A DNA stretch of 56,086 nucleotides from Nocardioidaceae bacterium (lineage in GTDB: Bacteria; Actinomycetota; Actinomycetes; Propionibacteriales; Nocardioidaceae): NCBI GenBank assembly GCA_030447865.1, contig JAUJOD010000007.1:1-56086 (forward strand). Direction: 5' to 3'. Shown here piece by piece: positions 1 through 56,086 of the stretch. The notes beneath the pieces were generated by a model. That model had not been told where the DNA came from and ran no database searches. It saw nothing but the letters and a program-made list of their open reading frames with translations. The first letter of the stretch is position 1. Every line of letters begins with the position of its first letter. The translations under genes and the position numbers were made by a program.

Positions 1-240
1 CCCCCCTCGACCACCTCCCGAACCAGCCACCCCCTCTCAGTTTTTGTGAGTGGTGGTGTGCCGGGGGCTCTCCCTCCCCCCCGCGGGGGGGGCGGGCGCG
101 GGGGTGGGGGGGGGGGGGTTGTGGGGCCCCCCCCCCCGCGGGGGGCCCCCCGCCCCCCCGGGGCCCGCCCCCCCCCGGCCCGCCGCCGCCCCCCCCCCCC
201 ACCACCGGTCCGCCCCGGAACCCGCCCAGGGCAGCCGCGC
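1..240. other. Low-complexity G/C homopolymer stretch at window edge
   Basis: This stretch holds long runs of C and G (for example around 109-136 and 188-200) with almost no A or T. Several open frames cross it on both strands, but their products are only Pro/Gly/Arg-rich and none is credible. I see no gene here. It looks like a sequencing or assembly artefact at a contig end, or a true simple-sequence region that reads poorly. Confidence 0.6.
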
Positions 241-285
241 GACCCCACCCCCGTCCACGACCACCCGGACCCGCAAGGAGCAGAC

Positions 286-801
286 ATGACCGACACGACC
301 GCGGCCGGCCCCGCCCTCACCCGACTGGCCGTCAGCGCCACCCTGCACTGCCTCACCGGCTGCGCCATCGGGGAGGTTCTCGGCATGGTCATCGGCACCG
401 CACTGGGCTGGTCCGACCTGCAGACCGTCGCCTTGGCCGTCGCGCTCGCCTTCGTGTTCGGCTACGCCCTGACCATCCGGCCGGTGCTCAAGTCTGGCCT
501 CGCCCTGTCCGCGGCGATCCCGGTCGCGCTCGCCGCCGACACCATCTCCATCACCGTCATGGAGATCGTCGACAACGCAATCATGCTCAGCATCCCCGGC
601 GCGATGGACGCCGGGCTCACCAGCTGGCTGTTTTGGGGCAGCCTGGCCGTCGCCCTCGCCGTCGCGTTCCTGGTCACCGTGCCGGTCAACCGATGGCTGA
701 TCGTCCGCGGCCGAGGACACGCCGTCGTCCATCAGTACCACCACGCCGAGCACACCGCCCCGGCAATCAGCGACGAGCACCACGGCCACGCTGGCCACTG
801 A
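286..801 (+). CDS. DUF4396 family membrane protein with His-rich tail
   Basis: The protein has 171 residues. It shows about four hydrophobic segments between residues ~15 and ~140 and a histidine-rich cytoplasmic-like tail (residues ~145-171, with HHAEH and HHGHAGH). This layout matches DUF4396 proteins, whose function is unknown; the His-rich tail suggests metal binding, but that is inference. The start is the ATG at 286, preceded by AAGGAG at 275-280. Longer frames running upstream pass through the G/C homopolymer stretch and are rejected. No partner gene is adjacent: the next gene starts 229 bases downstream, and nothing else is visible in that gap. Confidence 0.75.
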   Translation: MTDTTAAGPALTRLAVSATLHCLTGCAIGEVLGMVIGTALGWSDLQTVALAVALAFVFGYALTIRPVLKSGLALSAAIPVALAADTISITVMEIVDNAIMLSIPGAMDAGLTSWLFWGSLAVALAVAFLVTVPVNRWLIVRGRGHAVVHQYHHAEHTAPAISDEHHGHAGH

Positions 802-1018
802 CCGGCTCCTGGCATGGCCGATCGGCGGAGAACTTCGCCCAGTTCTCTCAGGAAGGTCGATCAGAGGCGGGGGGGTGGGCACTCCCTGCTGAACCATGCT
901 GCCACGTGGTCATCCAGCTCGGGTCGGCGTCCTCAACGGTTCGGCGTACCGGCAGCCCGATTTGGGGCAGGTCTCCTGGGTCTCCCAGGGGGCCTAGGCG
1001 TTGCGGCAAGCCCGTGCA

Positions 1019-1024
1019 TACACT
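1019..1024 (+). promoter_or_regulatory. Putative -10 box of a leaderless transcript
   Basis: TACACT lies 6 nt before the ATG at 1031, and there is no Shine-Dalgarno sequence. This spacing is typical of leaderless actinobacterial genes. Confidence 0.5.
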
Positions 1025-1030
1025 CCGAAC

Positions 1031-1924
1031 ATGTTTGCTGAACGAGCCGCGAAGGCCATCGAGAACGTCACAGCCCTGGACCGACCGGCGAACGCGGTCG
1101 CGGAAGCCGTCGGCAAAGTGCTGAAGCCGGGACTGGTAAAGGACACGCTGTCGGGGACACAGCTTGGACATCCGGCTCATCCGGCGCTGATTGCGGTCCC
1201 GATCGGGTCGTGGCTCAGTGCCAGCTGGCTTGACCTCGTCGGTGGGCATGGCAGCCGCGACGCGGCGCGCAAGCTGGTCGCCCTAGGAGTGCTGTCCGCC
1301 GTACCGACCGCTCTCACGGGCGCGTCGGACTGGTCGGACACCTCTGGCGCCGAGCGTCGCGTGGGGTTCGTGCACGCGCTTGCCAACTCCACAGGTCTCG
1401 GCCTGTACGTCGCCTCGTGGCGAGCTCGGCGGCAGGGCAAGCACGCGAAAGGAGTGGGATTGGCGCTGGCCGGGGCCGGCGTCGTCGGTTTCAGTGGTTG
1501 GCTCGGCGGCCATCTCGCCTATGCCCTGGGAGTCGGGGTCGACACGACGGCGTTCACCGGCGCACCGGCGGAGTGGACCGACGTGGCAGCCGACGTCGAC
1601 CTTCTCGACGGGCAGCCGGTTGGCACCACTGTGGGCGTTGTGCCGATCGTGTTGCTCCGCCAAGGCAGCCGCATCTACGCGCTCAACGACCGCTGCACTC
1701 ATCGGGGTGGACCGCTGCACGAGGGTCAGGTCGTGGGCGACTGCATCGAGTGTCCGTGGCACGGCAGCCGCTTCCGCTTGGACAGTGGCGAGATCGAACG
1801 CGGCCCAGCCACCCAGTCGCAGCAAGCGTTCCAGGTTCGCGTCGACGCGGGTCGGGTGCTCGTACGTCGCAACGACGAGCAGCGCTCGTTGCGGACGAGC
1901 CCGGTCGCCTCGGTAACCCCCTAG
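1031..1924 (+). CDS. DUF2231 membrane domain fused to Rieske [2Fe-2S] ferredoxin domain
   Basis: The protein has 297 residues. The N-terminal half (about residues 40-175) is hydrophobic and matches the DUF2231 membrane domain; the C-terminal ~105 residues form a Rieske domain. All four cluster ligands are present: C222-x-H224 and C241-x2-H244, with the usual 16-residue spacing. The product is probably a membrane-anchored electron-transfer protein, with partner unknown. The ATG at 1031 was preferred to an upstream in-frame start because TACACT at 1019-1024 fits a leaderless promoter ending at this codon. No redox partner gene lies next to it; the gene downstream is on the other strand. Confidence 0.85.
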   Translation: MFAERAAKAIENVTALDRPANAVAEAVGKVLKPGLVKDTLSGTQLGHPAHPALIAVPIGSWLSASWLDLVGGHGSRDAARKLVALGVLSAVPTALTGASDWSDTSGAERRVGFVHALANSTGLGLYVASWRARRQGKHAKGVGLALAGAGVVGFSGWLGGHLAYALGVGVDTTAFTGAPAEWTDVAADVDLLDGQPVGTTVGVVPIVLLRQGSRIYALNDRCTHRGGPLHEGQVVGDCIECPWHGSRFRLDSGEIERGPATQSQQAFQVRVDAGRVLVRRNDEQRSLRTSPVASVTP

Positions 1925-1956
1925 CCGACATCGCGCCGACCGCTCGGAGAGGCCGC

Positions 1957-2919
1957 TCATGGGGCAGCGGAACGGCTCAGCTGGTCGGTAGAGCAGTGGA
2001 GTACGTCGATGTCGGTGCGTACCGCTCGTACGACGGGGTGGCGCAGCACGCCCACCGGCGTGACCTGCGAGTACTCCACCTCGACGATGAGCGGAGGATG
2101 ACTCAGGCCGTGCAACAACGCCGGGCGCAGTGCGGCGCTCACCCCAGCCGATGCCTTACCTACTGGCACCAGCTCGCCGGCCGGGTCGACCAGGAACAAC
2201 TGCAGCGACCGCGGTTCGGTCGGCGCCTCGGGAGCCCACTCGACGCCGCCGACCAAGCAGCTGAGCGTCTGGGTGGCCTTGATCTTCACCCAGTCCCTGG
2301 AGCGGCCAGGACGGTAACGGCTTTCGTGCTTCTTCGCGATGACGCCTTCCAGCCCTTGCTCGACCACCATCTCCCAGAGCGGTCCGACGTCGGCACTGAG
2401 CGGGGTCAGCGTGACCTGCTGAGGCCATGTGGTTGACAACTCCTCGAGCGCGGCTCGACGGCGGGCAAACAGCCAGCCCGTCGTGTCCTCGCCGTCGAGG
2501 GTCAGCAGGTCGAACACGTACAACCGAGCCGGCAGCTGACGTGCCAGCTGAGGTCCGGCCGACCGCTGAGCGGTGCGCCGATGCGTCAGTGGCCACGACG
2601 GCAGACCGTCTGGACCCGGTACGGCGATCTCTGCGTCCAGGACCAGCCTTCCACCGGCAGGCACACCGCTGCGCTGAGCCGCTAGCTGCTGCACCGCCGC
2701 AACGAGCTCGGGGTAGCGGCCGGTCAGGTCCAGACCGTTGCGTGACGTCATCGCCACCGCCGAGGCCGACCCGGCGCCGTCGGTCCGCTCATCGACTCCA
2801 GGCGGCTCAACGGTCACCAACGCACGAATCCCGTCGATCTTGAGGTCGAAGACGTACCCGCCCGCACTCAACCTGTCGAGGTCAGCCGGCGTGCCCCGCT
2901 CGGCCAGCATGAACCGCAT
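1957..2919 (-). CDS. ATP-dependent DNA ligase (LigC/LigD-ligase-domain type)
   Basis: This 320-residue protein joins DNA ends by an enzyme-adenylate route. The adenylation motif KIDGIR begins at K27, the lysine expected to carry AMP. The EGVIAK motif lies near residue 197 and a WVKIK motif about 15 residues further, followed by a C-terminal OB-fold-sized segment. There is no polymerase or nuclease domain, so it is a stand-alone ligase of the LigC type rather than full LigD. It is the last gene of a leftward group with UDP-glucose dehydrogenase and a glycosyltransferase, 21 bases behind the latter. That is an odd metabolic neighbour and probably just cotranscription. No Ku gene is visible in the window. 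Confidence 0.88.
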   Translation of the reverse strand: MRFMLAERGTPADLDRLSAGGYVFDLKIDGIRALVTVEPPGVDERTDGAGSASAVAMTSRNGLDLTGRYPELVAAVQQLAAQRSGVPAGGRLVLDAEIAVPGPDGLPSWPLTHRRTAQRSAGPQLARQLPARLYVFDLLTLDGEDTTGWLFARRRAALEELSTTWPQQVTLTPLSADVGPLWEMVVEQGLEGVIAKKHESRYRPGRSRDWVKIKATQTLSCLVGGVEWAPEAPTEPRSLQLFLVDPAGELVPVGKASAGVSAALRPALLHGLSHPPLIVEVEYSQVTPVGVLRHPVVRAVRTDIDVLHCSTDQLSRSAAP

Positions 2920-2940
2920 CGCGTTTCCTGGCTGCGCCGC

Positions 2941-3951
2941 TTACGACGGCAAGCCCACGCCGGCGCCCGAGGACGGGGAGCGGCCGGTTGCCGCCTCGGC
3001 CAGCAGCCCGTCCCAGTCCGCGAGGAATCGCCCGAGTCCGTAGCGAGACAACGCCGCCTCCCGGGCGGCGGCACCAACCGCCTGCGCCAGCCCGGGGTCG
3101 TGCACGTACCGCCACACCGCGGCAACGAGCTCCTCAAGGCGCGTCGACACCACTCCGGCCTGCGGCGGCACCGCCCGCACCGCTTCGGTGGCGGCCAGCG
3201 CGACGACCGGCATACCGAGATGCATCGCCTCGAGCAGCGACAACCCCAGCGAGGTCCACCGGGACGTGTGTAGGTAGACCCGCCGACGGGCCATCTCCCG
3301 GTGCATGTCCTGCTGTTGTGGCAGGTCCTCGAACGTCCGTAGCCGCTCAGGAGGGATGTGGAGCTTGCCGGGCAGCTCGTGCACGTTCATCCCGAAGACG
3401 TCCAGCGGGGCAGCGGCGGACAGGGCGGGCAGCAGATCCGTGCCGACCGCACGCCAGCGGCGTACCGGGTCGTTGATCGCGACTGCGGCCCGGGCCCAGT
3501 CGCCGGAATACTGATGACCCGGGTCGACGATGCCGTGCTCGACCACCTCGGTCCGCGCCGAGCCACAGTCCCAGAACAGCCGGTTGAAGTGGGTGACGTG
3601 CACGACGGGAATCTCCCGCTGGTCGGCAAGATGATGCCGGCTGGTGGCGGCACCGCCGCCTGGCGTGTTGTGCTCGACGTACACCGCCGGGACGTCGCGC
3701 CCCGGCTGCCGACCCGTCCACTCCTTCGCCAGGCCAAGCTCCGCTGGCCGCTGCAGGATGATGACGTCGAGGTCCTGGTGAGCCAGGGCATCAGGTGGCA
3801 CCTCGACAGCCTGAGCGGGCCAGTCCCAGGTGCGCGCGCGTCCCCTGCCGTCCGGTCCGCGATCGGGCAGCACCGGGAGCAGGTAGTCATGGCCGCCCTG
3901 CACGAAGGACGTGGTCCACGAGCCGTGCACATGCCACAGCAGCACCCGCAC
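2941..3951 (-). CDS. Family GT4-like glycosyltransferase
   Basis: This 336-residue protein has a GT-B fold signature. The C-terminal half carries GLSLLEAMHLGMPVVALA near residue 245, the E-x7-E-like nucleotide-sugar-binding region of GT4 enzymes. The N-terminal part (VRVLLWHVHGSW) starts directly on the first beta strand. The GTG at 3951 was chosen: GGGAGG lies 8 nt upstream, and the UDP-glucose dehydrogenase stop is at 3957-3959, so the two genes are separated by only 5 bases and probably coupled in translation. The adjacent UDP-glucuronate-forming enzyme suggests a UDP-uronate or UDP-pentose donor, but this is inference from context. Confidence 0.8.
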   Translation of the reverse strand: MRVLLWHVHGSWTTSFVQGGHDYLLPVLPDRGPDGRGRARTWDWPAQAVEVPPDALAHQDLDVIILQRPAELGLAKEWTGRQPGRDVPAVYVEHNTPGGGAATSRHHLADQREIPVVHVTHFNRLFWDCGSARTEVVEHGIVDPGHQYSGDWARAAVAINDPVRRWRAVGTDLLPALSAAAPLDVFGMNVHELPGKLHIPPERLRTFEDLPQQQDMHREMARRRVYLHTSRWTSLGLSLLEAMHLGMPVVALAATEAVRAVPPQAGVVSTRLEELVAAVWRYVHDPGLAQAVGAAAREAALSRYGLGRFLADWDGLLAEAATGRSPSSGAGVGLPS

Positions 3952-3956
3952 CGCAG

Positions 3957-5273
3957 TTACCTCCCTGCTCGCCCCAGGGCATGGAAAGCCCACCCAGCGG
4001 CCCGCCACTTGTCGGGGTCGAGTACGAGCCGGCCGTCGATGATTCGCGGAGCAGCGACCACCTCAGCCAGCGACACCGGGTCAACCCCGGCGAACTCCGC
4101 CCAGTCGGTGAGGACCAGCACAAGGTCAGCACCCTGACACGCCGCCTCGACACCCTCGACGTACTCGAGCTCAGGGTGCACGCGGCGGGCGTTCGGGGTG
4201 GCCTGCGGGTCGTACACCCGCACCGCGGCTCCTCGCGCCGCCAGTGTCGCCGCCACATCGAGCGCAGGGGAGTCACGTACGTCGTCGGAACCCGCTTTGA
4301 AGGCTGCCCCGAGGACGCCAACGGTGGTGCCGCGGGTCCTACCCCCGAGCAGCGCGACGGCCAAGTCGACGGTGCGGGCACGTTGGCGCATATTGATCGC
4401 GTCGACCTCACGGAGCAGCCCGGCCGGTTCACGAAGGCCGAGTTCCTCCGCACGCGCCACGAACGCCCGAGTGTCCTTCGGCAGGCACCCACCGCCGTAC
4501 CCCAGGCCGGGTGTCAGGAACAACGAGCCGATGCGCTCGTCCAGCCCGAGGATGGTGGTCAGGTCCGCGACATCGGCATCGGCGGCTTCGCACACCTCGG
4601 CCAGCAGGTTGACCAAGGAGATGCGGGTGGCCAGCATCGCGTTCGCTGACACCTTCGCCAGTTCGGCAGTGGCGAGATCGGTGTGCACCGAGTGGACGCC
4701 CGCAGCCAGCAGTGGGGCGTAGACGTCCCGCAGCACCTGGCCGGCAGCGTTCGTCTCTGCTCCGAAGACCAAGCGGTCCGGCCGCAAGGAGTCCTCCACC
4801 GCATGGCCTTCGCGCAAGAACTCCGGGTTCCAGGCGACGTCGACAGCAGATCCCGCGGGAGCGAGCTCGCGCAGCCAGACCCGGACCTTGGCGGCAGTGC
4901 CAACCGGGACTGTCGACTTCCCTACGACAACACACGCACGGTCCAGCAACGGCCCGAGCGAGGCCACCGCCGACCACAGCGCCGACAGGTCCGCAGCGGA
5001 GCTCCCAGCGCTTTGCGGCGTGCCGACGCAGACGAAGTGGACGTCACAGTCGCGGACAGCGGAGTAGTCGGTGTCAAAGGCCAGCCGACCGGTGCGCACA
5101 CCTTGGCGGAGCAGCTCAGCAAGTCCGGGCTCGTGGAACGGCGCGCGGCCGCTTTGGAGGAAGGCGATGCGCTCACGGTCGGTATCGATGCCCACCACGT
5201 GGTGCCCGCATGCGCTCAGGCAGGCGGCGTGGGTGGTTCCCAGGTAACCCGTCCCCAGCACAGAGATCCGCAC
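3957..5273 (-). CDS. UDP-glucose 6-dehydrogenase
   Basis: The enzyme oxidises UDP-glucose to UDP-glucuronate with two NAD+. The protein has 438 residues, a normal length. It opens with the Rossmann motif GTGYLG. The catalytic cysteine is C263 within GGGCLPKD. A C-terminal UDP-binding domain follows. The GTG at 5273 begins just before the first beta strand, with AGGGAA about 10 nt upstream; the frame remains open for 800 bases further upstream, but that part overlaps the divergent carbamoyltransferase and is not coding. The product is the substrate of the UDP-glucuronate decarboxylase at 16.5-17.5 kb, so the two probably supply UDP-xylose or UDP-glucuronate to the glycan locus between them. 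Confidence 0.92.
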   Translation of the reverse strand: MRISVLGTGYLGTTHAACLSACGHHVVGIDTDRERIAFLQSGRAPFHEPGLAELLRQGVRTGRLAFDTDYSAVRDCDVHFVCVGTPQSAGSSAADLSALWSAVASLGPLLDRACVVVGKSTVPVGTAAKVRVWLRELAPAGSAVDVAWNPEFLREGHAVEDSLRPDRLVFGAETNAAGQVLRDVYAPLLAAGVHSVHTDLATAELAKVSANAMLATRISLVNLLAEVCEAADADVADLTTILGLDERIGSLFLTPGLGYGGGCLPKDTRAFVARAEELGLREPAGLLREVDAINMRQRARTVDLAVALLGGRTRGTTVGVLGAAFKAGSDDVRDSPALDVAATLAARGAAVRVYDPQATPNARRVHPELEYVEGVEAACQGADLVLVLTDWAEFAGVDPVSLAEVVAAPRIIDGRLVLDPDKWRAAGWAFHALGRAGR

Positions 5274-5401
5274 GTGCGAAGGGTTCCCTAGCACGTGGCT
5301 TTCATGCAAGAGCCAGCGACTGGCCCCGATCTGCCAGACCGGGTGGCGGCCGCACTTGCCCTTCTTGGGAACTGGTGAGGAGCAGTGACACGGTTCACAA
5401 C

Positions 5402-5471
5402 CACTTCTCTGGACAAGAGAAGCACTTCTCTGCGGAGAATCGTTTCCCCCACAGACAAGTGGGCACTTCTC
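5402..5471. promoter_or_regulatory. Candidate operator: three CACTTCTC repeats plus a palindrome in the divergent promoter region
   Basis: CACTTCTC occurs at 5402-5409, 5423-5430 and 5464-5471. The offsets are 21 and 41 bases, close to two and four helical turns. The middle copy is half of a perfect 7-bp inverted repeat, AGAGAAG-CA-CTTCTCT, at 5416-5431. The site lies in the 249-base gap between divergent UDP-glucose dehydrogenase and carbamoyltransferase, where a shared regulator would bind. Confidence 0.5.
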
Positions 5472-5522
5472 GGAAGCGGAGCGGAATCCAGGCGGCGAGC
5501 AGCGCCAAGAAGGGAGCAGCCG

Positions 5523-7160
5523 GTGAAGGTCCTGGGCGTCAACGCGATCTTCCACGACCCGGCGGCGGCTCTGGTCATCGACGGCGTCACCGTCGCTGCG
5601 GCGGAGGAGGAGCGGTTCTCCCGGCGCAAGCACGGCAAGCGGCCGGTGCCGTTTGCGGCGTGGGAGCTGCCTGAGCTGGCGGCTTCCTGGTGCCTGGAGC
5701 ACGCGGGAATCGACGCCTCGGAGCTCGATGCTGTCGCCTACTCGTTCGACCCGGCGCTGGCGAAACCCGCCGAGCAGATGGGCCTGCACGACCCGTGGGA
5801 CCACCTGCGCCTGACGTATGCCCGCACCGCACCGAACTTCCTGGCCACCGCGCTGCCCGGGCTCGATCCCGCCGCGGTTCGGTATGTGCCGCACCATGTG
5901 GCGCATGCGGCATCCGCGGGCCTGGCGTCGCCGTACGACAGCGTCGATGTGTTGGTGCTCGACGGCCGGGGAGAGTCGGTCAGCCACCTGGCCGGTCGGT
6001 ACGACGACGGGATGCTGGAGGTGTTCGCCAGTCAGGCGCTGCCGCACTCGCTCGGTCTGCTCTACGAGGACGTCACGCAGCACCTCGGGTTCCTGCGCAG
6101 CAGCGACGAGTACAAGGTGATGGCGCTGGCGTCATACGGGACTCCGCGCTACCTCGATGAGCTGCGCGGATCGGTGTACACGACCGGTGACGGCGGGTTC
6201 CACACCGACCCGGTCGACTGGGCCAGCCTGGTGAAGCCGCGCGCCGCCTCCGAGCCGTGGACCGCAGACCATGCCGACCTCGCCGCCAGCGTGCAGCGCC
6301 GGCTCGAGGAGGTGCTGCTCGAGCTCGTGGAGGACCTGTCGCGCCGAAGCGGCGCTGACGTCCTCAGCCTCGCGGGCGGAGTCGCGCTCAACTGCGTCGC
6401 GAACAGCCGGATCGCCGCCGAGACGCCCTACCGATCGGTGTGGGTGCAACCGGCGGCAGGCGACTCCGGCACCGCGCTCGGCGGCGCGCTGCAGGTGGCT
6501 CGTGACGGCGGCGACATCACCGCACCCATGCCGGGCGCTGACCTGGGCCGCAGCTGGAGCGACGACGAGATCGAGGCCTGGCTGACCACGGCGCGAGTGC
6601 CCTACTCCCGGCCCGCCGATGTCGCGGACGCCGCCGCGGAGTGTCTGGCCGAGAACGGGATCGTGGCGTGGTTCCAGGGCCGCAGTGAGTACGGGCCGCG
6701 GGCCCTGGGTCACCGGTCGCTGCTGGCGCACCCCGGACACCCGGCCAACTTGGAGCGCCTCAACGACGTCAAGGGCCGCGAGCAGTTTCGGCCGGTCGCG
6801 CCGATGGTGCGCAGTGAGCGGGCTGCTGACATCTTCTCGCGCGGACCGTTGCCGTCGCCGTACATGCTGTTCGTCCACGACGTCGCACCGCACTGGCGGG
6901 ACCGGATCGCGGCCGTTGTGCACGTCGACGGCACCGCTCGGGTGCAAACAGTCGATTCCGCCGCCGAGCCGCTGGTCGCCCGCATGCTCGAGCGCTTCGA
7001 GCACCGCACCGGCTTGCCTGTCGTCATCAACACGAGCCTCAACACGGCGGGCCGGCCGATGGTCGACGACCCGCGCGACGCCTTGGAGTGCTTCGGCTCA
7101 GCCCCAGTCGACCTGTTGGCGATCGGTCCCTTCGTCGTACGTCGACCGGCAACGCCGTGA
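5523..7160 (+). CDS. Carbamoyltransferase of the NodU/TobZ family
   Basis: The enzyme moves a carbamoyl group from carbamoyl phosphate, through carbamoyl-adenylate, to a sugar hydroxyl. The protein has 545 residues, normal for the family. The N-terminal Kae1-like part holds the metal/ATP motif HHVAHA (H124, H125, H128). The C-terminal YrdC-like part has YGPRALGHRS starting at Y390. The GTG at 5523 has AGGGAG upstream with good spacing and begins on the expected VLGV strand; an upstream in-frame ATG at 5385 is rejected. It is the first gene of a long rightward operon, and its stop overlaps the next start (TGATG). The acceptor is probably the heptose or glycan made by the operon. Confidence 0.88.
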   Translation: MKVLGVNAIFHDPAAALVIDGVTVAAAEEERFSRRKHGKRPVPFAAWELPELAASWCLEHAGIDASELDAVAYSFDPALAKPAEQMGLHDPWDHLRLTYARTAPNFLATALPGLDPAAVRYVPHHVAHAASAGLASPYDSVDVLVLDGRGESVSHLAGRYDDGMLEVFASQALPHSLGLLYEDVTQHLGFLRSSDEYKVMALASYGTPRYLDELRGSVYTTGDGGFHTDPVDWASLVKPRAASEPWTADHADLAASVQRRLEEVLLELVEDLSRRSGADVLSLAGGVALNCVANSRIAAETPYRSVWVQPAAGDSGTALGGALQVARDGGDITAPMPGADLGRSWSDDEIEAWLTTARVPYSRPADVADAAAECLAENGIVAWFQGRSEYGPRALGHRSLLAHPGHPANLERLNDVKGREQFRPVAPMVRSERAADIFSRGPLPSPYMLFVHDVAPHWRDRIAAVVHVDGTARVQTVDSAAEPLVARMLERFEHRTGLPVVINTSLNTAGRPMVDDPRDALECFGSAPVDLLAIGPFVVRRPATP

Positions 7161-8665
7161 TGGACACCCTGGCAACGACCGTCGTGATCCCGACCGTGGG
7201 ACGGCCGAGCCTGCGCGTGCTGCTCGACGCCTTGGCCGCGGCCGCGGCAACGGGGCCAGCACCGCAGGCGGTGATCGTCGTCGACGACCGGGTCGACGGT
7301 GACCCGCTCGCGCCGACACTTGCCCATATCGCTCTCCGCAACCTGCACGTCGTCAGGTCGGGTGGGGGCGGCCCGGCCACGGCGCGCAACGTCGGTTGGC
7401 GGCTCGCTCGCACGGAGTGGGTGAGCTTCGTCGACGACGACGTCGTACCGGACCCTGACTGGCTCGGTCGGCTCGGGCGCGACCTGGCAACGGCTGCGCC
7501 GGATGTCGCCGGCATCGCGGGTCGGGTTCACGTGCCGCTGCCGCAGCACCGGCGCCCAACGGACTGGGAGCGGACCACCGCCGGGCTCGCGACCGCTCAA
7601 TGGATCACCGCCGACCTGACCTACCGGCGGTCGGCGTTGGCTGCGGTCGGTGGCTTCGACGAGCGGTTTCCCCGAGCGTTCAGGGAGGACGCCGACCTGG
7701 GACTGCGGATCTCCCGTTCCCAGGGCCGGATCACCACCGGACAACGACAGGTCGCGCACCCGGTCCGCCCCGCCGACGACTGGGTCAGTGTGCGGCAGCA
7801 GGCCGGCAACGCCGACGACGCCCTGATGCGCCGGCTGCATGGCAAGGCCTGGCGCTCGCTCGTGGGCGCACCGGCCGGACGCCGACCTCGTCACGTCGCG
7901 GTGACGGCGGCGGCCGCCGCCGCTGTGGGGCTAGCCCTGACCGGCCGACGCCGCGCTGCCGCGGTTGCGGCTCTCGGTTGGGTCAGCGGCGTTGCTGAGT
8001 TCGCTGCCGCCCGAATCGCACCGGGTCCGCGCGACAGCGACGAGATACGCCGCATGCTGCTGACCAGCGTGCTGATCCCGCCGGTCGCCAGCTGGCACAC
8101 CGTCAAGGGGATGTGGATCCATCGCCGCGCTCGTCCGTGGCGGGGGACGCCGGACCTCGTGCTCTTCGACCGGGACGGAACGCTCGTGCACGACGTGCCC
8201 TACAACGGTGACCCCCAGTTGGTCACGCCGGTCGACGGGGCCGGCGACGCCCTGGACCGGCTCCGTAACGTGGGCGTGCGGGTCGGGGTGATCACGAACC
8301 AGTCAGGCGTTGCGACCGGCCGCATCAGCGCCGATCAGGTCGACGCGGTCAACGCTCAGGTGGACCACTTTCTTGGACCGTTCGACGTCTGGCAGGTGTG
8401 CCCGCACGGCCGAGACGACGGGTGCGGCTGCCGTAAGCCCGCTCCGGGGATGGTCAAGGCTGCCTGCCAGGCGCTCGACGTCCCACCTGCCCGCTGCGTC
8501 GTCATCGGCGACATCGGCAGCGACGTCGAGGCCGCAGCTGCCGCCGGAGCAACCGGGATCTTGGTTCCGACTGCCGCCACCCGGCCCGAAGAAGTGGCCG
8601 GCGCCTCGTCGGTGGCCCTCGACCTCCAGGCGGCCGTTGAGCAGGTCTTGGCGGGTCACTGGTGA
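7160..8665 (+). CDS. Fusion: GT2 glycosyltransferase + GmhB-like heptose bisphosphate phosphatase
   Basis: This 501-residue protein joins two enzymes. Residues ~8-200 are a GT2 glycosyltransferase, with VVIPTVGR at the start and a DDD metal motif at 92-94. A hydrophobic linker spans ~235-305. Residues ~333-500 are a HAD phosphatase of the GmhB type: nucleophile D337 and D339 in FDRDGT, and a zinc-binding pattern C414-x-H416 with C422-x-C424. GmhB removes the 7- (or here possibly 1-) phosphate, depending on the step order, from manno-heptose 1,7-bisphosphate. The start is the ATG at 7160, overlapping the previous stop; a GTG at 7157 is also in frame. Fusion of a heptose-pathway phosphatase to a transferase is uncommon and ties both halves to one glycan. 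Confidence 0.85.
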   Translation: MDTLATTVVIPTVGRPSLRVLLDALAAAAATGPAPQAVIVVDDRVDGDPLAPTLAHIALRNLHVVRSGGGGPATARNVGWRLARTEWVSFVDDDVVPDPDWLGRLGRDLATAAPDVAGIAGRVHVPLPQHRRPTDWERTTAGLATAQWITADLTYRRSALAAVGGFDERFPRAFREDADLGLRISRSQGRITTGQRQVAHPVRPADDWVSVRQQAGNADDALMRRLHGKAWRSLVGAPAGRRPRHVAVTAAAAAAVGLALTGRRRAAAVAALGWVSGVAEFAAARIAPGPRDSDEIRRMLLTSVLIPPVASWHTVKGMWIHRRARPWRGTPDLVLFDRDGTLVHDVPYNGDPQLVTPVDGAGDALDRLRNVGVRVGVITNQSGVATGRISADQVDAVNAQVDHFLGPFDVWQVCPHGRDDGCGCRKPAPGMVKAACQALDVPPARCVVIGDIGSDVEAAAAAGATGILVPTAATRPEEVAGASSVALDLQAAVEQVLAGHW

Positions 8666-9720
8666 GCGGCCGGGTGCTCGCGGTCCGGCTCGACAACGCC
8701 GGAGACGTGCTGCTGGCCGGCCCTGCGCTGCGGGCGATGGCCGCAGGTGGTGATGAGCTAGTGGTTCTGGCGAGCCCACAGGGCGCCGAGAGTGCCCGGC
8801 TGCTACCTGGGGTGGCCGACGCCATCAGCTGGCGCTGCCCGTGGATCGACGCCGCGCCGCCTGCGGTAACTCCCGACGACGTGGCAGCGGTGGTCGAGGT
8901 GGTGCGCGAATGGCGCTTCGGCAAGGCACTGGTGTTCACGTCGTTTCACCAGTCGCCGCTGCCGACCGCGCTGCTGCTGCGGATGGCGGGCATTCCCTGG
9001 GTGGGGGCCATCAGCGAGGACTACCCAGGCACGTTGCTCGACCTGCGGCACCGGGTGGAGGAGGATCTGCCAGAAGCGGAACGAGGGCTGTCGCTCGCGT
9101 CGGCAGCCGGCTTCTGTCTCTCCGCGGGCGACGACGGCGCGCTTCGGGTGAGGGAGCCACTGTCCGACGTGACACCGCTCGTCGGCAGTCGCCGGTACGT
9201 CGTGCTCCACCCCGGCACCTCCGTGCCGGCGCGGGCCTGGCCCGCCGACCGTTTCGTCGAGACCGCCGGGCTCCTGCGCGAAACCGGATGGGACGTGGTG
9301 GTCACCGGAGCACCAGCAGAGACGGCGCTCACCGCCGAGGTGGCGGCTGGCGGTGTAGCGACCGACCTTGGTGGGCGTACGTCGATGCCGGCGCTCGCTG
9401 CGGTGCTCGCAGGGGCCGCGGCCGTGGTCGTCGGAAACACCGGCCCAGCGCATCTCGCCGCGGCTGTGCGCACACCTGTCGTCTCCCTGTTCGCACCGAC
9501 GGTGCCAGCGGTGCGCTGGGCGCCGTACCGGGTGCCCTGTGTGCTGCTTGGAGACCAGCAGGCGCCATGCCGGAACAGCCGGGCTACGCGCTGCCCAGTG
9601 CCGGGGCATCCGTGCCTGGCGTCGGTGACGGCGCACGACGTGGTGCGCTCCGTCGAGAAGGTGGCGGGCGGCGACTGGCCCGCCAGTAGCGCGCCGGAAG
9701 AGCAAGGGGGCAGCTTGTGA
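8662..9720 (+). CDS. GT9 family heptosyltransferase-like protein (first copy)
   Basis: This 352-residue protein resembles ADP-heptose:LPS heptosyltransferases (GT9, GT-B fold). It starts with VRLDNAGDVLLAGPALRAM, the typical GT9 first strand and loop. The C-terminal domain carries VLHPGTSVPARAWPADRF and VGNTGPAHLAAAV, equivalent to the D/N-TGxxHLAAA nucleotide-sugar site. The GTG at 8662 overlaps the previous stop (GTGA), so translation is coupled. Neighbours make an ADP-activated heptose, which supports a heptose donor; the acceptor is unknown. The enzyme has no membrane segments and should act on the cytoplasmic side. Confidence 0.87.
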   Translation: MSGRVLAVRLDNAGDVLLAGPALRAMAAGGDELVVLASPQGAESARLLPGVADAISWRCPWIDAAPPAVTPDDVAAVVEVVREWRFGKALVFTSFHQSPLPTALLLRMAGIPWVGAISEDYPGTLLDLRHRVEEDLPEAERGLSLASAAGFCLSAGDDGALRVREPLSDVTPLVGSRRYVVLHPGTSVPARAWPADRFVETAGLLRETGWDVVVTGAPAETALTAEVAAGGVATDLGGRTSMPALAAVLAGAAAVVVGNTGPAHLAAAVRTPVVSLFAPTVPAVRWAPYRVPCVLLGDQQAPCRNSRATRCPVPGHPCLASVTAHDVVRSVEKVAGGDWPASSAPEEQGGSL

Positions 9721-10925
9721 GAATCGCCATGGTGTCTGAGCACGCCAACCCGCTGGCCAGCGTGGGAGGCGTCGACTCGGGGGGCCAGAACGTGCACGTC
9801 GCGGCGTTGGCTGCCAGTTTGGTGAAGCGCGGGCACGAGGTCACCGTCTTCTCCCGCCGCGACCACCCGTCAGCTCCTGGTGTCGTGATGTCCGCCGACG
9901 GTTACGCCGTCGAACATGTGCCGGCCGGGCCGCCGACCGAGGTGCCCAAGGACGAGCTGCTGCAGTACATGCCGGCATTTGCCGACCACCTGGCGGAGCG
10001 CTGGGCGGCGCAGCGCTACGACCTGGTGCATGCCCACTTCTGGATGAGCGGTGTCGCCTCGGTGCCAGCAGCGGCAACGACGGGGGTTCCCGTCGTACAG
10101 ACATTCCACGCCCTCGGCACCGTCAAGCGACGTCAGCAGGGTGCCCGCGACACGAGTCCCCGGTCGCGCGTTCGCCGGGAGGCGCAGCTGTGCGCCGCCG
10201 TCGATCACGTCATCGCCACCTGCAGCGACGAGGTGCGGGAGCTGCGGGCGCTGGGGCTCGACTCTGCGCGGGTGAGCGTCGTCCCGTGTGGCGTCGACGT
10301 GCACGCTTTCGTGCCGGGCCCACCGCCGGCCAACCGCCGGCCACGGCTGCTGGTGCTTGGGCGGTTGGTCGAGCGGAAGGGCGTGGGCAATGTCATCGAG
10401 GCGCTGGCGTGGCTGCCGGGCGTTGAGCTCGTCATCGCTGGCGGGCCGGTTGCCGAAGCGTTGGCGGCTGACCCCGAGGTCGACCGGTTGCGCGCGTTGG
10501 CTGAGCGGCACGAGGTCGCCGACAGGGTGTGCTTCGTTGGTCGGGCCGCCCGGTCGGACGTCCCTCGGCTGATGCAGTCGGCCGACGTGGTGGTCGCCGT
10601 ACCGTGGTACGAACCCTTCGGGATCGTGCCGTTGGAGGCGATGGCGTGCGGCCGTCCAGTCGTGGGGTCGGCGGTCGGCGGGCTGCTCGACACGGTGGTG
10701 CCAGGAGTGACCGGCGAGCTCGTGCCACCTCGCCGTCCTGACCTGCTCGCCGCGGCCCTGCGAGAGCTGCTCGCCCACCCTGAGCGGCAGGCGGCGTATG
10801 GAAAGGCTGGCTTCACTCGGGCGACTCGCAGCTACCGCTGGGAGCGGGTAGCGGCAAAGACTGAGGACGTCTACGCGGCGGTGCTTTCCAGGCACGCCCA
10901 GTCACCGGTGGGGTCGTTGCGATGA
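9717..10925 (+). CDS. GT4 family glycosyltransferase
   Basis: This 402-residue GT-B enzyme begins with MVSEHANPLASVGGVDSGGQ, the N-terminal acceptor-domain signature seen in sucrose-phosphate-synthase-like GT4 proteins. The C-terminal domain has EPFGIVPLEAMACGRPV near residue 298, with the E-x7-E donor-binding motif. The GTG at 9717 overlaps the upstream stop (GTGA), and its own stop overlaps the next start (ATGA). It is a third transferase in the heptose operon. The donor is not known: GT4 enzymes use UDP-, GDP- or ADP-sugars. Confidence 0.88.
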   Translation: MRIAMVSEHANPLASVGGVDSGGQNVHVAALAASLVKRGHEVTVFSRRDHPSAPGVVMSADGYAVEHVPAGPPTEVPKDELLQYMPAFADHLAERWAAQRYDLVHAHFWMSGVASVPAAATTGVPVVQTFHALGTVKRRQQGARDTSPRSRVRREAQLCAAVDHVIATCSDEVRELRALGLDSARVSVVPCGVDVHAFVPGPPPANRRPRLLVLGRLVERKGVGNVIEALAWLPGVELVIAGGPVAEALAADPEVDRLRALAERHEVADRVCFVGRAARSDVPRLMQSADVVVAVPWYEPFGIVPLEAMACGRPVVGSAVGGLLDTVVPGVTGELVPPRRPDLLAAALRELLAHPERQAAYGKAGFTRATRSYRWERVAAKTEDVYAAVLSRHAQSPVGSLR

Positions 10926-13051
10926 GTGCCGTGGAACCGGTGGGCCGCCTCCACGTCGACCAGCTGCGCCAGGCGCTGCAGTCGTACGACGGCTGCGCCG
11001 AGGTGGCGCAGCGGTGGGGAGGGCTACTCGCTGACACGTTCGACCGCGGGGGGCGGCTGCTGGCTGCGGGTAACGGTGGCAGCGCCGCACAAGCGCAGCA
11101 TCTGACCGCCGAGCTGGTCGGCCGGTACCGGCTCGAGCGAGCGCCGCTGTCGGCGATCTGTCTCAGCGCTGAGACGTCAAGCCTCACCGCGATCATCAAC
11201 GACTACCCGCCCGAGGAGCTGTTCGCCCGACAGGTGCAGGCGCACGGCCGCCCCGGCGATGTGGTGGTCCTGCTATCGACGAGCGGCACCAGTCCCAACG
11301 TGGTCGCGGCCGCACGCCGAGCTCGTGAGCTCGGGCTCACCGTGCTGGCGTTCACCGGCCCTCGGCCGAACGAGCTGGCCGAGCTCGCGGACGAGGCGCT
11401 GTGTGTCGACGCGCCGCATACAGCGACGGTGCAGGAGCTGCACCTCGTCGCATTGCACATCCTGTGCGCGGCGGTGGACGACGCGCGCGGGCAGCCGACC
11501 CGACGGCCAACCCGCAAGCGCCTGCTGCCGTCCAACGACGCTCCTCCGCAGACCCGCCCGAGTACAGCCAGCCCGGTTTCCCACATCCGTCTGGGGCGGC
11601 GTCGCGGCCCACTCGTAGTCATCGGGGATGCGCTGCTCGACATCGACCTGGTGGGGCGGGTCGGCAGGTTGGCGCCGGACGCGCCGGTCCCGGTTGTCGA
11701 CGACCCTGTGGAGCATTACCGGCCGGGTGGCGCCGCGTTGGCCGCGTTGATGGCGGCACAGGACGGTCATGAGGTGGTGCTGGTGACCCCCCTTGGTACC
11801 GACGAAGCAGCCCACCAACTGGTCGAGCTGCTGGCGGGCGTGCATGTCGTCCCATTGCCCTACGACGGCCCGACGCCGGTGAAGCAGCGGGTCCGGGCGA
11901 GCGGTCAGTCGCTCGTGCGGATCGACAGAGGCGGGGCTGCGGGGCGCATCGGCGACGTACCCGCTGCCGTGGCTGATCTGCTCGAGCGGGCCTCGGCTGT
12001 ACTCGTCGCCGACTATGGTCGCGGAACGACCGCGGTGCCGAAAATGCGGGAACTACTGTCGCGGCTCCCGTCAAGGTGTCCGCTGGTGTGGGACCCCCAC
12101 CCGAAGGGCGCCGAGCCCGTCGAGAGGGCGCACCTGATCACTCCCAACCAGGCGGAGGCTCGATCGTGGGGAGCCCGCTATGGGGTTGCGCACAGGGACG
12201 CGGTAAGCGACCTTGCCAGCATCCGGGCCTACGCCGACGGCCTCGCGTCGGCCTGGCACGCACGAGCAGTGGCGGTCACCCTTGGCGCGCGTGGAGCGCT
12301 GCTGTCGTACGGCGAGGGCTCGCCCGTGGTGACCCCTGCGCCGCAGGTGCACTGCGTCGACCCGTGTGGCGCTGGCGACCGGTTCGCGGTGTCGGCCGCG
12401 CTGGCGCTCGGCGCGGGCCAGGTGCTCACCGAAGCGGTGCAGGAGGCGGTCAGCGCTGCGTCGGCGTACGTCGCTGCCGGCGGCCCAGCGGGGCTCCGCA
12501 CGCCGGTGGCACGGCTGGTCGACGACGCCGCTCCGCCGGTGTCCGCCGAGGAGTTGGCTGCGCACGCCTCGAGGCGGGGTGACGTGGTGGTGGCAACTGG
12601 CGGCTGCTTCGACCTGTTGCACGCTGGCCACGTGGCGACGCTGCGAGCGGCCCGCCAGCTCGGCGACTGCCTGATCGTCTGCCTCAACTCGGATGCGTCG
12701 GTGCGCCGGCTCAAGGGCCCGTCCCGGCCGCTCGTTCCTGTCGAGGACCGAGCTCGCGTGCTCGAGGCGCTTGAGTGTGTCGACGCCGTCCTGGTGTTCG
12801 ACGAGGACACCCCGCTGCAGGTCTTGGAGCGGCTGCGTCCGCACATCTGGGCGAAGGGCGGCGACTACGCGGGTGCCACGGTGCCCGAGGCCGCGGCGCT
12901 GGACCGGTGGGGTGGGCAGGCGGTTGTGCTGCCGTACCTTGCGGGTCGCTCGACGAGCCAGCTGGTCGAGGTGGCGGTGACGTCGGCGCCAGCGGAGCGC
13001 CTCGAGCGAATGGATCTGACCGAATCCGACACGACGAAGGAGACGAGCTGA
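10922..13051 (+). CDS. Three-domain fusion: GmhA isomerase + HldE kinase/adenylyltransferase
   Basis: This 709-residue protein carries three steps of nucleotide-heptose synthesis on one chain. Residues ~10-190 are a SIS-domain sedoheptulose-7-phosphate isomerase (GmhA): AGNGGS, catalytic E64 in TAEL, STSGTSPNV, and catalytic H174 in QELHLVALH. A basic/Pro-rich linker (~190-228) follows. Residues ~230-535 are a PfkB-type heptose-7-phosphate kinase, with the catalytic base D486 in GAGDRF. Residues ~555-690 are a cytidylyltransferase-like domain with H567-A-G-H570, the HldE adenylyltransferase. GmhA and HldE are normally separate proteins. The phosphatase for the missing step is the GmhB domain two genes upstream. 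The ATG at 10922 overlaps the previous stop. No obvious HldD epimerase is present. Confidence 0.92.
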   Translation: MSAVEPVGRLHVDQLRQALQSYDGCAEVAQRWGGLLADTFDRGGRLLAAGNGGSAAQAQHLTAELVGRYRLERAPLSAICLSAETSSLTAIINDYPPEELFARQVQAHGRPGDVVVLLSTSGTSPNVVAAARRARELGLTVLAFTGPRPNELAELADEALCVDAPHTATVQELHLVALHILCAAVDDARGQPTRRPTRKRLLPSNDAPPQTRPSTASPVSHIRLGRRRGPLVVIGDALLDIDLVGRVGRLAPDAPVPVVDDPVEHYRPGGAALAALMAAQDGHEVVLVTPLGTDEAAHQLVELLAGVHVVPLPYDGPTPVKQRVRASGQSLVRIDRGGAAGRIGDVPAAVADLLERASAVLVADYGRGTTAVPKMRELLSRLPSRCPLVWDPHPKGAEPVERAHLITPNQAEARSWGARYGVAHRDAVSDLASIRAYADGLASAWHARAVAVTLGARGALLSYGEGSPVVTPAPQVHCVDPCGAGDRFAVSAALALGAGQVLTEAVQEAVSAASAYVAAGGPAGLRTPVARLVDDAAPPVSAEELAAHASRRGDVVVATGGCFDLLHAGHVATLRAARQLGDCLIVCLNSDASVRRLKGPSRPLVPVEDRARVLEALECVDAVLVFDEDTPLQVLERLRPHIWAKGGDYAGATVPEAAALDRWGGQAVVLPYLAGRSTSQLVEVAVTSAPAERLERMDLTESDTTKETS

Positions 13052-13734
13052 TGAGCCTGGGAACGGTGCTGGTGACAGGTGGTGCCTCCGGTTTGGGCGC
13101 AGCGACCGTAGCGGCGGTGGCAGCCGCTGGCGGGCGTCCGGTGGTTCTGGACCGGACTGTCGCCGAGGGCGACGTCGACCAGGAGAAGGTTGACCTCGCC
13201 GACCGGCGGGCCGCAGAGGAGGCGGTGCGTGCTGTGTCGGAGCGCACTGGCGGCATTGACGCGGTCGTCACGTGCGCCGGCATCGACGCCTGCGGGAAGC
13301 TCGAGGACGTCGACGCTGACCTGTGGGACCGGGTGATCGCGGTCAACCTTCTCGGTACGGCGGCCGTCGTGCGGGCCGCGCTGCCGGACCTGCTCAGCCG
13401 ACAGGGTCGCGTCGTGACCGTCGCCTCCACATTGGGGCTGCGCGCCGTTAGCGACGCCACGGCGTACTGCGCCTCGAAGTTCGGAGTGGTTGGCTTCACG
13501 CGGGCGTTGGCCGCTGAGACCGCCGGTCGGCTGGGCGTGACGTTGCTGGTTCCGGGTGGCATGCACACACCGTTCTTCGACGACCGCGACGAGCAGTACA
13601 AGCCGCCGCCGGACGCCAAGCTCAACCAGCCGCACAATGTCGCAGCCACCGTTGTCTTCGCGTTGCAGCAACCCCCCGGTTGCGAGGTGCGGGAGCTGGT
13701 CGTCACGCCGTCGACCGAAGGGTCCTGGCCCTGA
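13051..13734 (+). CDS. Classical short-chain dehydrogenase/reductase
   Basis: This 227-residue NAD(P)-dependent oxidoreductase has the cofactor motif TGGASGLG at the N-terminus, a CAG-equivalent NNAG region (TCAGID), and the catalytic pair Y139-x3-K143 (YCASK). The length is slightly short for a classical SDR (~250). The ATG at 13051 overlaps the HldE stop (TGATG). Its place in the heptose operon suggests it modifies an activated heptose or another sugar of the glycan. It is not an extended SDR and so is not a normal HldD 6-epimerase. Substrate unknown. Confidence 0.82.
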   Translation: MSLGTVLVTGGASGLGAATVAAVAAAGGRPVVLDRTVAEGDVDQEKVDLADRRAAEEAVRAVSERTGGIDAVVTCAGIDACGKLEDVDADLWDRVIAVNLLGTAAVVRAALPDLLSRQGRVVTVASTLGLRAVSDATAYCASKFGVVGFTRALAAETAGRLGVTLLVPGGMHTPFFDDRDEQYKPPPDAKLNQPHNVAATVVFALQQPPGCEVRELVVTPSTEGSWP

Positions 13735-14687
13735 CCCCGCCGCCCGCTGTCGTCGCGCTGCGGGCGCTTGGGCTTGGCGACTTCCTGACCGGCGTACCAG
13801 CGCTGCGGGCCTTGCGCGCGGCCTTTGCCGGTCACGAACTGGTGCTGGCCACGCCGGCTGCCATCGAGCCCCTCGTCAGGCTGGCGGGGGTGGCCGACCG
13901 GGTGTACCCCGCGGCTGGGTTGGCGCCGTTGCGGTGGACAGGCCCAGCTCCGGAGGTCGCGGTCAATCTGCACGGGCGCGGGCCGGAAAGCCACCGGCTG
14001 CTGCAGAGGCTGGCTCCGCGTCGGCTGCTGGCCTTCGGCTGCGCGCAAGCGGGGGTGCAGGGCCCGGCCTGGACCGAAGCCGAGCACGAAGTGGAGCGGT
14101 GGTGCCGGTTGGTGACCGAATCCACCGGCGTCCGAGCCGACCCCGCCGACCTCGCCCTGCCAACCCCGGGGATTGACCCCGCGGTCGACGGCGCCGTGGT
14201 CATCCATCCCGGAGCTGCCTTCGCGTCGAGGCGATGGCCTGTCGACCGGTTCGCGCAGGTGGCGGCCTGGGCTGCGTCGACGGGGTGCCCGGTCGTCATT
14301 ACCGGCTCGGGGAGCGAGCGTGAGCTAGCCCAACGAGTAGCGGCTGACGCGGGTGGCAGGGTAGGCGTACTTGCCGGCGAGACAACGTTGCTCGAGCTCG
14401 CAGCGCTGGTAGCGAGCGCCCAGCTGGTGATCTGCGGCGACACCGGCGTGGCGCACCTGGCGACAGCCTTCCGCACCCCTTCCGTCGTGCTCTTCGGCCC
14501 CGTCCCGCCCGGACTGTGGGGGCCGCCCGACAACGGGCCGCACGTTGCGCTGTGGGACGGCGGTGCGCGGGGGAACCCGTGGGGGAGCACGGCCGATCCC
14601 GCATTGCTGCGCATCAGTGTCGATGCGGTCGTCGGCGCTGCCACCCAGTTGCTGTCACACTGCGTGAGTGACCCTTCCGGAGCGTAA
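13731..14687 (+). CDS. GT9 family heptosyltransferase-like protein (second copy), probable CTG start
   Basis: This 318-residue protein has the GT9 pattern: VVALRALGLGDFLTGVPALRAL at the N-terminus, HPGAAFASRRWPVDRF in the middle and GDTGVAHLATAF at the donor site. It is distinct from the copy at 8.7-9.7 kb, so two different heptosyl linkages are likely. No ATG or GTG lies near the expected start. A CTG at 13731 overlaps the SDR stop as CTGA, mirroring the ATGA/GTGA overlaps in the rest of the operon, and has GAAGGG 8 nt upstream; this was chosen. A TTG at 13680 is the conventional alternative and would add 17 residues and overlap the SDR gene by 55 bases. Confidence 0.82.
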   Translation: MTPPPAVVALRALGLGDFLTGVPALRALRAAFAGHELVLATPAAIEPLVRLAGVADRVYPAAGLAPLRWTGPAPEVAVNLHGRGPESHRLLQRLAPRRLLAFGCAQAGVQGPAWTEAEHEVERWCRLVTESTGVRADPADLALPTPGIDPAVDGAVVIHPGAAFASRRWPVDRFAQVAAWAASTGCPVVITGSGSERELAQRVAADAGGRVGVLAGETTLLELAALVASAQLVICGDTGVAHLATAFRTPSVVLFGPVPPGLWGPPDNGPHVALWDGGARGNPWGSTADPALLRISVDAVVGAATQLLSHCVSDPSGA

Positions 14688-16497
14688 CCGTCCTGCCCTG
14701 CCCACGGCTCCGCTCGACCGCCGCGACCTCCTGAAGCTCGCCGCCGGCGGCCTCGTGGGCGTCGGCACGCTCGGCCTACCCGCATCCGGCGCCGCCGCGT
14801 CGACGGTTGGAACGGGCGGGCCGGTGACGATGGCGATGCACATCCACGGCTCCTTCAGCGAGGGCACGGCCAGCATGGACGCCCACCTTGACCAGGCAAA
14901 ACGGCTCGGGGTGGACGTCGTGTGGTGGACCGACCACGACTTCCGGGTGGCGGCGCTCGGCTACCGCCGGGCCGTCGGCTTCGACGGTCAGCAGGAGTAC
15001 GAGAACGGCTTGGCGTGGACCTGGGTGCCCTACACCAGCGGGAATCCACCGCTTGCGGATCACGAGTTCGTCGCGACGCCGCACTCGCCGGACGAAGCTG
15101 GTGGCGCGCTGCGGGTGCGGGTGACCGGGCCGGTCGACGGGTCGGCGGCGTCATACCTGCTCGAGGGCGAGGCGTGGAACTTCACCTACACCACCAGCTA
15201 CGTCGACACGGTGCTCGAGCTCGACGTACTCCCCGAGCTGGTGAGCGAGTCAGCCGTTGTGGTGGTCGAGATCGCCTCCAGCTACCGCCCGGCCTCGGGG
15301 AGGCGCCCAGCCGGTCAGTACCGGTTGCAGTACCGGATCGGCGCCCCGCCCGGACACCGTCGAGCAGACAGCGGCCGGCTGGGGATCGTTGGTGTGCCGG
15401 TGGCCGGTACCGGATGGCAGCGGGTGCGGATGGACCTGCGCGCCGACCACGCGAAGCTGTGGCCCGACACCGTTGCCGGCGACGCGTCGATCAAGCAGTT
15501 GCGGGTCGGGGTGCGGGCCGTCGGCGCCGCGACGGCTCAGGCGGTGGTCGACCGGCTGCGCTTCCTGCGAGACCGGCAGTCCGCCGCCGACGGGATGGCC
15601 TTGCTCCGCGGCCTGGTTCGTGCTTATCGCGCGCGCTACCCCGGCATCACGCAGTACGCCGCCTCGGAGATCTCGCTCGTCGAGCACCTCAACGCGTTCG
15701 GCGGCGACGGCACGCTGCCGACGTACGACACCACCACGCCCGTCAAGGACCCGTCGGTGGAAGCTCAGCGCGCCATGGTCAGCTTCCTGCACCGGCATGG
15801 GGCGGTGGTGAGCATCAACCACCCGGCACCGGGCACGTCGCTGGCCCGGCGGTTGGTGACCACCAACGGCCTCGGTGCCGACATCATCGAGGTCGGCACC
15901 TCCCGGCAGGTCGAACGGTTGGCGGAAGCGTTCGACGTAGCGGCTCGGAACGCGGTCTTCCTCACCGCGAGTGGAGTCAGCGACGACCACGCCGGCAACG
16001 ACTGGCTCAACCGGGCCACGCCGCGCTGGGTCACTGGCACCTGGGCGGGCAGTCGCGCCAGCGGGGAGTTGTGCGCGGCGATGGCCGCCGGTCGGGCGTG
16101 GTTCTTCGACCCGTTGTGGTGGCGGGGAGAACTCGACCTGCTCGTCGACGGCCGGGTGCCCATGGGCGGGGTGCTGTTGACCCGACATCGGACCGTGCCG
16201 GTGCGAGTCACCGCGACGGCACTGCCCGGGAATGCGTCGCTGGAGTTGGTCGTGGGCCGCTGCGACCGGGCTGGCGCTGATGTGCTGCAGCCCGCGAACC
16301 GGAGCGTAACGGTGCCGGCCCGTGACGTGGTGGGTGGGCGCTGGTCCACCGACGTAGCTCGCGGCGGGGGTGTCTACATCCGGGCGATGGTCCGCCGCTA
16401 CGACGGCACCGTCGTTGGGTTCTCCAACCCGGTCTGGGTACTGCCGGCCAGGCTGCAGGGTCAGCTCGCCGTGCCCCGGGACCGCAGGTACACCTAG
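14668..16497 (+). CDS. Tat-exported PHP-domain (CehA/McbA-like) metallohydrolase
   Basis: The protein has 609 residues. A twin-arginine signal (DRRDLLK at 17-23, then a hydrophobic stretch and an Ala-rich cleavage region to ~45) predicts export of a folded metalloprotein. The mature part starts with a PHP domain: H58-x-H60 in MHIHGSFSEG and TDHD at 88-91. A large insertion (~125-310) resembles a carbohydrate-binding-like beta domain. Further PHP residues appear near SDDHAGNDW in the later third. PHP proteins hydrolyse phosphoesters with two or three metals; the substrate is unknown. The GTG at 14668 overlaps the preceding GT9 gene by 20 bases. As the last gene of the glycan operon it may trim or process the exported product. 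Confidence 0.78.
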   Translation: MTLPERNRPALPTAPLDRRDLLKLAAGGLVGVGTLGLPASGAAASTVGTGGPVTMAMHIHGSFSEGTASMDAHLDQAKRLGVDVVWWTDHDFRVAALGYRRAVGFDGQQEYENGLAWTWVPYTSGNPPLADHEFVATPHSPDEAGGALRVRVTGPVDGSAASYLLEGEAWNFTYTTSYVDTVLELDVLPELVSESAVVVVEIASSYRPASGRRPAGQYRLQYRIGAPPGHRRADSGRLGIVGVPVAGTGWQRVRMDLRADHAKLWPDTVAGDASIKQLRVGVRAVGAATAQAVVDRLRFLRDRQSAADGMALLRGLVRAYRARYPGITQYAASEISLVEHLNAFGGDGTLPTYDTTTPVKDPSVEAQRAMVSFLHRHGAVVSINHPAPGTSLARRLVTTNGLGADIIEVGTSRQVERLAEAFDVAARNAVFLTASGVSDDHAGNDWLNRATPRWVTGTWAGSRASGELCAAMAAGRAWFFDPLWWRGELDLLVDGRVPMGGVLLTRHRTVPVRVTATALPGNASLELVVGRCDRAGADVLQPANRSVTVPARDVVGGRWSTDVARGGGVYIRAMVRRYDGTVVGFSNPVWVLPARLQGQLAVPRDRRYT

Positions 16498-16535
16498 GCC
16501 GGCATCGGGCGATGCGGCATGGAGTGGACGCCCAC

Positions 16536-17492
16536 TCAGGCGGGCAGGCGCTGAGCAGCGAACCATTCGATGGTGCGAGCCAACCCCTCGTCGGACGAGA
16601 CGAGCGGTGTCCATCCAAGCCGTTCGCACGCCAAGGACGTGTCCGGGCAGCGCTGCCTGGGATCGTCGGTTGGCAGGTCGACGAACTCAATAGGTGATGA
16701 CGTCTTCGTGAGCCGGCGGATCCGCTCGGCGAGGTCGAGCATCGTCATCTCGTCGGGGTTCCCGATGTTGATCGGTCCAGCCTCTCCGCTGTCCGCGACG
16801 GCGAGGATGCCGGCGACCGTGTCGTCGACGTAACAGATGGAGCGCGTCTGAGTGCCGTCGCCGGCCACGGTGAGCGGTTCGCCACGAAGTGCCTGACTCA
16901 CGAAGTTGGGAATCGCTCGACCGTCGTCGGGGCGCATCCGCGGGCCGTATGTGTTGAAGATGCGCACGATGCCGGTGTCGACCCCGTACGCCGTGCGGTA
17001 GGCGGTAGTCAACGCCTCGCCGAAGCGCTTGGCCTCGTCATAGACCCCGCGCGGCCCGACGGGGTTGACGTTGCCCCAGTAGTGCTCCGGCTGCGGGTGC
17101 ACAAGCGGGTCGCCGTACACCTCCGATGTCGATGCCAACACGAACCGCGCATCCTGACGGCGGGCAAGCTCCAACGCGTTCATCGTGCCCATGCTGCCCA
17201 CTCGCAGCGTCTCGATCGGCATCCGTAGGTAGTGCAGGGGCGAGGCGGGGGAGGCAAGGTGCAGCACCCAGTCGACGGGGCCGTCGACGGCCAGCTGCGC
17301 AGACACGTCCTGGTCGATGACGTCGAAGGCCGGGGAAGCGGTGAGATGGCTCAGGTTCGCCGGCGTACCCGTGCAGAAGTTGTCGACGCACACGACGTCG
17401 AACCCACGCTCGAGCAGTCGCTCGCATACCCACGAACCCAGAAAGCCGGCTCCACCGGTGACGACCGCCCTGGTGCACTCAATGTCTGACAC
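16536..17492 (-). CDS. UDP-glucuronate decarboxylase (UDP-xylose synthase) type extended SDR
   Basis: This 318-residue NAD-dependent enzyme would convert UDP-glucuronate to UDP-xylose. It shows GGAGFLGS for NAD binding, the STSEVYGDP motif (T122 and E124 region), the catalytic Y151-x3-K155 (YDEAKR), and the family motif [11 protein letters not shown]. The sequence pattern fits UXS better than 4,6-dehydratases. The start is the GTG at 17492, with a strong GGAAGGAGGAGG just upstream. The substrate would come from the UDP-glucose dehydrogenase at 4-5.3 kb. The gene converges on the PHP-protein gene with a 38-base gap, and its 5' side holds a structured leader. Confidence 0.86.
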
Positions 17493-17510
17493 CCCTCCTC
17501 CTTCCGGACC

Positions 17511-17552
17511 TGTCAGAACGTAGTCGACCCATAGGTCGAATGGAGTCTGACA
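17511..17552 (-). promoter_or_regulatory. Nested dyad / hairpin in the UDP-xylose synthase leader
   Basis: The outer arms TGTCAGA (17511-17517) and TCTGACA (17546-17552) are perfect. The inner arms TCGACC (17524-17529) and GGTCGA (17534-17539) close a CATA tetraloop. Both sides are separated by exactly six unpaired bases. The element ends 18 nt before the GTG at 17492, so it could be a protein operator or an mRNA hairpin. Confidence 0.5.
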
Positions 17553-17573
17553 AGTCGAGTGGGGGGTGTAAGC

Positions 17574-17608
17574 GGCGGGTCGGGACGCCTGTATCGCCCC
17601 GACCCGCC
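17574..17608 (-). terminator. Strong hairpin, probable terminator after the GAF-ANTAR gene
   Basis: A perfect 11-bp inverted repeat, GGCGGGTCGGG / CCCGACCCGCC, encloses a 13-nt loop. It lies about 100 nt past the GAF-ANTAR stop on its strand. There is no U-tract, as often in actinobacteria. An attenuator between ANTAR and the sugar decarboxylase gene is the alternative. Confidence 0.55.
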
Positions 17609-17625
17609 AGCGACCGGACGCTCCT

Positions 17626-17657
17626 GGTTGAACGCCGTCGGTCTAGGCGGCTCAACC
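17626..17657 (-). terminator. Second hairpin downstream of the GAF-ANTAR gene
   Basis: GGTTGA (17626-17631) pairs with TCAACC (17652-17657), with an inner CGCC/GGCG pairing. The hairpin sits 50 nt past the ANTAR stop and 17 nt before the stronger hairpin, forming a tandem pair. Confidence 0.4.
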
Positions 17658-17707
17658 AACCCGGGTGGCCGACCGCCGTAGCTGTTGTGTGCCCATTTGG
17701 GCGGCCT

Positions 17708-18403
17708 TCAACCGCGCCGTTCGGAGCGCTCGTCTACCTCGGTGACGATGTGTTCTGCGACGCGGCGTAGCTTGACGTTTCCCGTCTGGGAGGCCCGGGT
17801 CAGGAAGGCAAAGGCCGCCTCCTCGTCGATGCGATAGCGTTCCATGACGATCCCGATCGCCTGCCCGATGACCTTGCGCCGCTCCAGCGCCTCGGCGAGG
17901 TCATTCATTTGCAGACAGTAACCAAGCGCCACGGCGGCGTGGGTGGCGAACAGGCCCGTTACCACGGGGGACCCGCCACATGCCCCGGTCGCCAGTGAGT
18001 ACAGGTTCAGGCACGCCCGCACGTTGCCCGACACGGGCAGTGGCAGGGTCGTCTGGGCGGCGATCCCAGACGCTGCGACCTTCGGACCGTACAACGGCCA
18101 GCGGGGATCTTGGGCGAGATCGACCGAGCGGGCGGCTCGCGACGTCTCCATGACATCTCGGCACGGGCCCTCCGCCAACTCGTGCTGCAGCCGATCGGCC
18201 TCGAGCACCCGGGGATCGGTAGGAGCAAGCATGCGCACCGGCGCTCGGCCGCGCGCAAGGCACATGCTGGCGAAGTCGACCTGGGGGAGATGGTCCAGCG
18301 CTGCTTGAGTGATGAGGCGGCCGGCGTCGCCTGCCTTGGCGGGTTTGGTGAGCGCAGCGGCTACCTCGGCCATCACGGCGTCGAGGGGCTCGTTTGCGTG
18401 CAC
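17708..18403 (-). CDS. GAF and ANTAR domain regulator (predicted RNA-binding antiterminator)
   Basis: The protein has 231 residues. Residues ~20-160 form a GAF-like sensor domain. Residues ~165-225 form an ANTAR domain with the typical core ALERRKVIGQAIGIVMERY followed by AFAFLTRASQ. ANTAR proteins bind nascent RNA hairpins and prevent termination. The GTG at 18403 has AGGAGG 4-5 nt upstream. It is transcribed away from the TetR gene at 18636, and the 232-base gap between them holds a pair of TetR-type palindromes, so it is a likely TetR target. Downstream are tandem hairpins before the UDP-glucuronate decarboxylase gene. Confidence 0.9.
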   Translation of the reverse strand: MHANEPLDAVMAEVAAALTKPAKAGDAGRLITQAALDHLPQVDFASMCLARGRAPVRMLAPTDPRVLEADRLQHELAEGPCRDVMETSRAARSVDLAQDPRWPLYGPKVAASGIAAQTTLPLPVSGNVRACLNLYSLATGACGGSPVVTGLFATHAAVALGYCLQMNDLAEALERRKVIGQAIGIVMERYRIDEEAAFAFLTRASQTGNVKLRRVAEHIVTEVDERSERRG

Positions 18404-18437
18404 CGCGCCTCCTAGTCCGCAAGCCGATTAGCTGGTG

Positions 18438-18480
18438 CTTACACCGTAAGCCTATGCATGGCGATACCTTACAGCGTAAA
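18438..18480. promoter_or_regulatory. Twin TetR-type operators
   Basis: Two 13-bp near-palindromes, CTTACACCGTAAG (18438-18450) and CTTACAGCGTAAA (18468-18480), lie 30 bases apart, about three helical turns. They sit between the divergent GAF-ANTAR and TetR genes. The half-site TTAC-n3-GTAA is typical for TetR family operators. Confidence 0.7.
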
Positions 18481-18635
18481 GGAGAACCTGTTCAAGAGGA
18501 ATCGACGCAGAGTCGGTGCGTACGGGCTTGGCCGCCCGCCTTGGCCGCGCACAAGGCGCATGGCGAGGGCTGGCGGTGGGTAGGTATTAGGTAGGCGGGA
18601 GCCAGCCGATCCGCTCATTGGGCAGAGGAGGCAGC

Positions 18636-19379
18636 ATGTCAGCGGGAGACAGCGATGGCGTCGTTGATGCCGATGTCGCCGTGATTGAGGGGGGGACCCT
18701 GCCGTCGGCGCGCGTGCCCCTTGACCGGGAGCGCATCTTGACCACGGCGGTTCAGTTCATCGACGAGCACGGGTTGCTCGACCTGACGATGCGTAGGCTC
18801 GGGGCGGTGCTTGGCGTCGAGGCCATGTCGCTGTACCGCTATGTACCCGGTCGAGAAGAACTGCTCGACGGGATCGTCGACACGATCGTCGGCGAAATGT
18901 ATGACGACGAGAACGTGATCGAGGCACCGCAAGATGGCTGGCCCGACTTCTTGCAGCGCCTTGCGCATGGGGTGCGCCGCATCGCGCTTGCCCATCCCGT
19001 CGCATTCCCGTTGGTTGCGTCTCGGCCGCCTGAGGCTCCCTGGCTGCGGCCGCCACTGCGCAACCTGCACTGGGTGGAGTCTTTCCTGACCGGGCTGATC
19101 GACGAAGGATTCAGCGACAAGGCAGCGGTGGCGGCGTACCGGGCGTTCACGAGCTTCCTGCTCGGCCATCTGTTGCTTGAGGTGTCATCGCTGGGAGCCG
19201 ACGTCGGTCCCCTTGACGTCTTGGAATCAGGGGAGAACGAGTCGGAGGACTTGGCGGACTACCCCGTCGTCAAGCGGTTGAGCGGCGCCTTGGCCGAGGA
19301 CCATTCCGCTGTCGAGTTCGAGGAGTCACTCGAGAGCCTGCTCGACCGCATCGCTCTGCTCCGGCAAACCGCCGACTGA
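18636..19379 (+). CDS. TetR family transcriptional regulator (TetR_C tetracycline-repressor-like C-terminus)
   Basis: This 247-residue regulator has an acidic, poorly conserved N-terminal ~25 residues, then a TetR helix-turn-helix (LTMRRLGAVLGVEAMSLYRYVPGREELLDGI, about residues 48-78). The C-terminal ligand domain resembles the TetR_C_1 group. The ATG at 18636 follows GAGGAGG with good spacing; an upstream GTG/ATG adds six residues and is less likely. Two palindromes at 18438-18480 upstream suggest autoregulation and control of the divergent GAF-ANTAR gene. Ligand unknown. Confidence 0.9.
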   Translation: MSAGDSDGVVDADVAVIEGGTLPSARVPLDRERILTTAVQFIDEHGLLDLTMRRLGAVLGVEAMSLYRYVPGREELLDGIVDTIVGEMYDDENVIEAPQDGWPDFLQRLAHGVRRIALAHPVAFPLVASRPPEAPWLRPPLRNLHWVESFLTGLIDEGFSDKAAVAAYRAFTSFLLGHLLLEVSSLGADVGPLDVLESGENESEDLADYPVVKRLSGALAEDHSAVEFEESLESLLDRIALLRQTAD

Positions 19380-19405
19380 TACTCCCCGGGAGGGCCCCCG
19401 CAGAG

Positions 19406-19437
19406 TTGTGTCTAACAAAACTTGATTGTGTCTGACA
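19406..19437 (+). promoter_or_regulatory. Direct repeat operator candidate upstream of the small RHH-like gene
   Basis: TTGTGTCTAACA (19406-19417) and TTGTGTCTGACA (19426-19437) differ at one base and are 20 bases apart, about two helical turns. Each contains a near-palindromic TGTCTrACA. Paired sites of this kind suit a ribbon-helix-helix protein that regulates itself. Confidence 0.5.
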
Positions 19438-19491
19438 TAATGGAGGTACACCCGGGGCACCAGCCCTGGAGAGAACCCGATTGGGGTACGC

Positions 19492-19752
19492 ATGACAGAC
19501 CAACCAACCGAGACCAGTATGGACGAGCGCGCGCAGAACCCAGGTGCGCCGGTGAAGGCCAAGGGCAAGCGCGGCAAGGCCGGCAGGCCGTCGCTCGACG
19601 AGTCCCAAAAGGGCGGGAAAGCCTCACCGCAGATCGCCTTCCGGGTGAATCCAGCCGTCCGCAACAAGGCCCAACAGGTAGCCGAGAAGGAAGGGCTCAA
19701 CGTCTCACAGCTCGGCCGCAAGGCGCTCAAGGAATACCTGGCCAAGCACTGA
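19492..19752 (+). CDS. Small basic protein with ribbon-helix-helix-like C-terminus
   Basis: The protein has 86 residues. The first ~45 are polar and Lys/Gly-rich (KAKGKRGKAGRPS). The last ~40 have a beta strand followed by two helices (QIAFRVNPAVRNKAQQVAEKEGLNVSQLGRKALKEYL), as in CopG/Arc-type DNA-binding proteins. The ATG at 19492 lacks a clear Shine-Dalgarno sequence, although GGAG is present further upstream. It stands alone between TetR and a riboswitch-controlled gene, behind two direct repeats that may be its own operator. No toxin gene follows, so an antitoxin role is not supported. Confidence 0.65.
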   Translation: MTDQPTETSMDERAQNPGAPVKAKGKRGKAGRPSLDESQKGGKASPQIAFRVNPAVRNKAQQVAEKEGLNVSQLGRKALKEYLAKH

Positions 19753-19953
19753 CGTAGGCTCGCGGGGCCGCTCGCATCCGGTACAGCAGGTGTCCGATGA
19801 CCGGCGCACCCCTGTCCGACCGGGAGCGGCTCCCGCCGCTTGTTCCTCGACCAAGTGGTGACGGTGCGCGCCTGATCGGTCGCCTTCAGTGACGCCCTTC
19901 TTGCGCGTGAGGAACGCGGAACCTAAGAATTCTGGTTCCCGCCCGACTGGGCT

Positions 19954-19981
19954 TTGACATTCCCGGCGGCAGGCATACGAT
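19954..19981 (+). promoter_or_regulatory. Promoter for the riboswitch/NlpC-P60 transcript
   Basis: TTGACA (19954-19959) and TACGAT (19976-19981) are separated by 16 bases, a good housekeeping-sigma match. A transcript starting near 19988 would have a leader of about 240 nt holding the riboswitch. The bases from 19753 to 19953 show no gene or clear signal. Confidence 0.65.
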
Positions 19982-20070
19982 CGCCCAGACCTAACTGCAT
20001 AGCACCCGCGCCGGACGCCGAGTCCTGCCCCCAAGCGCTGGTGATTCCCGCCGCCTAGACGAAATGACAT

Positions 20071-20217
20071 CTCACACGGGGCAGGAGTGGGGGACCCACT
20101 CCCGCGCGGCGCAGCGACCAGATTGGATCGCCGCAGTCGTGCTCGGGGTTAAGTCGCCATCCGTGGCGGCCGAGCACCTTCTCGCTCGAACCCGACAGCT
20201 CACCTCACAGGCGTGAG
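20071..20217 (+). ncRNA. c-di-AMP riboswitch (ydaO-yuaA type)
   Basis: The leader has the conserved blocks of this class: a G-rich GGGGGACCCA near 20090, GGGGTTAAGTCGCC near 20146, and CGAACCCGACAGCTCACCTC near the 3' end. A terminal P1 helix can form between CTCAC (20071-20075) and GTGAG (20213-20217). The same GTGAG can instead pair with CTCAC at 20204-20208 in a 4-nt-loop hairpin next to the Shine-Dalgarno AAGGAG (20218-20223), a possible switching element. In actinobacteria this class precedes cell-wall hydrolase genes, as here. Recognition is from memory of the consensus, not a covariance search. Confidence 0.82.
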
Positions 20218-20230
20218 AAGGAGACCTTCC

Positions 20231-20719
20231 ATGCCTGCTGTCGCAGCTTGGCGTCGCATTGCCGCCGCCTTCCCCGTCCTGCTCGTCACCGCCTTGACCC
20301 TGACGATGCTGACCGCCGCCCCCGCTGACGCGCACCGCACCAAGCGCGCAACCAAGATCCACCACGCCGTCCAGATCGCCGTCAACCAGAAGGGCGATCC
20401 CTACACCTACGGCTACGCAGGCCCCCACCGCTTCGACTGCTCGGGGCTGCTGATGTTCTCCTTCAGGCGGGCGGGGTTGTCCTTGCCCCGCACCACCGAC
20501 GCGCAGTATGCCGCGGTGCGGCACATCCCACATAGCAAGATGCGCCGAGGGGACCTGATGTTCTTCCACAGCGGTGGGAACATCTACCACGCGGCCATCT
20601 TCCTCGGCCGCAACAACGGCCGGGTGTGGCTGCTGCACGCGTCACGATCAGGTACGCCGGTCAAGCGCGACCCGCTGTGGACCTCGTCGTGGTACGGCGG
20701 CACCTTCCGTCACCGCTGA
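20231..20719 (+). CDS. Secreted NlpC/P60 family peptidoglycan endopeptidase
   Basis: This 162-residue protein has a signal peptide (residues 1-~34, cleavage after PADA) and a compact NlpC/P60 domain. The catalytic cysteine is C70 in FDCSG and the histidine is H120 in IYHAAIFLG. Such enzymes cut peptide stems of peptidoglycan. There is no SH3 or LysM module. The ATG at 20231 follows AAGGAG by 7 nt. An upstream in-frame GTG at 20213 lies inside the riboswitch P1 helix and is rejected. Expression is expected to fall when c-di-AMP binds the leader, if it behaves like known OFF switches. A strong palindrome lies 42 bases downstream. Confidence 0.9.
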   Translation: MPAVAAWRRIAAAFPVLLVTALTLTMLTAAPADAHRTKRATKIHHAVQIAVNQKGDPYTYGYAGPHRFDCSGLLMFSFRRAGLSLPRTTDAQYAAVRHIPHSKMRRGDLMFFHSGGNIYHAAIFLGRNNGRVWLLHASRSGTPVKRDPLWTSSWYGGTFRHR

Positions 20720-20760
20720 CCGTTCGGGCTGAAGACCCGACTAGGTGACACGCCTCGCAG

Positions 20761-20792
20761 GCAGGGCCGTCCTGGATCCAGGACGGCCCTGC
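20761..20792 (+). terminator. Perfect 32-bp palindrome, probable terminator
   Basis: The 32 bases are an exact palindrome centred on GGATCC, giving a 14-bp GC-rich stem with a GATC loop. It sits 41 bases past the NlpC/P60 stop and 14 bases before the next gene. No U-tract follows, so it may act through the hairpin alone. It would work in both directions. Confidence 0.65.
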
Positions 20793-20806
20793 GGCACACT
20801 TGCGCC

Positions 20807-21895
20807 ATGCTTCCTGCTCCACCCTCCCTGCGGCGTGCCCGGCGCCCGCACCGCCGTCGCCTTACGGCTGCCGCCCTCGCAGCTCTTGTCTCGCTCGCCC
20901 CCGCGGCCTGTGGCGGTGGTGACGGCGACGCCGAATCGGACGTCAGCACCGAATCGGAGGTCAGCGACGGGCCCGACGAGGTGGCCGGCACCGCCTCCGC
21001 GGTTCAGCTGAACGGTGTGTGGCCGCTGACCGGCGAGGCCCTCGAGGGGGATCTGCCGAGCCACCCGGCCTATGCCGTCAAAATCGACAACACAGCCGGT
21101 TCTGCGCCCCAGATCGGCCTCTCCTCCGCCGACATGATCGTGGAGGAGCTCGTCGAGGGCGGTCTCACCCGGCTCGCTGCGTTCTACTACACGACGGTGC
21201 CAACCGTCGTGGGTCCGGTCAGATCGATGCGGGCCTCCGACATCGGCATCCTCAAGCCGGTCGACGCCACCATGATCGCCTCCGGTGGAGCACCGATAAC
21301 AGCCAAGCGAATCGCCGCTGCCCAGATCGCTACGGTGAGGGAGACGACGGAGGGGGCCACCGGGTTCTATCGCGACGAAAGCCGCGCCGCGCCGTACAAC
21401 CTCTTCGTCAAGCTCACTCAGACGGCTGCCAACCCGGGGCGGAATTGGGTCCCACCGAGTGATCCCTACCTGCCGTTCGGGGATGAGAGCGACTTTTCCG
21501 GCACCGTGCCGGTGAGGACCGTCGAGGCAAAGTTCTCCGACTCGCACACCACCTCGTGGGTCTACTCAGGCAACGGGTGGACCAGGCCCACCTCGTACAC
21601 GCAGCCGCAGGACGACTTCATCGCCGACAACCTGTTGTTGTTGCGCGTCGAGGTAGGAGACGCCGGATACGTCGACCCGGGCGGCTATCGCGTGCCCGAG
21701 ACCTTCTTCTTCGGCACCGGAGACGCGGTCTTGGTGCACGGCGACAAGGCACTGAAGTGTGTGTGGAGCAAGAAGCACAAGGGCAGTCCGCTGCAGCTGT
21801 CAACGACGGCCGGTGACGACGTCATTGTTCCCGCCGGCAACACCTGGATCGAGCTGGTCCCGACCAAGCAGGGGCAAGTCACGCTGGGCAAATAG
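20807..21895 (+). CDS. DUF3048 (YerB-like) lipoprotein
   Basis: This 362-residue secreted protein has an Arg-rich n-region, a hydrophobic stretch and a lipobox-like PAAC with C35, followed by a Gly/Asp/Ser-rich linker. The rest matches DUF3048 proteins: WPLTGE near the start of the mature domain, HPAYAVKIDN, and later a conserved GGAP. Function is unknown; a cell-envelope role is likely. The ATG at 20807 has no Shine-Dalgarno sequence and lies just past the palindrome. CACACT 6 nt before it could be a -10 box. The stop (TAG) is part of the promoter-like TAGCAT for the next gene. Confidence 0.85.
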   Translation: MLPAPPSLRRARRPHRRRLTAAALAALVSLAPAACGGGDGDAESDVSTESEVSDGPDEVAGTASAVQLNGVWPLTGEALEGDLPSHPAYAVKIDNTAGSAPQIGLSSADMIVEELVEGGLTRLAAFYYTTVPTVVGPVRSMRASDIGILKPVDATMIASGGAPITAKRIAAAQIATVRETTEGATGFYRDESRAAPYNLFVKLTQTAANPGRNWVPPSDPYLPFGDESDFSGTVPVRTVEAKFSDSHTTSWVYSGNGWTRPTSYTQPQDDFIADNLLLLRVEVGDAGYVDPGGYRVPETFFFGTGDAVLVHGDKALKCVWSKKHKGSPLQLSTTAGDDVIVPAGNTWIELVPTKQGQVTLGK

Positions 21896-21898
21896 CAT
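21893..21898 (+). promoter_or_regulatory. Putative -10 box of a leaderless transcript
   Basis: TAGCAT lies 6 nt before the ATG at 21905 and overlaps the stop codon of the DUF3048 gene. There is no Shine-Dalgarno sequence. Confidence 0.45.
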
Positions 21899-21904
21899 GG
21901 GGCC

Positions 21905-23299
21905 ATGGTCGCCGCTCCGTCCGTTTCCTACTCGATCACCGTCCGGCTCGTCGTACCAGCCGGAGGAGCCGGGGTAAGCCAGCTCACGCACGCCGTCGAG
22001 GGCGCCGGAGGGCTGGTCACCGCACTCGACGTCTCGGCGTCGGGCGCCGACTCGTTGCAGATCGACGTCACCTGTGCTGCCCGCGACACCACTCACGCCG
22101 ACGACATCGTCGCTGCGCTGGACTCAGTGGACGGGGTCGACGTCCACAAGGTCTCAGACCGGACGTTCCTGATGCACCTCGGCGGCACGATCGAGATGGC
22201 GTCGAAGCACCCCATCCGCAACCGTGACGAGCTGTCGATGGTCTACACCCCCGGTGTGGCCAGGGTCTGCCTGGCGATCGCTCGCAATCCCGACGACGCC
22301 CGCCGGCTCACGATCAAGCGCAACTCCGTCGCCGTGGTCACCGACGGATCGGCTGTGCTGGGCCTCGGGAACCTCGGACCGGCTGCCGCCTTACCCGTGA
22401 TGGAGGGCAAGGCAGCGCTGTTCAAACGCTTCGCCGGCATCGACGCCTGGCCGCTGTGTCTCGACACCCAAGACGTCGACGAGATCGTGCGGACCGTTCA
22501 GGTGCTGGCCCCCGGCTTCGCCGGGATCAACCTCGAAGACATCTCCGCCCCCCGCTGCTTCACGATCGAGGCCCGGCTGCGGGAGCTGCTCGACATCCCG
22601 GTCTTCCACGACGACCAGCACGGTACGGCGATCGTGGTGCTCGCCGCGTTGACCAACGCGCTGCGGGTGGTCGGCAAGGAACTCGCCCAGGTGCGCATCG
22701 TGATGTCGGGTGCTGGAGCCGCTGGCACAGCCGTCGTCCGGCTCCTGGTCGAGGCCGGCGCGAAGGACGTCGTGGTGGCCGATGTCGACGGCGTCATCCA
22801 CGCGGAGCGGGCCGGGTTGGACCCGTCGCTGCGCTGGATCGCCGAGCACACCAACGCCGCCTCGTTCACCGGTTCCCTCAAGGAGGCAGTTCGCGGCGCC
22901 GACGTGTTCATCGGGGTGTCTGCCCCGGACCTGCTCAACGGGGACGACATCGCGGCGATGGAAACCGACGCTGTGGTGTTCGCGTTGGCGAATCCTGACC
23001 CGGAGGTCGACCCTGCTGTGGCTCGCCAGCACGCAGCAGTGGTGGCGACAGGCAGGTCCGACTACCCGAACCAGATCAACAACGTACTGGCGTTCCCCGG
23101 AGTGTTCCGGGGGCTGCTCGACGCCGCCGCCTCGACGATCGAGTCACCGCTGCTCGTTGCGGCGGCGCATGCCATCGCGTCGTCGGTCTCCGATACCGAG
23201 CTCAACGCCAACTATGTGATCCCCAGCGTCTTCCACGAGGACGTTCACAAGGCGGTAGCGGCAGCTGTGAAGGACGCCGCATCGGGGAGAGGCCGCTGA
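21905..23299 (+). CDS. NAD(P)-dependent malic enzyme with N-terminal ACT-like domain
   Basis: This 464-residue enzyme decarboxylates malate to pyruvate. Residues ~8-80 form an ACT-like regulatory domain ([28 protein letters not shown]). The malic-enzyme N-domain follows, with [12 protein letters not shown], the [14 protein letters not shown] motif and the metal-binding NLEDISAP. The NAD domain carries [19 protein letters not shown]. Short bacterial malic enzymes with ACT domains are common in actinomycetes. The downstream yqgE start overlaps the stop (TGATG). Confidence 0.92.
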
Positions 23300-23850
23300 T
23301 GGTGTTTCACACGGGGCAGCTGCTCGTGGCCACGCCTCGTCTGCTCGACCCGAACTTTCGCCGCGGAGTGCTGTTTGTCCTCGACCACGACTCTGACGGC
23401 GCTCTCGCCGTCGTCCTCAACCGGCCGTCCGAGCTTCCGCTCGAGGTCGTGCTGCCCGGGTGGGGGCAGGCGGTTGTCGAGCCGCCCCTGCTCTTCTCCG
23501 GAGGCCCCGTCGCGCAGGACTCTGCGTTGGCGGTGGGATTGGCGGTAGGCGCCGGTCCTGACCTTGGCTTCAAGCGGCTCAGTGGCGACTACGGCTTGGT
23601 CGACCTCGACCTGCCAGCCGAGTCGTTGCTGTCGGATCTGCAGGGGGTGCGGGTGTTCTCCGGCTATGCGGGGTGGGGCGAAGGGCAGCTGGAGGCTGAG
23701 ATCGCCGAGGGTTCGTGGTACGTCGTGACCGCCGTACCCACCGACGTGCTGACCTCCGAGCCGGCCGGGCTCTGGAGCACCGTGTTGCGACGCCAGCACC
23801 ACGAGTTGGCCTATGTGGCGAACTTCCCCGACGACCCGAGCATGAACTAG
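23299..23850 (+). CDS. yqgE: YqgE/AlgH family protein (UPF0301)
   Basis: This 183-residue protein has the family pattern GQLLVATPRLLDPNFRRGVLFVLDHDSDGALAVVLNRP at its start and FSGYAGWGEGQLEAEI in the second half. Length is typical. It is cytoplasmic and the molecular role is not established. The ATG at 23299 overlaps the malic-enzyme stop, so the pair is translationally coupled, although the two have no known functional link. Confidence 0.9.
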   Translation: MVFHTGQLLVATPRLLDPNFRRGVLFVLDHDSDGALAVVLNRPSELPLEVVLPGWGQAVVEPPLLFSGGPVAQDSALAVGLAVGAGPDLGFKRLSGDYGLVDLDLPAESLLSDLQGVRVFSGYAGWGEGQLEAEIAEGSWYVVTAVPTDVLTSEPAGLWSTVLRRQHHELAYVANFPDDPSMN

Positions 23851-23869
23851 ACGGGCGCCGGCCACGCCG

Positions 23870-23875
23870 TAGACT
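23870..23875 (+). promoter_or_regulatory. Putative -10 box of a leaderless transcript
   Basis: TAGACT lies 7 nt before the GTG at 23883, with no Shine-Dalgarno sequence between. Confidence 0.5.
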
Positions 23876-23882
23876 GCCCGAG

Positions 23883-24146
23883 GTGAGCACCACACTCGGT
23901 CCCGCGCCGGAGACTCTCGAGGACCGGCGCACCGAGGAGTCCCTCGACCACGGCGATCATGACCGCTTCAGCCACTACGCGCGCAAGGACAAGCTGACCG
24001 AGGCGATGGTGATGGGAACACCCGTCGTGGCGTTGTGCGGGAAGGTTTGGGTTCCCAGCCGCGACCCGCAGAAGTACCCCGTGTGCCCGGCTTGCAAGCA
24101 GGTGTGGGAGTCGCTGTCTGCTGGCCAAGACGACAGCGACAGCTGA
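23883..24146 (+). CDS. DUF3039 family small protein
   Basis: This 87-residue protein matches the actinobacterial DUF3039 family: a polar N-terminus, HYARKDKLTEAMVMGTPVVALCGKVWVP, then PVCPACKQVWESL. The three cysteines (ALCG and CPxC) suggest a small zinc-ribbon-like site, which is inference. Function is unknown. The GTG at 23883 was chosen because TAGACT lies 7 nt upstream and family members start at about this point. An upstream in-frame extension overlaps yqgE and is rejected. Confidence 0.85.
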   Translation: MSTTLGPAPETLEDRRTEESLDHGDHDRFSHYARKDKLTEAMVMGTPVVALCGKVWVPSRDPQKYPVCPACKQVWESLSAGQDDSDS

Positions 24147-24154
24147 CGTACCGA

Positions 24155-25531
24155 TTGGCCACTTCGACCGACGAGCTGGCGCCTAGCCTGCTCAGCTCCC
24201 CGCACCGCGTGCTCTCTGCGGGCATTTTTGCGCTCATTGCCTGTGTCGCTTTCGAGTTCATGGCGGTCGCCACGGCGCTGCCGGTGGCCGCCAAGCAGCT
24301 CGGCGGCCTGGCGCTGTACCCCTGGGCACTGACGGGGTTTCTCGGCGCGGCGATGTTCGCCAACGGTGTGGCGGGGGAGCTGTGCGACCGCATCGGTCCG
24401 CGGCTGCCGTTGGCGTTCGGTGCGGCGGCCTTCGCCGGTGGTCTGGTGCTGTCGGGGTCGAGTACGTCGATGCCGATGCTCATCGCCGGACGTGTCGTGC
24501 AGGGAATCGGGGCGGGGTTCGTCATCGTCGCCGTTTACGTGATCATCGCCCAGTGCTATCCCGAATCGCATCGACCCAAGGTCATGTCGCTGCTCTCCAC
24601 CGCATGGGTGGTGCCGTCGGTGGTGGGGCCGTTCATCGCCGGTGGGCTCACCGAGCATGTCTCGTGGCGGTGGGCGTTCCTCGCGATCGCGCCGCTGGTG
24701 GCGGTTCCGCTGGTGGCGATCCTGCCGCGCATCTCGGGCAGCACGGGTTCCGACGTACGACGCTCGCGGCGCGTGGTGCTTGCGGCGACGATGGCGGGAG
24801 GCGCGGCCCTGCTGCAGTGGGCCGGCATCGAGGCTGAGCACGCCAGGTGGGTGGCTGCCGGTGCAGCGCTGGTAGTCGGCCTGGTACTGGTTGTCGCCGC
24901 CGCGCGGGAACTGTTCCCGGCGGGCACCTTGCGCCTGCGGCGAGGCCTGCCGTCAGTCGTCGCGTTCCGTGGGGTGCTGGCTGGCGGCTTCTTCGGCTGC
25001 GAGGCCTACGTCCCGTTGATGCTGGTCGAACACCGAGGCACCACGCCGACGATGGCGGGACTCGCCGTTGCAGGTACGGCGCTGGGCTGGTCCACCGGGT
25101 CGTGGTGGCAGGGTCGGCGTGGCCTGAAGAGCCACCGCTCCCAGCTCGTGCGCAGGGGCGCTGCGGTCACGACGGTCGGCGTACTCATCACCGGGTCAGC
25201 CGCGATCGCCACCGCCACGCTCGTCGTGCCGGCGTGGCTGGCCGGAATCGGCCTGATCGTCGCCGGGCTGGGGATGGGGCTCGCGATGTCGAGCAACTCG
25301 GTGCTGCTGTTCGACTACTCACCTGCTGACGACCGGGGCGCGAACTCGGCGGCCCTTCAGATGAGCGACTCACTCGGTGGGCTGCTGGTCATCGGTGCGG
25401 CTGGCGTCGTGTACGCGCTGTGGCGTGACACGCTGCCAGCCTCCACCTTGTTCCTGTTGATCTTCGCCATCTCGTTCGCCGTCATGCTCGCCGCGGTCGC
25501 CGTCGGCTTCAGGGTACGGCGACCGCGCTGA
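24155..25531 (+). CDS. MFS transporter (drug:H+ antiporter type)
   Basis: This ~458-residue membrane protein has about 12-14 hydrophobic segments. The MFS motif after the second segment is present in the form GELCDRIGPRLPLAFG, and motif C-like VVPSVVGPFIAGGL follows, typical of drug efflux proteins. The substrate is unknown. The start is uncertain: a TTG at 24155 directly after the DUF3039 stop was taken, and a GTG at 24209 is the main alternative that still keeps the first membrane segment. Neither has a strong Shine-Dalgarno sequence. It converges on the ATPase gene with a 12-base gap. Confidence 0.82.
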   Translation: MATSTDELAPSLLSSPHRVLSAGIFALIACVAFEFMAVATALPVAAKQLGGLALYPWALTGFLGAAMFANGVAGELCDRIGPRLPLAFGAAAFAGGLVLSGSSTSMPMLIAGRVVQGIGAGFVIVAVYVIIAQCYPESHRPKVMSLLSTAWVVPSVVGPFIAGGLTEHVSWRWAFLAIAPLVAVPLVAILPRISGSTGSDVRRSRRVVLAATMAGGAALLQWAGIEAEHARWVAAGAALVVGLVLVVAAARELFPAGTLRLRRGLPSVVAFRGVLAGGFFGCEAYVPLMLVEHRGTTPTMAGLAVAGTALGWSTGSWWQGRRGLKSHRSQLVRRGAAVTTVGVLITGSAAIATATLVVPAWLAGIGLIVAGLGMGLAMSSNSVLLFDYSPADDRGANSAALQMSDSLGGLLVIGAAGVVYALWRDTLPASTLFLLIFAISFAVMLAAVAVGFRVRRPR

Positions 25532-25543
25532 CCACGGGCGAGG

Positions 25544-26710
25544 TCAGCGGGCGGTGGAGCCCCCCACCGACGCGGTTGAGCCTCCCACCGACGCAGCAGA
25601 CGTCTTGCGGCTGCCGACGCGCTCGCCCGTCTCGGTGTCGAACACGTGGATGTCCTTGGGGTCGGCTGTGACGCGAACGGTTGAGCCTTTCTGGAGGTGG
25701 TGGCGCGCCCCGACCCGGACAATGACGTCGGGCCCACCGGCGAGTGTGGTGGCGGCGTCCGTCGTCTCAGCGCAGCCGTACATGTAAGCGTCGGCACCGA
25801 GCTCTTCAGTAACGAGCACCTTGACCGGCAGACCCTGCCCGTTGTCGGAGATGCGCAGGTCTTCCGGGCGGATGCCGATCGTCACAGATCCGGTGTGGCC
25901 GGCGCGGTCCTGGGCGGTGATCGGCAACGAAATGGGCTGGCCGCCGATCGTGGCGCCTGATTCGGTGAGCTGGCCCTCGAGAAGGTTCATCGCCGGCGAG
26001 CCGATGAACCCTGCGACAAACAGGTTCGCAGGGTCGTCGTACAAGGCCAGCGGCGTGTCAACTTGCTGCAGAATGCCGTCCTTCATCAGCGCCACCCGGT
26101 CGCCCATCGTCATGGCCTCGACCTGGTCATGGGTGACGTAGACAGTGGTGGTTCCGAGCCGCTGCTGCAGAGAGGCGATCTGCGTGCGGGTGGTGACCCG
26201 CAGCTTGGCGTCGAGGTTGGAGAGTGGTTCATCCATGCAGAAGACCTGCGGGCTGCGCACGATCGCCCGGCCCATCGCCACCCGCTGGCGTTGACCACCA
26301 GACATCGCCTTCGGCTTGCGGTCGAGGAACTCGCTCAGTCCGAGCAACTCAGCGGCCTCCGCCACTCGCTTGGCGCGATCCTCTTTGCTGACGCCGGCGA
26401 GCTTCAACGCGAAACCCATGTTGTCGGCCACCGTCATGTGCGGGTAGAGCGCGTAGTTCTGGAAGACCATGGCGATGTCGCGGTCCTTGGGGGCGATGTT
26501 GGTGACATCGCGGTCGCCGATGAAGATCTGGCCCTCCGTGACCTCTTCGAGGCCGGCCAGCATGCGCAGCGAGGTGGACTTCCCGCAACCGGAGGGACCG
26601 ACGAGCACCATGAACTCGCCGTCGCCGATCTCGAGGTTGAGCTTGTCAACGGCGGGCGTCGTCGCCCCGGGATAGAGGCGGCTGGCGTTCTGGAATGACA
26701 CAGTGGCCAT
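25544..26710 (-). CDS. ABC transporter ATPase of the MsiK/UgpC sugar-uptake type
   Basis: This 388-residue ATPase has Walker A GPSGCGKST (38-46), the Q-loop FQNYALYPHM, the signature MSGGQRQR near 135, Walker B VFCMDEP and the switch histidine in VTHDQ. Residues ~240-370 are the OB-like regulatory domain of the MalK/UgpC/MsiK group. No sugar permease or binding-protein gene is next to it. Orphan ATPases of this kind in streptomycetes (MsiK) energise several sugar importers, and the same role is inferred here. The last ~15 residues contain a tandem duplication, SVGGSTA-SVGGSTA. The ATG at 26710 has a short hairpin in its leader. Confidence 0.88.
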   Translation of the reverse strand: MATVSFQNASRLYPGATTPAVDKLNLEIGDGEFMVLVGPSGCGKSTSLRMLAGLEEVTEGQIFIGDRDVTNIAPKDRDIAMVFQNYALYPHMTVADNMGFALKLAGVSKEDRAKRVAEAAELLGLSEFLDRKPKAMSGGQRQRVAMGRAIVRSPQVFCMDEPLSNLDAKLRVTTRTQIASLQQRLGTTTVYVTHDQVEAMTMGDRVALMKDGILQQVDTPLALYDDPANLFVAGFIGSPAMNLLEGQLTESGATIGGQPISLPITAQDRAGHTGSVTIGIRPEDLRISDNGQGLPVKVLVTEELGADAYMYGCAETTDAATTLAGGPDVIVRVGARHHLQKGSTVRVTADPKDIHVFDTETGERVGSRKTSAASVGGSTASVGGSTAR

Positions 26711-26728
26711 GACGAGAACTTCCCTTCA

Positions 26729-26746
26729 CCGGCAGGCACGTGCCGG
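26729..26746 (-). other. Short hairpin in the leader of the ABC ATPase gene
   Basis: CCGGCA (26729-26734) and TGCCGG (26741-26746) form a 6-bp stem with a 6-nt loop, 18 nt before the ATG at 26710. Its role is unknown. Confidence 0.3.
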
Positions 26747-26802
26747 ACGATCCGAGTAAAGGTGGACCTTCGGCAGTCTGCCAGACCTGGTCAGGCGTGT
26801 CA

Positions 26803-28614
<1,812 letters not shown>

Positions 28615-28698
28615 CGTTGCACTGACAGATTTTTCAGCCGGCGGCGCAACCAAATGTGGGCCGGTAAACGTCTTAACAAGTGACGAGGGAAGCGAGAG

Positions 28699-28728
28699 CA
28701 GCGGGTTCCGGTATGCCGGAGCCCGCTG
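28699..28728 (+). terminator. Hairpin terminator after hpd
   Basis: CAGCGGG-T-TCCGG and CCGGA-G-CCCGCTG form a 13-bp stem (one U.G pair) with a TATG loop. It lies 84 bases past the hpd stop, with no U-tract. Confidence 0.6.
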
Positions 28729-28757
28729 TCGCGCGTTCGGGGCAGCCCCCTTTCCAC

Positions 28758-28805
28758 AAGGATCCGGGTATTGCGTCGCCAGGGCAACGCGAGGCTCGGA
28801 TCCTT
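28758..28805 (+). other. Nested inverted repeat between hpd and the symporter operon
   Basis: AAGGATCCG (28758-28766) and CGGATCCTT (28797-28805) are perfect 9-bp arms. Inside, GCGTCGCC and GGCAACGC pair with one mismatch, separated from the outer arms by six bases on each side. In the 320-base gap between hpd and the DUF3311 gene this is the second of three hairpins. It could be a structured leader or a bidirectional terminator. Confidence 0.45.
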
Positions 28806-28852
28806 CCGCAGTGGCGTGCGGGTGAGTAGCATTCTCTGCCGAGCAGAACCCG

Positions 28853-28877
28853 CTGGCAGGGTCAGCGACCCTGTCAG
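28853..28877 (+). other. Third hairpin, directly upstream of the DUF3311-symporter pair
   Basis: CTGGCAGGGTC (28853-28863) and GACCCTGTCAG (28867-28877) form an 11-bp stem with one G.U pair and an AGC loop. It is 57 bases before the ATG at 28935. Confidence 0.45.
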
Positions 28878-28934
28878 ACAGTCGAGGTGTCAGTACAGCG
28901 GCCGCGAGCCGGGGCCGAGAGCTGGAGGTTCACG

Positions 28935-29159
28935 ATGGCCGACGACGTACCCGAGAGCACGCGGCGCGAAGAACGATCCGACCACAGTCCCTGGAACTGG
29001 TTGTTGGTGCTGCCGCTGATCGCCACCTTGTTCCCGCCGCTCTTCAATCGGGTGTCTCCCGCACTCGCGGGGATCCCGTTCTTCTACTGGTACCAACTCG
29101 CCGCGATCGGGATCGGCGTCGCCTGCACGCTCATCGTCTACCGGGTGACGAGGAGATAG
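28935..29159 (+). CDS. DUF3311 small membrane protein, symporter partner
   Basis: This 74-residue protein has two hydrophobic segments (LLVLPLIATLFPPLF and FFYWYQLAAIGIGVACTLIV) and the DUF3311 pattern WNWLLVLPLIATLFPPLFNRV. DUF3311 proteins are encoded just before sodium:solute symporters and probably act as a small subunit. The ATG at 28935 follows GGAGG (28924-28928). The symporter begins 4 bases after its stop. Confidence 0.85.
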   Translation: MADDVPESTRREERSDHSPWNWLLVLPLIATLFPPLFNRVSPALAGIPFFYWYQLAAIGIGVACTLIVYRVTRR

Positions 29160-29163
29160 CGCC

Positions 29164-30810
29164 GTGTTCGACAACGTCGACTGGGTCCAGTTCGCCGTCT
29201 TCACCTTCTTGTTCGCCTTCGTCAGCGTGCTGGGGTTCCTGGCGGCGCGCTGGCGCAAGGCCGAGGACCTCGAGCACCTTGACGAGTGGGGGCTGGGTGG
29301 CCGGAACTTCGGTTCGTGGGTCACCTGGTTTCTCATCGGTGGTGACCTCTACACCGCCTACACCTTCGTCGCCGTACCGGCTCTCGTCTTCGGTGCCGGT
29401 GCGATCGGGTTCTTCGCGGTGCCCTACACGGTCATCGTCTACCCGATGGTGTTCCTCGTGCTGATCCGGCTCTGGTCGGTGAGCCACGTGCACGGCTTCG
29501 TCACGCCGGCCGACTTCGTCCGCGCCCGCCACGGCTCCTCGATGCTGGCGCTGCTCGTCGCGGTCACCGGCATCGTGGCGACGATGCCGTACATCGCCCT
29601 GCAGCTGGTCGGCATCGAGGCGGTCCTCAAGGCGATGGGCGTCACCGGGCACCTGCCGATCATCGTGGCGTTTGGGATCCTCGCGGCCTACACCTACAAC
29701 TCGGGGTTGCGGGCGCCGGCCCTCATCGCGTTCGTCAAGGACACGCTGATCTACCTGGTGATCATCGTCGCGGTGATCGTGATCCCCTACAAGCTCGGCG
29801 GTTGGCAGGAGATCTTCGGGGCGGCGGAGCAGAAGTTCGCCGACTCACCGAACCCGGCGGATGGCGTGCTGCTGGCCGGTCCGGTGCAGCTCCAGTACGC
29901 AACGCTCGCCTTCGGCTCGGCACTGGCGCTGTTCCTCTACCCGCACTCGATCACCGGTGTCCTCGCCTCCCGCGACCGCAACGTGATCAAGCGCAACATG
30001 GCGGCGCTGCCTGCGTACAGCTTCATCCTCGGTCTGCTGGCGCTGCTCGGCTACATGGCGATCAAGGCCGGGATCGTCCCGATCGGCGCCGACCCCGAGG
30101 CTGGGGAGCCGGGTGACGGCAACACGATCGTGCCGCTGCTGTTCGACCAGATGTTCCCGAGCTGGTTCTCCGGCGTGGCGTTCGCCGCCATCGGGATCGG
30201 AGCGCTGGTGCCCGCCGCCATCATGTCGATCGCGGCCGCGAACCTGTGGACCCGCAACATCTACAAGGAGTACATCAACAAAGACGCGACGCCCGCGCAG
30301 GAGGCGAAAAGCAGCAAGCTGGCGTCCCTTGTCGTCAAGGTGGGCGCTCTTGTCGCGATCATCGCGCTCGATCCACAGTTCTCCATCGACCTGCAGCTCA
30401 TCGGCGGAATAATCATCTTGCAGACGTTGCCTGCAGTCGTGCTGGGCCTGTACACCCGCTGGTTCCACCGGTGGGCGCTCATCGCCGGCTGGGCGGCGGG
30501 CATGGCGGTGGGGTTCTGGGCGACGTACCAGATCCAGCAGAAGGTCTTCAACGCCGACGGCACCGTCACGGTCACGAAGGAGCACTTCGGCGGGTCGGCG
30601 TTCCCACTGTCAGAGCTCGGCTTCGACACTCCGAACGTGATCTACGCGGGGTTCCTCGCGACTCTCGCCAACCTCGCTGTGTGCGCCGTGGCGACGTGGC
30701 TGCTGCGCGCGATGAAGGCGCCCGAGGGCCACGATGCGACCAGGCACTCGGAGTACTTCGCCGACCAGGACGACCCGCGCCTGCAGGACCTCCCGGAGGT
30801 CGTGCACTAG
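29164..30810 (+). CDS. Sodium:solute symporter, MctP-like monocarboxylate/organic-solute type
   Basis: This 548-residue membrane protein has about 13 hydrophobic segments and the SSS pattern: EEWGLGGR-like DEWGLGGRNFGSWVTWFLIGGDLYTAYTF in the first part and conserved residues around YPHSITGVLASRDRN in the middle. Actinobacterial homologues paired with DUF3311 are annotated as monocarboxylate or other organic-acid transporters; the substrate here is not proven. The GTG at 29164 lies 4 bases after the DUF3311 stop. The stop codon TAG shares bases with the stop of the convergent phosphatase gene (CTAG at 30807-30810). Confidence 0.88.
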   Translation: MFDNVDWVQFAVFTFLFAFVSVLGFLAARWRKAEDLEHLDEWGLGGRNFGSWVTWFLIGGDLYTAYTFVAVPALVFGAGAIGFFAVPYTVIVYPMVFLVLIRLWSVSHVHGFVTPADFVRARHGSSMLALLVAVTGIVATMPYIALQLVGIEAVLKAMGVTGHLPIIVAFGILAAYTYNSGLRAPALIAFVKDTLIYLVIIVAVIVIPYKLGGWQEIFGAAEQKFADSPNPADGVLLAGPVQLQYATLAFGSALALFLYPHSITGVLASRDRNVIKRNMAALPAYSFILGLLALLGYMAIKAGIVPIGADPEAGEPGDGNTIVPLLFDQMFPSWFSGVAFAAIGIGALVPAAIMSIAAANLWTRNIYKEYINKDATPAQEAKSSKLASLVVKVGALVAIIALDPQFSIDLQLIGGIIILQTLPAVVLGLYTRWFHRWALIAGWAAGMAVGFWATYQIQQKVFNADGTVTVTKEHFGGSAFPLSELGFDTPNVIYAGFLATLANLAVCAVATWLLRAMKAPEGHDATRHSEYFADQDDPRLQDLPEVVH

Positions 30811-31625
30811 AGACCGCGCAGCAGGTACGCCGTCAACGGGGCGTACAGGTCCGGCAGCACGCCGTCATCGAGCGGCACCGATACAAGCACCTTGCCGAGC
30901 GCCTCGCCGATGAACAGCGCCGGGTCGTTGCAGTCGGCGAACCCGACGGCGTCCACACCAGCCTGACCAGCCGCACCCGCGTAGCCGTGGTCGGCGATCA
31001 CCAGGTCGGGCGGCGGTTCTTCCCGGGTGGCAAGGTCCTGCAGCATCGTGATCATCGGCCCGGGCGAGTGGGTGTGCTTGAGCGCCGCCCCGCTGCTCAC
31101 CATCGCAACGCCAGTCATGTGGACGATGCGCGGGTGCGAGCCGTCGTCGACGTCGACGACCTGCCCAGCAGCGGGCGTCAGCAGCTCACACCCAGCAGCC
31201 CTGAGCGTCTGGGCGATCTCGGTGTGGATGGCGAGCAGGGCACCGGGATGTCCGGTGGCGAGCAGCACGCGCTCGCGTTGCTCGGCCGCGAGCTTGATTC
31301 GCGCCGACATCCGGTCCAGCGCGTCGAGCGTGCGGTCGGGGTCGATCGTGTCGATTCCATCGGTGAAGGTTTCGTCGGGTGAGACGCCCACCTTGGCCGC
31401 CATCAGCGCGAGGATCGCGGCCGGCGTCCACTCGGCGCCGTACTCCAGCCCAAAGGTGTAGAGCGGCTCACGGGCGCTGCACCGCGCAAAATTGCCGAGA
31501 TTGGTACTGCGCGGGGTGGCGACCTCGCCGGCGATGCCGCTGCTGACCAGGTGCTCGCGCAGTTCCGCTCGGCTGACAGCTCCGCCGGACGGCGGGGACG
31601 AGGACGGACGCTCAGCTGATCGCAA
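30807..31625 (-). CDS. Phosphatase-like protein, actinobacterial, next to pncA
   Basis: This ~272-residue protein contains the pattern RAELREHLVSSGIAGEVATPRSTN near the N-terminus, an IDTIDPDRTLDALDRMSARIKLAA segment, LLATGHPGALLAIH, and a C-terminal VIADHGYAGAAGQAG. Homologues in streptomycetes are annotated as phosphatases beside nicotinamidase; I know of no defined substrate. The start is uncertain. No ATG or GTG lies near the expected N-terminus; the TTG at 31625, overlapping the pncA stop by 14 bases with AGGAG about 13 nt upstream, is the best candidate. Confidence 0.7.
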   Translation of the reverse strand: MRSAERPSSSPPSGGAVSRAELREHLVSSGIAGEVATPRSTNLGNFARCSAREPLYTFGLEYGAEWTPAAILALMAAKVGVSPDETFTDGIDTIDPDRTLDALDRMSARIKLAAEQRERVLLATGHPGALLAIHTEIAQTLRAAGCELLTPAAGQVVDVDDGSHPRIVHMTGVAMVSSGAALKHTHSPGPMITMLQDLATREEPPPDLVIADHGYAGAAGQAGVDAVGFADCNDPALFIGEALGKVLVSVPLDDGVLPDLYAPLTAYLLRGL

Positions 31626-32187
31626 CGCCGGCCGCCTGCATCTCCTGGAGCGCTGCGTCGGTCGTCGAGGCGGCGACGCCGGCGACGAGGTCGGTGAGCA
31701 CCCGGACCGAGAAGCCCTCCCGCTGGGCGTCGAGTGCGGTGGCCCGAACGCAGTAGTCCGTAGCGATCCCGCAGATCTCGACGTCGGTGACATCGTGCTC
31801 GCGCAGCCACCGAGCGAGCGGCCGACCGTCTGCCGCCGTCCCCTCGAACCCGGAGTACGCCGCTTGCTGCTCGCCTTTGAGGAAGACGGCGTGGAACGGT
31901 TGCGGGTCGAGGTTCGGATGGAACGCCGCGCCCTCGCTTCCCGCGATGCAGTGGGGAGGCCACGAGTCCACGAAGTCGGGGTTGCTCGAGAAGTGCGCGC
32001 CGGGGTCGATGTGATGGTCGCGGGTGGCAACGACAACGGCGTACTCCTGCTCGCTCGGTGCCGCCTCTGACCAACGACGCAGGCGCTGACCGATGCGAAA
32101 CGCCACGTCGGCGCCGCCTTCAACGGCGAGGCTGCCGCCTTCGCAGAAGTCGTTCTGCACGTCGACGACGATGAGGGCCGTTGTCAC
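31612..32187 (-). CDS. pncA: Nicotinamidase
   Basis: This 191-residue cysteine hydrolase converts nicotinamide to nicotinate for NAD salvage. The catalytic triad is visible as D9 (VVDVQNDF), K104 (FLKGEQQ) and C146 (ATDYCVRAT), and the metal-site region is D/H-rich (ATRDHH). The GTG at 32187 follows AGGAGGAGAAG and begins on the first strand; a GTG 12 codons upstream is the alternative. Its product feeds nicotinate phosphoribosyltransferase, encoded just upstream on the same strand. Confidence 0.93.
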   Translation of the reverse strand: MTTALIVVDVQNDFCEGGSLAVEGGADVAFRIGQRLRRWSEAAPSEQEYAVVVATRDHHIDPGAHFSSNPDFVDSWPPHCIAGSEGAAFHPNLDPQPFHAVFLKGEQQAAYSGFEGTAADGRPLARWLREHDVTDVEICGIATDYCVRATALDAQREGFSVRVLTDLVAGVAASTTDAALQEMQAAGVAIS

Positions 32188-32271
32188 CTTCTCCTCCTCT
32201 ACGCGCGACTGCTCCGTGCTCACGGTAGCCGTCTCGGGCAGCGTTGCCGCAGGGGGAGGCCTGCCGCCGGT

Positions 32272-33576
32272 CTATGTGCGGCCGACGAACTCCGTCTCGA
32301 TCGCGGGCTCACCACGGGACAGTTTGCGGCTCTCGACCGGTAGCTCCGCCACAGCGGCTCGATGCCGCTCGCGGGCGGCGTGGAGAGGTTCACGGCCGAC
32401 GATCTCACCGTCACGGATCAGCGCCCGAAGCAGCGGCCTGTCGTTCCCGTCGTCGGCAGGCTCTTGGTCGATGCCGACGACCTCGACTTCAGCGACGCCT
32501 GCGGGGTTGCGTCGTCGCAGCGCCCACTTTCGACCACCGCGTGACGTCTTGTCGGTGCTCCGCTTGGCCACCGAGACCATGGGGGCGTCCGACGCCGTCG
32601 ACGCGGCACGGGAGACAAGCTTGTAGACGAAGCCACAGGTTGGGTGCCCTGAGCCGGTCACCAGCGACGTGCCAACGCCGTACCCGTCGACCGGTGCCGC
32701 AGCAAGACCGGCCACCGCGAACTCGTCGAGGTCACCGGTGACGACGATTCGGGTCTTTGTCGCGCCCAGGGCGTCGAGCTGCACCCGGACCTGTCGGGCC
32801 AACACGCCGAGGTCGCCGGAGTCGATGCGGACCGCCCCCAGGTCTGGTCCTGCGATGTCGACGGCGACCCGCACCGCTTCGGCGATGTCATAGGTGTCGA
32901 CGAGCAGCGTCGTGTCACGGCCCAGCGACTCGACCTGCGCCACGAACGCGTCTCGCTCGGTGTCGTGCAGCAGGGTGAAGGAGTGTGCCGCGGTGCCCCG
33001 GGTGGGGACGCCGTACTGCATGCCGGCCTGCAGGTTCGACGTCGTGTCGAATCCGGCGATGTACGCCGCCCGTGCCGCCGCCACCGCTGCCGACTCGTGG
33101 GTACGCCGCGAGCCCATCTCGATGCAGGGCCGGCCCTCGGCCGCTCCAACCACCCGCGAGGCGGCGGACGCGACCGCGGAGTCGAAGTTGAGGATGGACA
33201 GCACCAGTGTCTCGAGGGCGACGGCCTCGGCGAAGCTGGCCTCGACAACCAGCAGCGGACTGCCGGGGAAGTAGGCATCGCCCTCGCCGTAACCCCAGAT
33301 GTTTCCGGTGAACGCGTAACCGGCGAGCCACTCATGAGTTCGCTCATCGATGACCTGCTGCTCGCGGAGGTAGTCCAGCTGAGGGCCGTCGAAGCGGAAC
33401 GACTCGACGGCATCGAGCACGCGCCCGGTGCCGGCGACCACGCCGTACCGTCGACCCCCGGGCAGTCGGCGGCCGAACAGCTCGAAGACGCTGTGCCGCT
33501 GGGCAGTGCCGGAGCGAAGCGCCGCCTGGACCATGGTCAGCTCGTAGTGGTCGGTCAACAAGGCGGTCGAGTGCAC
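32272..33576 (-). CDS. pncB: Nicotinate phosphoribosyltransferase
   Basis: This 434-residue enzyme joins nicotinate and PRPP to give nicotinate mononucleotide. It starts with the family motif [10 protein letters not shown], has GSRRTHE near residue 155 (the phosphorylated histidine region), and [16 protein letters not shown] near residue 250. The GTG at 33576 has no Shine-Dalgarno sequence; TAGTCT 6 nt upstream points to a leaderless mRNA. It is divergent from clpS with only 27 bases between start codons, as in mycobacteria. pncA follows after 84 bases. Confidence 0.93.
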
Positions 33577-33582
33577 GGACTC

Positions 33583-33588
33583 AGACTA
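33583..33588 (-). promoter_or_regulatory. Putative -10 box of leaderless pncB
   Basis: On the minus strand, TAGTCT lies 6 nt before the GTG at 33576. The divergent clpS start is only 27 bases away. Confidence 0.5.
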
Positions 33589-33603
33589 GGTGAGAATGAG
33601 GCG

Positions 33604-33900
33604 GTGACCGCCCCGGACGCCATCACGGTCGAGCGCCCCGACACCGACGAGGTCGTGGTGCCAGAACTGCCGTGGCTCACGCTGGTGTGGGACGACCCCG
33701 TCAACTTGATGTCATACGTCACCTTCGTGTTCACCGACTACTTCCACTACCCGAAGTCCAAGGCCCGCAAGCTCATGATGCAGGTGCACACCGAGGGGAA
33801 GGCGGTCGTCTCCAGCGGCACCCGGGAGGAGATGGAGCGCGATGTGGAGGCCATGCACTCCTACGGCCTGTGGGCGACGCTGCAAAAGAGCGACGGATGA
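33604..33900 (+). CDS. clpS: ATP-dependent Clp protease adaptor ClpS
   Basis: This 98-residue adaptor delivers N-degron substrates to ClpAP/ClpCP. The core motif [15 protein letters not shown], with the D-x-N-x-M-x-YV ligand-pocket residues, is intact, followed by [17 protein letters not shown]. The GTG at 33604 was chosen because the preceding frame overlaps pncB antisense. GAGAAT 6 nt upstream may be a -10 box. The stop overlaps the DUF2017 start (ATGA). Confidence 0.93.
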
Positions 33901-34463
33901 CGCACTTCCGCCCACACCGCAAGGGGTCGGTGTACGTCGACCTACCGGCGTACGCCGCCCGGCTGCTGGCGAACCTCACCCGCCAGCTGATCGAGCTGCT
34001 CCGCGACGGCGAGTCGGCGCCGCATCCGGCCGCCGACCCGTTGGAGGCGATGCTGACGGTCGACGGGCCACGAGAGGCGCCGGACGATCCGGCGCTGCTG
34101 CGCCTGCTGCCCAACGCGCACCTGGACGACGAAGAGGCGGCCGCGGAGTTCCGGCGCTACACCGAGCGCAGCCTGCGTGACGCCAAGGTGGCTGACGCGT
34201 CGGTGCTGCTGGAGACGATCGGCCGCGTTGAGGATGAAGAGGTTGACGACCTGGAGTTCGTCCTCGATCCCGCACAGGCGCGGGCGTGGATGCGGTGCCT
34301 GACCGCCCTGCGGCTGACGCTCGCAGAGCGCCTGGGTGTTACCGCGGAGGACGAGGACTACTGGGAGACGCTCGACGACAACGACGAGCGGCTGCCGGTC
34401 TATGAGATCTACGGCTGGCTGGGCTACCTGCTCGAGTCGCTGATCGACGCCGTCCGCCGCTGA
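33897..34463 (+). CDS. DUF2017 family protein
   Basis: This 188-residue protein follows clpS by a 4-base overlap, a pairing kept across actinobacteria (Rv1332 position). It is rich in acidic residues and helical. Conserved features are [22 protein letters not shown] near the N-terminus and [18 protein letters not shown] at the C-terminus. Function unknown; the fixed neighbourhood suggests a link to ClpS-dependent proteolysis. Confidence 0.88.
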
Positions 34464-34494
34464 TCTCCCCCGGGTGAGCCGGACCTGCGCGGCC

Positions 34495-34500
34495 TATCCT
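34495..34500 (+). promoter_or_regulatory. Putative -10 box of leaderless mec
   Basis: TATCCT lies 6 nt before the GTG at 34507, and there is no Shine-Dalgarno sequence. Confidence 0.5.
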
Positions 34501-34506
34501 TGAGCC

Positions 34507-34926
34507 GTGTTGCGGATCGGGCGGGAGGTGTACGACGAGATCGTCGCCCACGCCCGTCGCGACCACCCCGACGAGGCCTGTGGCATCGTGGCCGGCGCCG
34601 CTGGCGGCGACGAGCCGACCCGCTTCGTGCCGATGACCAACGCAGAACGCTCACCGACGTTCTTCCGCTTCGACGCAACGGAACAGCTGAAGGTGTGGCG
34701 GGAGCTCGACGATCGCGATGAGGTGCCGGTCGTGATCTACCACTCGCACACCGCCACCGCGGCGTACCCCTCCCGGACAGACATCGGCCTGGCTGCGGAA
34801 CCCGACGCGCACTACGTGCTCGTGTCGACCGCGGAGTGTGGAAACGGTGCGGGTCCGGTGGAATTTCGCTCGTTCCGGATTGTTGACGGCATTGTCACCG
34901 AAGAAGAGATCGACATCCACCAGTGA
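34507..34926 (+). CDS. mec: M67 (JAMM/MPN) metallopeptidase, Mec type
   Basis: This 139-residue zinc peptidase shows the full JAMM signature: E23, H79-x-H81, seven residues, S89-x2-D92. In mycobacteria Mec cuts the CysO-cysteine adduct to release free cysteine. The next two genes encode CysO and CysM, so the same pathway is expected. A second possible job here is trimming the extra C-terminal residues of CysO. The GTG at 34507 appears leaderless. Confidence 0.9.
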   Translation: MLRIGREVYDEIVAHARRDHPDEACGIVAGAAGGDEPTRFVPMTNAERSPTFFRFDATEQLKVWRELDDRDEVPVVIYHSHTATAAYPSRTDIGLAAEPDAHYVLVSTAECGNGAGPVEFRSFRIVDGIVTEEEIDIHQ

Positions 34927-34959
34927 GCGCCGCGCTTGCGACCCCCGGAAGGCCCCCCC

Positions 34960-36188
<1,229 letters not shown>

Positions 36189-36237
36189 GCCTCTCCCGGC
36201 CCGGCCTCCCGTTGGCTCTGTGGCACCCGCCGAAGTA

Positions 36238-36293
36238 CTGACCAAAGTCCGCTTCAAGACTCGACAACGGGCTGATCCGGGGACTTCGGTCAG
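36238..36293. repeat. Inverted-repeat unit E1, upstream of the DUF559 gene
   Basis: CTGACCAAAGT (36238-36248) and its inverted copy ACTTCGGTCAG (36283-36293) bracket a 34-base spacer, giving a 56-bp unit. The arms extend to 18 bp with two mismatches. A second unit of exactly the same span lies at 37197-37252, on the far side of the DUF559 gene. Confidence 0.7.
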
Positions 36294-36356
36294 GACTTTC
36301 GCACGGCTGTGGATAGCCAGGTGCGCCGGGGAGGCGCGGCAAGCCACGATAGGCCC

Positions 36357-37235
36357 ATGTCGGTGGTCGAATGGCTGCACCAACTAGGGGGAGTCGCGAC
36401 CCGCGCGACACTCGTTGGGTTAGCGGGTCGGGCCGACCTCGAACGGGCAGTAGCCGCTGGCGACGTAGTCCGGCTGGCGCGTGGCCGCTACGGATTGCGC
36501 GAGATCGACGCTGCGCTAGCGGCGGCCGGCAGGCTTAACGGAGTCCTGTGCCTTACCAATGCGGCCCTGTACCACGGCTGGGAGGTCAAGCAAGTGCCAC
36601 GCACGCCGCACGTGCTGGTCCCGAAATGGCGTTCGATCCCCCCGGTTCCGCTGGCCCAAGTGCACCGGGGCAACCTCCGCGAGGACCAGATCGACGGGCT
36701 GGCAACGAGCCGCGAGACCACCCTTGTGCACTGCTTCCGCTCACTGCCCTTCGATGATGCGTTGGCCATAGCTGACTCGGCTCTTCGGCACGGAGTCGCG
36801 CATGGCGTGCTCGATCGCATCGCCGATGGCGCCCGAGGCCCGGGTTGTCCGCAGATACGGGCAGTGGCCCAGCAGGCGTCTGGTTTGGCGGCGAACCCTT
36901 TCGAGTCGGTTCTCCGCGCCATCGCCTTGACGGTGCCGGGACTGGCGGTCAGACCGCAAGTACAGCTGCGTCCGGGAGTGCGTCCCGATCTCACCGATGA
37001 TCGACTTCGGATCGTGCTCGAGGCCGACTCCTTCGAGTGGCACGGGGGACGTACTGCCTTGGCGCGGGACGCCCGTCGATACAACCTCTTGGTCATCGAC
37101 GGATGGCTAGTTCTGCGGTTCGCCTGTGAAGACGTGATGAACGATCCCCGATATGTTCGAGAGGTTCTGGTGGCCGCAACGAAGTGCGCCGAGATGCTGA
37201 CCAAAGTGGGGCCACGGCGCCGAATCGCCGCCTGA
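36357..37235 (+). CDS. AbiEi-like N-terminal domain fused to DUF559 (Vsr/PD-(D/E)XK-like) protein
   Basis: This 292-residue protein has an N-terminal winged-helix part (VEWLHQLGGVATRATLVGLAGRADLERAV... ARGRYGL, residues 1-45) like AbiEi antitoxins. Its C-terminal ~90 residues resemble DUF559/very-short-patch nucleases: QLRPGVRPDLTDDRLRIVLEADSFEWHG with acidic residues in the expected sites, then RRYNLLVIDGWLVLRF. Such proteins are common solitary genes in actinomycetes and their role is unproven. The ATG at 36357 has CACGAT 6 nt upstream and no Shine-Dalgarno sequence. The gene is flanked by inverted-repeat units, and its last ~40 bases are part of the second unit. Confidence 0.8.
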   Translation: MSVVEWLHQLGGVATRATLVGLAGRADLERAVAAGDVVRLARGRYGLREIDAALAAAGRLNGVLCLTNAALYHGWEVKQVPRTPHVLVPKWRSIPPVPLAQVHRGNLREDQIDGLATSRETTLVHCFRSLPFDDALAIADSALRHGVAHGVLDRIADGARGPGCPQIRAVAQQASGLAANPFESVLRAIALTVPGLAVRPQVQLRPGVRPDLTDDRLRIVLEADSFEWHGGRTALARDARRYNLLVIDGWLVLRFACEDVMNDPRYVREVLVAATKCAEMLTKVGPRRRIAA

Positions 37236-37252
37236 TCTCCGACTTAGGTCAG
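37197..37252. repeat. Inverted-repeat unit E2, overlapping the DUF559 stop
   Basis: CTGACCAAAGT (37197-37207) and ACTTAGGTCAG (37242-37252) again enclose exactly 34 bases. With flanks, the arms reach 24 bp with five mismatches and include CGCCGA on the outer side. The unit covers the DUF559 stop codon at 37233-37235. Confidence 0.7.
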
Positions 37253-37346
37253 CGGTTCGGCGCGGGCGGCCGACCCAAGGCTGCCGCGGCCGTCACCGGG
37301 GGCCGCGGGTAGGCTTCAAGCGGGCGGCTCTACCGGCGAGGTGATT

Positions 37347-38324
37347 GTGCGCGAGATCGTCGTGTTCAGCGGCAGCGCCCATGGCGGGCTCGCCCGGGCC
37401 ATCTGTCACTCCCTCGCGGTTGGCCTCTCGCCGGTGCAGGTCAACCGGTTCAGCAACGACTGCCTCCAGGTGCAGTTGCAGGCGAACTGCCGTCAGCGCG
37501 ATGTCTATCTCGTGCAGCCCCTCGTGCCGCCAACACAGGAGCACCTGATGGAGCTGCTGCTGATGATCGACGCTGCCAAGGGAGCTTCGGCTGCCCAGAT
37601 CACCGCGGTAATCCCGTACTACGCGTACGCCCGGTCGGACAAGAAGGATGCCTCCCGCATCTCCCTCGGCGGCCGCTTGGTCGCCGACATGCTCGTCACC
37701 GCCGGCGTCCACCGAATCCTGACGATGACCCTGCACTCCCCGCAGGTCCACGGCTTCTTCTCGGTTCCGGTCGACCACCTCACAGCGCTCGGCGTGCTGG
37801 CCGAGCACTTCCGAGGCCGCAACCTCGACGACGCGATCGTGGTCTCGCCAGACCTGGGTAACGCGAAGACCGCTACCCAGTTCGCCCGGCTCCTCGGCGT
37901 ACCAGTGGCGGCTGGCAGCAAGCAGCGGCTGGACGACGAGACGGTGGTGATCGACGCGATCGTCGGCGATGTGGCCGGGCGCAAGGCGGTCATCCTCGAC
38001 GACGAGATCGCCAACGGCGGCTCGATCGTCGAACTGCTCGACAAGCTCGCCGAACAGGGCTGCACCGAGGCGGCGGTGGCGTGCACCCACGGCCTGTTTG
38101 TCGGCAAGGCCGTCACCAGGCTGCGCGACCACCCAATGATCACCGAGGTGGTCACGACCGACACCGTGCCGGGACCCAGCGACTGGCCGGAGCTCCAGGT
38201 GCGCACGGTCGCCGAGGTGTTCGCCGAGGCAATCTCCCGCGTCCATGCCGGCGAGTCAGTGAGCTCGCTCTTTGATGGTGTCGACCCAGCTCACGGACCG
38301 CCCCAGCCGACGCTGCCGTTCTGA
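37347..38324 (+). CDS. Ribose-phosphate diphosphokinase-like protein (divergent PRPP synthetase)
   Basis: This 325-residue protein would make PRPP from ribose 5-phosphate and ATP. It keeps [13 protein letters not shown] (ATP/ribose region), [14 protein letters not shown] and the PRPP-loop region [13 protein letters not shown]. The loop differs from the canonical DDxxDTGGT, so this belongs to a divergent class and is probably not the housekeeping Prs. The GTG at 37347 has GAGG 5 nt upstream; a GTG at 37341 is the alternative. TAGGCT at 37311-37316 may be its -10 box. It is inserted between cysM and murI. PRPP is also used by PncB nearby, which may be coincidence. Confidence 0.85.
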
Positions 38325-38453
38325 AAGTGCGCCGGGCCATTCACTTCATGGAGTATTCCCGCCTGGTGCCGGAGATACCCCCCAAACCGGGCCATCGTGG
38401 AAATCCTGGCTGGCGGGGGCTCCCCGGTACGGCGGCCAGCCGGCCGAGCGCCG

Positions 38454-38459
38454 TAGCCT
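38454..38459 (+). promoter_or_regulatory. Putative -10 box of leaderless murI
   Basis: TAGCCT lies 7 nt before the GTG at 38467, with no Shine-Dalgarno sequence between. Confidence 0.5.
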
Positions 38460-38466
38460 TTGCACC

Positions 38467-39273
38467 GTGGCAGACGCACCTATCGGCATCTTCGACTCGG
38501 GTTTCGGCGGCCTGACCGTCGCCCGCGCCGTGCTCGACCAACTGCCGCACGAGCCGATCGTCTATCTCGGCGACACTGCCCGGCAGCCGTACGGACCAAA
38601 GCCGATCAGCGCCGTGCGGCAGTATGCGCTCGAGTGCCTCGATCACTTGGTCGGTGTGGGCGTCAAGGCGCTGGTCATCGCATGCAACTCGGCCAGCGCC
38701 GCAATGCTGCGGGATGCCCGGGAGCGTTACCCCGTGCCGGTCGTCGAGGTGATCTTCCCGGCCACCCGACGCGCCGTCTCCGCGACCCGCTCGGGTCAGG
38801 TGGGAGTCATCTGCACGGAGGCGACGAAGACGTCGATGGCGTACGACGACGCATTCGCCGCCGCACCACACGTCGCGCTGACCACCCAAGCCTGCCCGCG
38901 GTTCGTCCATTTCGTCGAAGAGGGCATCACCAGCGGCCCGGAACTGTTGCAGGTCGCCAACGAGTACCTCGACCCGCTGGTTCGGGCGCGCGTCGACACG
39001 CTGGTTCTCGGGTGTACGCACTACCCGCTGCTTACCGGCGTCATCTCGTACGTGCTCGGCGACGGCGTCACGTTGGTCTCGAGCGCCGAAGAGACCGCCA
39101 AGGACGTCTACTCGCTGCTGGTGCGCCAGGGACTGGAGCGCCCCGACCACCTCCCACCACCGGTCCACCGCTTTCTCACCACCGGTGATCCAGCCGAGTT
39201 CCGTGACGTGGGGCAACGCTTCCTTGGACCAGAGCTCGAGCGGGTCGACCGGTTCGCCGAGCCCGTGCGGTGA
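38467..39273 (+). CDS. murI: Glutamate racemase
   Basis: This 268-residue enzyme makes D-glutamate for peptidoglycan. Both catalytic cysteines are present: C73 in ACNSAS and C183 in GCTHYPLL, and the start [12 protein letters not shown] is typical. The GTG at 38467 appears leaderless; a longer frame upstream overlaps the PRPP synthetase gene and is rejected. The next start (GTGA) overlaps its stop. It opens the conserved murI-MBL-rph-rdgB block. Confidence 0.95.
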
Positions 39274-40028
39274 AGCTCACTGTCGTCGGCTGCTCGGGCT
39301 CCCTCCCGGGCCCGGAGTCGGCGGCGTCGTGCTACCTGCTCGAAGCGCCGTACGTCGGGCGGACGTTCCAGCTGCTCCTTGACCTCGGTAGCGGTGCGCT
39401 AGGTCCACTGCAGCGCTACGTCGACCTCGCAGAGATCGACGCCGTTGCGCTGTCGCACCTGCACGCCGACCACTGCCTGGACTTGTGCGGGTTCTACGTG
39501 TTCCGCAAGTACCGCCCTGATGGGCCCCTGGGCCAGCTGCCCGTTTACGGCCCCGCCGGTACGGCGGAGCGGATGGCGAGGGCGTACGACCTCGACCCAG
39601 CCGACGGCATGCGTGCGGAGTTCGACTTTCGGGCCTTGCCGGAGCAGCCGTTCGCCATCGGCCCCTTCTTGGTCAGCGTCGCGGCGGTCGCCCACCCTCC
39701 ACCGGCTTATGCGCTGCGGCTGACCGACGGCCGTCGCACGCTCGTATACAGCGGCGACACCGGCCCGTGTACGGCGCTGGACACGCTGGCAGCTGGGTGC
39801 GACCTGCTGCTGGCGGAGGCGGCCTTTCGCGATCGCCCTGACAACCCCGCGCACCTCCACATGACCGGCAGGGAGGCCGCCGAGACCGCCGCGCGAGCCG
39901 GCGTCGGCCGACTGGTGCTCACGCATATACCCCCGTGGTACTCCCCAGCCGCGGTCCTCGCTGAGGCTGCGCCTCACTTCGACGGCGACATCGACCTCGC
40001 GGCACCAGGGAACCAGTACGACCTGTGA
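39270..40028 (+). CDS. MBL-fold hydrolase, Rv1339-like
   Basis: This 252-residue metallo-beta-lactamase-fold enzyme has the metal motif H63-x-H65-x-D67-H68 (SHLHADHC), a later DTGPC, and a C-terminal LTHIPPWY histidine. It has the position of mycobacterial Rv1339, which has been linked to cyclic-AMP hydrolysis and is RNase Z-like in fold. The substrate here is inferred only from that synteny. The GTG at 39270 overlaps the murI stop. Confidence 0.87.
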
Positions 40029-40079
40029 ACGAAGTAGGCAAGCGACCATTCGGCGGTTCGGCGGGAGGGGTGGGGTGGG

Positions 40080-40085
40080 TAGGGT
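40080..40085 (+). promoter_or_regulatory. Putative -10 box of leaderless rph
   Basis: TAGGGT lies 7 nt before the ATG at 40093, with no Shine-Dalgarno sequence between. Confidence 0.5.
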
Positions 40086-40092
40086 CGCGGGC

Positions 40093-40812
40093 ATGACCCG
40101 AGCAGACGGCCGTGCCGCTGACGAGCTGCGCCCAGTCACCCTGACCCGCCACTGGCTCGACCACGTCGCTGGGTCGGTGCTTGTGGAGTTCGGCCGCACT
40201 CGAGTGTTGTGCGCGGCGAGCGCGAGCGTCGGCGTACCCCGCTGGCGCCGAGACAGCGGCCTGGGTTGGGTGACCGCCGAGTACGCCATGCTGCCCAGCT
40301 CCACGTCCACCCGAAGCGACCGCGAGTCGGTGAAGGGCCGCATCGGGGGGCGCACCCACGAGATCTCTCGACTCATCGGCCGATCCCTGCGCGCGGTCAT
40401 CGACTACAAGGCGCTGGGTGAGAACACCATCGTCGTCGACTGTGACGTCCTCCAGGCTGATGGCGGCACCCGCACCGCGGCGATCACCGGCGCGTACGTC
40501 GCGCTGGCTGACGCCGTTGCCGACCTGCGAGGCCGAGGCGCGCTGGCCGGTGAGCCACTGATGGAGTCGCTCGCTGCGGTGTCCGTCGGGATCATCGACG
40601 GTGAGGCGAGGCTGGACCTGCCCTACGAAGAGGACGTCCGCGCCGAGACAGACATGAACGTCGTCATGACCGGCGAGGGCCGCTTCGTCGAGGTGCAGGG
40701 CACCGCCGAGGGGGCTCCCTTCGAGCGGAACCTCCTCGACCAGTTACTCGACCTGGCCGCCAAGGGGTGCGCCGACCTGACCGCGATCCAGCAGCGCGCG
40801 CTCGGCTCATGA
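40093..40812 (+). CDS. rph: Ribonuclease PH
   Basis: This 239-residue phosphorolytic 3' exonuclease trims tRNA precursors. It has the family pattern: [80 protein letters not shown] and [23 protein letters not shown]. The ATG at 40093 appears leaderless. Its stop overlaps the rdgB start (ATGA). A tRNA gene lies 600 bases downstream on the other strand. Confidence 0.95.
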
Positions 40813-41414
40813 CCCGGGTCTTCCTGGCCTCGCGCAACACCAAGAAGCTCGCCGAGGTGCGCCGCATCCTGGGCGTCTCGCTCCCGGACGTGCACGTGCT
40901 CGGAACCGACGACGTGACGCCGTACGACGAGCCGGCCGAGACCGAGGCGACGTTCGAAGGAAACTCGCTGCTCAAGGCGCGCGCTGGCGTAGTCGCCACC
41001 GGGCTGCCGTCGCTGGCCGACGACAGCGGCATCTGCATCGATGCGCTGGGCGGCATGCCGGGGGTCTTGTCGGCCCGGTGGGCGGGACTGGCCAAGGACG
41101 ACACCGCCAACAACGAGCTGGTCCTGGCCCAGCTCAGCGGCACGCCGGAAGAACGGCGGGGAGCGGAGTTCCGCTGTGCGCTCGCCTTGTGCCTGCCCAG
41201 TGGGCGAGAGCATGTCGAGTACGGCGTCCTGCGCGGCCGTGTGCTCACCGAGATGCGCGGCACAAACGGCTTCGGTTATGACGTGATCTTCGCTCCCGAC
41301 GGCGATACGCGCAGCAGCGCCGAGCTAACCGACGACGAGAAGGACGCGATCAGCCACCGCGGGCAGGCGCTGCGCGCGATGGCGCCGGTGGTCGCCGACT
41401 GGCTGCCCGGATAG
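40809..41414 (+). CDS. rdgB: RdgB/HAM1 non-canonical purine NTP pyrophosphatase
   Basis: This 201-residue enzyme hydrolyses dITP, ITP and XTP to keep them out of nucleic acids. It starts with [17 protein letters not shown], has the [11 protein letters not shown] and [25 protein letters not shown] motifs and ends with [10 protein letters not shown]. Length and order after rph match other actinobacteria. The ATG at 40809 overlaps the rph stop. Confidence 0.95.
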
Positions 41415-41426
41415 CGAAGACACGGG

Positions 41427-41500
41427 TGCGGCCGGTGAGATTCGAACTCACACTGTCACGGACCTAAACCGTGTGCCTCCTGCCGTTGGGCTACGGCCGC
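41427..41500 (-). tRNA. tRNA with anticodon UAG (Leu), short variable arm
   Basis: The 74-nt cloverleaf reads, on the minus strand: acceptor GCGGCCG/CGGCCGC, D-stem GCC/GGC with GG in the loop, anticodon stem CACGG/CCGTG around TTTAGGT, T-arm GTGAG-TTCGAAT-CTCAC and discriminator A73. CCA is not encoded. The anticodon is UAG followed by G37, as in tRNA-Leu for CUA/CUG. The variable loop is only 5 nt (ACAGT), whereas bacterial tRNA-Leu is normally class II with a long arm. Confidence 0.85.
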
Positions 41501-41553
41501 TGGCCAGCATCCTAGGTCCCAGACGGGCGCGTAGCGGCCGCTAGCGTGGCTTA

Positions 41554-41581
41554 TTGCCAATTGCTCGCAACTGCATATGAT
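41554..41581 (+). promoter_or_regulatory. Promoter with overlapping Nur-like nickel operator upstream of cbiM
   Basis: TTGCCA (41554-41559) and TATGAT (41576-41581) are 16 bases apart. Overlapping the -35 box is TTGCCA-n5-TCGCAA (41554-41570), which has the form of the streptomycete Nur box tTGCaa-n5-ttGCAA. Repression by a nickel-bound Fur-family protein is inferred. Confidence 0.6.
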
Positions 41582-41638
41582 AGGCAGTAAGCGATCAAGC
41601 CGAGTCCGTGGCTTGCCACTCTCCGACCAGGAGGCCGG

Positions 41639-42337
41639 ATGCACGTCCCTGACGGGTTCATCAACGCGCCAACCTCGATTGCGACCGGTGTCGTAGCCGC
41701 AGGGGCGTTGGCTGTCGCGTTGCGCAAGGCTGGCGATGAGCTGGACGAGAAGACGGCGCCGATGGCGGGGCTAGTCGCTGCCTTCATCTTCGCCACCCAG
41801 ATGCTGAACTTCCCCGTAGGAGCCGGAACGAGCGGCCACCTGCTGGGGGGCGCGCTGGCTGCGGTCCTGGTAGGCCCATGGACCGCCATATTGTGCATGA
41901 GCACTGTGCTGTTGGTGCAGAGCCTGCTATTTGCCGATGGCGGCCTCACCGCACTGGGGACGAACGTCACGCTGATGGGGATCATCACCGTCGCCGTCGG
42001 ATGGGGCATCGTGAAGATCGTGACCGTAGTCGGCCCGAACTCTCCCAAGACCGTCGTGGCCGGAGCAGGTCTCGGGGCGCTGATCTCGGTTCCCGCCGCG
42101 GCTTTCGCCTTCGTCGGATTGTTTGAATTCGGCGGTACCGCCGACATCCGGCTGTCCACCCTGATGGCGGCGATGGTCGGATGGCATGTCCTCATCGGGG
42201 TGGGCGAGGCAGTCATCACCGCACTCACGGTGAGTAGCGTGTTGGCGGTCAGACCCGATCTCGTGTACGCCGCCCGGCACCTGCTGTCGCCAAGACCCCT
42301 CGAGATCCGCACCGATCCGAAGCCGGTGACGTCATGA
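41639..42337 (+). CDS. cbiM: CbiM/NikM-type Ni/Co ECF transporter substrate-binding membrane protein
   Basis: This 232-residue membrane protein begins MHVPDGF, whose N-terminal amine and His2 bind Co2+ or Ni2+ in this family. About seven hydrophobic segments follow. The gene starts the group cbiM-cbiN-like-cbiQ-cbiO, a complete ECF-type metal importer. The ATG at 41639 follows AGGAGG with correct spacing. Metal choice cannot be read from the protein, but the Nur-like box and absence of cobalamin genes favour nickel. Confidence 0.92.
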   Translation: MHVPDGFINAPTSIATGVVAAGALAVALRKAGDELDEKTAPMAGLVAAFIFATQMLNFPVGAGTSGHLLGGALAAVLVGPWTAILCMSTVLLVQSLLFADGGLTALGTNVTLMGIITVAVGWGIVKIVTVVGPNSPKTVVAGAGLGALISVPAAAFAFVGLFEFGGTADIRLSTLMAAMVGWHVLIGVGEAVITALTVSSVLAVRPDLVYAARHLLSPRPLEIRTDPKPVTS

Positions 42338-42681
42338 CGACCGAGTCGACCACGAGGGTCTCCCCACGCGGCGGCCCGTCCACGCGAACATTCGCGGTCA
42401 TCGCCTTGCTCGTGTGCCTGGCCCTGGCTGGGTTGGCGAGTTACTACGCCTCTGGGCACCCCGATGGCCTCAACAAGGTGGCCGCTGATCAGGGGTTCGC
42501 CGCCAAGGAGAAATCCAGCGTGGCCGCCGACTCACCACTGGCGGGTTACTCGACCGAGGATGTGTCGAACGATCGCCTCAGCGGGGGCATCGCCGGAGTG
42601 GTGGGAGTGACGGTGGTCTTGCTCGGTGCCGGTGGTCTCGCCTACGTCGTACGTCGGCGCGCAGCTGGCTCCGAGAACTGA
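42334..42681 (+). CDS. PDGLE-domain (CbiN-like) small component
   Basis: This 115-residue protein has two hydrophobic helices (residues ~20-40 and ~83-105) and the motif HPDGLNKVAADQGF between them, which defines the PDGLE domain of CbiN-like or NikN-like subunits. It helps load metal into the CbiM subunit. The ATG at 42334 overlaps the cbiM stop (ATGA). Confidence 0.88.
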   Translation: MTTESTTRVSPRGGPSTRTFAVIALLVCLALAGLASYYASGHPDGLNKVAADQGFAAKEKSSVAADSPLAGYSTEDVSNDRLSGGIAGVVGVTVVLLGAGGLAYVVRRRAAGSEN

Positions 42682-42687
42682 CCTGCC

Positions 42688-43449
42688 TTGGGCGCCGGGC
42701 ACGGCCACCGCCTGCACTACCACGGGCACTCTGCGCTGCATCGGATGCCGGCCGAGTGCAAGCTCATCGCGCTCCTGATCTTTGTCCTGGCTGTGGTCGC
42801 GACACCCCGCACGCAGTACTGGGCCTACGGCCTCGACGCGCTGGCCTTGTCAGTCGCCGTCGCCTGCTCGCGGGTCCCGGTCTCCTACTTGGCCAAGCGG
42901 ATGGTCGTTGAGACACCGTTCGTCGTCTTCGCCGTTCTGCTGCCGTTCATCGCCGTCGGGGAGCGCACCCAGTTCCTCGGCGTCACGGTGTCGGCTGACG
43001 GACTTGAGGCCGGCTTGTCGTTGCTGGCCAAGGCGACTCTCGGGGTGGCGGCGGGTCTGCTGCTCGCGGCGACCACCGAGCCACGGGCTCTCCTCGCCGG
43101 TCTGGAGGGCAAGCTCCCGCAGCAACTGGTCCAGATCATGGCGATGATGATCCGCTACCTCGACGTCACCGGCGATCAGCTTCGCCGCATGCGCATCGCT
43201 CGGGAGTCGCGGGGATTCGTAGCGACCCAGCCTCGACACTGGCCAGTTCTCGGGCACGCCGCGGGGGCGTTGTTCGTCCGGTCGTACGAGCGGGGCGAGC
43301 GCGTTCACCTCGCAATGCTGTCCCGTGGCTACTCAGGCACCCTGCCGGGACTAGCCCCGCCTCCAGCTTCCGCCGGGGACTGGAGCCGCGCGTTGCTATT
43401 GCCGGCCGCTGCTGCGCTCGTTGCGCTGGCGGCGTGGTTGCTCCGATGA
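42688..43449 (+). CDS. cbiQ: ECF transporter transmembrane component CbiQ
   Basis: This 253-residue protein has about five hydrophobic segments and the cytoplasmic coupling motifs of ECF T components in RMRIARESRGF and MLSRGYSGTLP (the A-R-x/S-R-G elements that contact the ATPase). Its N-terminus is His-rich (GHGHRLHYHGH). The start is a TTG at 42688, 6 bases after the previous stop. The stop overlaps the next ATG. Confidence 0.9.
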   Translation: MGAGHGHRLHYHGHSALHRMPAECKLIALLIFVLAVVATPRTQYWAYGLDALALSVAVACSRVPVSYLAKRMVVETPFVVFAVLLPFIAVGERTQFLGVTVSADGLEAGLSLLAKATLGVAAGLLLAATTEPRALLAGLEGKLPQQLVQIMAMMIRYLDVTGDQLRRMRIARESRGFVATQPRHWPVLGHAAGALFVRSYERGERVHLAMLSRGYSGTLPGLAPPPASAGDWSRALLLPAAAALVALAAWLLR

Positions 43450-44204
43450 GGGTAGGTGGCCCGGTGCTGAAAGTCAGCAACCTTGCGTACGCCTATCCCG
43501 ACGGGCACCAGGCGTTGTACGGCGTCAACCTGGCGATCGAGCAAGGGGAGCGAGTCGCCGTGCTCGGGCCGAACGGAGCGGGCAAGACCACGCTGGTCCT
43601 GCACCTCAACGGGATCCTGGAGGCCGGTCACGGCAGCGTCGAGGTGAGTGGCCTGCCGGTGGCCAAACCCCACCTGCAGGAGATCAGGCGCCGGGTGGGG
43701 CTGGTCTTCCAAGACCCCGACGACCAGCTGTTCATGCCAACCGTCGCCGACGATGTCGCCTTCGGCCCGGCGAACCTGGGTCTGGAGGGCGAGGAGCTGA
43801 CTGCCAGGGTGGAGCGGGCGCTCGCTCAGGTTGGCATGGCTGAGCACGCGAAACGCCCGCCACACCACCTGTCCTTCGGCCAGCGCCGCAGGGTCGCCGT
43901 CGCGACGGTACTGGCCATGGACCCCGAGATTCTCGTCCTCGATGAGCCCTCGTCCAACCTCGACCCGGCCAGCCGCCGCGAGCTCGCCGACATCATTCGC
44001 TCCCTCGACATCACGGTGTTGATGGTGACTCACGACCTGCCCTACGCGCTCGAACTATGCCCGCGAGCCGTGGTGTTGTCAGCGGGACAGATCGTCGCTG
44101 ACGGCCCCACGGCCGACGTACTCTGCGACGACGCGTTGATGCGGGCCCACCGGCTAGAGCTGCCGTTCGGGTTCGACCCCCGCTCGGCCGGGACACGGCC
44201 CTGA
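43446..44204 (+). CDS. cbiO: ECF transporter ATPase CbiO
   Basis: This 252-residue ATPase has Walker A GPNGAGKTT near residue 40, the ECF-type Q-loop FQDPDDQLF, signature LSFGQRRRVA, Walker B ILVLDEPSSNLDP and switch histidine VTHDLP. It powers the CbiMNQ complex. The signature reads LSFGQ rather than LSGGQ, a change also seen in some functional ATPases. The ATG at 43446 overlaps the cbiQ stop. A single ATPase gene implies a homodimer. Confidence 0.93.
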   Translation: MRVGGPVLKVSNLAYAYPDGHQALYGVNLAIEQGERVAVLGPNGAGKTTLVLHLNGILEAGHGSVEVSGLPVAKPHLQEIRRRVGLVFQDPDDQLFMPTVADDVAFGPANLGLEGEELTARVERALAQVGMAEHAKRPPHHLSFGQRRRVAVATVLAMDPEILVLDEPSSNLDPASRRELADIIRSLDITVLMVTHDLPYALELCPRAVVLSAGQIVADGPTADVLCDDALMRAHRLELPFGFDPRSAGTRP

Positions 44205-44277
44205 GCGGTGACCGCGGCACGGGCCGAGTCCGCCGACGTGCGAGACTGGCACCCGCAATCGACAGCAGGAGGATTCG

Positions 44278-44538
44278 TTGAGCACGGTTTCCGGTGATCG
44301 CACGCCTGACCAGATCTCTTCCGACATCGCCGTGACCCGCAACCGGTTGGCTGGCACGATCGACACGCTCGTCTACCGCGTGCAGCCCAAGACGATCGCC
44401 AGCCGGCAGGCGGCAACCACCAAGGCGCTGTTCATCAACGCTGACGGCACGCCCAACCGCGACAACATCACCAAGGCGGGAGCGGTTGCGGCTGGCGTGG
44501 TCGCCGTCGTGCTTGTGATCCGCAAGCTCGCCGGCTGA
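44278..44538 (+). CDS. DUF3618 family protein
   Basis: This 86-residue protein has the DUF3618 core (PDQISSDIAVTRNRLAGTIDTLVYRVQPK) and one C-terminal membrane helix (AGAVAAGVVAVVLVI). Function unknown, probably envelope-associated. The TTG at 44278 follows AGGAGG by 7 nt. It is unrelated to the transporter genes before it. Confidence 0.88.
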   Translation: MSTVSGDRTPDQISSDIAVTRNRLAGTIDTLVYRVQPKTIASRQAATTKALFINADGTPNRDNITKAGAVAAGVVAVVLVIRKLAG

Positions 44539-44570
44539 CGCAGCCGGACCGGACACCGAAGTGCGAAACC

Positions 44571-44912
44571 GTGAGTCGTAAGACAACCCCGGCCGAGGAC
44601 AAGCTACCGATCAGGATGCTGCACGACCGGGTTCTGGTCAGCCTCGACGCGGAGGCAGGCGAGCGGCGGTCCTCCGCCGGGATCGTTATCCCGGCCACAG
44701 CGGCGATGGGCCGGCGATTGGCCTGGGCCCGAGTCGCTGGCGTGGGTTCCAACGTGCGTACGGTCGAGGTCGGTGACCGGGTGCTGTTCGACCCCGAAGA
44801 CAAGGCCGAGGTCGAGGTGCGCGGCGAGGCGTTGATCCTGCTGCGTGAACGCGATCTGCACGCCGTCGCCGCCGAGCGGCTCGAGGACGGCCAGACCGGG
44901 CTCTACCTGTGA
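44571..44912 (+). CDS. GroES-like co-chaperonin family protein
   Basis: This 113-residue protein has the Cpn10 fold pattern MLHDRVLVSLDAEAGERRSSAGIVIPATA, VGDRVLFDPED and a C-terminal ILLRERDLHAV. It is more divergent than the groESL-encoded GroES, and no groEL gene is adjacent, so it is an accessory paralogue of unknown partner. The GTG at 44571 is 32 bases after the DUF3618 stop; an internal ATG at 44617 is a shorter alternative. Confidence 0.82.
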   Translation: MSRKTTPAEDKLPIRMLHDRVLVSLDAEAGERRSSAGIVIPATAAMGRRLAWARVAGVGSNVRTVEVGDRVLFDPEDKAEVEVRGEALILLRERDLHAVAAERLEDGQTGLYL

Positions 44913-44917
44913 TCGCC

Positions 44918-44923
44918 TAGCCT
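44918..44923 (+). promoter_or_regulatory. Putative -10 box of leaderless galE
   Basis: TAGCCT lies 8 nt before the ATG at 44932, with no Shine-Dalgarno sequence between. Confidence 0.4.
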
Positions 44924-44931
44924 CGTTGGCT

Positions 44932-45936
44932 ATGAAGGTCTTGGTTACCGGCGGCGCCGGCTACATCGGAAGTATCACGTCCACGGCGCTCGAGCAGGCC
45001 GGACATACGCCCATCGTGCTCGACTCGCTTCTCAAGGGTCGGCGAGAGTTCGTCCGGGATCGTATCTTCTACGAAGGGGACATTGCCGACCGAGCGCTGC
45101 TCCGGCGCATCGTCGCTGAGCACCCCGACCTCGACTGCACGATCCACATGGCCGCTCGCATCGTGGTGCCCGAGTCGGTCGAGCGGCCGTATGAGTACTA
45201 CAGGGACAACGTGGCCAAGTCGCTGGAGCTCTTCGATGAACTGCGGTCCCTCGGCAAGCCCCGGCTCGTCTTTTCGTCCTCTGCCTCCGTCTACGCCCTC
45301 GTGGACGACTTCGAGGTTGACGAGACATCTCCGGTTGCGCCCGCGTCGCCGTACGCGCGCACCAAACGCGTCATGGAGATGGCACTGGAAGACATCAGCG
45401 CGGGCAGCGACTTGCGGGCCATCATCCTCCGTTACTTCAACCCGATCGGCTCCGATCCCGACCTCACCTCGGGCAGCTACGACCGGGAGCCGACCCACGT
45501 GATTGGCCAGCTCGTGCTGACCGCCCGGGGCCTCCGCGACGAGTTCGTCATCACGGGTACCGATCATCCGACCCGCGATGGGACAGGGATTCGCGACTAC
45601 ATCCACGTTTGGGACCTCGCCAGGGCACATGTCTGCGCCGTGGAGCGCTTTGACGACGCGCTTGCCGCTATCGATGCCCCCAGCACGATCTTCAATGTCG
45701 GGACAGGCGCGGGCGCGACCGTACGAGAACTACTCGCCGCGTTCGAGAGGGTCTACGGGGCGAGTGTCCCGACGCGAGAGGCACCGCCCCGACCGGGTGA
45801 TGCCGTTGGGGCTTACGCCAACGTCAACAAAGCGGGCGACATCCTCGGTTGGCGCAGCGCGTTGACCCTGGAGGACGGGATTGCGTCCGCCCTGGAATGG
45901 GGCAAGAAGCGCGAAGAGGTGCTCGGCTTCGAGTGA
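44932..45936 (+). CDS. galE: UDP-glucose 4-epimerase
   Basis: This 334-residue extended SDR interconverts UDP-glucose and UDP-galactose. It has GGAGYIGS at the start, SSSASVY for the catalytic Ser region, Y141-x3-K145, and the GalE motif RYFNPIGSDP. The DGTGIRDYIHVWDLARAH block is also typical. It converges on the aminopeptidase gene with a 6-base gap. It may supply UDP-galactose, but it is far from the glycan locus. Confidence 0.9.
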   Translation: MKVLVTGGAGYIGSITSTALEQAGHTPIVLDSLLKGRREFVRDRIFYEGDIADRALLRRIVAEHPDLDCTIHMAARIVVPESVERPYEYYRDNVAKSLELFDELRSLGKPRLVFSSSASVYALVDDFEVDETSPVAPASPYARTKRVMEMALEDISAGSDLRAIILRYFNPIGSDPDLTSGSYDREPTHVIGQLVLTARGLRDEFVITGTDHPTRDGTGIRDYIHVWDLARAHVCAVERFDDALAAIDAPSTIFNVGTGAGATVRELLAAFERVYGASVPTREAPPRPGDAVGAYANVNKAGDILGWRSALTLEDGIASALEWGKKREEVLGFE

Positions 45937-45942
45937 CGACTG

Positions 45943-47349
45943 CTACGGCGCCAGGCGGGCCATCCAGGCCTCGACCTCGTCGGCGCTGCTGGCGAGAGCG
46001 CCCGAGAGGTTCCGGCAGCCGTCGTCGGTGACCAAGACGTCGTCCTCGATGCGGATACCGACTCCGCGCAGGGACTCCGGGACCAGCAGGTCGCTGGACT
46101 GAAAGTACAGACCCGGCTCGACGGTCAGCACCATGCCCGGCTCGAGCTTGCCGTCGGTGTAGTTCTCGTTGCGTGCCGCTGAGCAGTCGTGCACGTCGAG
46201 GCCGAGCATGTGCCCGGTGCCGTGCAGGGTCCAGCGCCGGTACACGCCGCTGTCCTTCTCCAGCGCCTCCTCAGCCGAGCACGGCAGGATCCCCATGTCC
46301 TCCAACCCATGCGCGAGCACCGTCATGGCCGCCTGGTGGAAGGCTCGGTACGGCGCTCCCGGCCGAACCGCTGTCATCCCTGCTTCCTGGGCGGCCAGCA
46401 CAAGGTCGTACAGGTGGCGCTGGTCAGCGGAGAAGTGTCCGGCCACGGGCAGCGTGCGGGTGACGTCAGCGGTGTAGAGTGACCGGTTCTCAACACCCAT
46501 GTCAAGCAGGATCAGCTGTCCGGGCGTGACCGCCCCGTCGTTCTCAATCCAGTGCAGCGTCGTGGCGTGCGGCCCGCCCGCCACGATGCACTCGTAGCCC
46601 ACGTCGTTGCCGGCGGCCCGGGCGCGGCGCCAGAACGTGCCCTCGATCCAGCGCTCGCCGTACCTCAAGACGTTGTCCCACTCCCGCACCGAGTCCTCGA
46701 ACCCGACGATGGTGGCGTCGATCGCGTCCTGGAGCTGGGCGACCTCCCAGTCGTCCTTGACCAGCCGCATCTCCGACATATGCACGGCAAGCTCAGCGTC
46801 GGCACCGGAATCCGGGTGCGGAGGGATCAGAGCGTCGACGTCGGCGTCGACGCCACGGTGCACGCGGGTCGGGCCGCCGGAGGTGAGCACGTCAGGCAAC
46901 TCGTAAAGGTGGCGGCAGGGCATCCCGAAGACCTCTTGTGCCTCACCGAGGGACAACCGCCGCCCTGCCCACGCTTCGCCGTACCGTCCGTCGCGCCAAA
47001 AGGCGTCATCGTTCTTTGCGTGCCGCGGCCGGAAGAACAGCGTTGGCTCACCGTCGTCCATCACCAACACCGCATCGGAGGTCTGGTTGCCGGTGTAGTA
47101 AACGTGGGCGGTGTCGGCGCGGAAGCGGTAGTCAGTGTCGTTGGCGCGCGACTTGAGGGGGCCAGCGGGAATGACCAGCCGTTCTCCGGAGAAGCGTTGC
47201 GCGAGCGCTGACCGTCGTACCGCCGCCCAAGGAACCACGTCGAGGCGCTCGACCTGGTCGTCACCGTCTGACCAGCCGGTGCGCATGAACTCGACCAATG
47301 CCTCGCTCGCCGGGACTGGGTAGGTGGCCGGACGAAACCGATCTGACAC
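45943..47349 (-). CDS. Aminopeptidase P family Xaa-Pro metallopeptidase
   Basis: This 468-residue enzyme removes N-terminal residues before proline. The five metal ligands of the pita-bread fold are visible: D in LILLDMGVE, D in TADVTRT, H in HGTGHMLGLDVHD, E in LTVEPGLY and E in RIEDDVLV. An N-terminal aminopeptidase-P domain covers residues ~40-180. The GTG at 47349 follows GAGGAG. Confidence 0.92.
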   Translation of the reverse strand: MSDRFRPATYPVPASEALVEFMRTGWSDGDDQVERLDVVPWAAVRRSALAQRFSGERLVIPAGPLKSRANDTDYRFRADTAHVYYTGNQTSDAVLVMDDGEPTLFFRPRHAKNDDAFWRDGRYGEAWAGRRLSLGEAQEVFGMPCRHLYELPDVLTSGGPTRVHRGVDADVDALIPPHPDSGADAELAVHMSEMRLVKDDWEVAQLQDAIDATIVGFEDSVREWDNVLRYGERWIEGTFWRRARAAGNDVGYECIVAGGPHATTLHWIENDGAVTPGQLILLDMGVENRSLYTADVTRTLPVAGHFSADQRHLYDLVLAAQEAGMTAVRPGAPYRAFHQAAMTVLAHGLEDMGILPCSAEEALEKDSGVYRRWTLHGTGHMLGLDVHDCSAARNENYTDGKLEPGMVLTVEPGLYFQSSDLLVPESLRGVGIRIEDDVLVTDDGCRNLSGALASSADEVEAWMARLAP

Positions 47350-47493
47350 GGGGACTCCTCAAACTCGGGCGTGGACCCATTATCCACCCAGGCACACAAC
47401 GACTCGGAGCTTTCTCAGTTTCCCGCCCAGTCCAGGTCGCTGGCACCTGAGCGAGGGGGCCTGGGGCCTGCCGTCCCGGCGCCATCGATCGGC

Positions 47494-50292
47494 TTAAGGG
47501 GCAGCGAGGCCGGTCCGCCGGTGCCGCTTGAGCGAGCGGTGAACTTGCAGGTCAGCCACTGTTGGGTCGCCTTGGCTGCGCCGCCAGAAGTCCAGAAACT
47601 CAGCCGGCGGGAGGGGACGAGCGGTGAGGTAGCCCTGCATCAGCGGGCAACCGAGTTGCACCAGCATCCGGCGTTGGGTGTCGGTCTCCACCCCCTCCGC
47701 CACTGCCTGCATGCCCAGCGCAGCCGCCAACCGGATCACGGCGCCAGCGATCTCGGTGTCGACGGGGTCTGTTACGACACCCTCGATGAAGGCCCGATCA
47801 AGCTTCACGACGTCGACGGGGAACCGTTTGAGGTACGACAGTGAGGAGTAACCCGTGCCGAAGTCGTCGATGGCGACGCGCACGCCAAGGTCGTGCAGCG
47901 CGTCCAGGGTGGCCGTCGTGATCGTGGTGTCGGTCATCAGGACGGTCTCGGTGATCTCCAGGCAGAGCTGGGCAGCTGGCAGACCGGTCGACCGCAGCGT
48001 GGCAGCGACGTCTTCGACGAGCCGGTGCTGAGCGAACTGCAGTGCTGACAGGTTGACCGAGACCGTCAGCGGCCGGCGCGCTGGGTTCTCCCGGGTCCAC
48101 TCGCGCACCGCGCCGCAGGCCTCTTCCAGCACCCATCGGCCCATCGGCACGATAAGTCCGGTTTCCTCCGCCAGCGGCACGAACTGCTGCGGCCACAACA
48201 CCCCGCGCTGTGGTGAGCGCCAACGCACCAACGCCTCCACGCCGACGATCTCCTCGTCTTCGGTGGTGACGACCGGCTGGTAGTGCAGTTCCAGCTGGTC
48301 GTCGTCCAGCCCTTGGCGAAGGCTCACCTCGAGGTCGAGTCGTGCTCTGCTCTTCTCGACGGATGTGTCGGTCGAGATTGCGTATGTGTTGCGCCCGGCG
48401 GCCTTGGCGGAATAGGCGGCCGCGTCCACAGTTGCCAACGCGTCGTCCCAACCCTCTCCCGGGCGGGTCAACCCGACTCCAATGGAGGCCGACATAAAGA
48501 TATGGTGCCCGTCGACTTCGAAGGGATCTTGCAACATCTGCAACAACCGTTCGGCGACGGCGGTTACCTTTTCGATCTCATTGGCGTCCTCGATAAGCAC
48601 AACAAACTCATCTCCGGACATTCGGGCCACCGAATCGGCTGGCGATAGGCCACCTTGGAGCCGGTTGGCTACCTGCACGAGCAATTTGTCGCCGACCATG
48701 TGCCCGTAGGAGTCATTGACCAGCTTGAACCTGTCGAGGTCAAGAAAAAGCAATCCGTGCTGGAGGCCAGTGCTGGTGGACCGGGCCAGCGCATGGTCCA
48801 TCCGCTCGAGCAGCAGCCGGCGGTTGGGCAGCCCGGTGAGCTCGTCATGGAGGGCGCGGCGGGTCAGCTCGTCTTGGAACGCGCGGCGCTCGGTGACGTC
48901 CCGCAGGACCAGCACTGCGCCGACGTGGGCGCCCTCGGCGCGCAGCGGTGTCATGCTGAAGGCGATGTCGAGGGTGTCACCGTCTGGTGGCCCGAGTGCT
49001 CCGTCGGCATCCTGCAGTACAGCCTGGTGAGCCACCATGTTGGCGAAGTCGACCCGCTGCCGCCGCCGCCTCAGCGGAAGTTTCTCCTGTACCGATTGAC
49101 CCAGCAGTTCATCAGCGTCCTGCGCGCGGAGCATGTGTACGGCGGCGGGGTTGGCGAAGGTGATGCGAGCGTCCATGTCAAGCGCAATCACTGCCTCGCT
49201 CTGCGAGTTGGTGATAGTGCGGAGCCGGGTAATCAGATCGACCGAGCGGAGGATGTCTCCAGCCACACCTGCCAACGTGCGCAATGTGTCGCGGTCGCGA
49301 TCGTCCCATTGGTCCGTGCCGCTGCGCTGCGCCACTCGGAGGCGCTGGCCCTGATACAGCGGTGCGCTCGGCGCTTGGGCAGTATCCGGCTCGTCCTCGG
49401 AAACGATCTCGGCGATATCCGCCCCGAGCAAGTTTCGAGCCGCGTGTAGCAGGTCCTCGCGCACAGTGTCCGGGTCAGTTTGAGACCGGAGGGAAACGAT
49501 GGCCTCTTGTAGGCGCTCGGACTGTCGGCGGGCTGCTTGTTGCGTCACGCTGGCGGCGTAAGCGCGGTGGACGAATGCAACCACCCCGAGCACTAGCACC
49601 GCCGAGAGCGGCTCCGCGCCCACGGCAATAACGCCCACCCCACCCAGCATCACCGCGCCCGTCCAGGGCAAGAAACGGCCACCGATTTCCTTGAGCAGCG
49701 GCAGGAGCGGGGCTCCCGACGCATAGGAAACCATCATCCGCACGCTTAGAGCGGACGACGTGGTCAGGGCCAAGACACCGAGCATGCCACCTAGCGCGTC
49801 GCCGGTGGTTGGCGAGGACGTCGGAGTGACCCCCAACATCTGGACGACCGACAGCCCAACAGAAGTAGCTAAGGTCATCTGGCCCAAATTGAAGACGGTC
49901 TTCACCCAGCCCCGGCGGGCCTTGATGCTCCCAATTAGCGATGCTAGGGCTACGACGGCGATGCTCTGCCAAGGAACCAGCATGATTAGCGCGGGAACGA
50001 ACAACACTTCGTCAAGCTGGATGGTCTCCACGCTGCCTTGAGCAGCAGCGACACCTCGGCGAGGTCTCGTATGCAACGCAACAAGCAGCGCACCGATGAT
50101 TAGTGCCGCCAAGGTTCGATCAGCAACCGACGGCCAGGCGCTCTCTTCAGCCGAGGGCGCTGGATAGTGCAAGACAGCCAATACGGCGGCTGTGAGACCT
50201 AAAGCCAGTACCCCCACACTGGCAGCCGTCAGTTCTAGCCGTGACGCTGCGGACCGCGATTTGCCGATGGGTGCGCCACGAACTGAGGGCAT
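47494..50292 (-). CDS. Membrane GAF/PAS-GGDEF-EAL protein (c-di-GMP turnover)
   Basis: This 932-residue protein has about six to seven hydrophobic segments (residues ~20-240), a GAF-like region (~260-355), a PAS domain (~360-475), a GGDEF domain and an EAL domain. The cyclase motif reads SGDEF near residue 557 instead of GGDEF. The phosphodiesterase half keeps EALVRW (~684), the NLSALQF metal site, ITETVL, DDFGTGYSSL and EGVET, so hydrolysis is likely. It is on the same strand as, and 74 bases behind, the small secreted repeat protein. Its net activity cannot be read from sequence. Confidence 0.92.
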   Translation of the reverse strand: MPSVRGAPIGKSRSAASRLELTAASVGVLALGLTAAVLAVLHYPAPSAEESAWPSVADRTLAALIIGALLVALHTRPRRGVAAAQGSVETIQLDEVLFVPALIMLVPWQSIAVVALASLIGSIKARRGWVKTVFNLGQMTLATSVGLSVVQMLGVTPTSSPTTGDALGGMLGVLALTTSSALSVRMMVSYASGAPLLPLLKEIGGRFLPWTGAVMLGGVGVIAVGAEPLSAVLVLGVVAFVHRAYAASVTQQAARRQSERLQEAIVSLRSQTDPDTVREDLLHAARNLLGADIAEIVSEDEPDTAQAPSAPLYQGQRLRVAQRSGTDQWDDRDRDTLRTLAGVAGDILRSVDLITRLRTITNSQSEAVIALDMDARITFANPAAVHMLRAQDADELLGQSVQEKLPLRRRRQRVDFANMVAHQAVLQDADGALGPPDGDTLDIAFSMTPLRAEGAHVGAVLVLRDVTERRAFQDELTRRALHDELTGLPNRRLLLERMDHALARSTSTGLQHGLLFLDLDRFKLVNDSYGHMVGDKLLVQVANRLQGGLSPADSVARMSGDEFVVLIEDANEIEKVTAVAERLLQMLQDPFEVDGHHIFMSASIGVGLTRPGEGWDDALATVDAAAYSAKAAGRNTYAISTDTSVEKSRARLDLEVSLRQGLDDDQLELHYQPVVTTEDEEIVGVEALVRWRSPQRGVLWPQQFVPLAEETGLIVPMGRWVLEEACGAVREWTRENPARRPLTVSVNLSALQFAQHRLVEDVAATLRSTGLPAAQLCLEITETVLMTDTTITTATLDALHDLGVRVAIDDFGTGYSSLSYLKRFPVDVVKLDRAFIEGVVTDPVDTEIAGAVIRLAAALGMQAVAEGVETDTQRRMLVQLGCPLMQGYLTARPLPPAEFLDFWRRSQGDPTVADLQVHRSLKRHRRTGLAAP

Positions 50293-50366
50293 AGCAGAAC
50301 GGTACTGCGTGGGGGACTGGTTGTGTCAGTTCCCGCTCTGGCAGCCTCGCTTAAGCGGCCCCGCCC

Positions 50367-50615
50367 TCATTCCCAGGATGAGGTGCGGGTGGTGCCGACG
50401 CGCTCCCAGGATGAGGTGCCGGTGGTGCCGACGCGCTCCCAGGATGAGGTGCCGGTGGTGCCGACGCGCTCCCAGGATGAGGTGCCGGTGGTGCCGACCC
50501 GCTCCCAAGAGGAGGTCTTGCCGCCCCAGGCTTCGGAGGAGGCACCAAGTCCGAATGCTGCGGTGGCCGCCACGGTCATAGTCGCGGTAATGGCCTTGCG
50601 AGCGATGTTGCGCAT
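50367..50615 (-). CDS. Small secreted protein with tandem 11-residue repeats
   Basis: I do not recognise this 82-residue protein. Residues 1-~30 form a clear Sec signal (MRNIARKAITATM, then an Ala/Gly-rich core). The mature part is a linker (WGGK) and four copies of TSSWERVGTT-G/R plus a partial TSSWE at the end. Each repeat has one Trp, one Glu and one Arg among Thr/Ser/Gly. The ATG at 50615 follows AAAAGGGA by 5 nt. The repeat also reads through on the other strand, but only this strand has a signal peptide and ribosome site. It is 74 bases upstream of the GGDEF-EAL gene on the same strand and has a structured leader. Confidence 0.75.
   Translation of the reverse strand: MRNIARKAITATMTVAATAAFGLGASSEAWGGKTSSWERVGTTGTSSWERVGTTGTSSWERVGTTGTSSWERVGTTRTSSWE
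50370..50516. repeat. 33-bp tandem repeats coding the 11-residue units
   Basis: Units at 50401-50433 and 50434-50466 are identical. The unit at 50467-50499 differs at its last base. A first unit ending at 50400 and a partial one from 50500 are slightly diverged. The near identity, including third codon positions, points to recent expansion or gene conversion. The copies have no spacers, so this is not a CRISPR array. Confidence 0.85.
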
Positions 50616-50620
50616 GAGAG

Positions 50621-50705
50621 TCCCTTTTCGGTGCACTTGTGAGAGTCGCCACCGGTCGGTTGGCGCACTTCTCCCAAGCATGCCCTAAAGAAAGCCGAAA
50701 AGGGA
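50621..50705 (-). promoter_or_regulatory. Leader that can pair with and hide the Shine-Dalgarno of the repeat protein
   Basis: On the transcript, UCCCUUUUCGG (50705 to 50695) is complementary over 11 bases to CCGAAAAGGGA (50631 to 50621), which holds the ribosome-binding site. The upstream arm lies in the loop of another possible hairpin, AAAGAAAG (50728 to 50721) with CUUUCUUU (50694 to 50687). The rest of the 305-base gap up to 50920 is relatively AT-rich and has no gene. Confidence 0.55.
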
Positions 50706-50816
50706 ATCCGTGCGGCCCATCTTTCTTTGCTGGAAGAGGCACCAACATTCGATAGGACGGCATCACTGCAATACGTGTCGGACTCGTTACTGTGTGAGAG
50801 GTTTCACCCATTTTCA

Positions 50817-50835
50817 CGGTCACTGATAGTAACCG
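50817..50835. promoter_or_regulatory. Dyad in the AT-rich region upstream of the repeat protein
   Basis: CGGTCACT (50817-50824) and AGTAACCG (50828-50835) are inverted with one mismatch and a 3-base spacer. It is about 200 bases before the repeat-protein start and may be an operator. Confidence 0.35.
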
Positions 50836-50920
50836 CCGGAATAGTGACGAATTAACCACGCTGCGTATTGCGTAACAATTAGTAGCTGTGCGATCAAGTT
50901 CAGTAACCCAGGGGCGAGGC

Positions 50921-51283
50921 TCAACCCTTGCGGTGGTCCGTGTCCGGATCGATCTTGTCAGCCTTCCGCAGGCGCTCCTTGACCTCCTCTCGCGACTCCC
51001 TAGCAGACTGCTCCTCGCGCTGGGCCCGCTCTCGCAGCTTGCGGGCCTCGGAGCCCTTTGCTTCCGCCTCGGCCTGAGCGCGCTGCGCACGGCTATGTGC
51101 TTGCTCCGCACTGGCCTCGCGTTCACGGAGCGACTCCACGTGTGGTTTCGCGTCCTCTCGCAAGGACTTGGCCTTGCGCCGACGCGTGTCCTTCTGCTTG
51201 CGAGTGGCGAAGTAGATCGCGGCGGCAATAGCCAGCAAGGCAACTATTCCCAAGATGATCCACAGAACTGTCGAGCCTTCCAC
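50921..51283 (-). CDS. Small membrane protein with long charged coiled coil
   Basis: This 120-residue protein has one N-terminal membrane helix (VLWIILGIVALLAIAAAIYF, residues ~6-25) and then ~90 residues rich in Arg, Glu, Lys and Ala in a coiled-coil-like pattern (RKAKSLREDAK ... EEVKERLRKADKID). I recognise no family. The GTG at 51283 follows AGGAGGAAG; the frame stays open upstream but has no better start. It is divergent from the flavin monooxygenase gene. Confidence 0.7.
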   Translation of the reverse strand: MEGSTVLWIILGIVALLAIAAAIYFATRKQKDTRRRKAKSLREDAKPHVESLREREASAEQAHSRAQRAQAEAEAKGSEARKLRERAQREEQSARESREEVKERLRKADKIDPDTDHRKG

Positions 51284-51424
51284 GGCAACTTCCTCCTCCA
51301 ACTGACGGGTGCCGAGCACGCATGTTCCGGTGATCCGCGCGGTCAGGACGGCGGGACGGTACCCGCCCACCGGGAGCAGAAACGCCGCGTGCTGGGAATA
51401 GCGGGGGAAGTCAGTTCGTTCAGA

Positions 51425-51442
51425 TAGTTGACGCATCAACTA
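51425..51442. promoter_or_regulatory. Perfect dyad, MarR-type operator candidate
   Basis: TAGTTGA (51425-51431) and TCAACTA (51436-51442) are perfect 7-bp arms around CGCA. The site lies 26 bases before the ATG at 51469 and resembles MarR-family sites (TAGTTG/CAACTA). No MarR gene is adjacent. Confidence 0.6.
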
Positions 51443-51468
51443 CCGGGCGCAACTTCAGAGGAGTCCAC

Positions 51469-52602
51469 ATGCAGTTCGGGATCTTTACGGTGGGTGACAT
51501 CACACCCGACCCGGTCACCGGCCGCACGCCCACGGAGGGTGAGCGAATCAAGGCCATGGTGAGACTCGCCTTGAAGGCGGAGGAGGTAGGCCTGGACGTC
51601 TTCGCGACGGGGGAGCACCACAACCCACCGTTCGTCCCCTCGTCACCGACCACCATGCTCGGCTACATCGCTGCTCGAACGCAGCACCTCATCCTCTCCA
51701 CGGCGACAACGCTCATCACAACCAACGACCCGGTGAAGATCGCCGAGGACTACGCGATGCTGCAGCACCTCGCCGACGGTCGCGTTGACCTGATGATGGG
51801 CCGCGGAAACACCGGGCCGGTGTACCCGTGGTTCGGCCAGGACATCCGCAACGGCATCCCGCTGGCCATTGAGAACTATGACCTGCTGCACCGGCTGTGG
51901 CGCGAGGATGTGGTCGACTGGGAAGGGAAGTTTCGCACCCCGCTGCAGTCGTTCACGTCGACGCCACGCCCGCTGGACGGCGTACCCCCGTTTGTATGGC
52001 ACGGCTCGATCCGCAGCCCCGAGATCGCCGAGCAGGCTGCCTACTACGGCGACGGGTTCTTCGCCAACCACATTTTCTGGCCCAAGGAGCACTACATCCG
52101 GTTGATCGGGTTGTACCGCAGGCGCTTCGAGCACTACGGCCACGGGACGGCTAACCAGGCGATCGTGGGACTTGGCGGTCAGGTGTTCATGCGACGGAAC
52201 TCGCAAGACGCGGTGAGCGAGTTTCGTCCGTACTTCGACAACGCACCGGTCTATGGGCACGGCCCGCCGCTGGAGGAGTTCATGGAACAAACTCCGCTGA
52301 CCGTGGGCACGCCCGAGCAGGTCATCGAGAAGACGCTGAAGTTCCGCGAGTACTTCGGCGACTACCAGCGGCAGCTGTTCTTGATGGATCACGCCGGGCT
52401 GCCGCTGAAGACCGTGCTGGAGCAACTAGACATGCTTGGGGAGGAAGTCGTACCGGTGCTGCGCGAAGAGCTGGACGCGCTGCGTCCTGCACATGTCCCT
52501 GACGCGCCGACTCATGCCAGCCTCAAGGCGGCCGCTGAGTCGACCCGCGAGCCAGCCGACAGCGACCGGCCAGCGGTAGAGGTGCAAGGGAGTGCCCGAT
52601 GA
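51469..52602 (+). CDS. LLM class flavin-dependent oxidoreductase
   Basis: This 377-residue luciferase-like monooxygenase uses reduced FMN and O2. It shows the LLM barrel pattern: MQFGIFTVGD, EEVGLDVFATGEHH, LSTATTLITTNDPVKIAEDYAMLQHLADGRVDLMMGRG and a later GTPEQVIEKTL. Substrate unknown. The ATG at 51469 follows AGAGGAG. The stop overlaps the FMN reductase start (ATGA), so this is a two-component system in which the reductase supplies FMNH2. Confidence 0.9.
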   Translation: MQFGIFTVGDITPDPVTGRTPTEGERIKAMVRLALKAEEVGLDVFATGEHHNPPFVPSSPTTMLGYIAARTQHLILSTATTLITTNDPVKIAEDYAMLQHLADGRVDLMMGRGNTGPVYPWFGQDIRNGIPLAIENYDLLHRLWREDVVDWEGKFRTPLQSFTSTPRPLDGVPPFVWHGSIRSPEIAEQAAYYGDGFFANHIFWPKEHYIRLIGLYRRRFEHYGHGTANQAIVGLGGQVFMRRNSQDAVSEFRPYFDNAPVYGHGPPLEEFMEQTPLTVGTPEQVIEKTLKFREYFGDYQRQLFLMDHAGLPLKTVLEQLDMLGEEVVPVLREELDALRPAHVPDAPTHASLKAAAESTREPADSDRPAVEVQGSAR

Positions 52603-53216
52603 CAGGACGGAACCTGACCGTCGTCACGGCCGGACTCAGCCAGCCGTCGTCGACGCGCTTGCTCGGTGACCGGTTGGCGGCCGCGACCGAACGCGCGCTT
52701 ACTGATCACGGGGTCGAGGCGAGCGTCGACCTGATCGAGCTCCGCGACTACGCGCGCGACGTCACCAACCATCTACTTACGGGGTTCCCCAGCGAGCCGC
52801 TGCGCGCTGCGATCGCGAGCACGGTGCAGGCCGACGGGTTGATCGTGGTGAGTCCCATCTTCAGCGCCTCCTACAGCGGTCTGTTCAAGTCGTACTTCGA
52901 CGTGCTCGACGAGGACTCCCTTGCGGGCATGCCGGTCCTCATCGCCGCGACCGGAGGCACCGAGCGGCACTCGCTGGCACTGGACCATGCGCTACGTCCG
53001 CTCTTCTCCCACCTGCGGGCGCTCGTCGTCCCTACCGGGGTGTACGCCGCATCGTCGGACTGGGGCGGTGGAGGCGACGGCGCCGGGGCGTTAGACCGCC
53101 GCATCGCGCGGGCCGCCGGCGAGCTCGCTGCTCAGGTGGCCCGCAACCGGCCAACTGGTCCACTCGACAAGTTTGATGATGTCGTACCGTTCGAGCAGTT
53201 GCTGGTCGCTGACTGA
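52599..53216 (+). CDS. NADPH-dependent FMN reductase paired with the LLM monooxygenase
   Basis: This 205-residue flavodoxin-fold reductase has TVVTAGLSQPSSTRLLGDRL (phosphate-binding loop), SPIFSASYSGLFKSYFDVL and AATGGTERHSLALDHALRPLFSHL, all typical of the family found next to actinobacterial LLM enzymes. The ATG at 52599 overlaps the upstream stop by 4 bases. No terminator was seen in the 94 bases before the next gene. Confidence 0.9.
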   Translation: MTGRNLTVVTAGLSQPSSTRLLGDRLAAATERALTDHGVEASVDLIELRDYARDVTNHLLTGFPSEPLRAAIASTVQADGLIVVSPIFSASYSGLFKSYFDVLDEDSLAGMPVLIAATGGTERHSLALDHALRPLFSHLRALVVPTGVYAASSDWGGGGDGAGALDRRIARAAGELAAQVARNRPTGPLDKFDDVVPFEQLLVAD

Positions 53217-53310
53217 CTGATCCCTGCGTCGTCGGAGGAAAGTCTCGTGACAACCACGCCGCTTCTGCGCCTGTTCCGACAAGAGCTTTGTGACCGTTGG
53301 ATGGTAGGCC

Positions 53311-54159
53311 GTGATTGCGCGGCGGTCTGAATTCTCCCGCCGCCGGTTTATGGTCAGCGGCGGGGTCGCGGGTATGGCCGCGGTACTCGCGGCGTGTGAC
53401 GCCGGTGGCGGACGCGGGCGCGGCTTCGGCAGTCCGGTGAGTGGCTCAGGCACCTCGGGCGGTGGCCTCCCCACGACTCCGCCGGCACTGCTCGGGCGGC
53501 TCACCTTCCGGCCCCGCCAGCCGGTGGAGACCCTTGGCCGCACGGGTTATCTCGACTTCACGGGCAGTGAGGGGGAACGGTTGGGACGCGCCTACGTGCC
53601 GCCCGTCGAGGATGCGCGGCCGATGCGCTTGGTCGTCCTTCTGCACGGGGCTGGCGGCGAGCCGGGCAGGGTCTTGCACCTGCTGCTGCCATTCGCCGAC
53701 CTGCACCGACTGCTCCTGCTCGCACCGAAATCGCAGCTGCCGTCGTGGGACGTCATCCACGGCAGCTACGGACCAGACGTTCGGCGCATCGACCAACTGC
53801 TCGAGGACGTGACCACCGCCTACCCGGTGAGCGGTCTTGCGGTCGGCGGCTTCTCCGACGGCGCCTCCTACGCCTTGTCGCTGGGAATCGGGAACGGTGA
53901 CATCTTCGACTCCGTGCTGGCGTTCTCACCAGGGTTCTCCGCGGCCCAGGTCCAGCACGGCGAACCGCGCTTCTTCATCTCCCACGGCACGAGCGACCCA
54001 GTACTCCCGATTGACGTGTGCAGCCGGCGAATCGTGCCCGAGCTGGAGAACAGCGGCTACGACGTCACCTACAAGGAGTTCGACGGCGGGCATACTGCGC
54101 CGCGGTACATCACTCGCGAGGCGGCGGACTGGCTCACCGGCGTGCGCCAGCCGCGGTAG
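53311..54159 (+). CDS. Tat-exported lipoprotein, alpha/beta hydrolase (esterase/PHB depolymerase-like)
   Basis: The protein has 282 residues. A twin-arginine motif SRRRFM (9-14) is followed by a hydrophobic stretch and the lipobox LAAC with C29, so it should be a Tat-exported lipoprotein. A Gly/Ser linker leads into an alpha/beta hydrolase domain: LLHGAGGEPG (oxyanion region), nucleophile S182 in GGFSDG, SHGTSDPVLP with the acid, and GGHTAP with the histidine. The substrate is an unknown ester. The GTG at 53311 lacks a strong Shine-Dalgarno sequence. Confidence 0.85.
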   Translation: MIARRSEFSRRRFMVSGGVAGMAAVLAACDAGGGRGRGFGSPVSGSGTSGGGLPTTPPALLGRLTFRPRQPVETLGRTGYLDFTGSEGERLGRAYVPPVEDARPMRLVVLLHGAGGEPGRVLHLLLPFADLHRLLLLAPKSQLPSWDVIHGSYGPDVRRIDQLLEDVTTAYPVSGLAVGGFSDGASYALSLGIGNGDIFDSVLAFSPGFSAAQVQHGEPRFFISHGTSDPVLPIDVCSRRIVPELENSGYDVTYKEFDGGHTAPRYITREAADWLTGVRQPR

Positions 54160-54217
54160 GGCACAGGTTGGCGTGGACCTCTAGCGCCGGTTCGCCCCCA
54201 GCGGCAGAATCGGCCCC

Positions 54218-54463
54218 ATGGACCCGATTGCGGCGCTGCCTGCACATGGCGACGTCTTCACGGACGAGCGCGGGGAGGGGCGAGCAATGCGGCTCTCGTG
54301 GTACGACGACGGTGAGCTGCTGGTGCTGTCGCTGTGGCGAGGAGGGAGCTGCGTGGCGACGTTCCGGCTGGGGCGACACGAGGTCGCTGCCCTGGTGGGG
54401 AGCTTGGTAACCGGACTTGTCGACGCCCGACCCGCTGCCCACGACGTACGCTCTGCTTCTTGA
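54218..54463 (+). CDS. Small conserved-type hypothetical protein
   Basis: This 81-residue protein reads RAMRLSWYDDGELLVLSLWRGGSCVATFRLGRHEVAALVGSLVTGL in its core, an amphipathic beta-alpha pattern seen in small actinobacterial hypothetical proteins. No catalytic motif is visible. The ATG at 54218 has no Shine-Dalgarno sequence; CAGAAT 7 nt upstream may be a -10 box. It stands alone. The 246 bases that follow hold no clear gene or hairpin. Confidence 0.6.
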   Translation: MDPIAALPAHGDVFTDERGEGRAMRLSWYDDGELLVLSLWRGGSCVATFRLGRHEVAALVGSLVTGLVDARPAAHDVRSAS

Positions 54464-54709
54464 CCACCTGCAGCACAACTCTGCTCGGCTCGTCACCGCG
54501 CGGCAGGAGCGGTTGGTCACGGCCCGCGCCGTCTCAAAAGTCACACAAGTGCACAAGCGTCACAACAGTTACTCGTTCGTGACCAAAGCTCGACTAGCCG
54601 TAACACCATGCAACGGTTTATGGTGGCTCTTGACGATGTCCGCACCTGACCATCAGTGGCGGCGGTGTAAGACGCGACGCCTCGTCAGTCCTAGAAGGGA
54701 TCAACCAAA

Positions 54710-56086
54710 GTGGGTTCATTCATCCGCACGCGTCGCGTGCGCGGCGCCATCGCGGCGTTTGCCTCCTCGGCATTAGCGTTCGGCGGGTCTGCAGTTCTGC
54801 TCGGCGCCGAGTTCAGCACCGCATCCAGCCACCGTGAGTCTCCTGCGCTCGCCAACGACCCGCAGGCGGACCACACCGACCTGTACGCCTTTGTCAGCCC
54901 GGACAGTCCAGACACGGTGACGCTGATCTCCAACGTGTGGCCCTTCGAGGAGCCAGCGGGCGGACCAAACTTCTACCAGTTCGGCGAAGCAGATGGTCTT
55001 CGCTACAACATCAACATCGACAACAACGGCGACGCCAAGCCCGACATCACCTACCGGTGGTTGTTCAAGACGATCGACAAGCGGGGCCTGGACACATTCT
55101 TGTACAACAACGGGCCAGTCACGTCCTTCAACGACGAGAACCTGTTGTTCAAGCAGACGTACACCCTGCAGAAGATCGAGAATGGCAAGACGACGACCCT
55201 GCTGAAGGACGCTCCTGTTGCACCGTCGTACGTGGGCGATGCCTCGATGCCCGACTACCCAGCCCTGCGTCACGAAGCCGTCGTCGGACTTGACAATGGC
55301 GGAGCGAGCTTCGCTGGCCAGGCGGACGACCCGTTCTTCTTGGACCTGCGAATCTTCGACCTGCTGTACGGCACCGACCTCAGCGAGACCGGTAACGACA
55401 CTCTTGCCGGCTTCAACGTTCAGACCATGGCAATACAGGTGCCGATCTCGGAGATCACCTCAGGCAAGGACCCCGTCATCGGCGTGTGGGCCACCAATGA
55501 TCGTCGCAGCATTAAGGTGCAGGCCGCCGACGGCACGCACAGCTACAAGGGCAAGTTCGTCCAGGTTTCTCGCTTGGGCAACCCGCTGGTCAACGAGGTC
55601 GTCGTCCCCACCGGTCTGAAGGACGCCTTCAACGCACTGGCACCCGAGAACGACGCCAGTGTCGCGCCGGCCGTCGACCGGGTGTTGGACCCTGAGGTAC
55701 CGAAGCTGATCGAAGCCATCTACGGCATCCCGGCGCCCAAGACCCCGCGAAACGACCTGTTCGCGGTGTTCCTGACCGGTGTCGAGGGGCTCAACAAGCC
55801 CATGGGCAAGGTTCAGCCGGCTGAGCTGCTCCGGCTCAACACCTCGATCCCGCCTGCCGCTGAGCCCAACCCGCTAGGTGTGCTGGGTGGCGACACCCAG
55901 GGCTTCCCCAACGGCCGCCGGCTCATGGACGACGTGGTCGACATCGAGCTGCAGGCGCTTGAGGGCGCCGTCCGGACGGGCAAGCTCGTTGAGGCGCTGG
56001 CTGAGGGTGACAAGGTCTTCGCCAACGATCTGGCGTTCGAGTCGACGTTCCCGTACATCGCCATGCCGCACTCCGGTTCGGGCGTC
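54710..56086 (+). CDS. Secreted DUF4331 protein, 3' end outside the window
   Basis: The 459 codons seen here have no stop and continue past the right edge. The N-terminus is a signal peptide (TRRVRGAIAAFASSALAFGGSAVLL, residues ~7-32). The mature part begins with ASSHRESPALANDPQADHTDLYAFVSP, the hallmark of DUF4331 proteins, and contains LDLRIFDLLYGTDLSE and NDLFAVFLTGVEGLN. Function is unknown; the His/Asp-rich start suggests metal binding. The GTG at 54710 follows AAGGGA by 10 nt. Confidence 0.85.
   Translation, partial: MGSFIRTRRVRGAIAAFASSALAFGGSAVLLGAEFSTASSHRESPALANDPQADHTDLYAFVSPDSPDTVTLISNVWPFEEPAGGPNFYQFGEADGLRYNINIDNNGDAKPDITYRWLFKTIDKRGLDTFLYNNGPVTSFNDENLLFKQTYTLQKIENGKTTTLLKDAPVAPSYVGDASMPDYPALRHEAVVGLDNGGASFAGQADDPFFLDLRIFDLLYGTDLSETGNDTLAGFNVQTMAIQVPISEITSGKDPVIGVWATNDRRSIKVQAADGTHSYKGKFVQVSRLGNPLVNEVVVPTGLKDAFNALAPENDASVAPAVDRVLDPEVPKLIEAIYGIPAPKTPRNDLFAVFLTGVEGLNKPMGKVQPAELLRLNTSIPPAAEPNPLGVLGGDTQGFPNGRRLMDDVVDIELQALEGAVRTGKLVEALAEGDKVFANDLAFESTFPYIAMPHSGSGV

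Follow-up and report, generated by a model that had tools for sequence, protein, structure and literature searches.

The window, i.e. the whole stretch of DNA that was analyzed, comprised 56 kb at the start of contig C9; the genome totals 3.12 Mb and is 97.8% complete. Open reading frames and family profiles placed seven genes in a run on its plus strand, encoding a carbamoyltransferase, GT2-GmhB, GT9a, GT4, GmhA-HldE, an SDR and GT9b, which upheld the compact operon and gene content described in a first-pass annotation. The run opens with a NodU/TobZ-type O-carbamoyltransferase (5523..7160, +), in which the Carbam_trans_N and Carbam_trans_C domains were found, in agreement with the carbamoyltransferase claimed for the operon. 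A GT2 domain fused to a GmhB-like HAD-IIIA phosphatase follows (7157..8665, +; GT2 and HAD domain matches), and then a GT9 heptosyltransferase-like protein, GT9a (8662..9720, +; PF01075, 101 bits; HepI best in the PDB). The next gene encodes a GT4 glycosyltransferase (9717..10925, +) that its PDB relatives and TIGR03449 relate to MshA. Identity with MshA, the mycothiol GT4, was rejected as the TIGR03449 score of 233 bits is about half the cut-off of 462.5. The GmhA-HldE fusion (10922..13051, +; SIS/gmhA, PfkB and rfaE_dom_II matches), a classical SDR oxidoreductase (13051..13734, +; adh_short, generic SDR relatives) and a second GT9 heptosyltransferase-like protein, GT9b (13680..14687, +; PF01075, 101 bits; HepII/HepI structures), complete the run.

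Adjacent genes overlap by 4 nt at the carbamoyltransferase/GT2-GmhB, GT2-GmhB/GT9a, GT9a/GT4 and GT4/GmhA-HldE junctions and by 1 nt between GmhA-HldE and the SDR, whose ATG lies at 13051. The overlap of 1–4 bases previously reported for every junction was therefore seen at five of them. The start region of GT9b (13680-13800) contains neither ATG nor GTG and a single TTG; translation would begin either at TTG 13680, giving a 55-nt overlap with the SDR, or at a CTG codon, for instance the one at 13731; only a CTG start gives a sixth overlap of 4 nt. The 20-nt overlap of GT9b with the following gene was confirmed from the DNA. This gene encodes a Tat-signal-like CehA/McbA-type metallohydrolase, Tat-PHP (14668..16497, +), that scored 59 bits against NF038032 (cut-off 80) and had no Pfam match.

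The interval 5523-14687 proved too narrow, as homologues of two further Streptomyces cwg genes and a UDP-glucose 6-dehydrogenase (UGDH) flank the operon on the minus strand. Upstream are a GT4-like glycosyltransferase (2941..3951, −; Pfam Glycos_transf_1) and the UGDH, predicted to make UDP-glucuronate (3957..5261, −; TIGR03026 407 bits against a cut-off of 189.8), which also matched AglM/TuaD-like profiles under their cut-offs. The region between the divergent UGDH and carbamoyltransferase genes (5262..5522) is the presumed promoter region. Downstream lies a putative UDP-glucuronate decarboxylase, or UDP-xylose synthase (16536..17492, −), that scored 327 bits against human UXS1 and 142 for the next family of solved structures. 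An HldD role for this epimerase-like gene was rejected on the better fit to UXS; NCBIfam named the protein only as a dehydratase/epimerase, below cut-off. All three minus-strand neighbors had been overlooked in the first-pass annotation. Pfam matched nothing in the operon to a phosphoglycosyl transferase that could initiate a glycan, nor to a flippase, polymerase or ligase, and the operon proteins each show one hydrophobic stretch at most in a simple hydropathy scan.

Correspondence with the cwg operon and spread among relatives

The cwg operon of Streptomyces coelicolor is described as 12 genes, SCO6179-SCO6190 (cwgA-cwgL), in which the putative products of cwgH and cwgI are a phosphoheptose isomerase and a bifunctional synthase/transferase, respectively (PMC5839063). 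It is reported as a Class II sigmaE target, vancomycin-induced and partly sigE-dependent, with a published promoter, and its product is named as a predicted cell wall glycan. A 26-base stretch of this promoter was found in one of 392 Streptomyces genomes. Downstream of the exact promoter were 12 colinear matches, ten of them to genes or domains of the window (54-75% identity) followed by two GT2 genes. We infer that this genome belongs to S. coelicolor itself or to a close relative, based on the exact promoter and on a second published promoter, that of the divergent SCO6178, which was compared by eye with the printed sequence. The published cwgH and cwgI labels agree with positions 8 and 9 of the matched run.

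Identities to the S. coelicolor-type copy were 64% for the UXS-like gene, the first after the promoter (CwgA position), 75% for NodU (CwgB), 54% for GT2 and 62% for GmhB (CwgC and CwgD), 59% for GT9a (CwgE), 61% for the minus-strand GT4-like protein (CwgF, the sixth cwg gene), 56% for the GT4 (CwgG), 63% for GmhA and 54% for HldE (CwgH and CwgI) and 54% for GT9b (CwgJ). The window operon and its flanks thus account for ten of the 12 cwg functions; no homologue of CwgK/L was detected in the window. NodU, GT2, GmhB, GT9a, GT4, GmhA, HldE and GT9b, eight functions, keep the S. coelicolor order on the plus strand. They do not form a single colinear operon with the rest: the homologues of CwgA and CwgF flank them, one on each side, on the minus strand. 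The window locus further differs from that of S. coelicolor in the fusion of GmhA with HldE and of GT2 with GmhB, in the adjacent UGDH and in the added SDR, for which the S. coelicolor-type operon (locus L103) gave no match. Accordingly, the locus is a rearranged cwg operon orthologous to SCO6179-6190 and not a singular case. Among 26 other Streptomyces-type operons, one had a strict sigmaE-like site upstream, against 0.14 expected by shuffling (called starts are rough), and the pattern found none in the window, 5262..5522 included.

Spread was evaluated by a scan with the fusion protein that returned 165 relatives, the best 80 of which were kept as named loci, many of them cut by contig ends. 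The nearest, L001, is from a Nocardioidaceae metagenome-assembled genome (MAG) and its fusion protein is 93% identical, which points to a Nocardioidaceae origin for the window. The named loci include Nocardioidaceae, Streptomyces, Kitasatospora, Actinoplanes, Curtobacterium and other Microbacteriaceae, as well as Actinomadura, Nonomuraea, Saccharopolyspora, Geodermatophilaceae, Solirubrobacter and a Dormibacteraeota MAG. A tblastn count, in which each protein had its own identity floor (38-55%), gave HldE and GmhA in all 80, GT4 in 73, GT9a in 70, GT9b in 69, the CwgF-like transferase in 69 (at least 40% identity), GmhB in 65, GT2 in 41, NodU in 40, the SDR in 40 (at least 45% identity), the UXS-like gene in 37, a CwgK/L-like GT2 in 25, UGDH in five and Tat-PHP in one. 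Altogether 74 of the 80 were cwg-type, defined as HldE accompanied by one or more of GT9a, GT4 and GT9b; the other six were L003, L004, L005, L008, L033 and L052. The recurrence of one gene set across Actinomycetota makes the operon more than a chance assembly. At E<=1e-40 the GT9b protein was detected in 23 of 197 phylum genomes and 19 of 146 genera. GmhA and HldE shared one open frame in six of the 80 named loci and were separate in 74. The fusion is thus in the minority, and four of these six belong to a different cluster, which makes it a poor key for the searches that had been recommended.

Heptose supply and the GT9 donor

The activities, sugars, linkages, carbamoyl site and envelope location given from here on for the source organism are predictions from sequence. 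All four activities leading to NDP-heptose are encoded with their catalytic motifs. The first-pass annotation had inferred the full set, and significant domain matches with visible motifs substantiated it. A single open reading frame of 709 aa encodes GmhA, the kinase (motif GAGD) and the nucleotidyltransferase (motif HAGH), and the closest solved relatives of the fusion are phosphoheptose isomerase, heptose kinase and nucleotidyltransferase structures. GmhB forms the C-terminal part of the GT2 fusion, carries DRDGTL and CPH...CGCRKP and has the GmhB structures 4pnh and 2gmw as solved relatives of its HAD domain. Among called open reading frames of the other loci, non-matches to the GmhB motifs are in part due to trimmed starts. 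These codon-score gene calls gave rough starts and missed some genes (NodU in L019 and L074, GT4 in L051). None of GmhA, kinase, nucleotidyltransferase, GmhB and the GT9s reached its NCBIfam equivalog cut-off in the search of window open reading frames; in the genome search the nucleotidyltransferase narrowly passed.

A dedicated 6-epimerase, HldD, which the route to ADP-L-glycero-D-manno-heptose requires, was not found over cut-off in the whole genome (best hit 111.8 bits against 274.6), and the D,D form of heptose is therefore expected. The ADP-heptose that had been proposed stands as NDP-heptose. The nucleotide need not be ADP because the nucleotidyltransferase carries an arginine linked to CDP and UDP, and CDP- or UDP-linked donors are possible besides the ADP-linked form. 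According to a commentary on Tang et al. 2024, work that concerns immune agonists, CTP/UTP use is linked to arginine as the fifth residue of the (F/L)xxGxSTT motif, and combinations of isomerase, kinase and nucleotidyltransferase are one of three subgroups of these enzymes across kingdoms. The window protein reads YLAGRSTS, sharing the arginine but departing from the exact motif. The residue was arginine in 74 of 101 HldE-family open reading frames, another residue in six and the motif was absent in 21; the 101 were called in 81 loci plus the window, whose copy is counted twice via L081.

The Gram-negative LPS route to ADP-heptose (GmhA, HldE, GmhB and HldD; WaaC/WaaF) shares with the window all four steps leading to NDP-heptose, and also the GT9 family. 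It differs in its fusions, and the genome of the window has neither HldD over cut-off nor a match to LpxC. LpxC was the lipid A gene searched, and the same search detected it in four of 14 control genomes, consistent with the earlier statement that LPS genes are missing.

Both GT9 proteins belong to the family and contain its TGxxH region, reading NTGPAH in GT9a and DTGVAH in GT9b, and their closest PDB relatives are HepI/HepII and one generic GT9. Linkage between GT9 and the HldE-type nucleotidyltransferase was determined in 148 genomes of the class with a completeness floor of 90% (HldE E<=1e-30, GT9 E<=1e-10). The nucleotidyltransferase was present in 37 genomes and GT9 in 41; 36 had both, one HldE only, five GT9 only and 106 neither (Fisher p = 8e-28, uncorrected for shared ancestry and with the window's own genome included). 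A GT9 lay within 8 kb of 48 of 50 HldE places, and HldE within 8 kb of 86 of 113 GT9 places. Since the two co-occur and colocate, this genome linkage supports NDP-heptose as the GT9 donor. The earlier reading of the proteins as heptosyltransferase-like is thereby sustained by family match and linkage, with the qualification that equivalog cut-offs were missed. Among close relatives of the window's genome, the nucleotidyltransferase was over cut-off in seven of 30.

Recruitment of the GT9s and nucleotidyltransferase to a sugar other than heptose would account for the scores beneath equivalog cut-offs, for the N in GT9a where the TGxxH motif of HepI has D and for the five of 41 GT9 genomes without HldE at the threshold used. 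It is at odds with the presence of all four heptose-route activities together, motifs intact, and with the near-total GT9/HldE linkage in the class sample, and we regard it as highly unlikely.

Predicted product

UDP-xylose supply is predicted because the UGDH and the UDP-glucuronate decarboxylase flank the operon; together they would yield UDP-glucuronate and then UDP-xylose. STSEVYG is present in 38 of 41 called members of the UXS-like family. The UGDH adjoins NodU divergently in five of the 80 named loci, all Nocardioidaceae and the same five that have a UGDH. In the proposed mechanism, GmhA-HldE and GmhB would provide NDP-heptose, the two GT9s would add heptose and the GT2, GT4 and CwgF-like transferases would add other sugars, probably xylose among them, on the cytoplasmic face. 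The NodU-type enzyme would place an O-carbamoyl group on the chain. The product would be a cell-envelope glycoconjugate, with its lipid or polymer acceptor and its exporter encoded elsewhere. We consider it likely that the rearranged cwg operon makes a heptose-containing, O-carbamoylated cell-envelope glycoconjugate in this manner, and xylose is probably part of this product.

The solved relatives of the NodU-type protein are carbamoyltransferase 7xb6, novobiocin carbamoyltransferase, GdmN and TobZ. The carbamoyl group is plausibly on heptose, by analogy with wapO of Pseudomonas, where a carbamoyltransferase beside heptosyltransferases is described as carbamoylating HepII, to give 7-O-carbamoyl-heptose in the LPS inner core. 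The likeness to the window is one of description, the Pseudomonas system acting on the Kdo-lipid A of a diderm and on L,D-heptose. Carbamoylation is not universal to cwg-type systems: NodU was present in 31 of the 50 cwg-type loci covered over 20 kb or more, and all 19 without it are Microbacteriaceae.

Heptosyltransferases acting on autotransporters have been described (PMC4358343), and the glycosyltransferases of the window could likewise be modifiers that place heptose on proteins, similar to TibC/Aah. This is very unlikely, given that several different transferases with a UDP-xylose supply indicate an oligosaccharide rather than a protein target and that the PDB entries nearest to the GT9s are HepI/HepII and one generic GT9.

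The first-pass annotation had also allowed for a secondary metabolite. Bleomycin BlmC/D/E are one lead in this direction, and a diffusible natural product of the septacidin, hygromycin or bleomycin kind could bear the carbamoylated heptose with no envelope glycan being made. Plasmid pFRL3 carries a related but different set of GmhA-HldE, GT9 and carbamoyltransferase genes together with radical SAM, P450 and SHMT genes, and in L003, L004, L005 and L008, where the cwg context is lacking, the fusion is paired with a NodU that is only distantly related (37-39%). Septacidin is referred to in a commentary as a heptose antibiotic of Streptomyces. However, a septacidin/hygromycin-type cluster was rejected on gene content, and none of the 28 window open reading frames tested matched NRPS, PKS, P450 or radical SAM families. 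The set is also conserved across many families, its S. coelicolor orthologue is described as an envelope-stress operon under sigmaE/vancomycin control and tailoring and transport genes are missing from the set, all of which make a natural product improbable and the less likely of the two options.

Extending the envelope glycoconjugate to cwg-type systems in general, we tentatively propose that their product is an LPS-inner-core-like oligosaccharide of monoderms. It would consist of D,D-heptoses and xylose, with heptose O-carbamoylated and the NDP-heptose possibly CDP-, UDP- or ADP-linked, and would serve envelope remodeling under wall stress. If correct, this would give a concrete composition to a glycan that has been called 'putative' since 2002. 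The kind of operon is already known; new here are the branch to UDP-xylose, the linkage of GT9 with HldE across the class and the predicted composition. Among the papers covered, with Hong et al. 2002 outside that coverage, none was found to propose a heptose product for cwg. As cwg is an established vancomycin/sigmaE envelope-stress target, the heptose, xylose and carbamoyl reading opens its product to sugar analysis. A sizeable share of the class may make NDP-heptose, judging from the nucleotidyltransferase counts above, and NDP-heptose is a known class of ALPK1 agonist according to the commentary. The Tat-PHP gene, which had been listed with the set, probably lies outside the conserved system, the one named locus that shares it being the closest relative, L001.

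Heptose gene clusters on Streptomyces replicons

A heptose and carbamoyl cluster distinct from the cell wall glycan (cwg) operon was located at 3787-14933 of the Streptomyces linear plasmid pFRL3 (L105, NC_023283.1). This pFRL3-type cluster looks like one whose product is a natural product bearing heptose and carbamoyl. Its genes encode a radical SAM protein, a P450, SHMT, a GT9 glycosyltransferase, a carbamoyltransferase, a GDSL esterase, a GmhA-HldE fusion and an NAD(P) oxidoreductase. A similar context was also observed in the relatives' loci L003, L004, L005 and L008, all four of which have neighbour families in common and also carry a distant NodU carbamoyltransferase.

A reduced gene set was found at 5830-13018 of L104, a Streptomyces fungicidicus replicon (NZ_CP023408.1), comprising an epimerase, a carbamoyltransferase, two glycosyltransferases, a SIS protein and rfaE2. 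No GT9 was annotated among the genes listed for this locus, the gene table of which is incomplete.

Heptose genes in Actinomadura and Microbacteriaceae

GmhA and HldE occur without the cwg transferases in two Actinomadura loci (L033, 10632-12176; L052, 10001-12174), both of which also contain a UXS-family (UDP-glucuronate decarboxylase) gene. About 20 Microbacteriaceae loci share a second HldE region, as in L018 (12881-20702). The C-terminal GxST motif was absent from all six second-HldE copies among those listed. Neighbours in the L018-type region include an aldehyde dehydrogenase, a GT2, a VTT-domain protein and a two-component pair, with a further GT9 nearby.

Window flanks and a second carbamoyltransferase

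The gene for a CehA/McbA-like metallohydrolase (window 14668-16497) overlaps the operon end by 20 nt; of the 80 named loci, just one, that of the closest relative L001, has a counterpart. A short ATP-dependent DNA ligase gene (1957-2919) adjoins the GT4-like CwgF-like gene. Outside the window, another contig of the same genome encodes a second NodU-type carbamoyltransferase (G000:C8:56769-58355) that matches the window copy at 37-42%.
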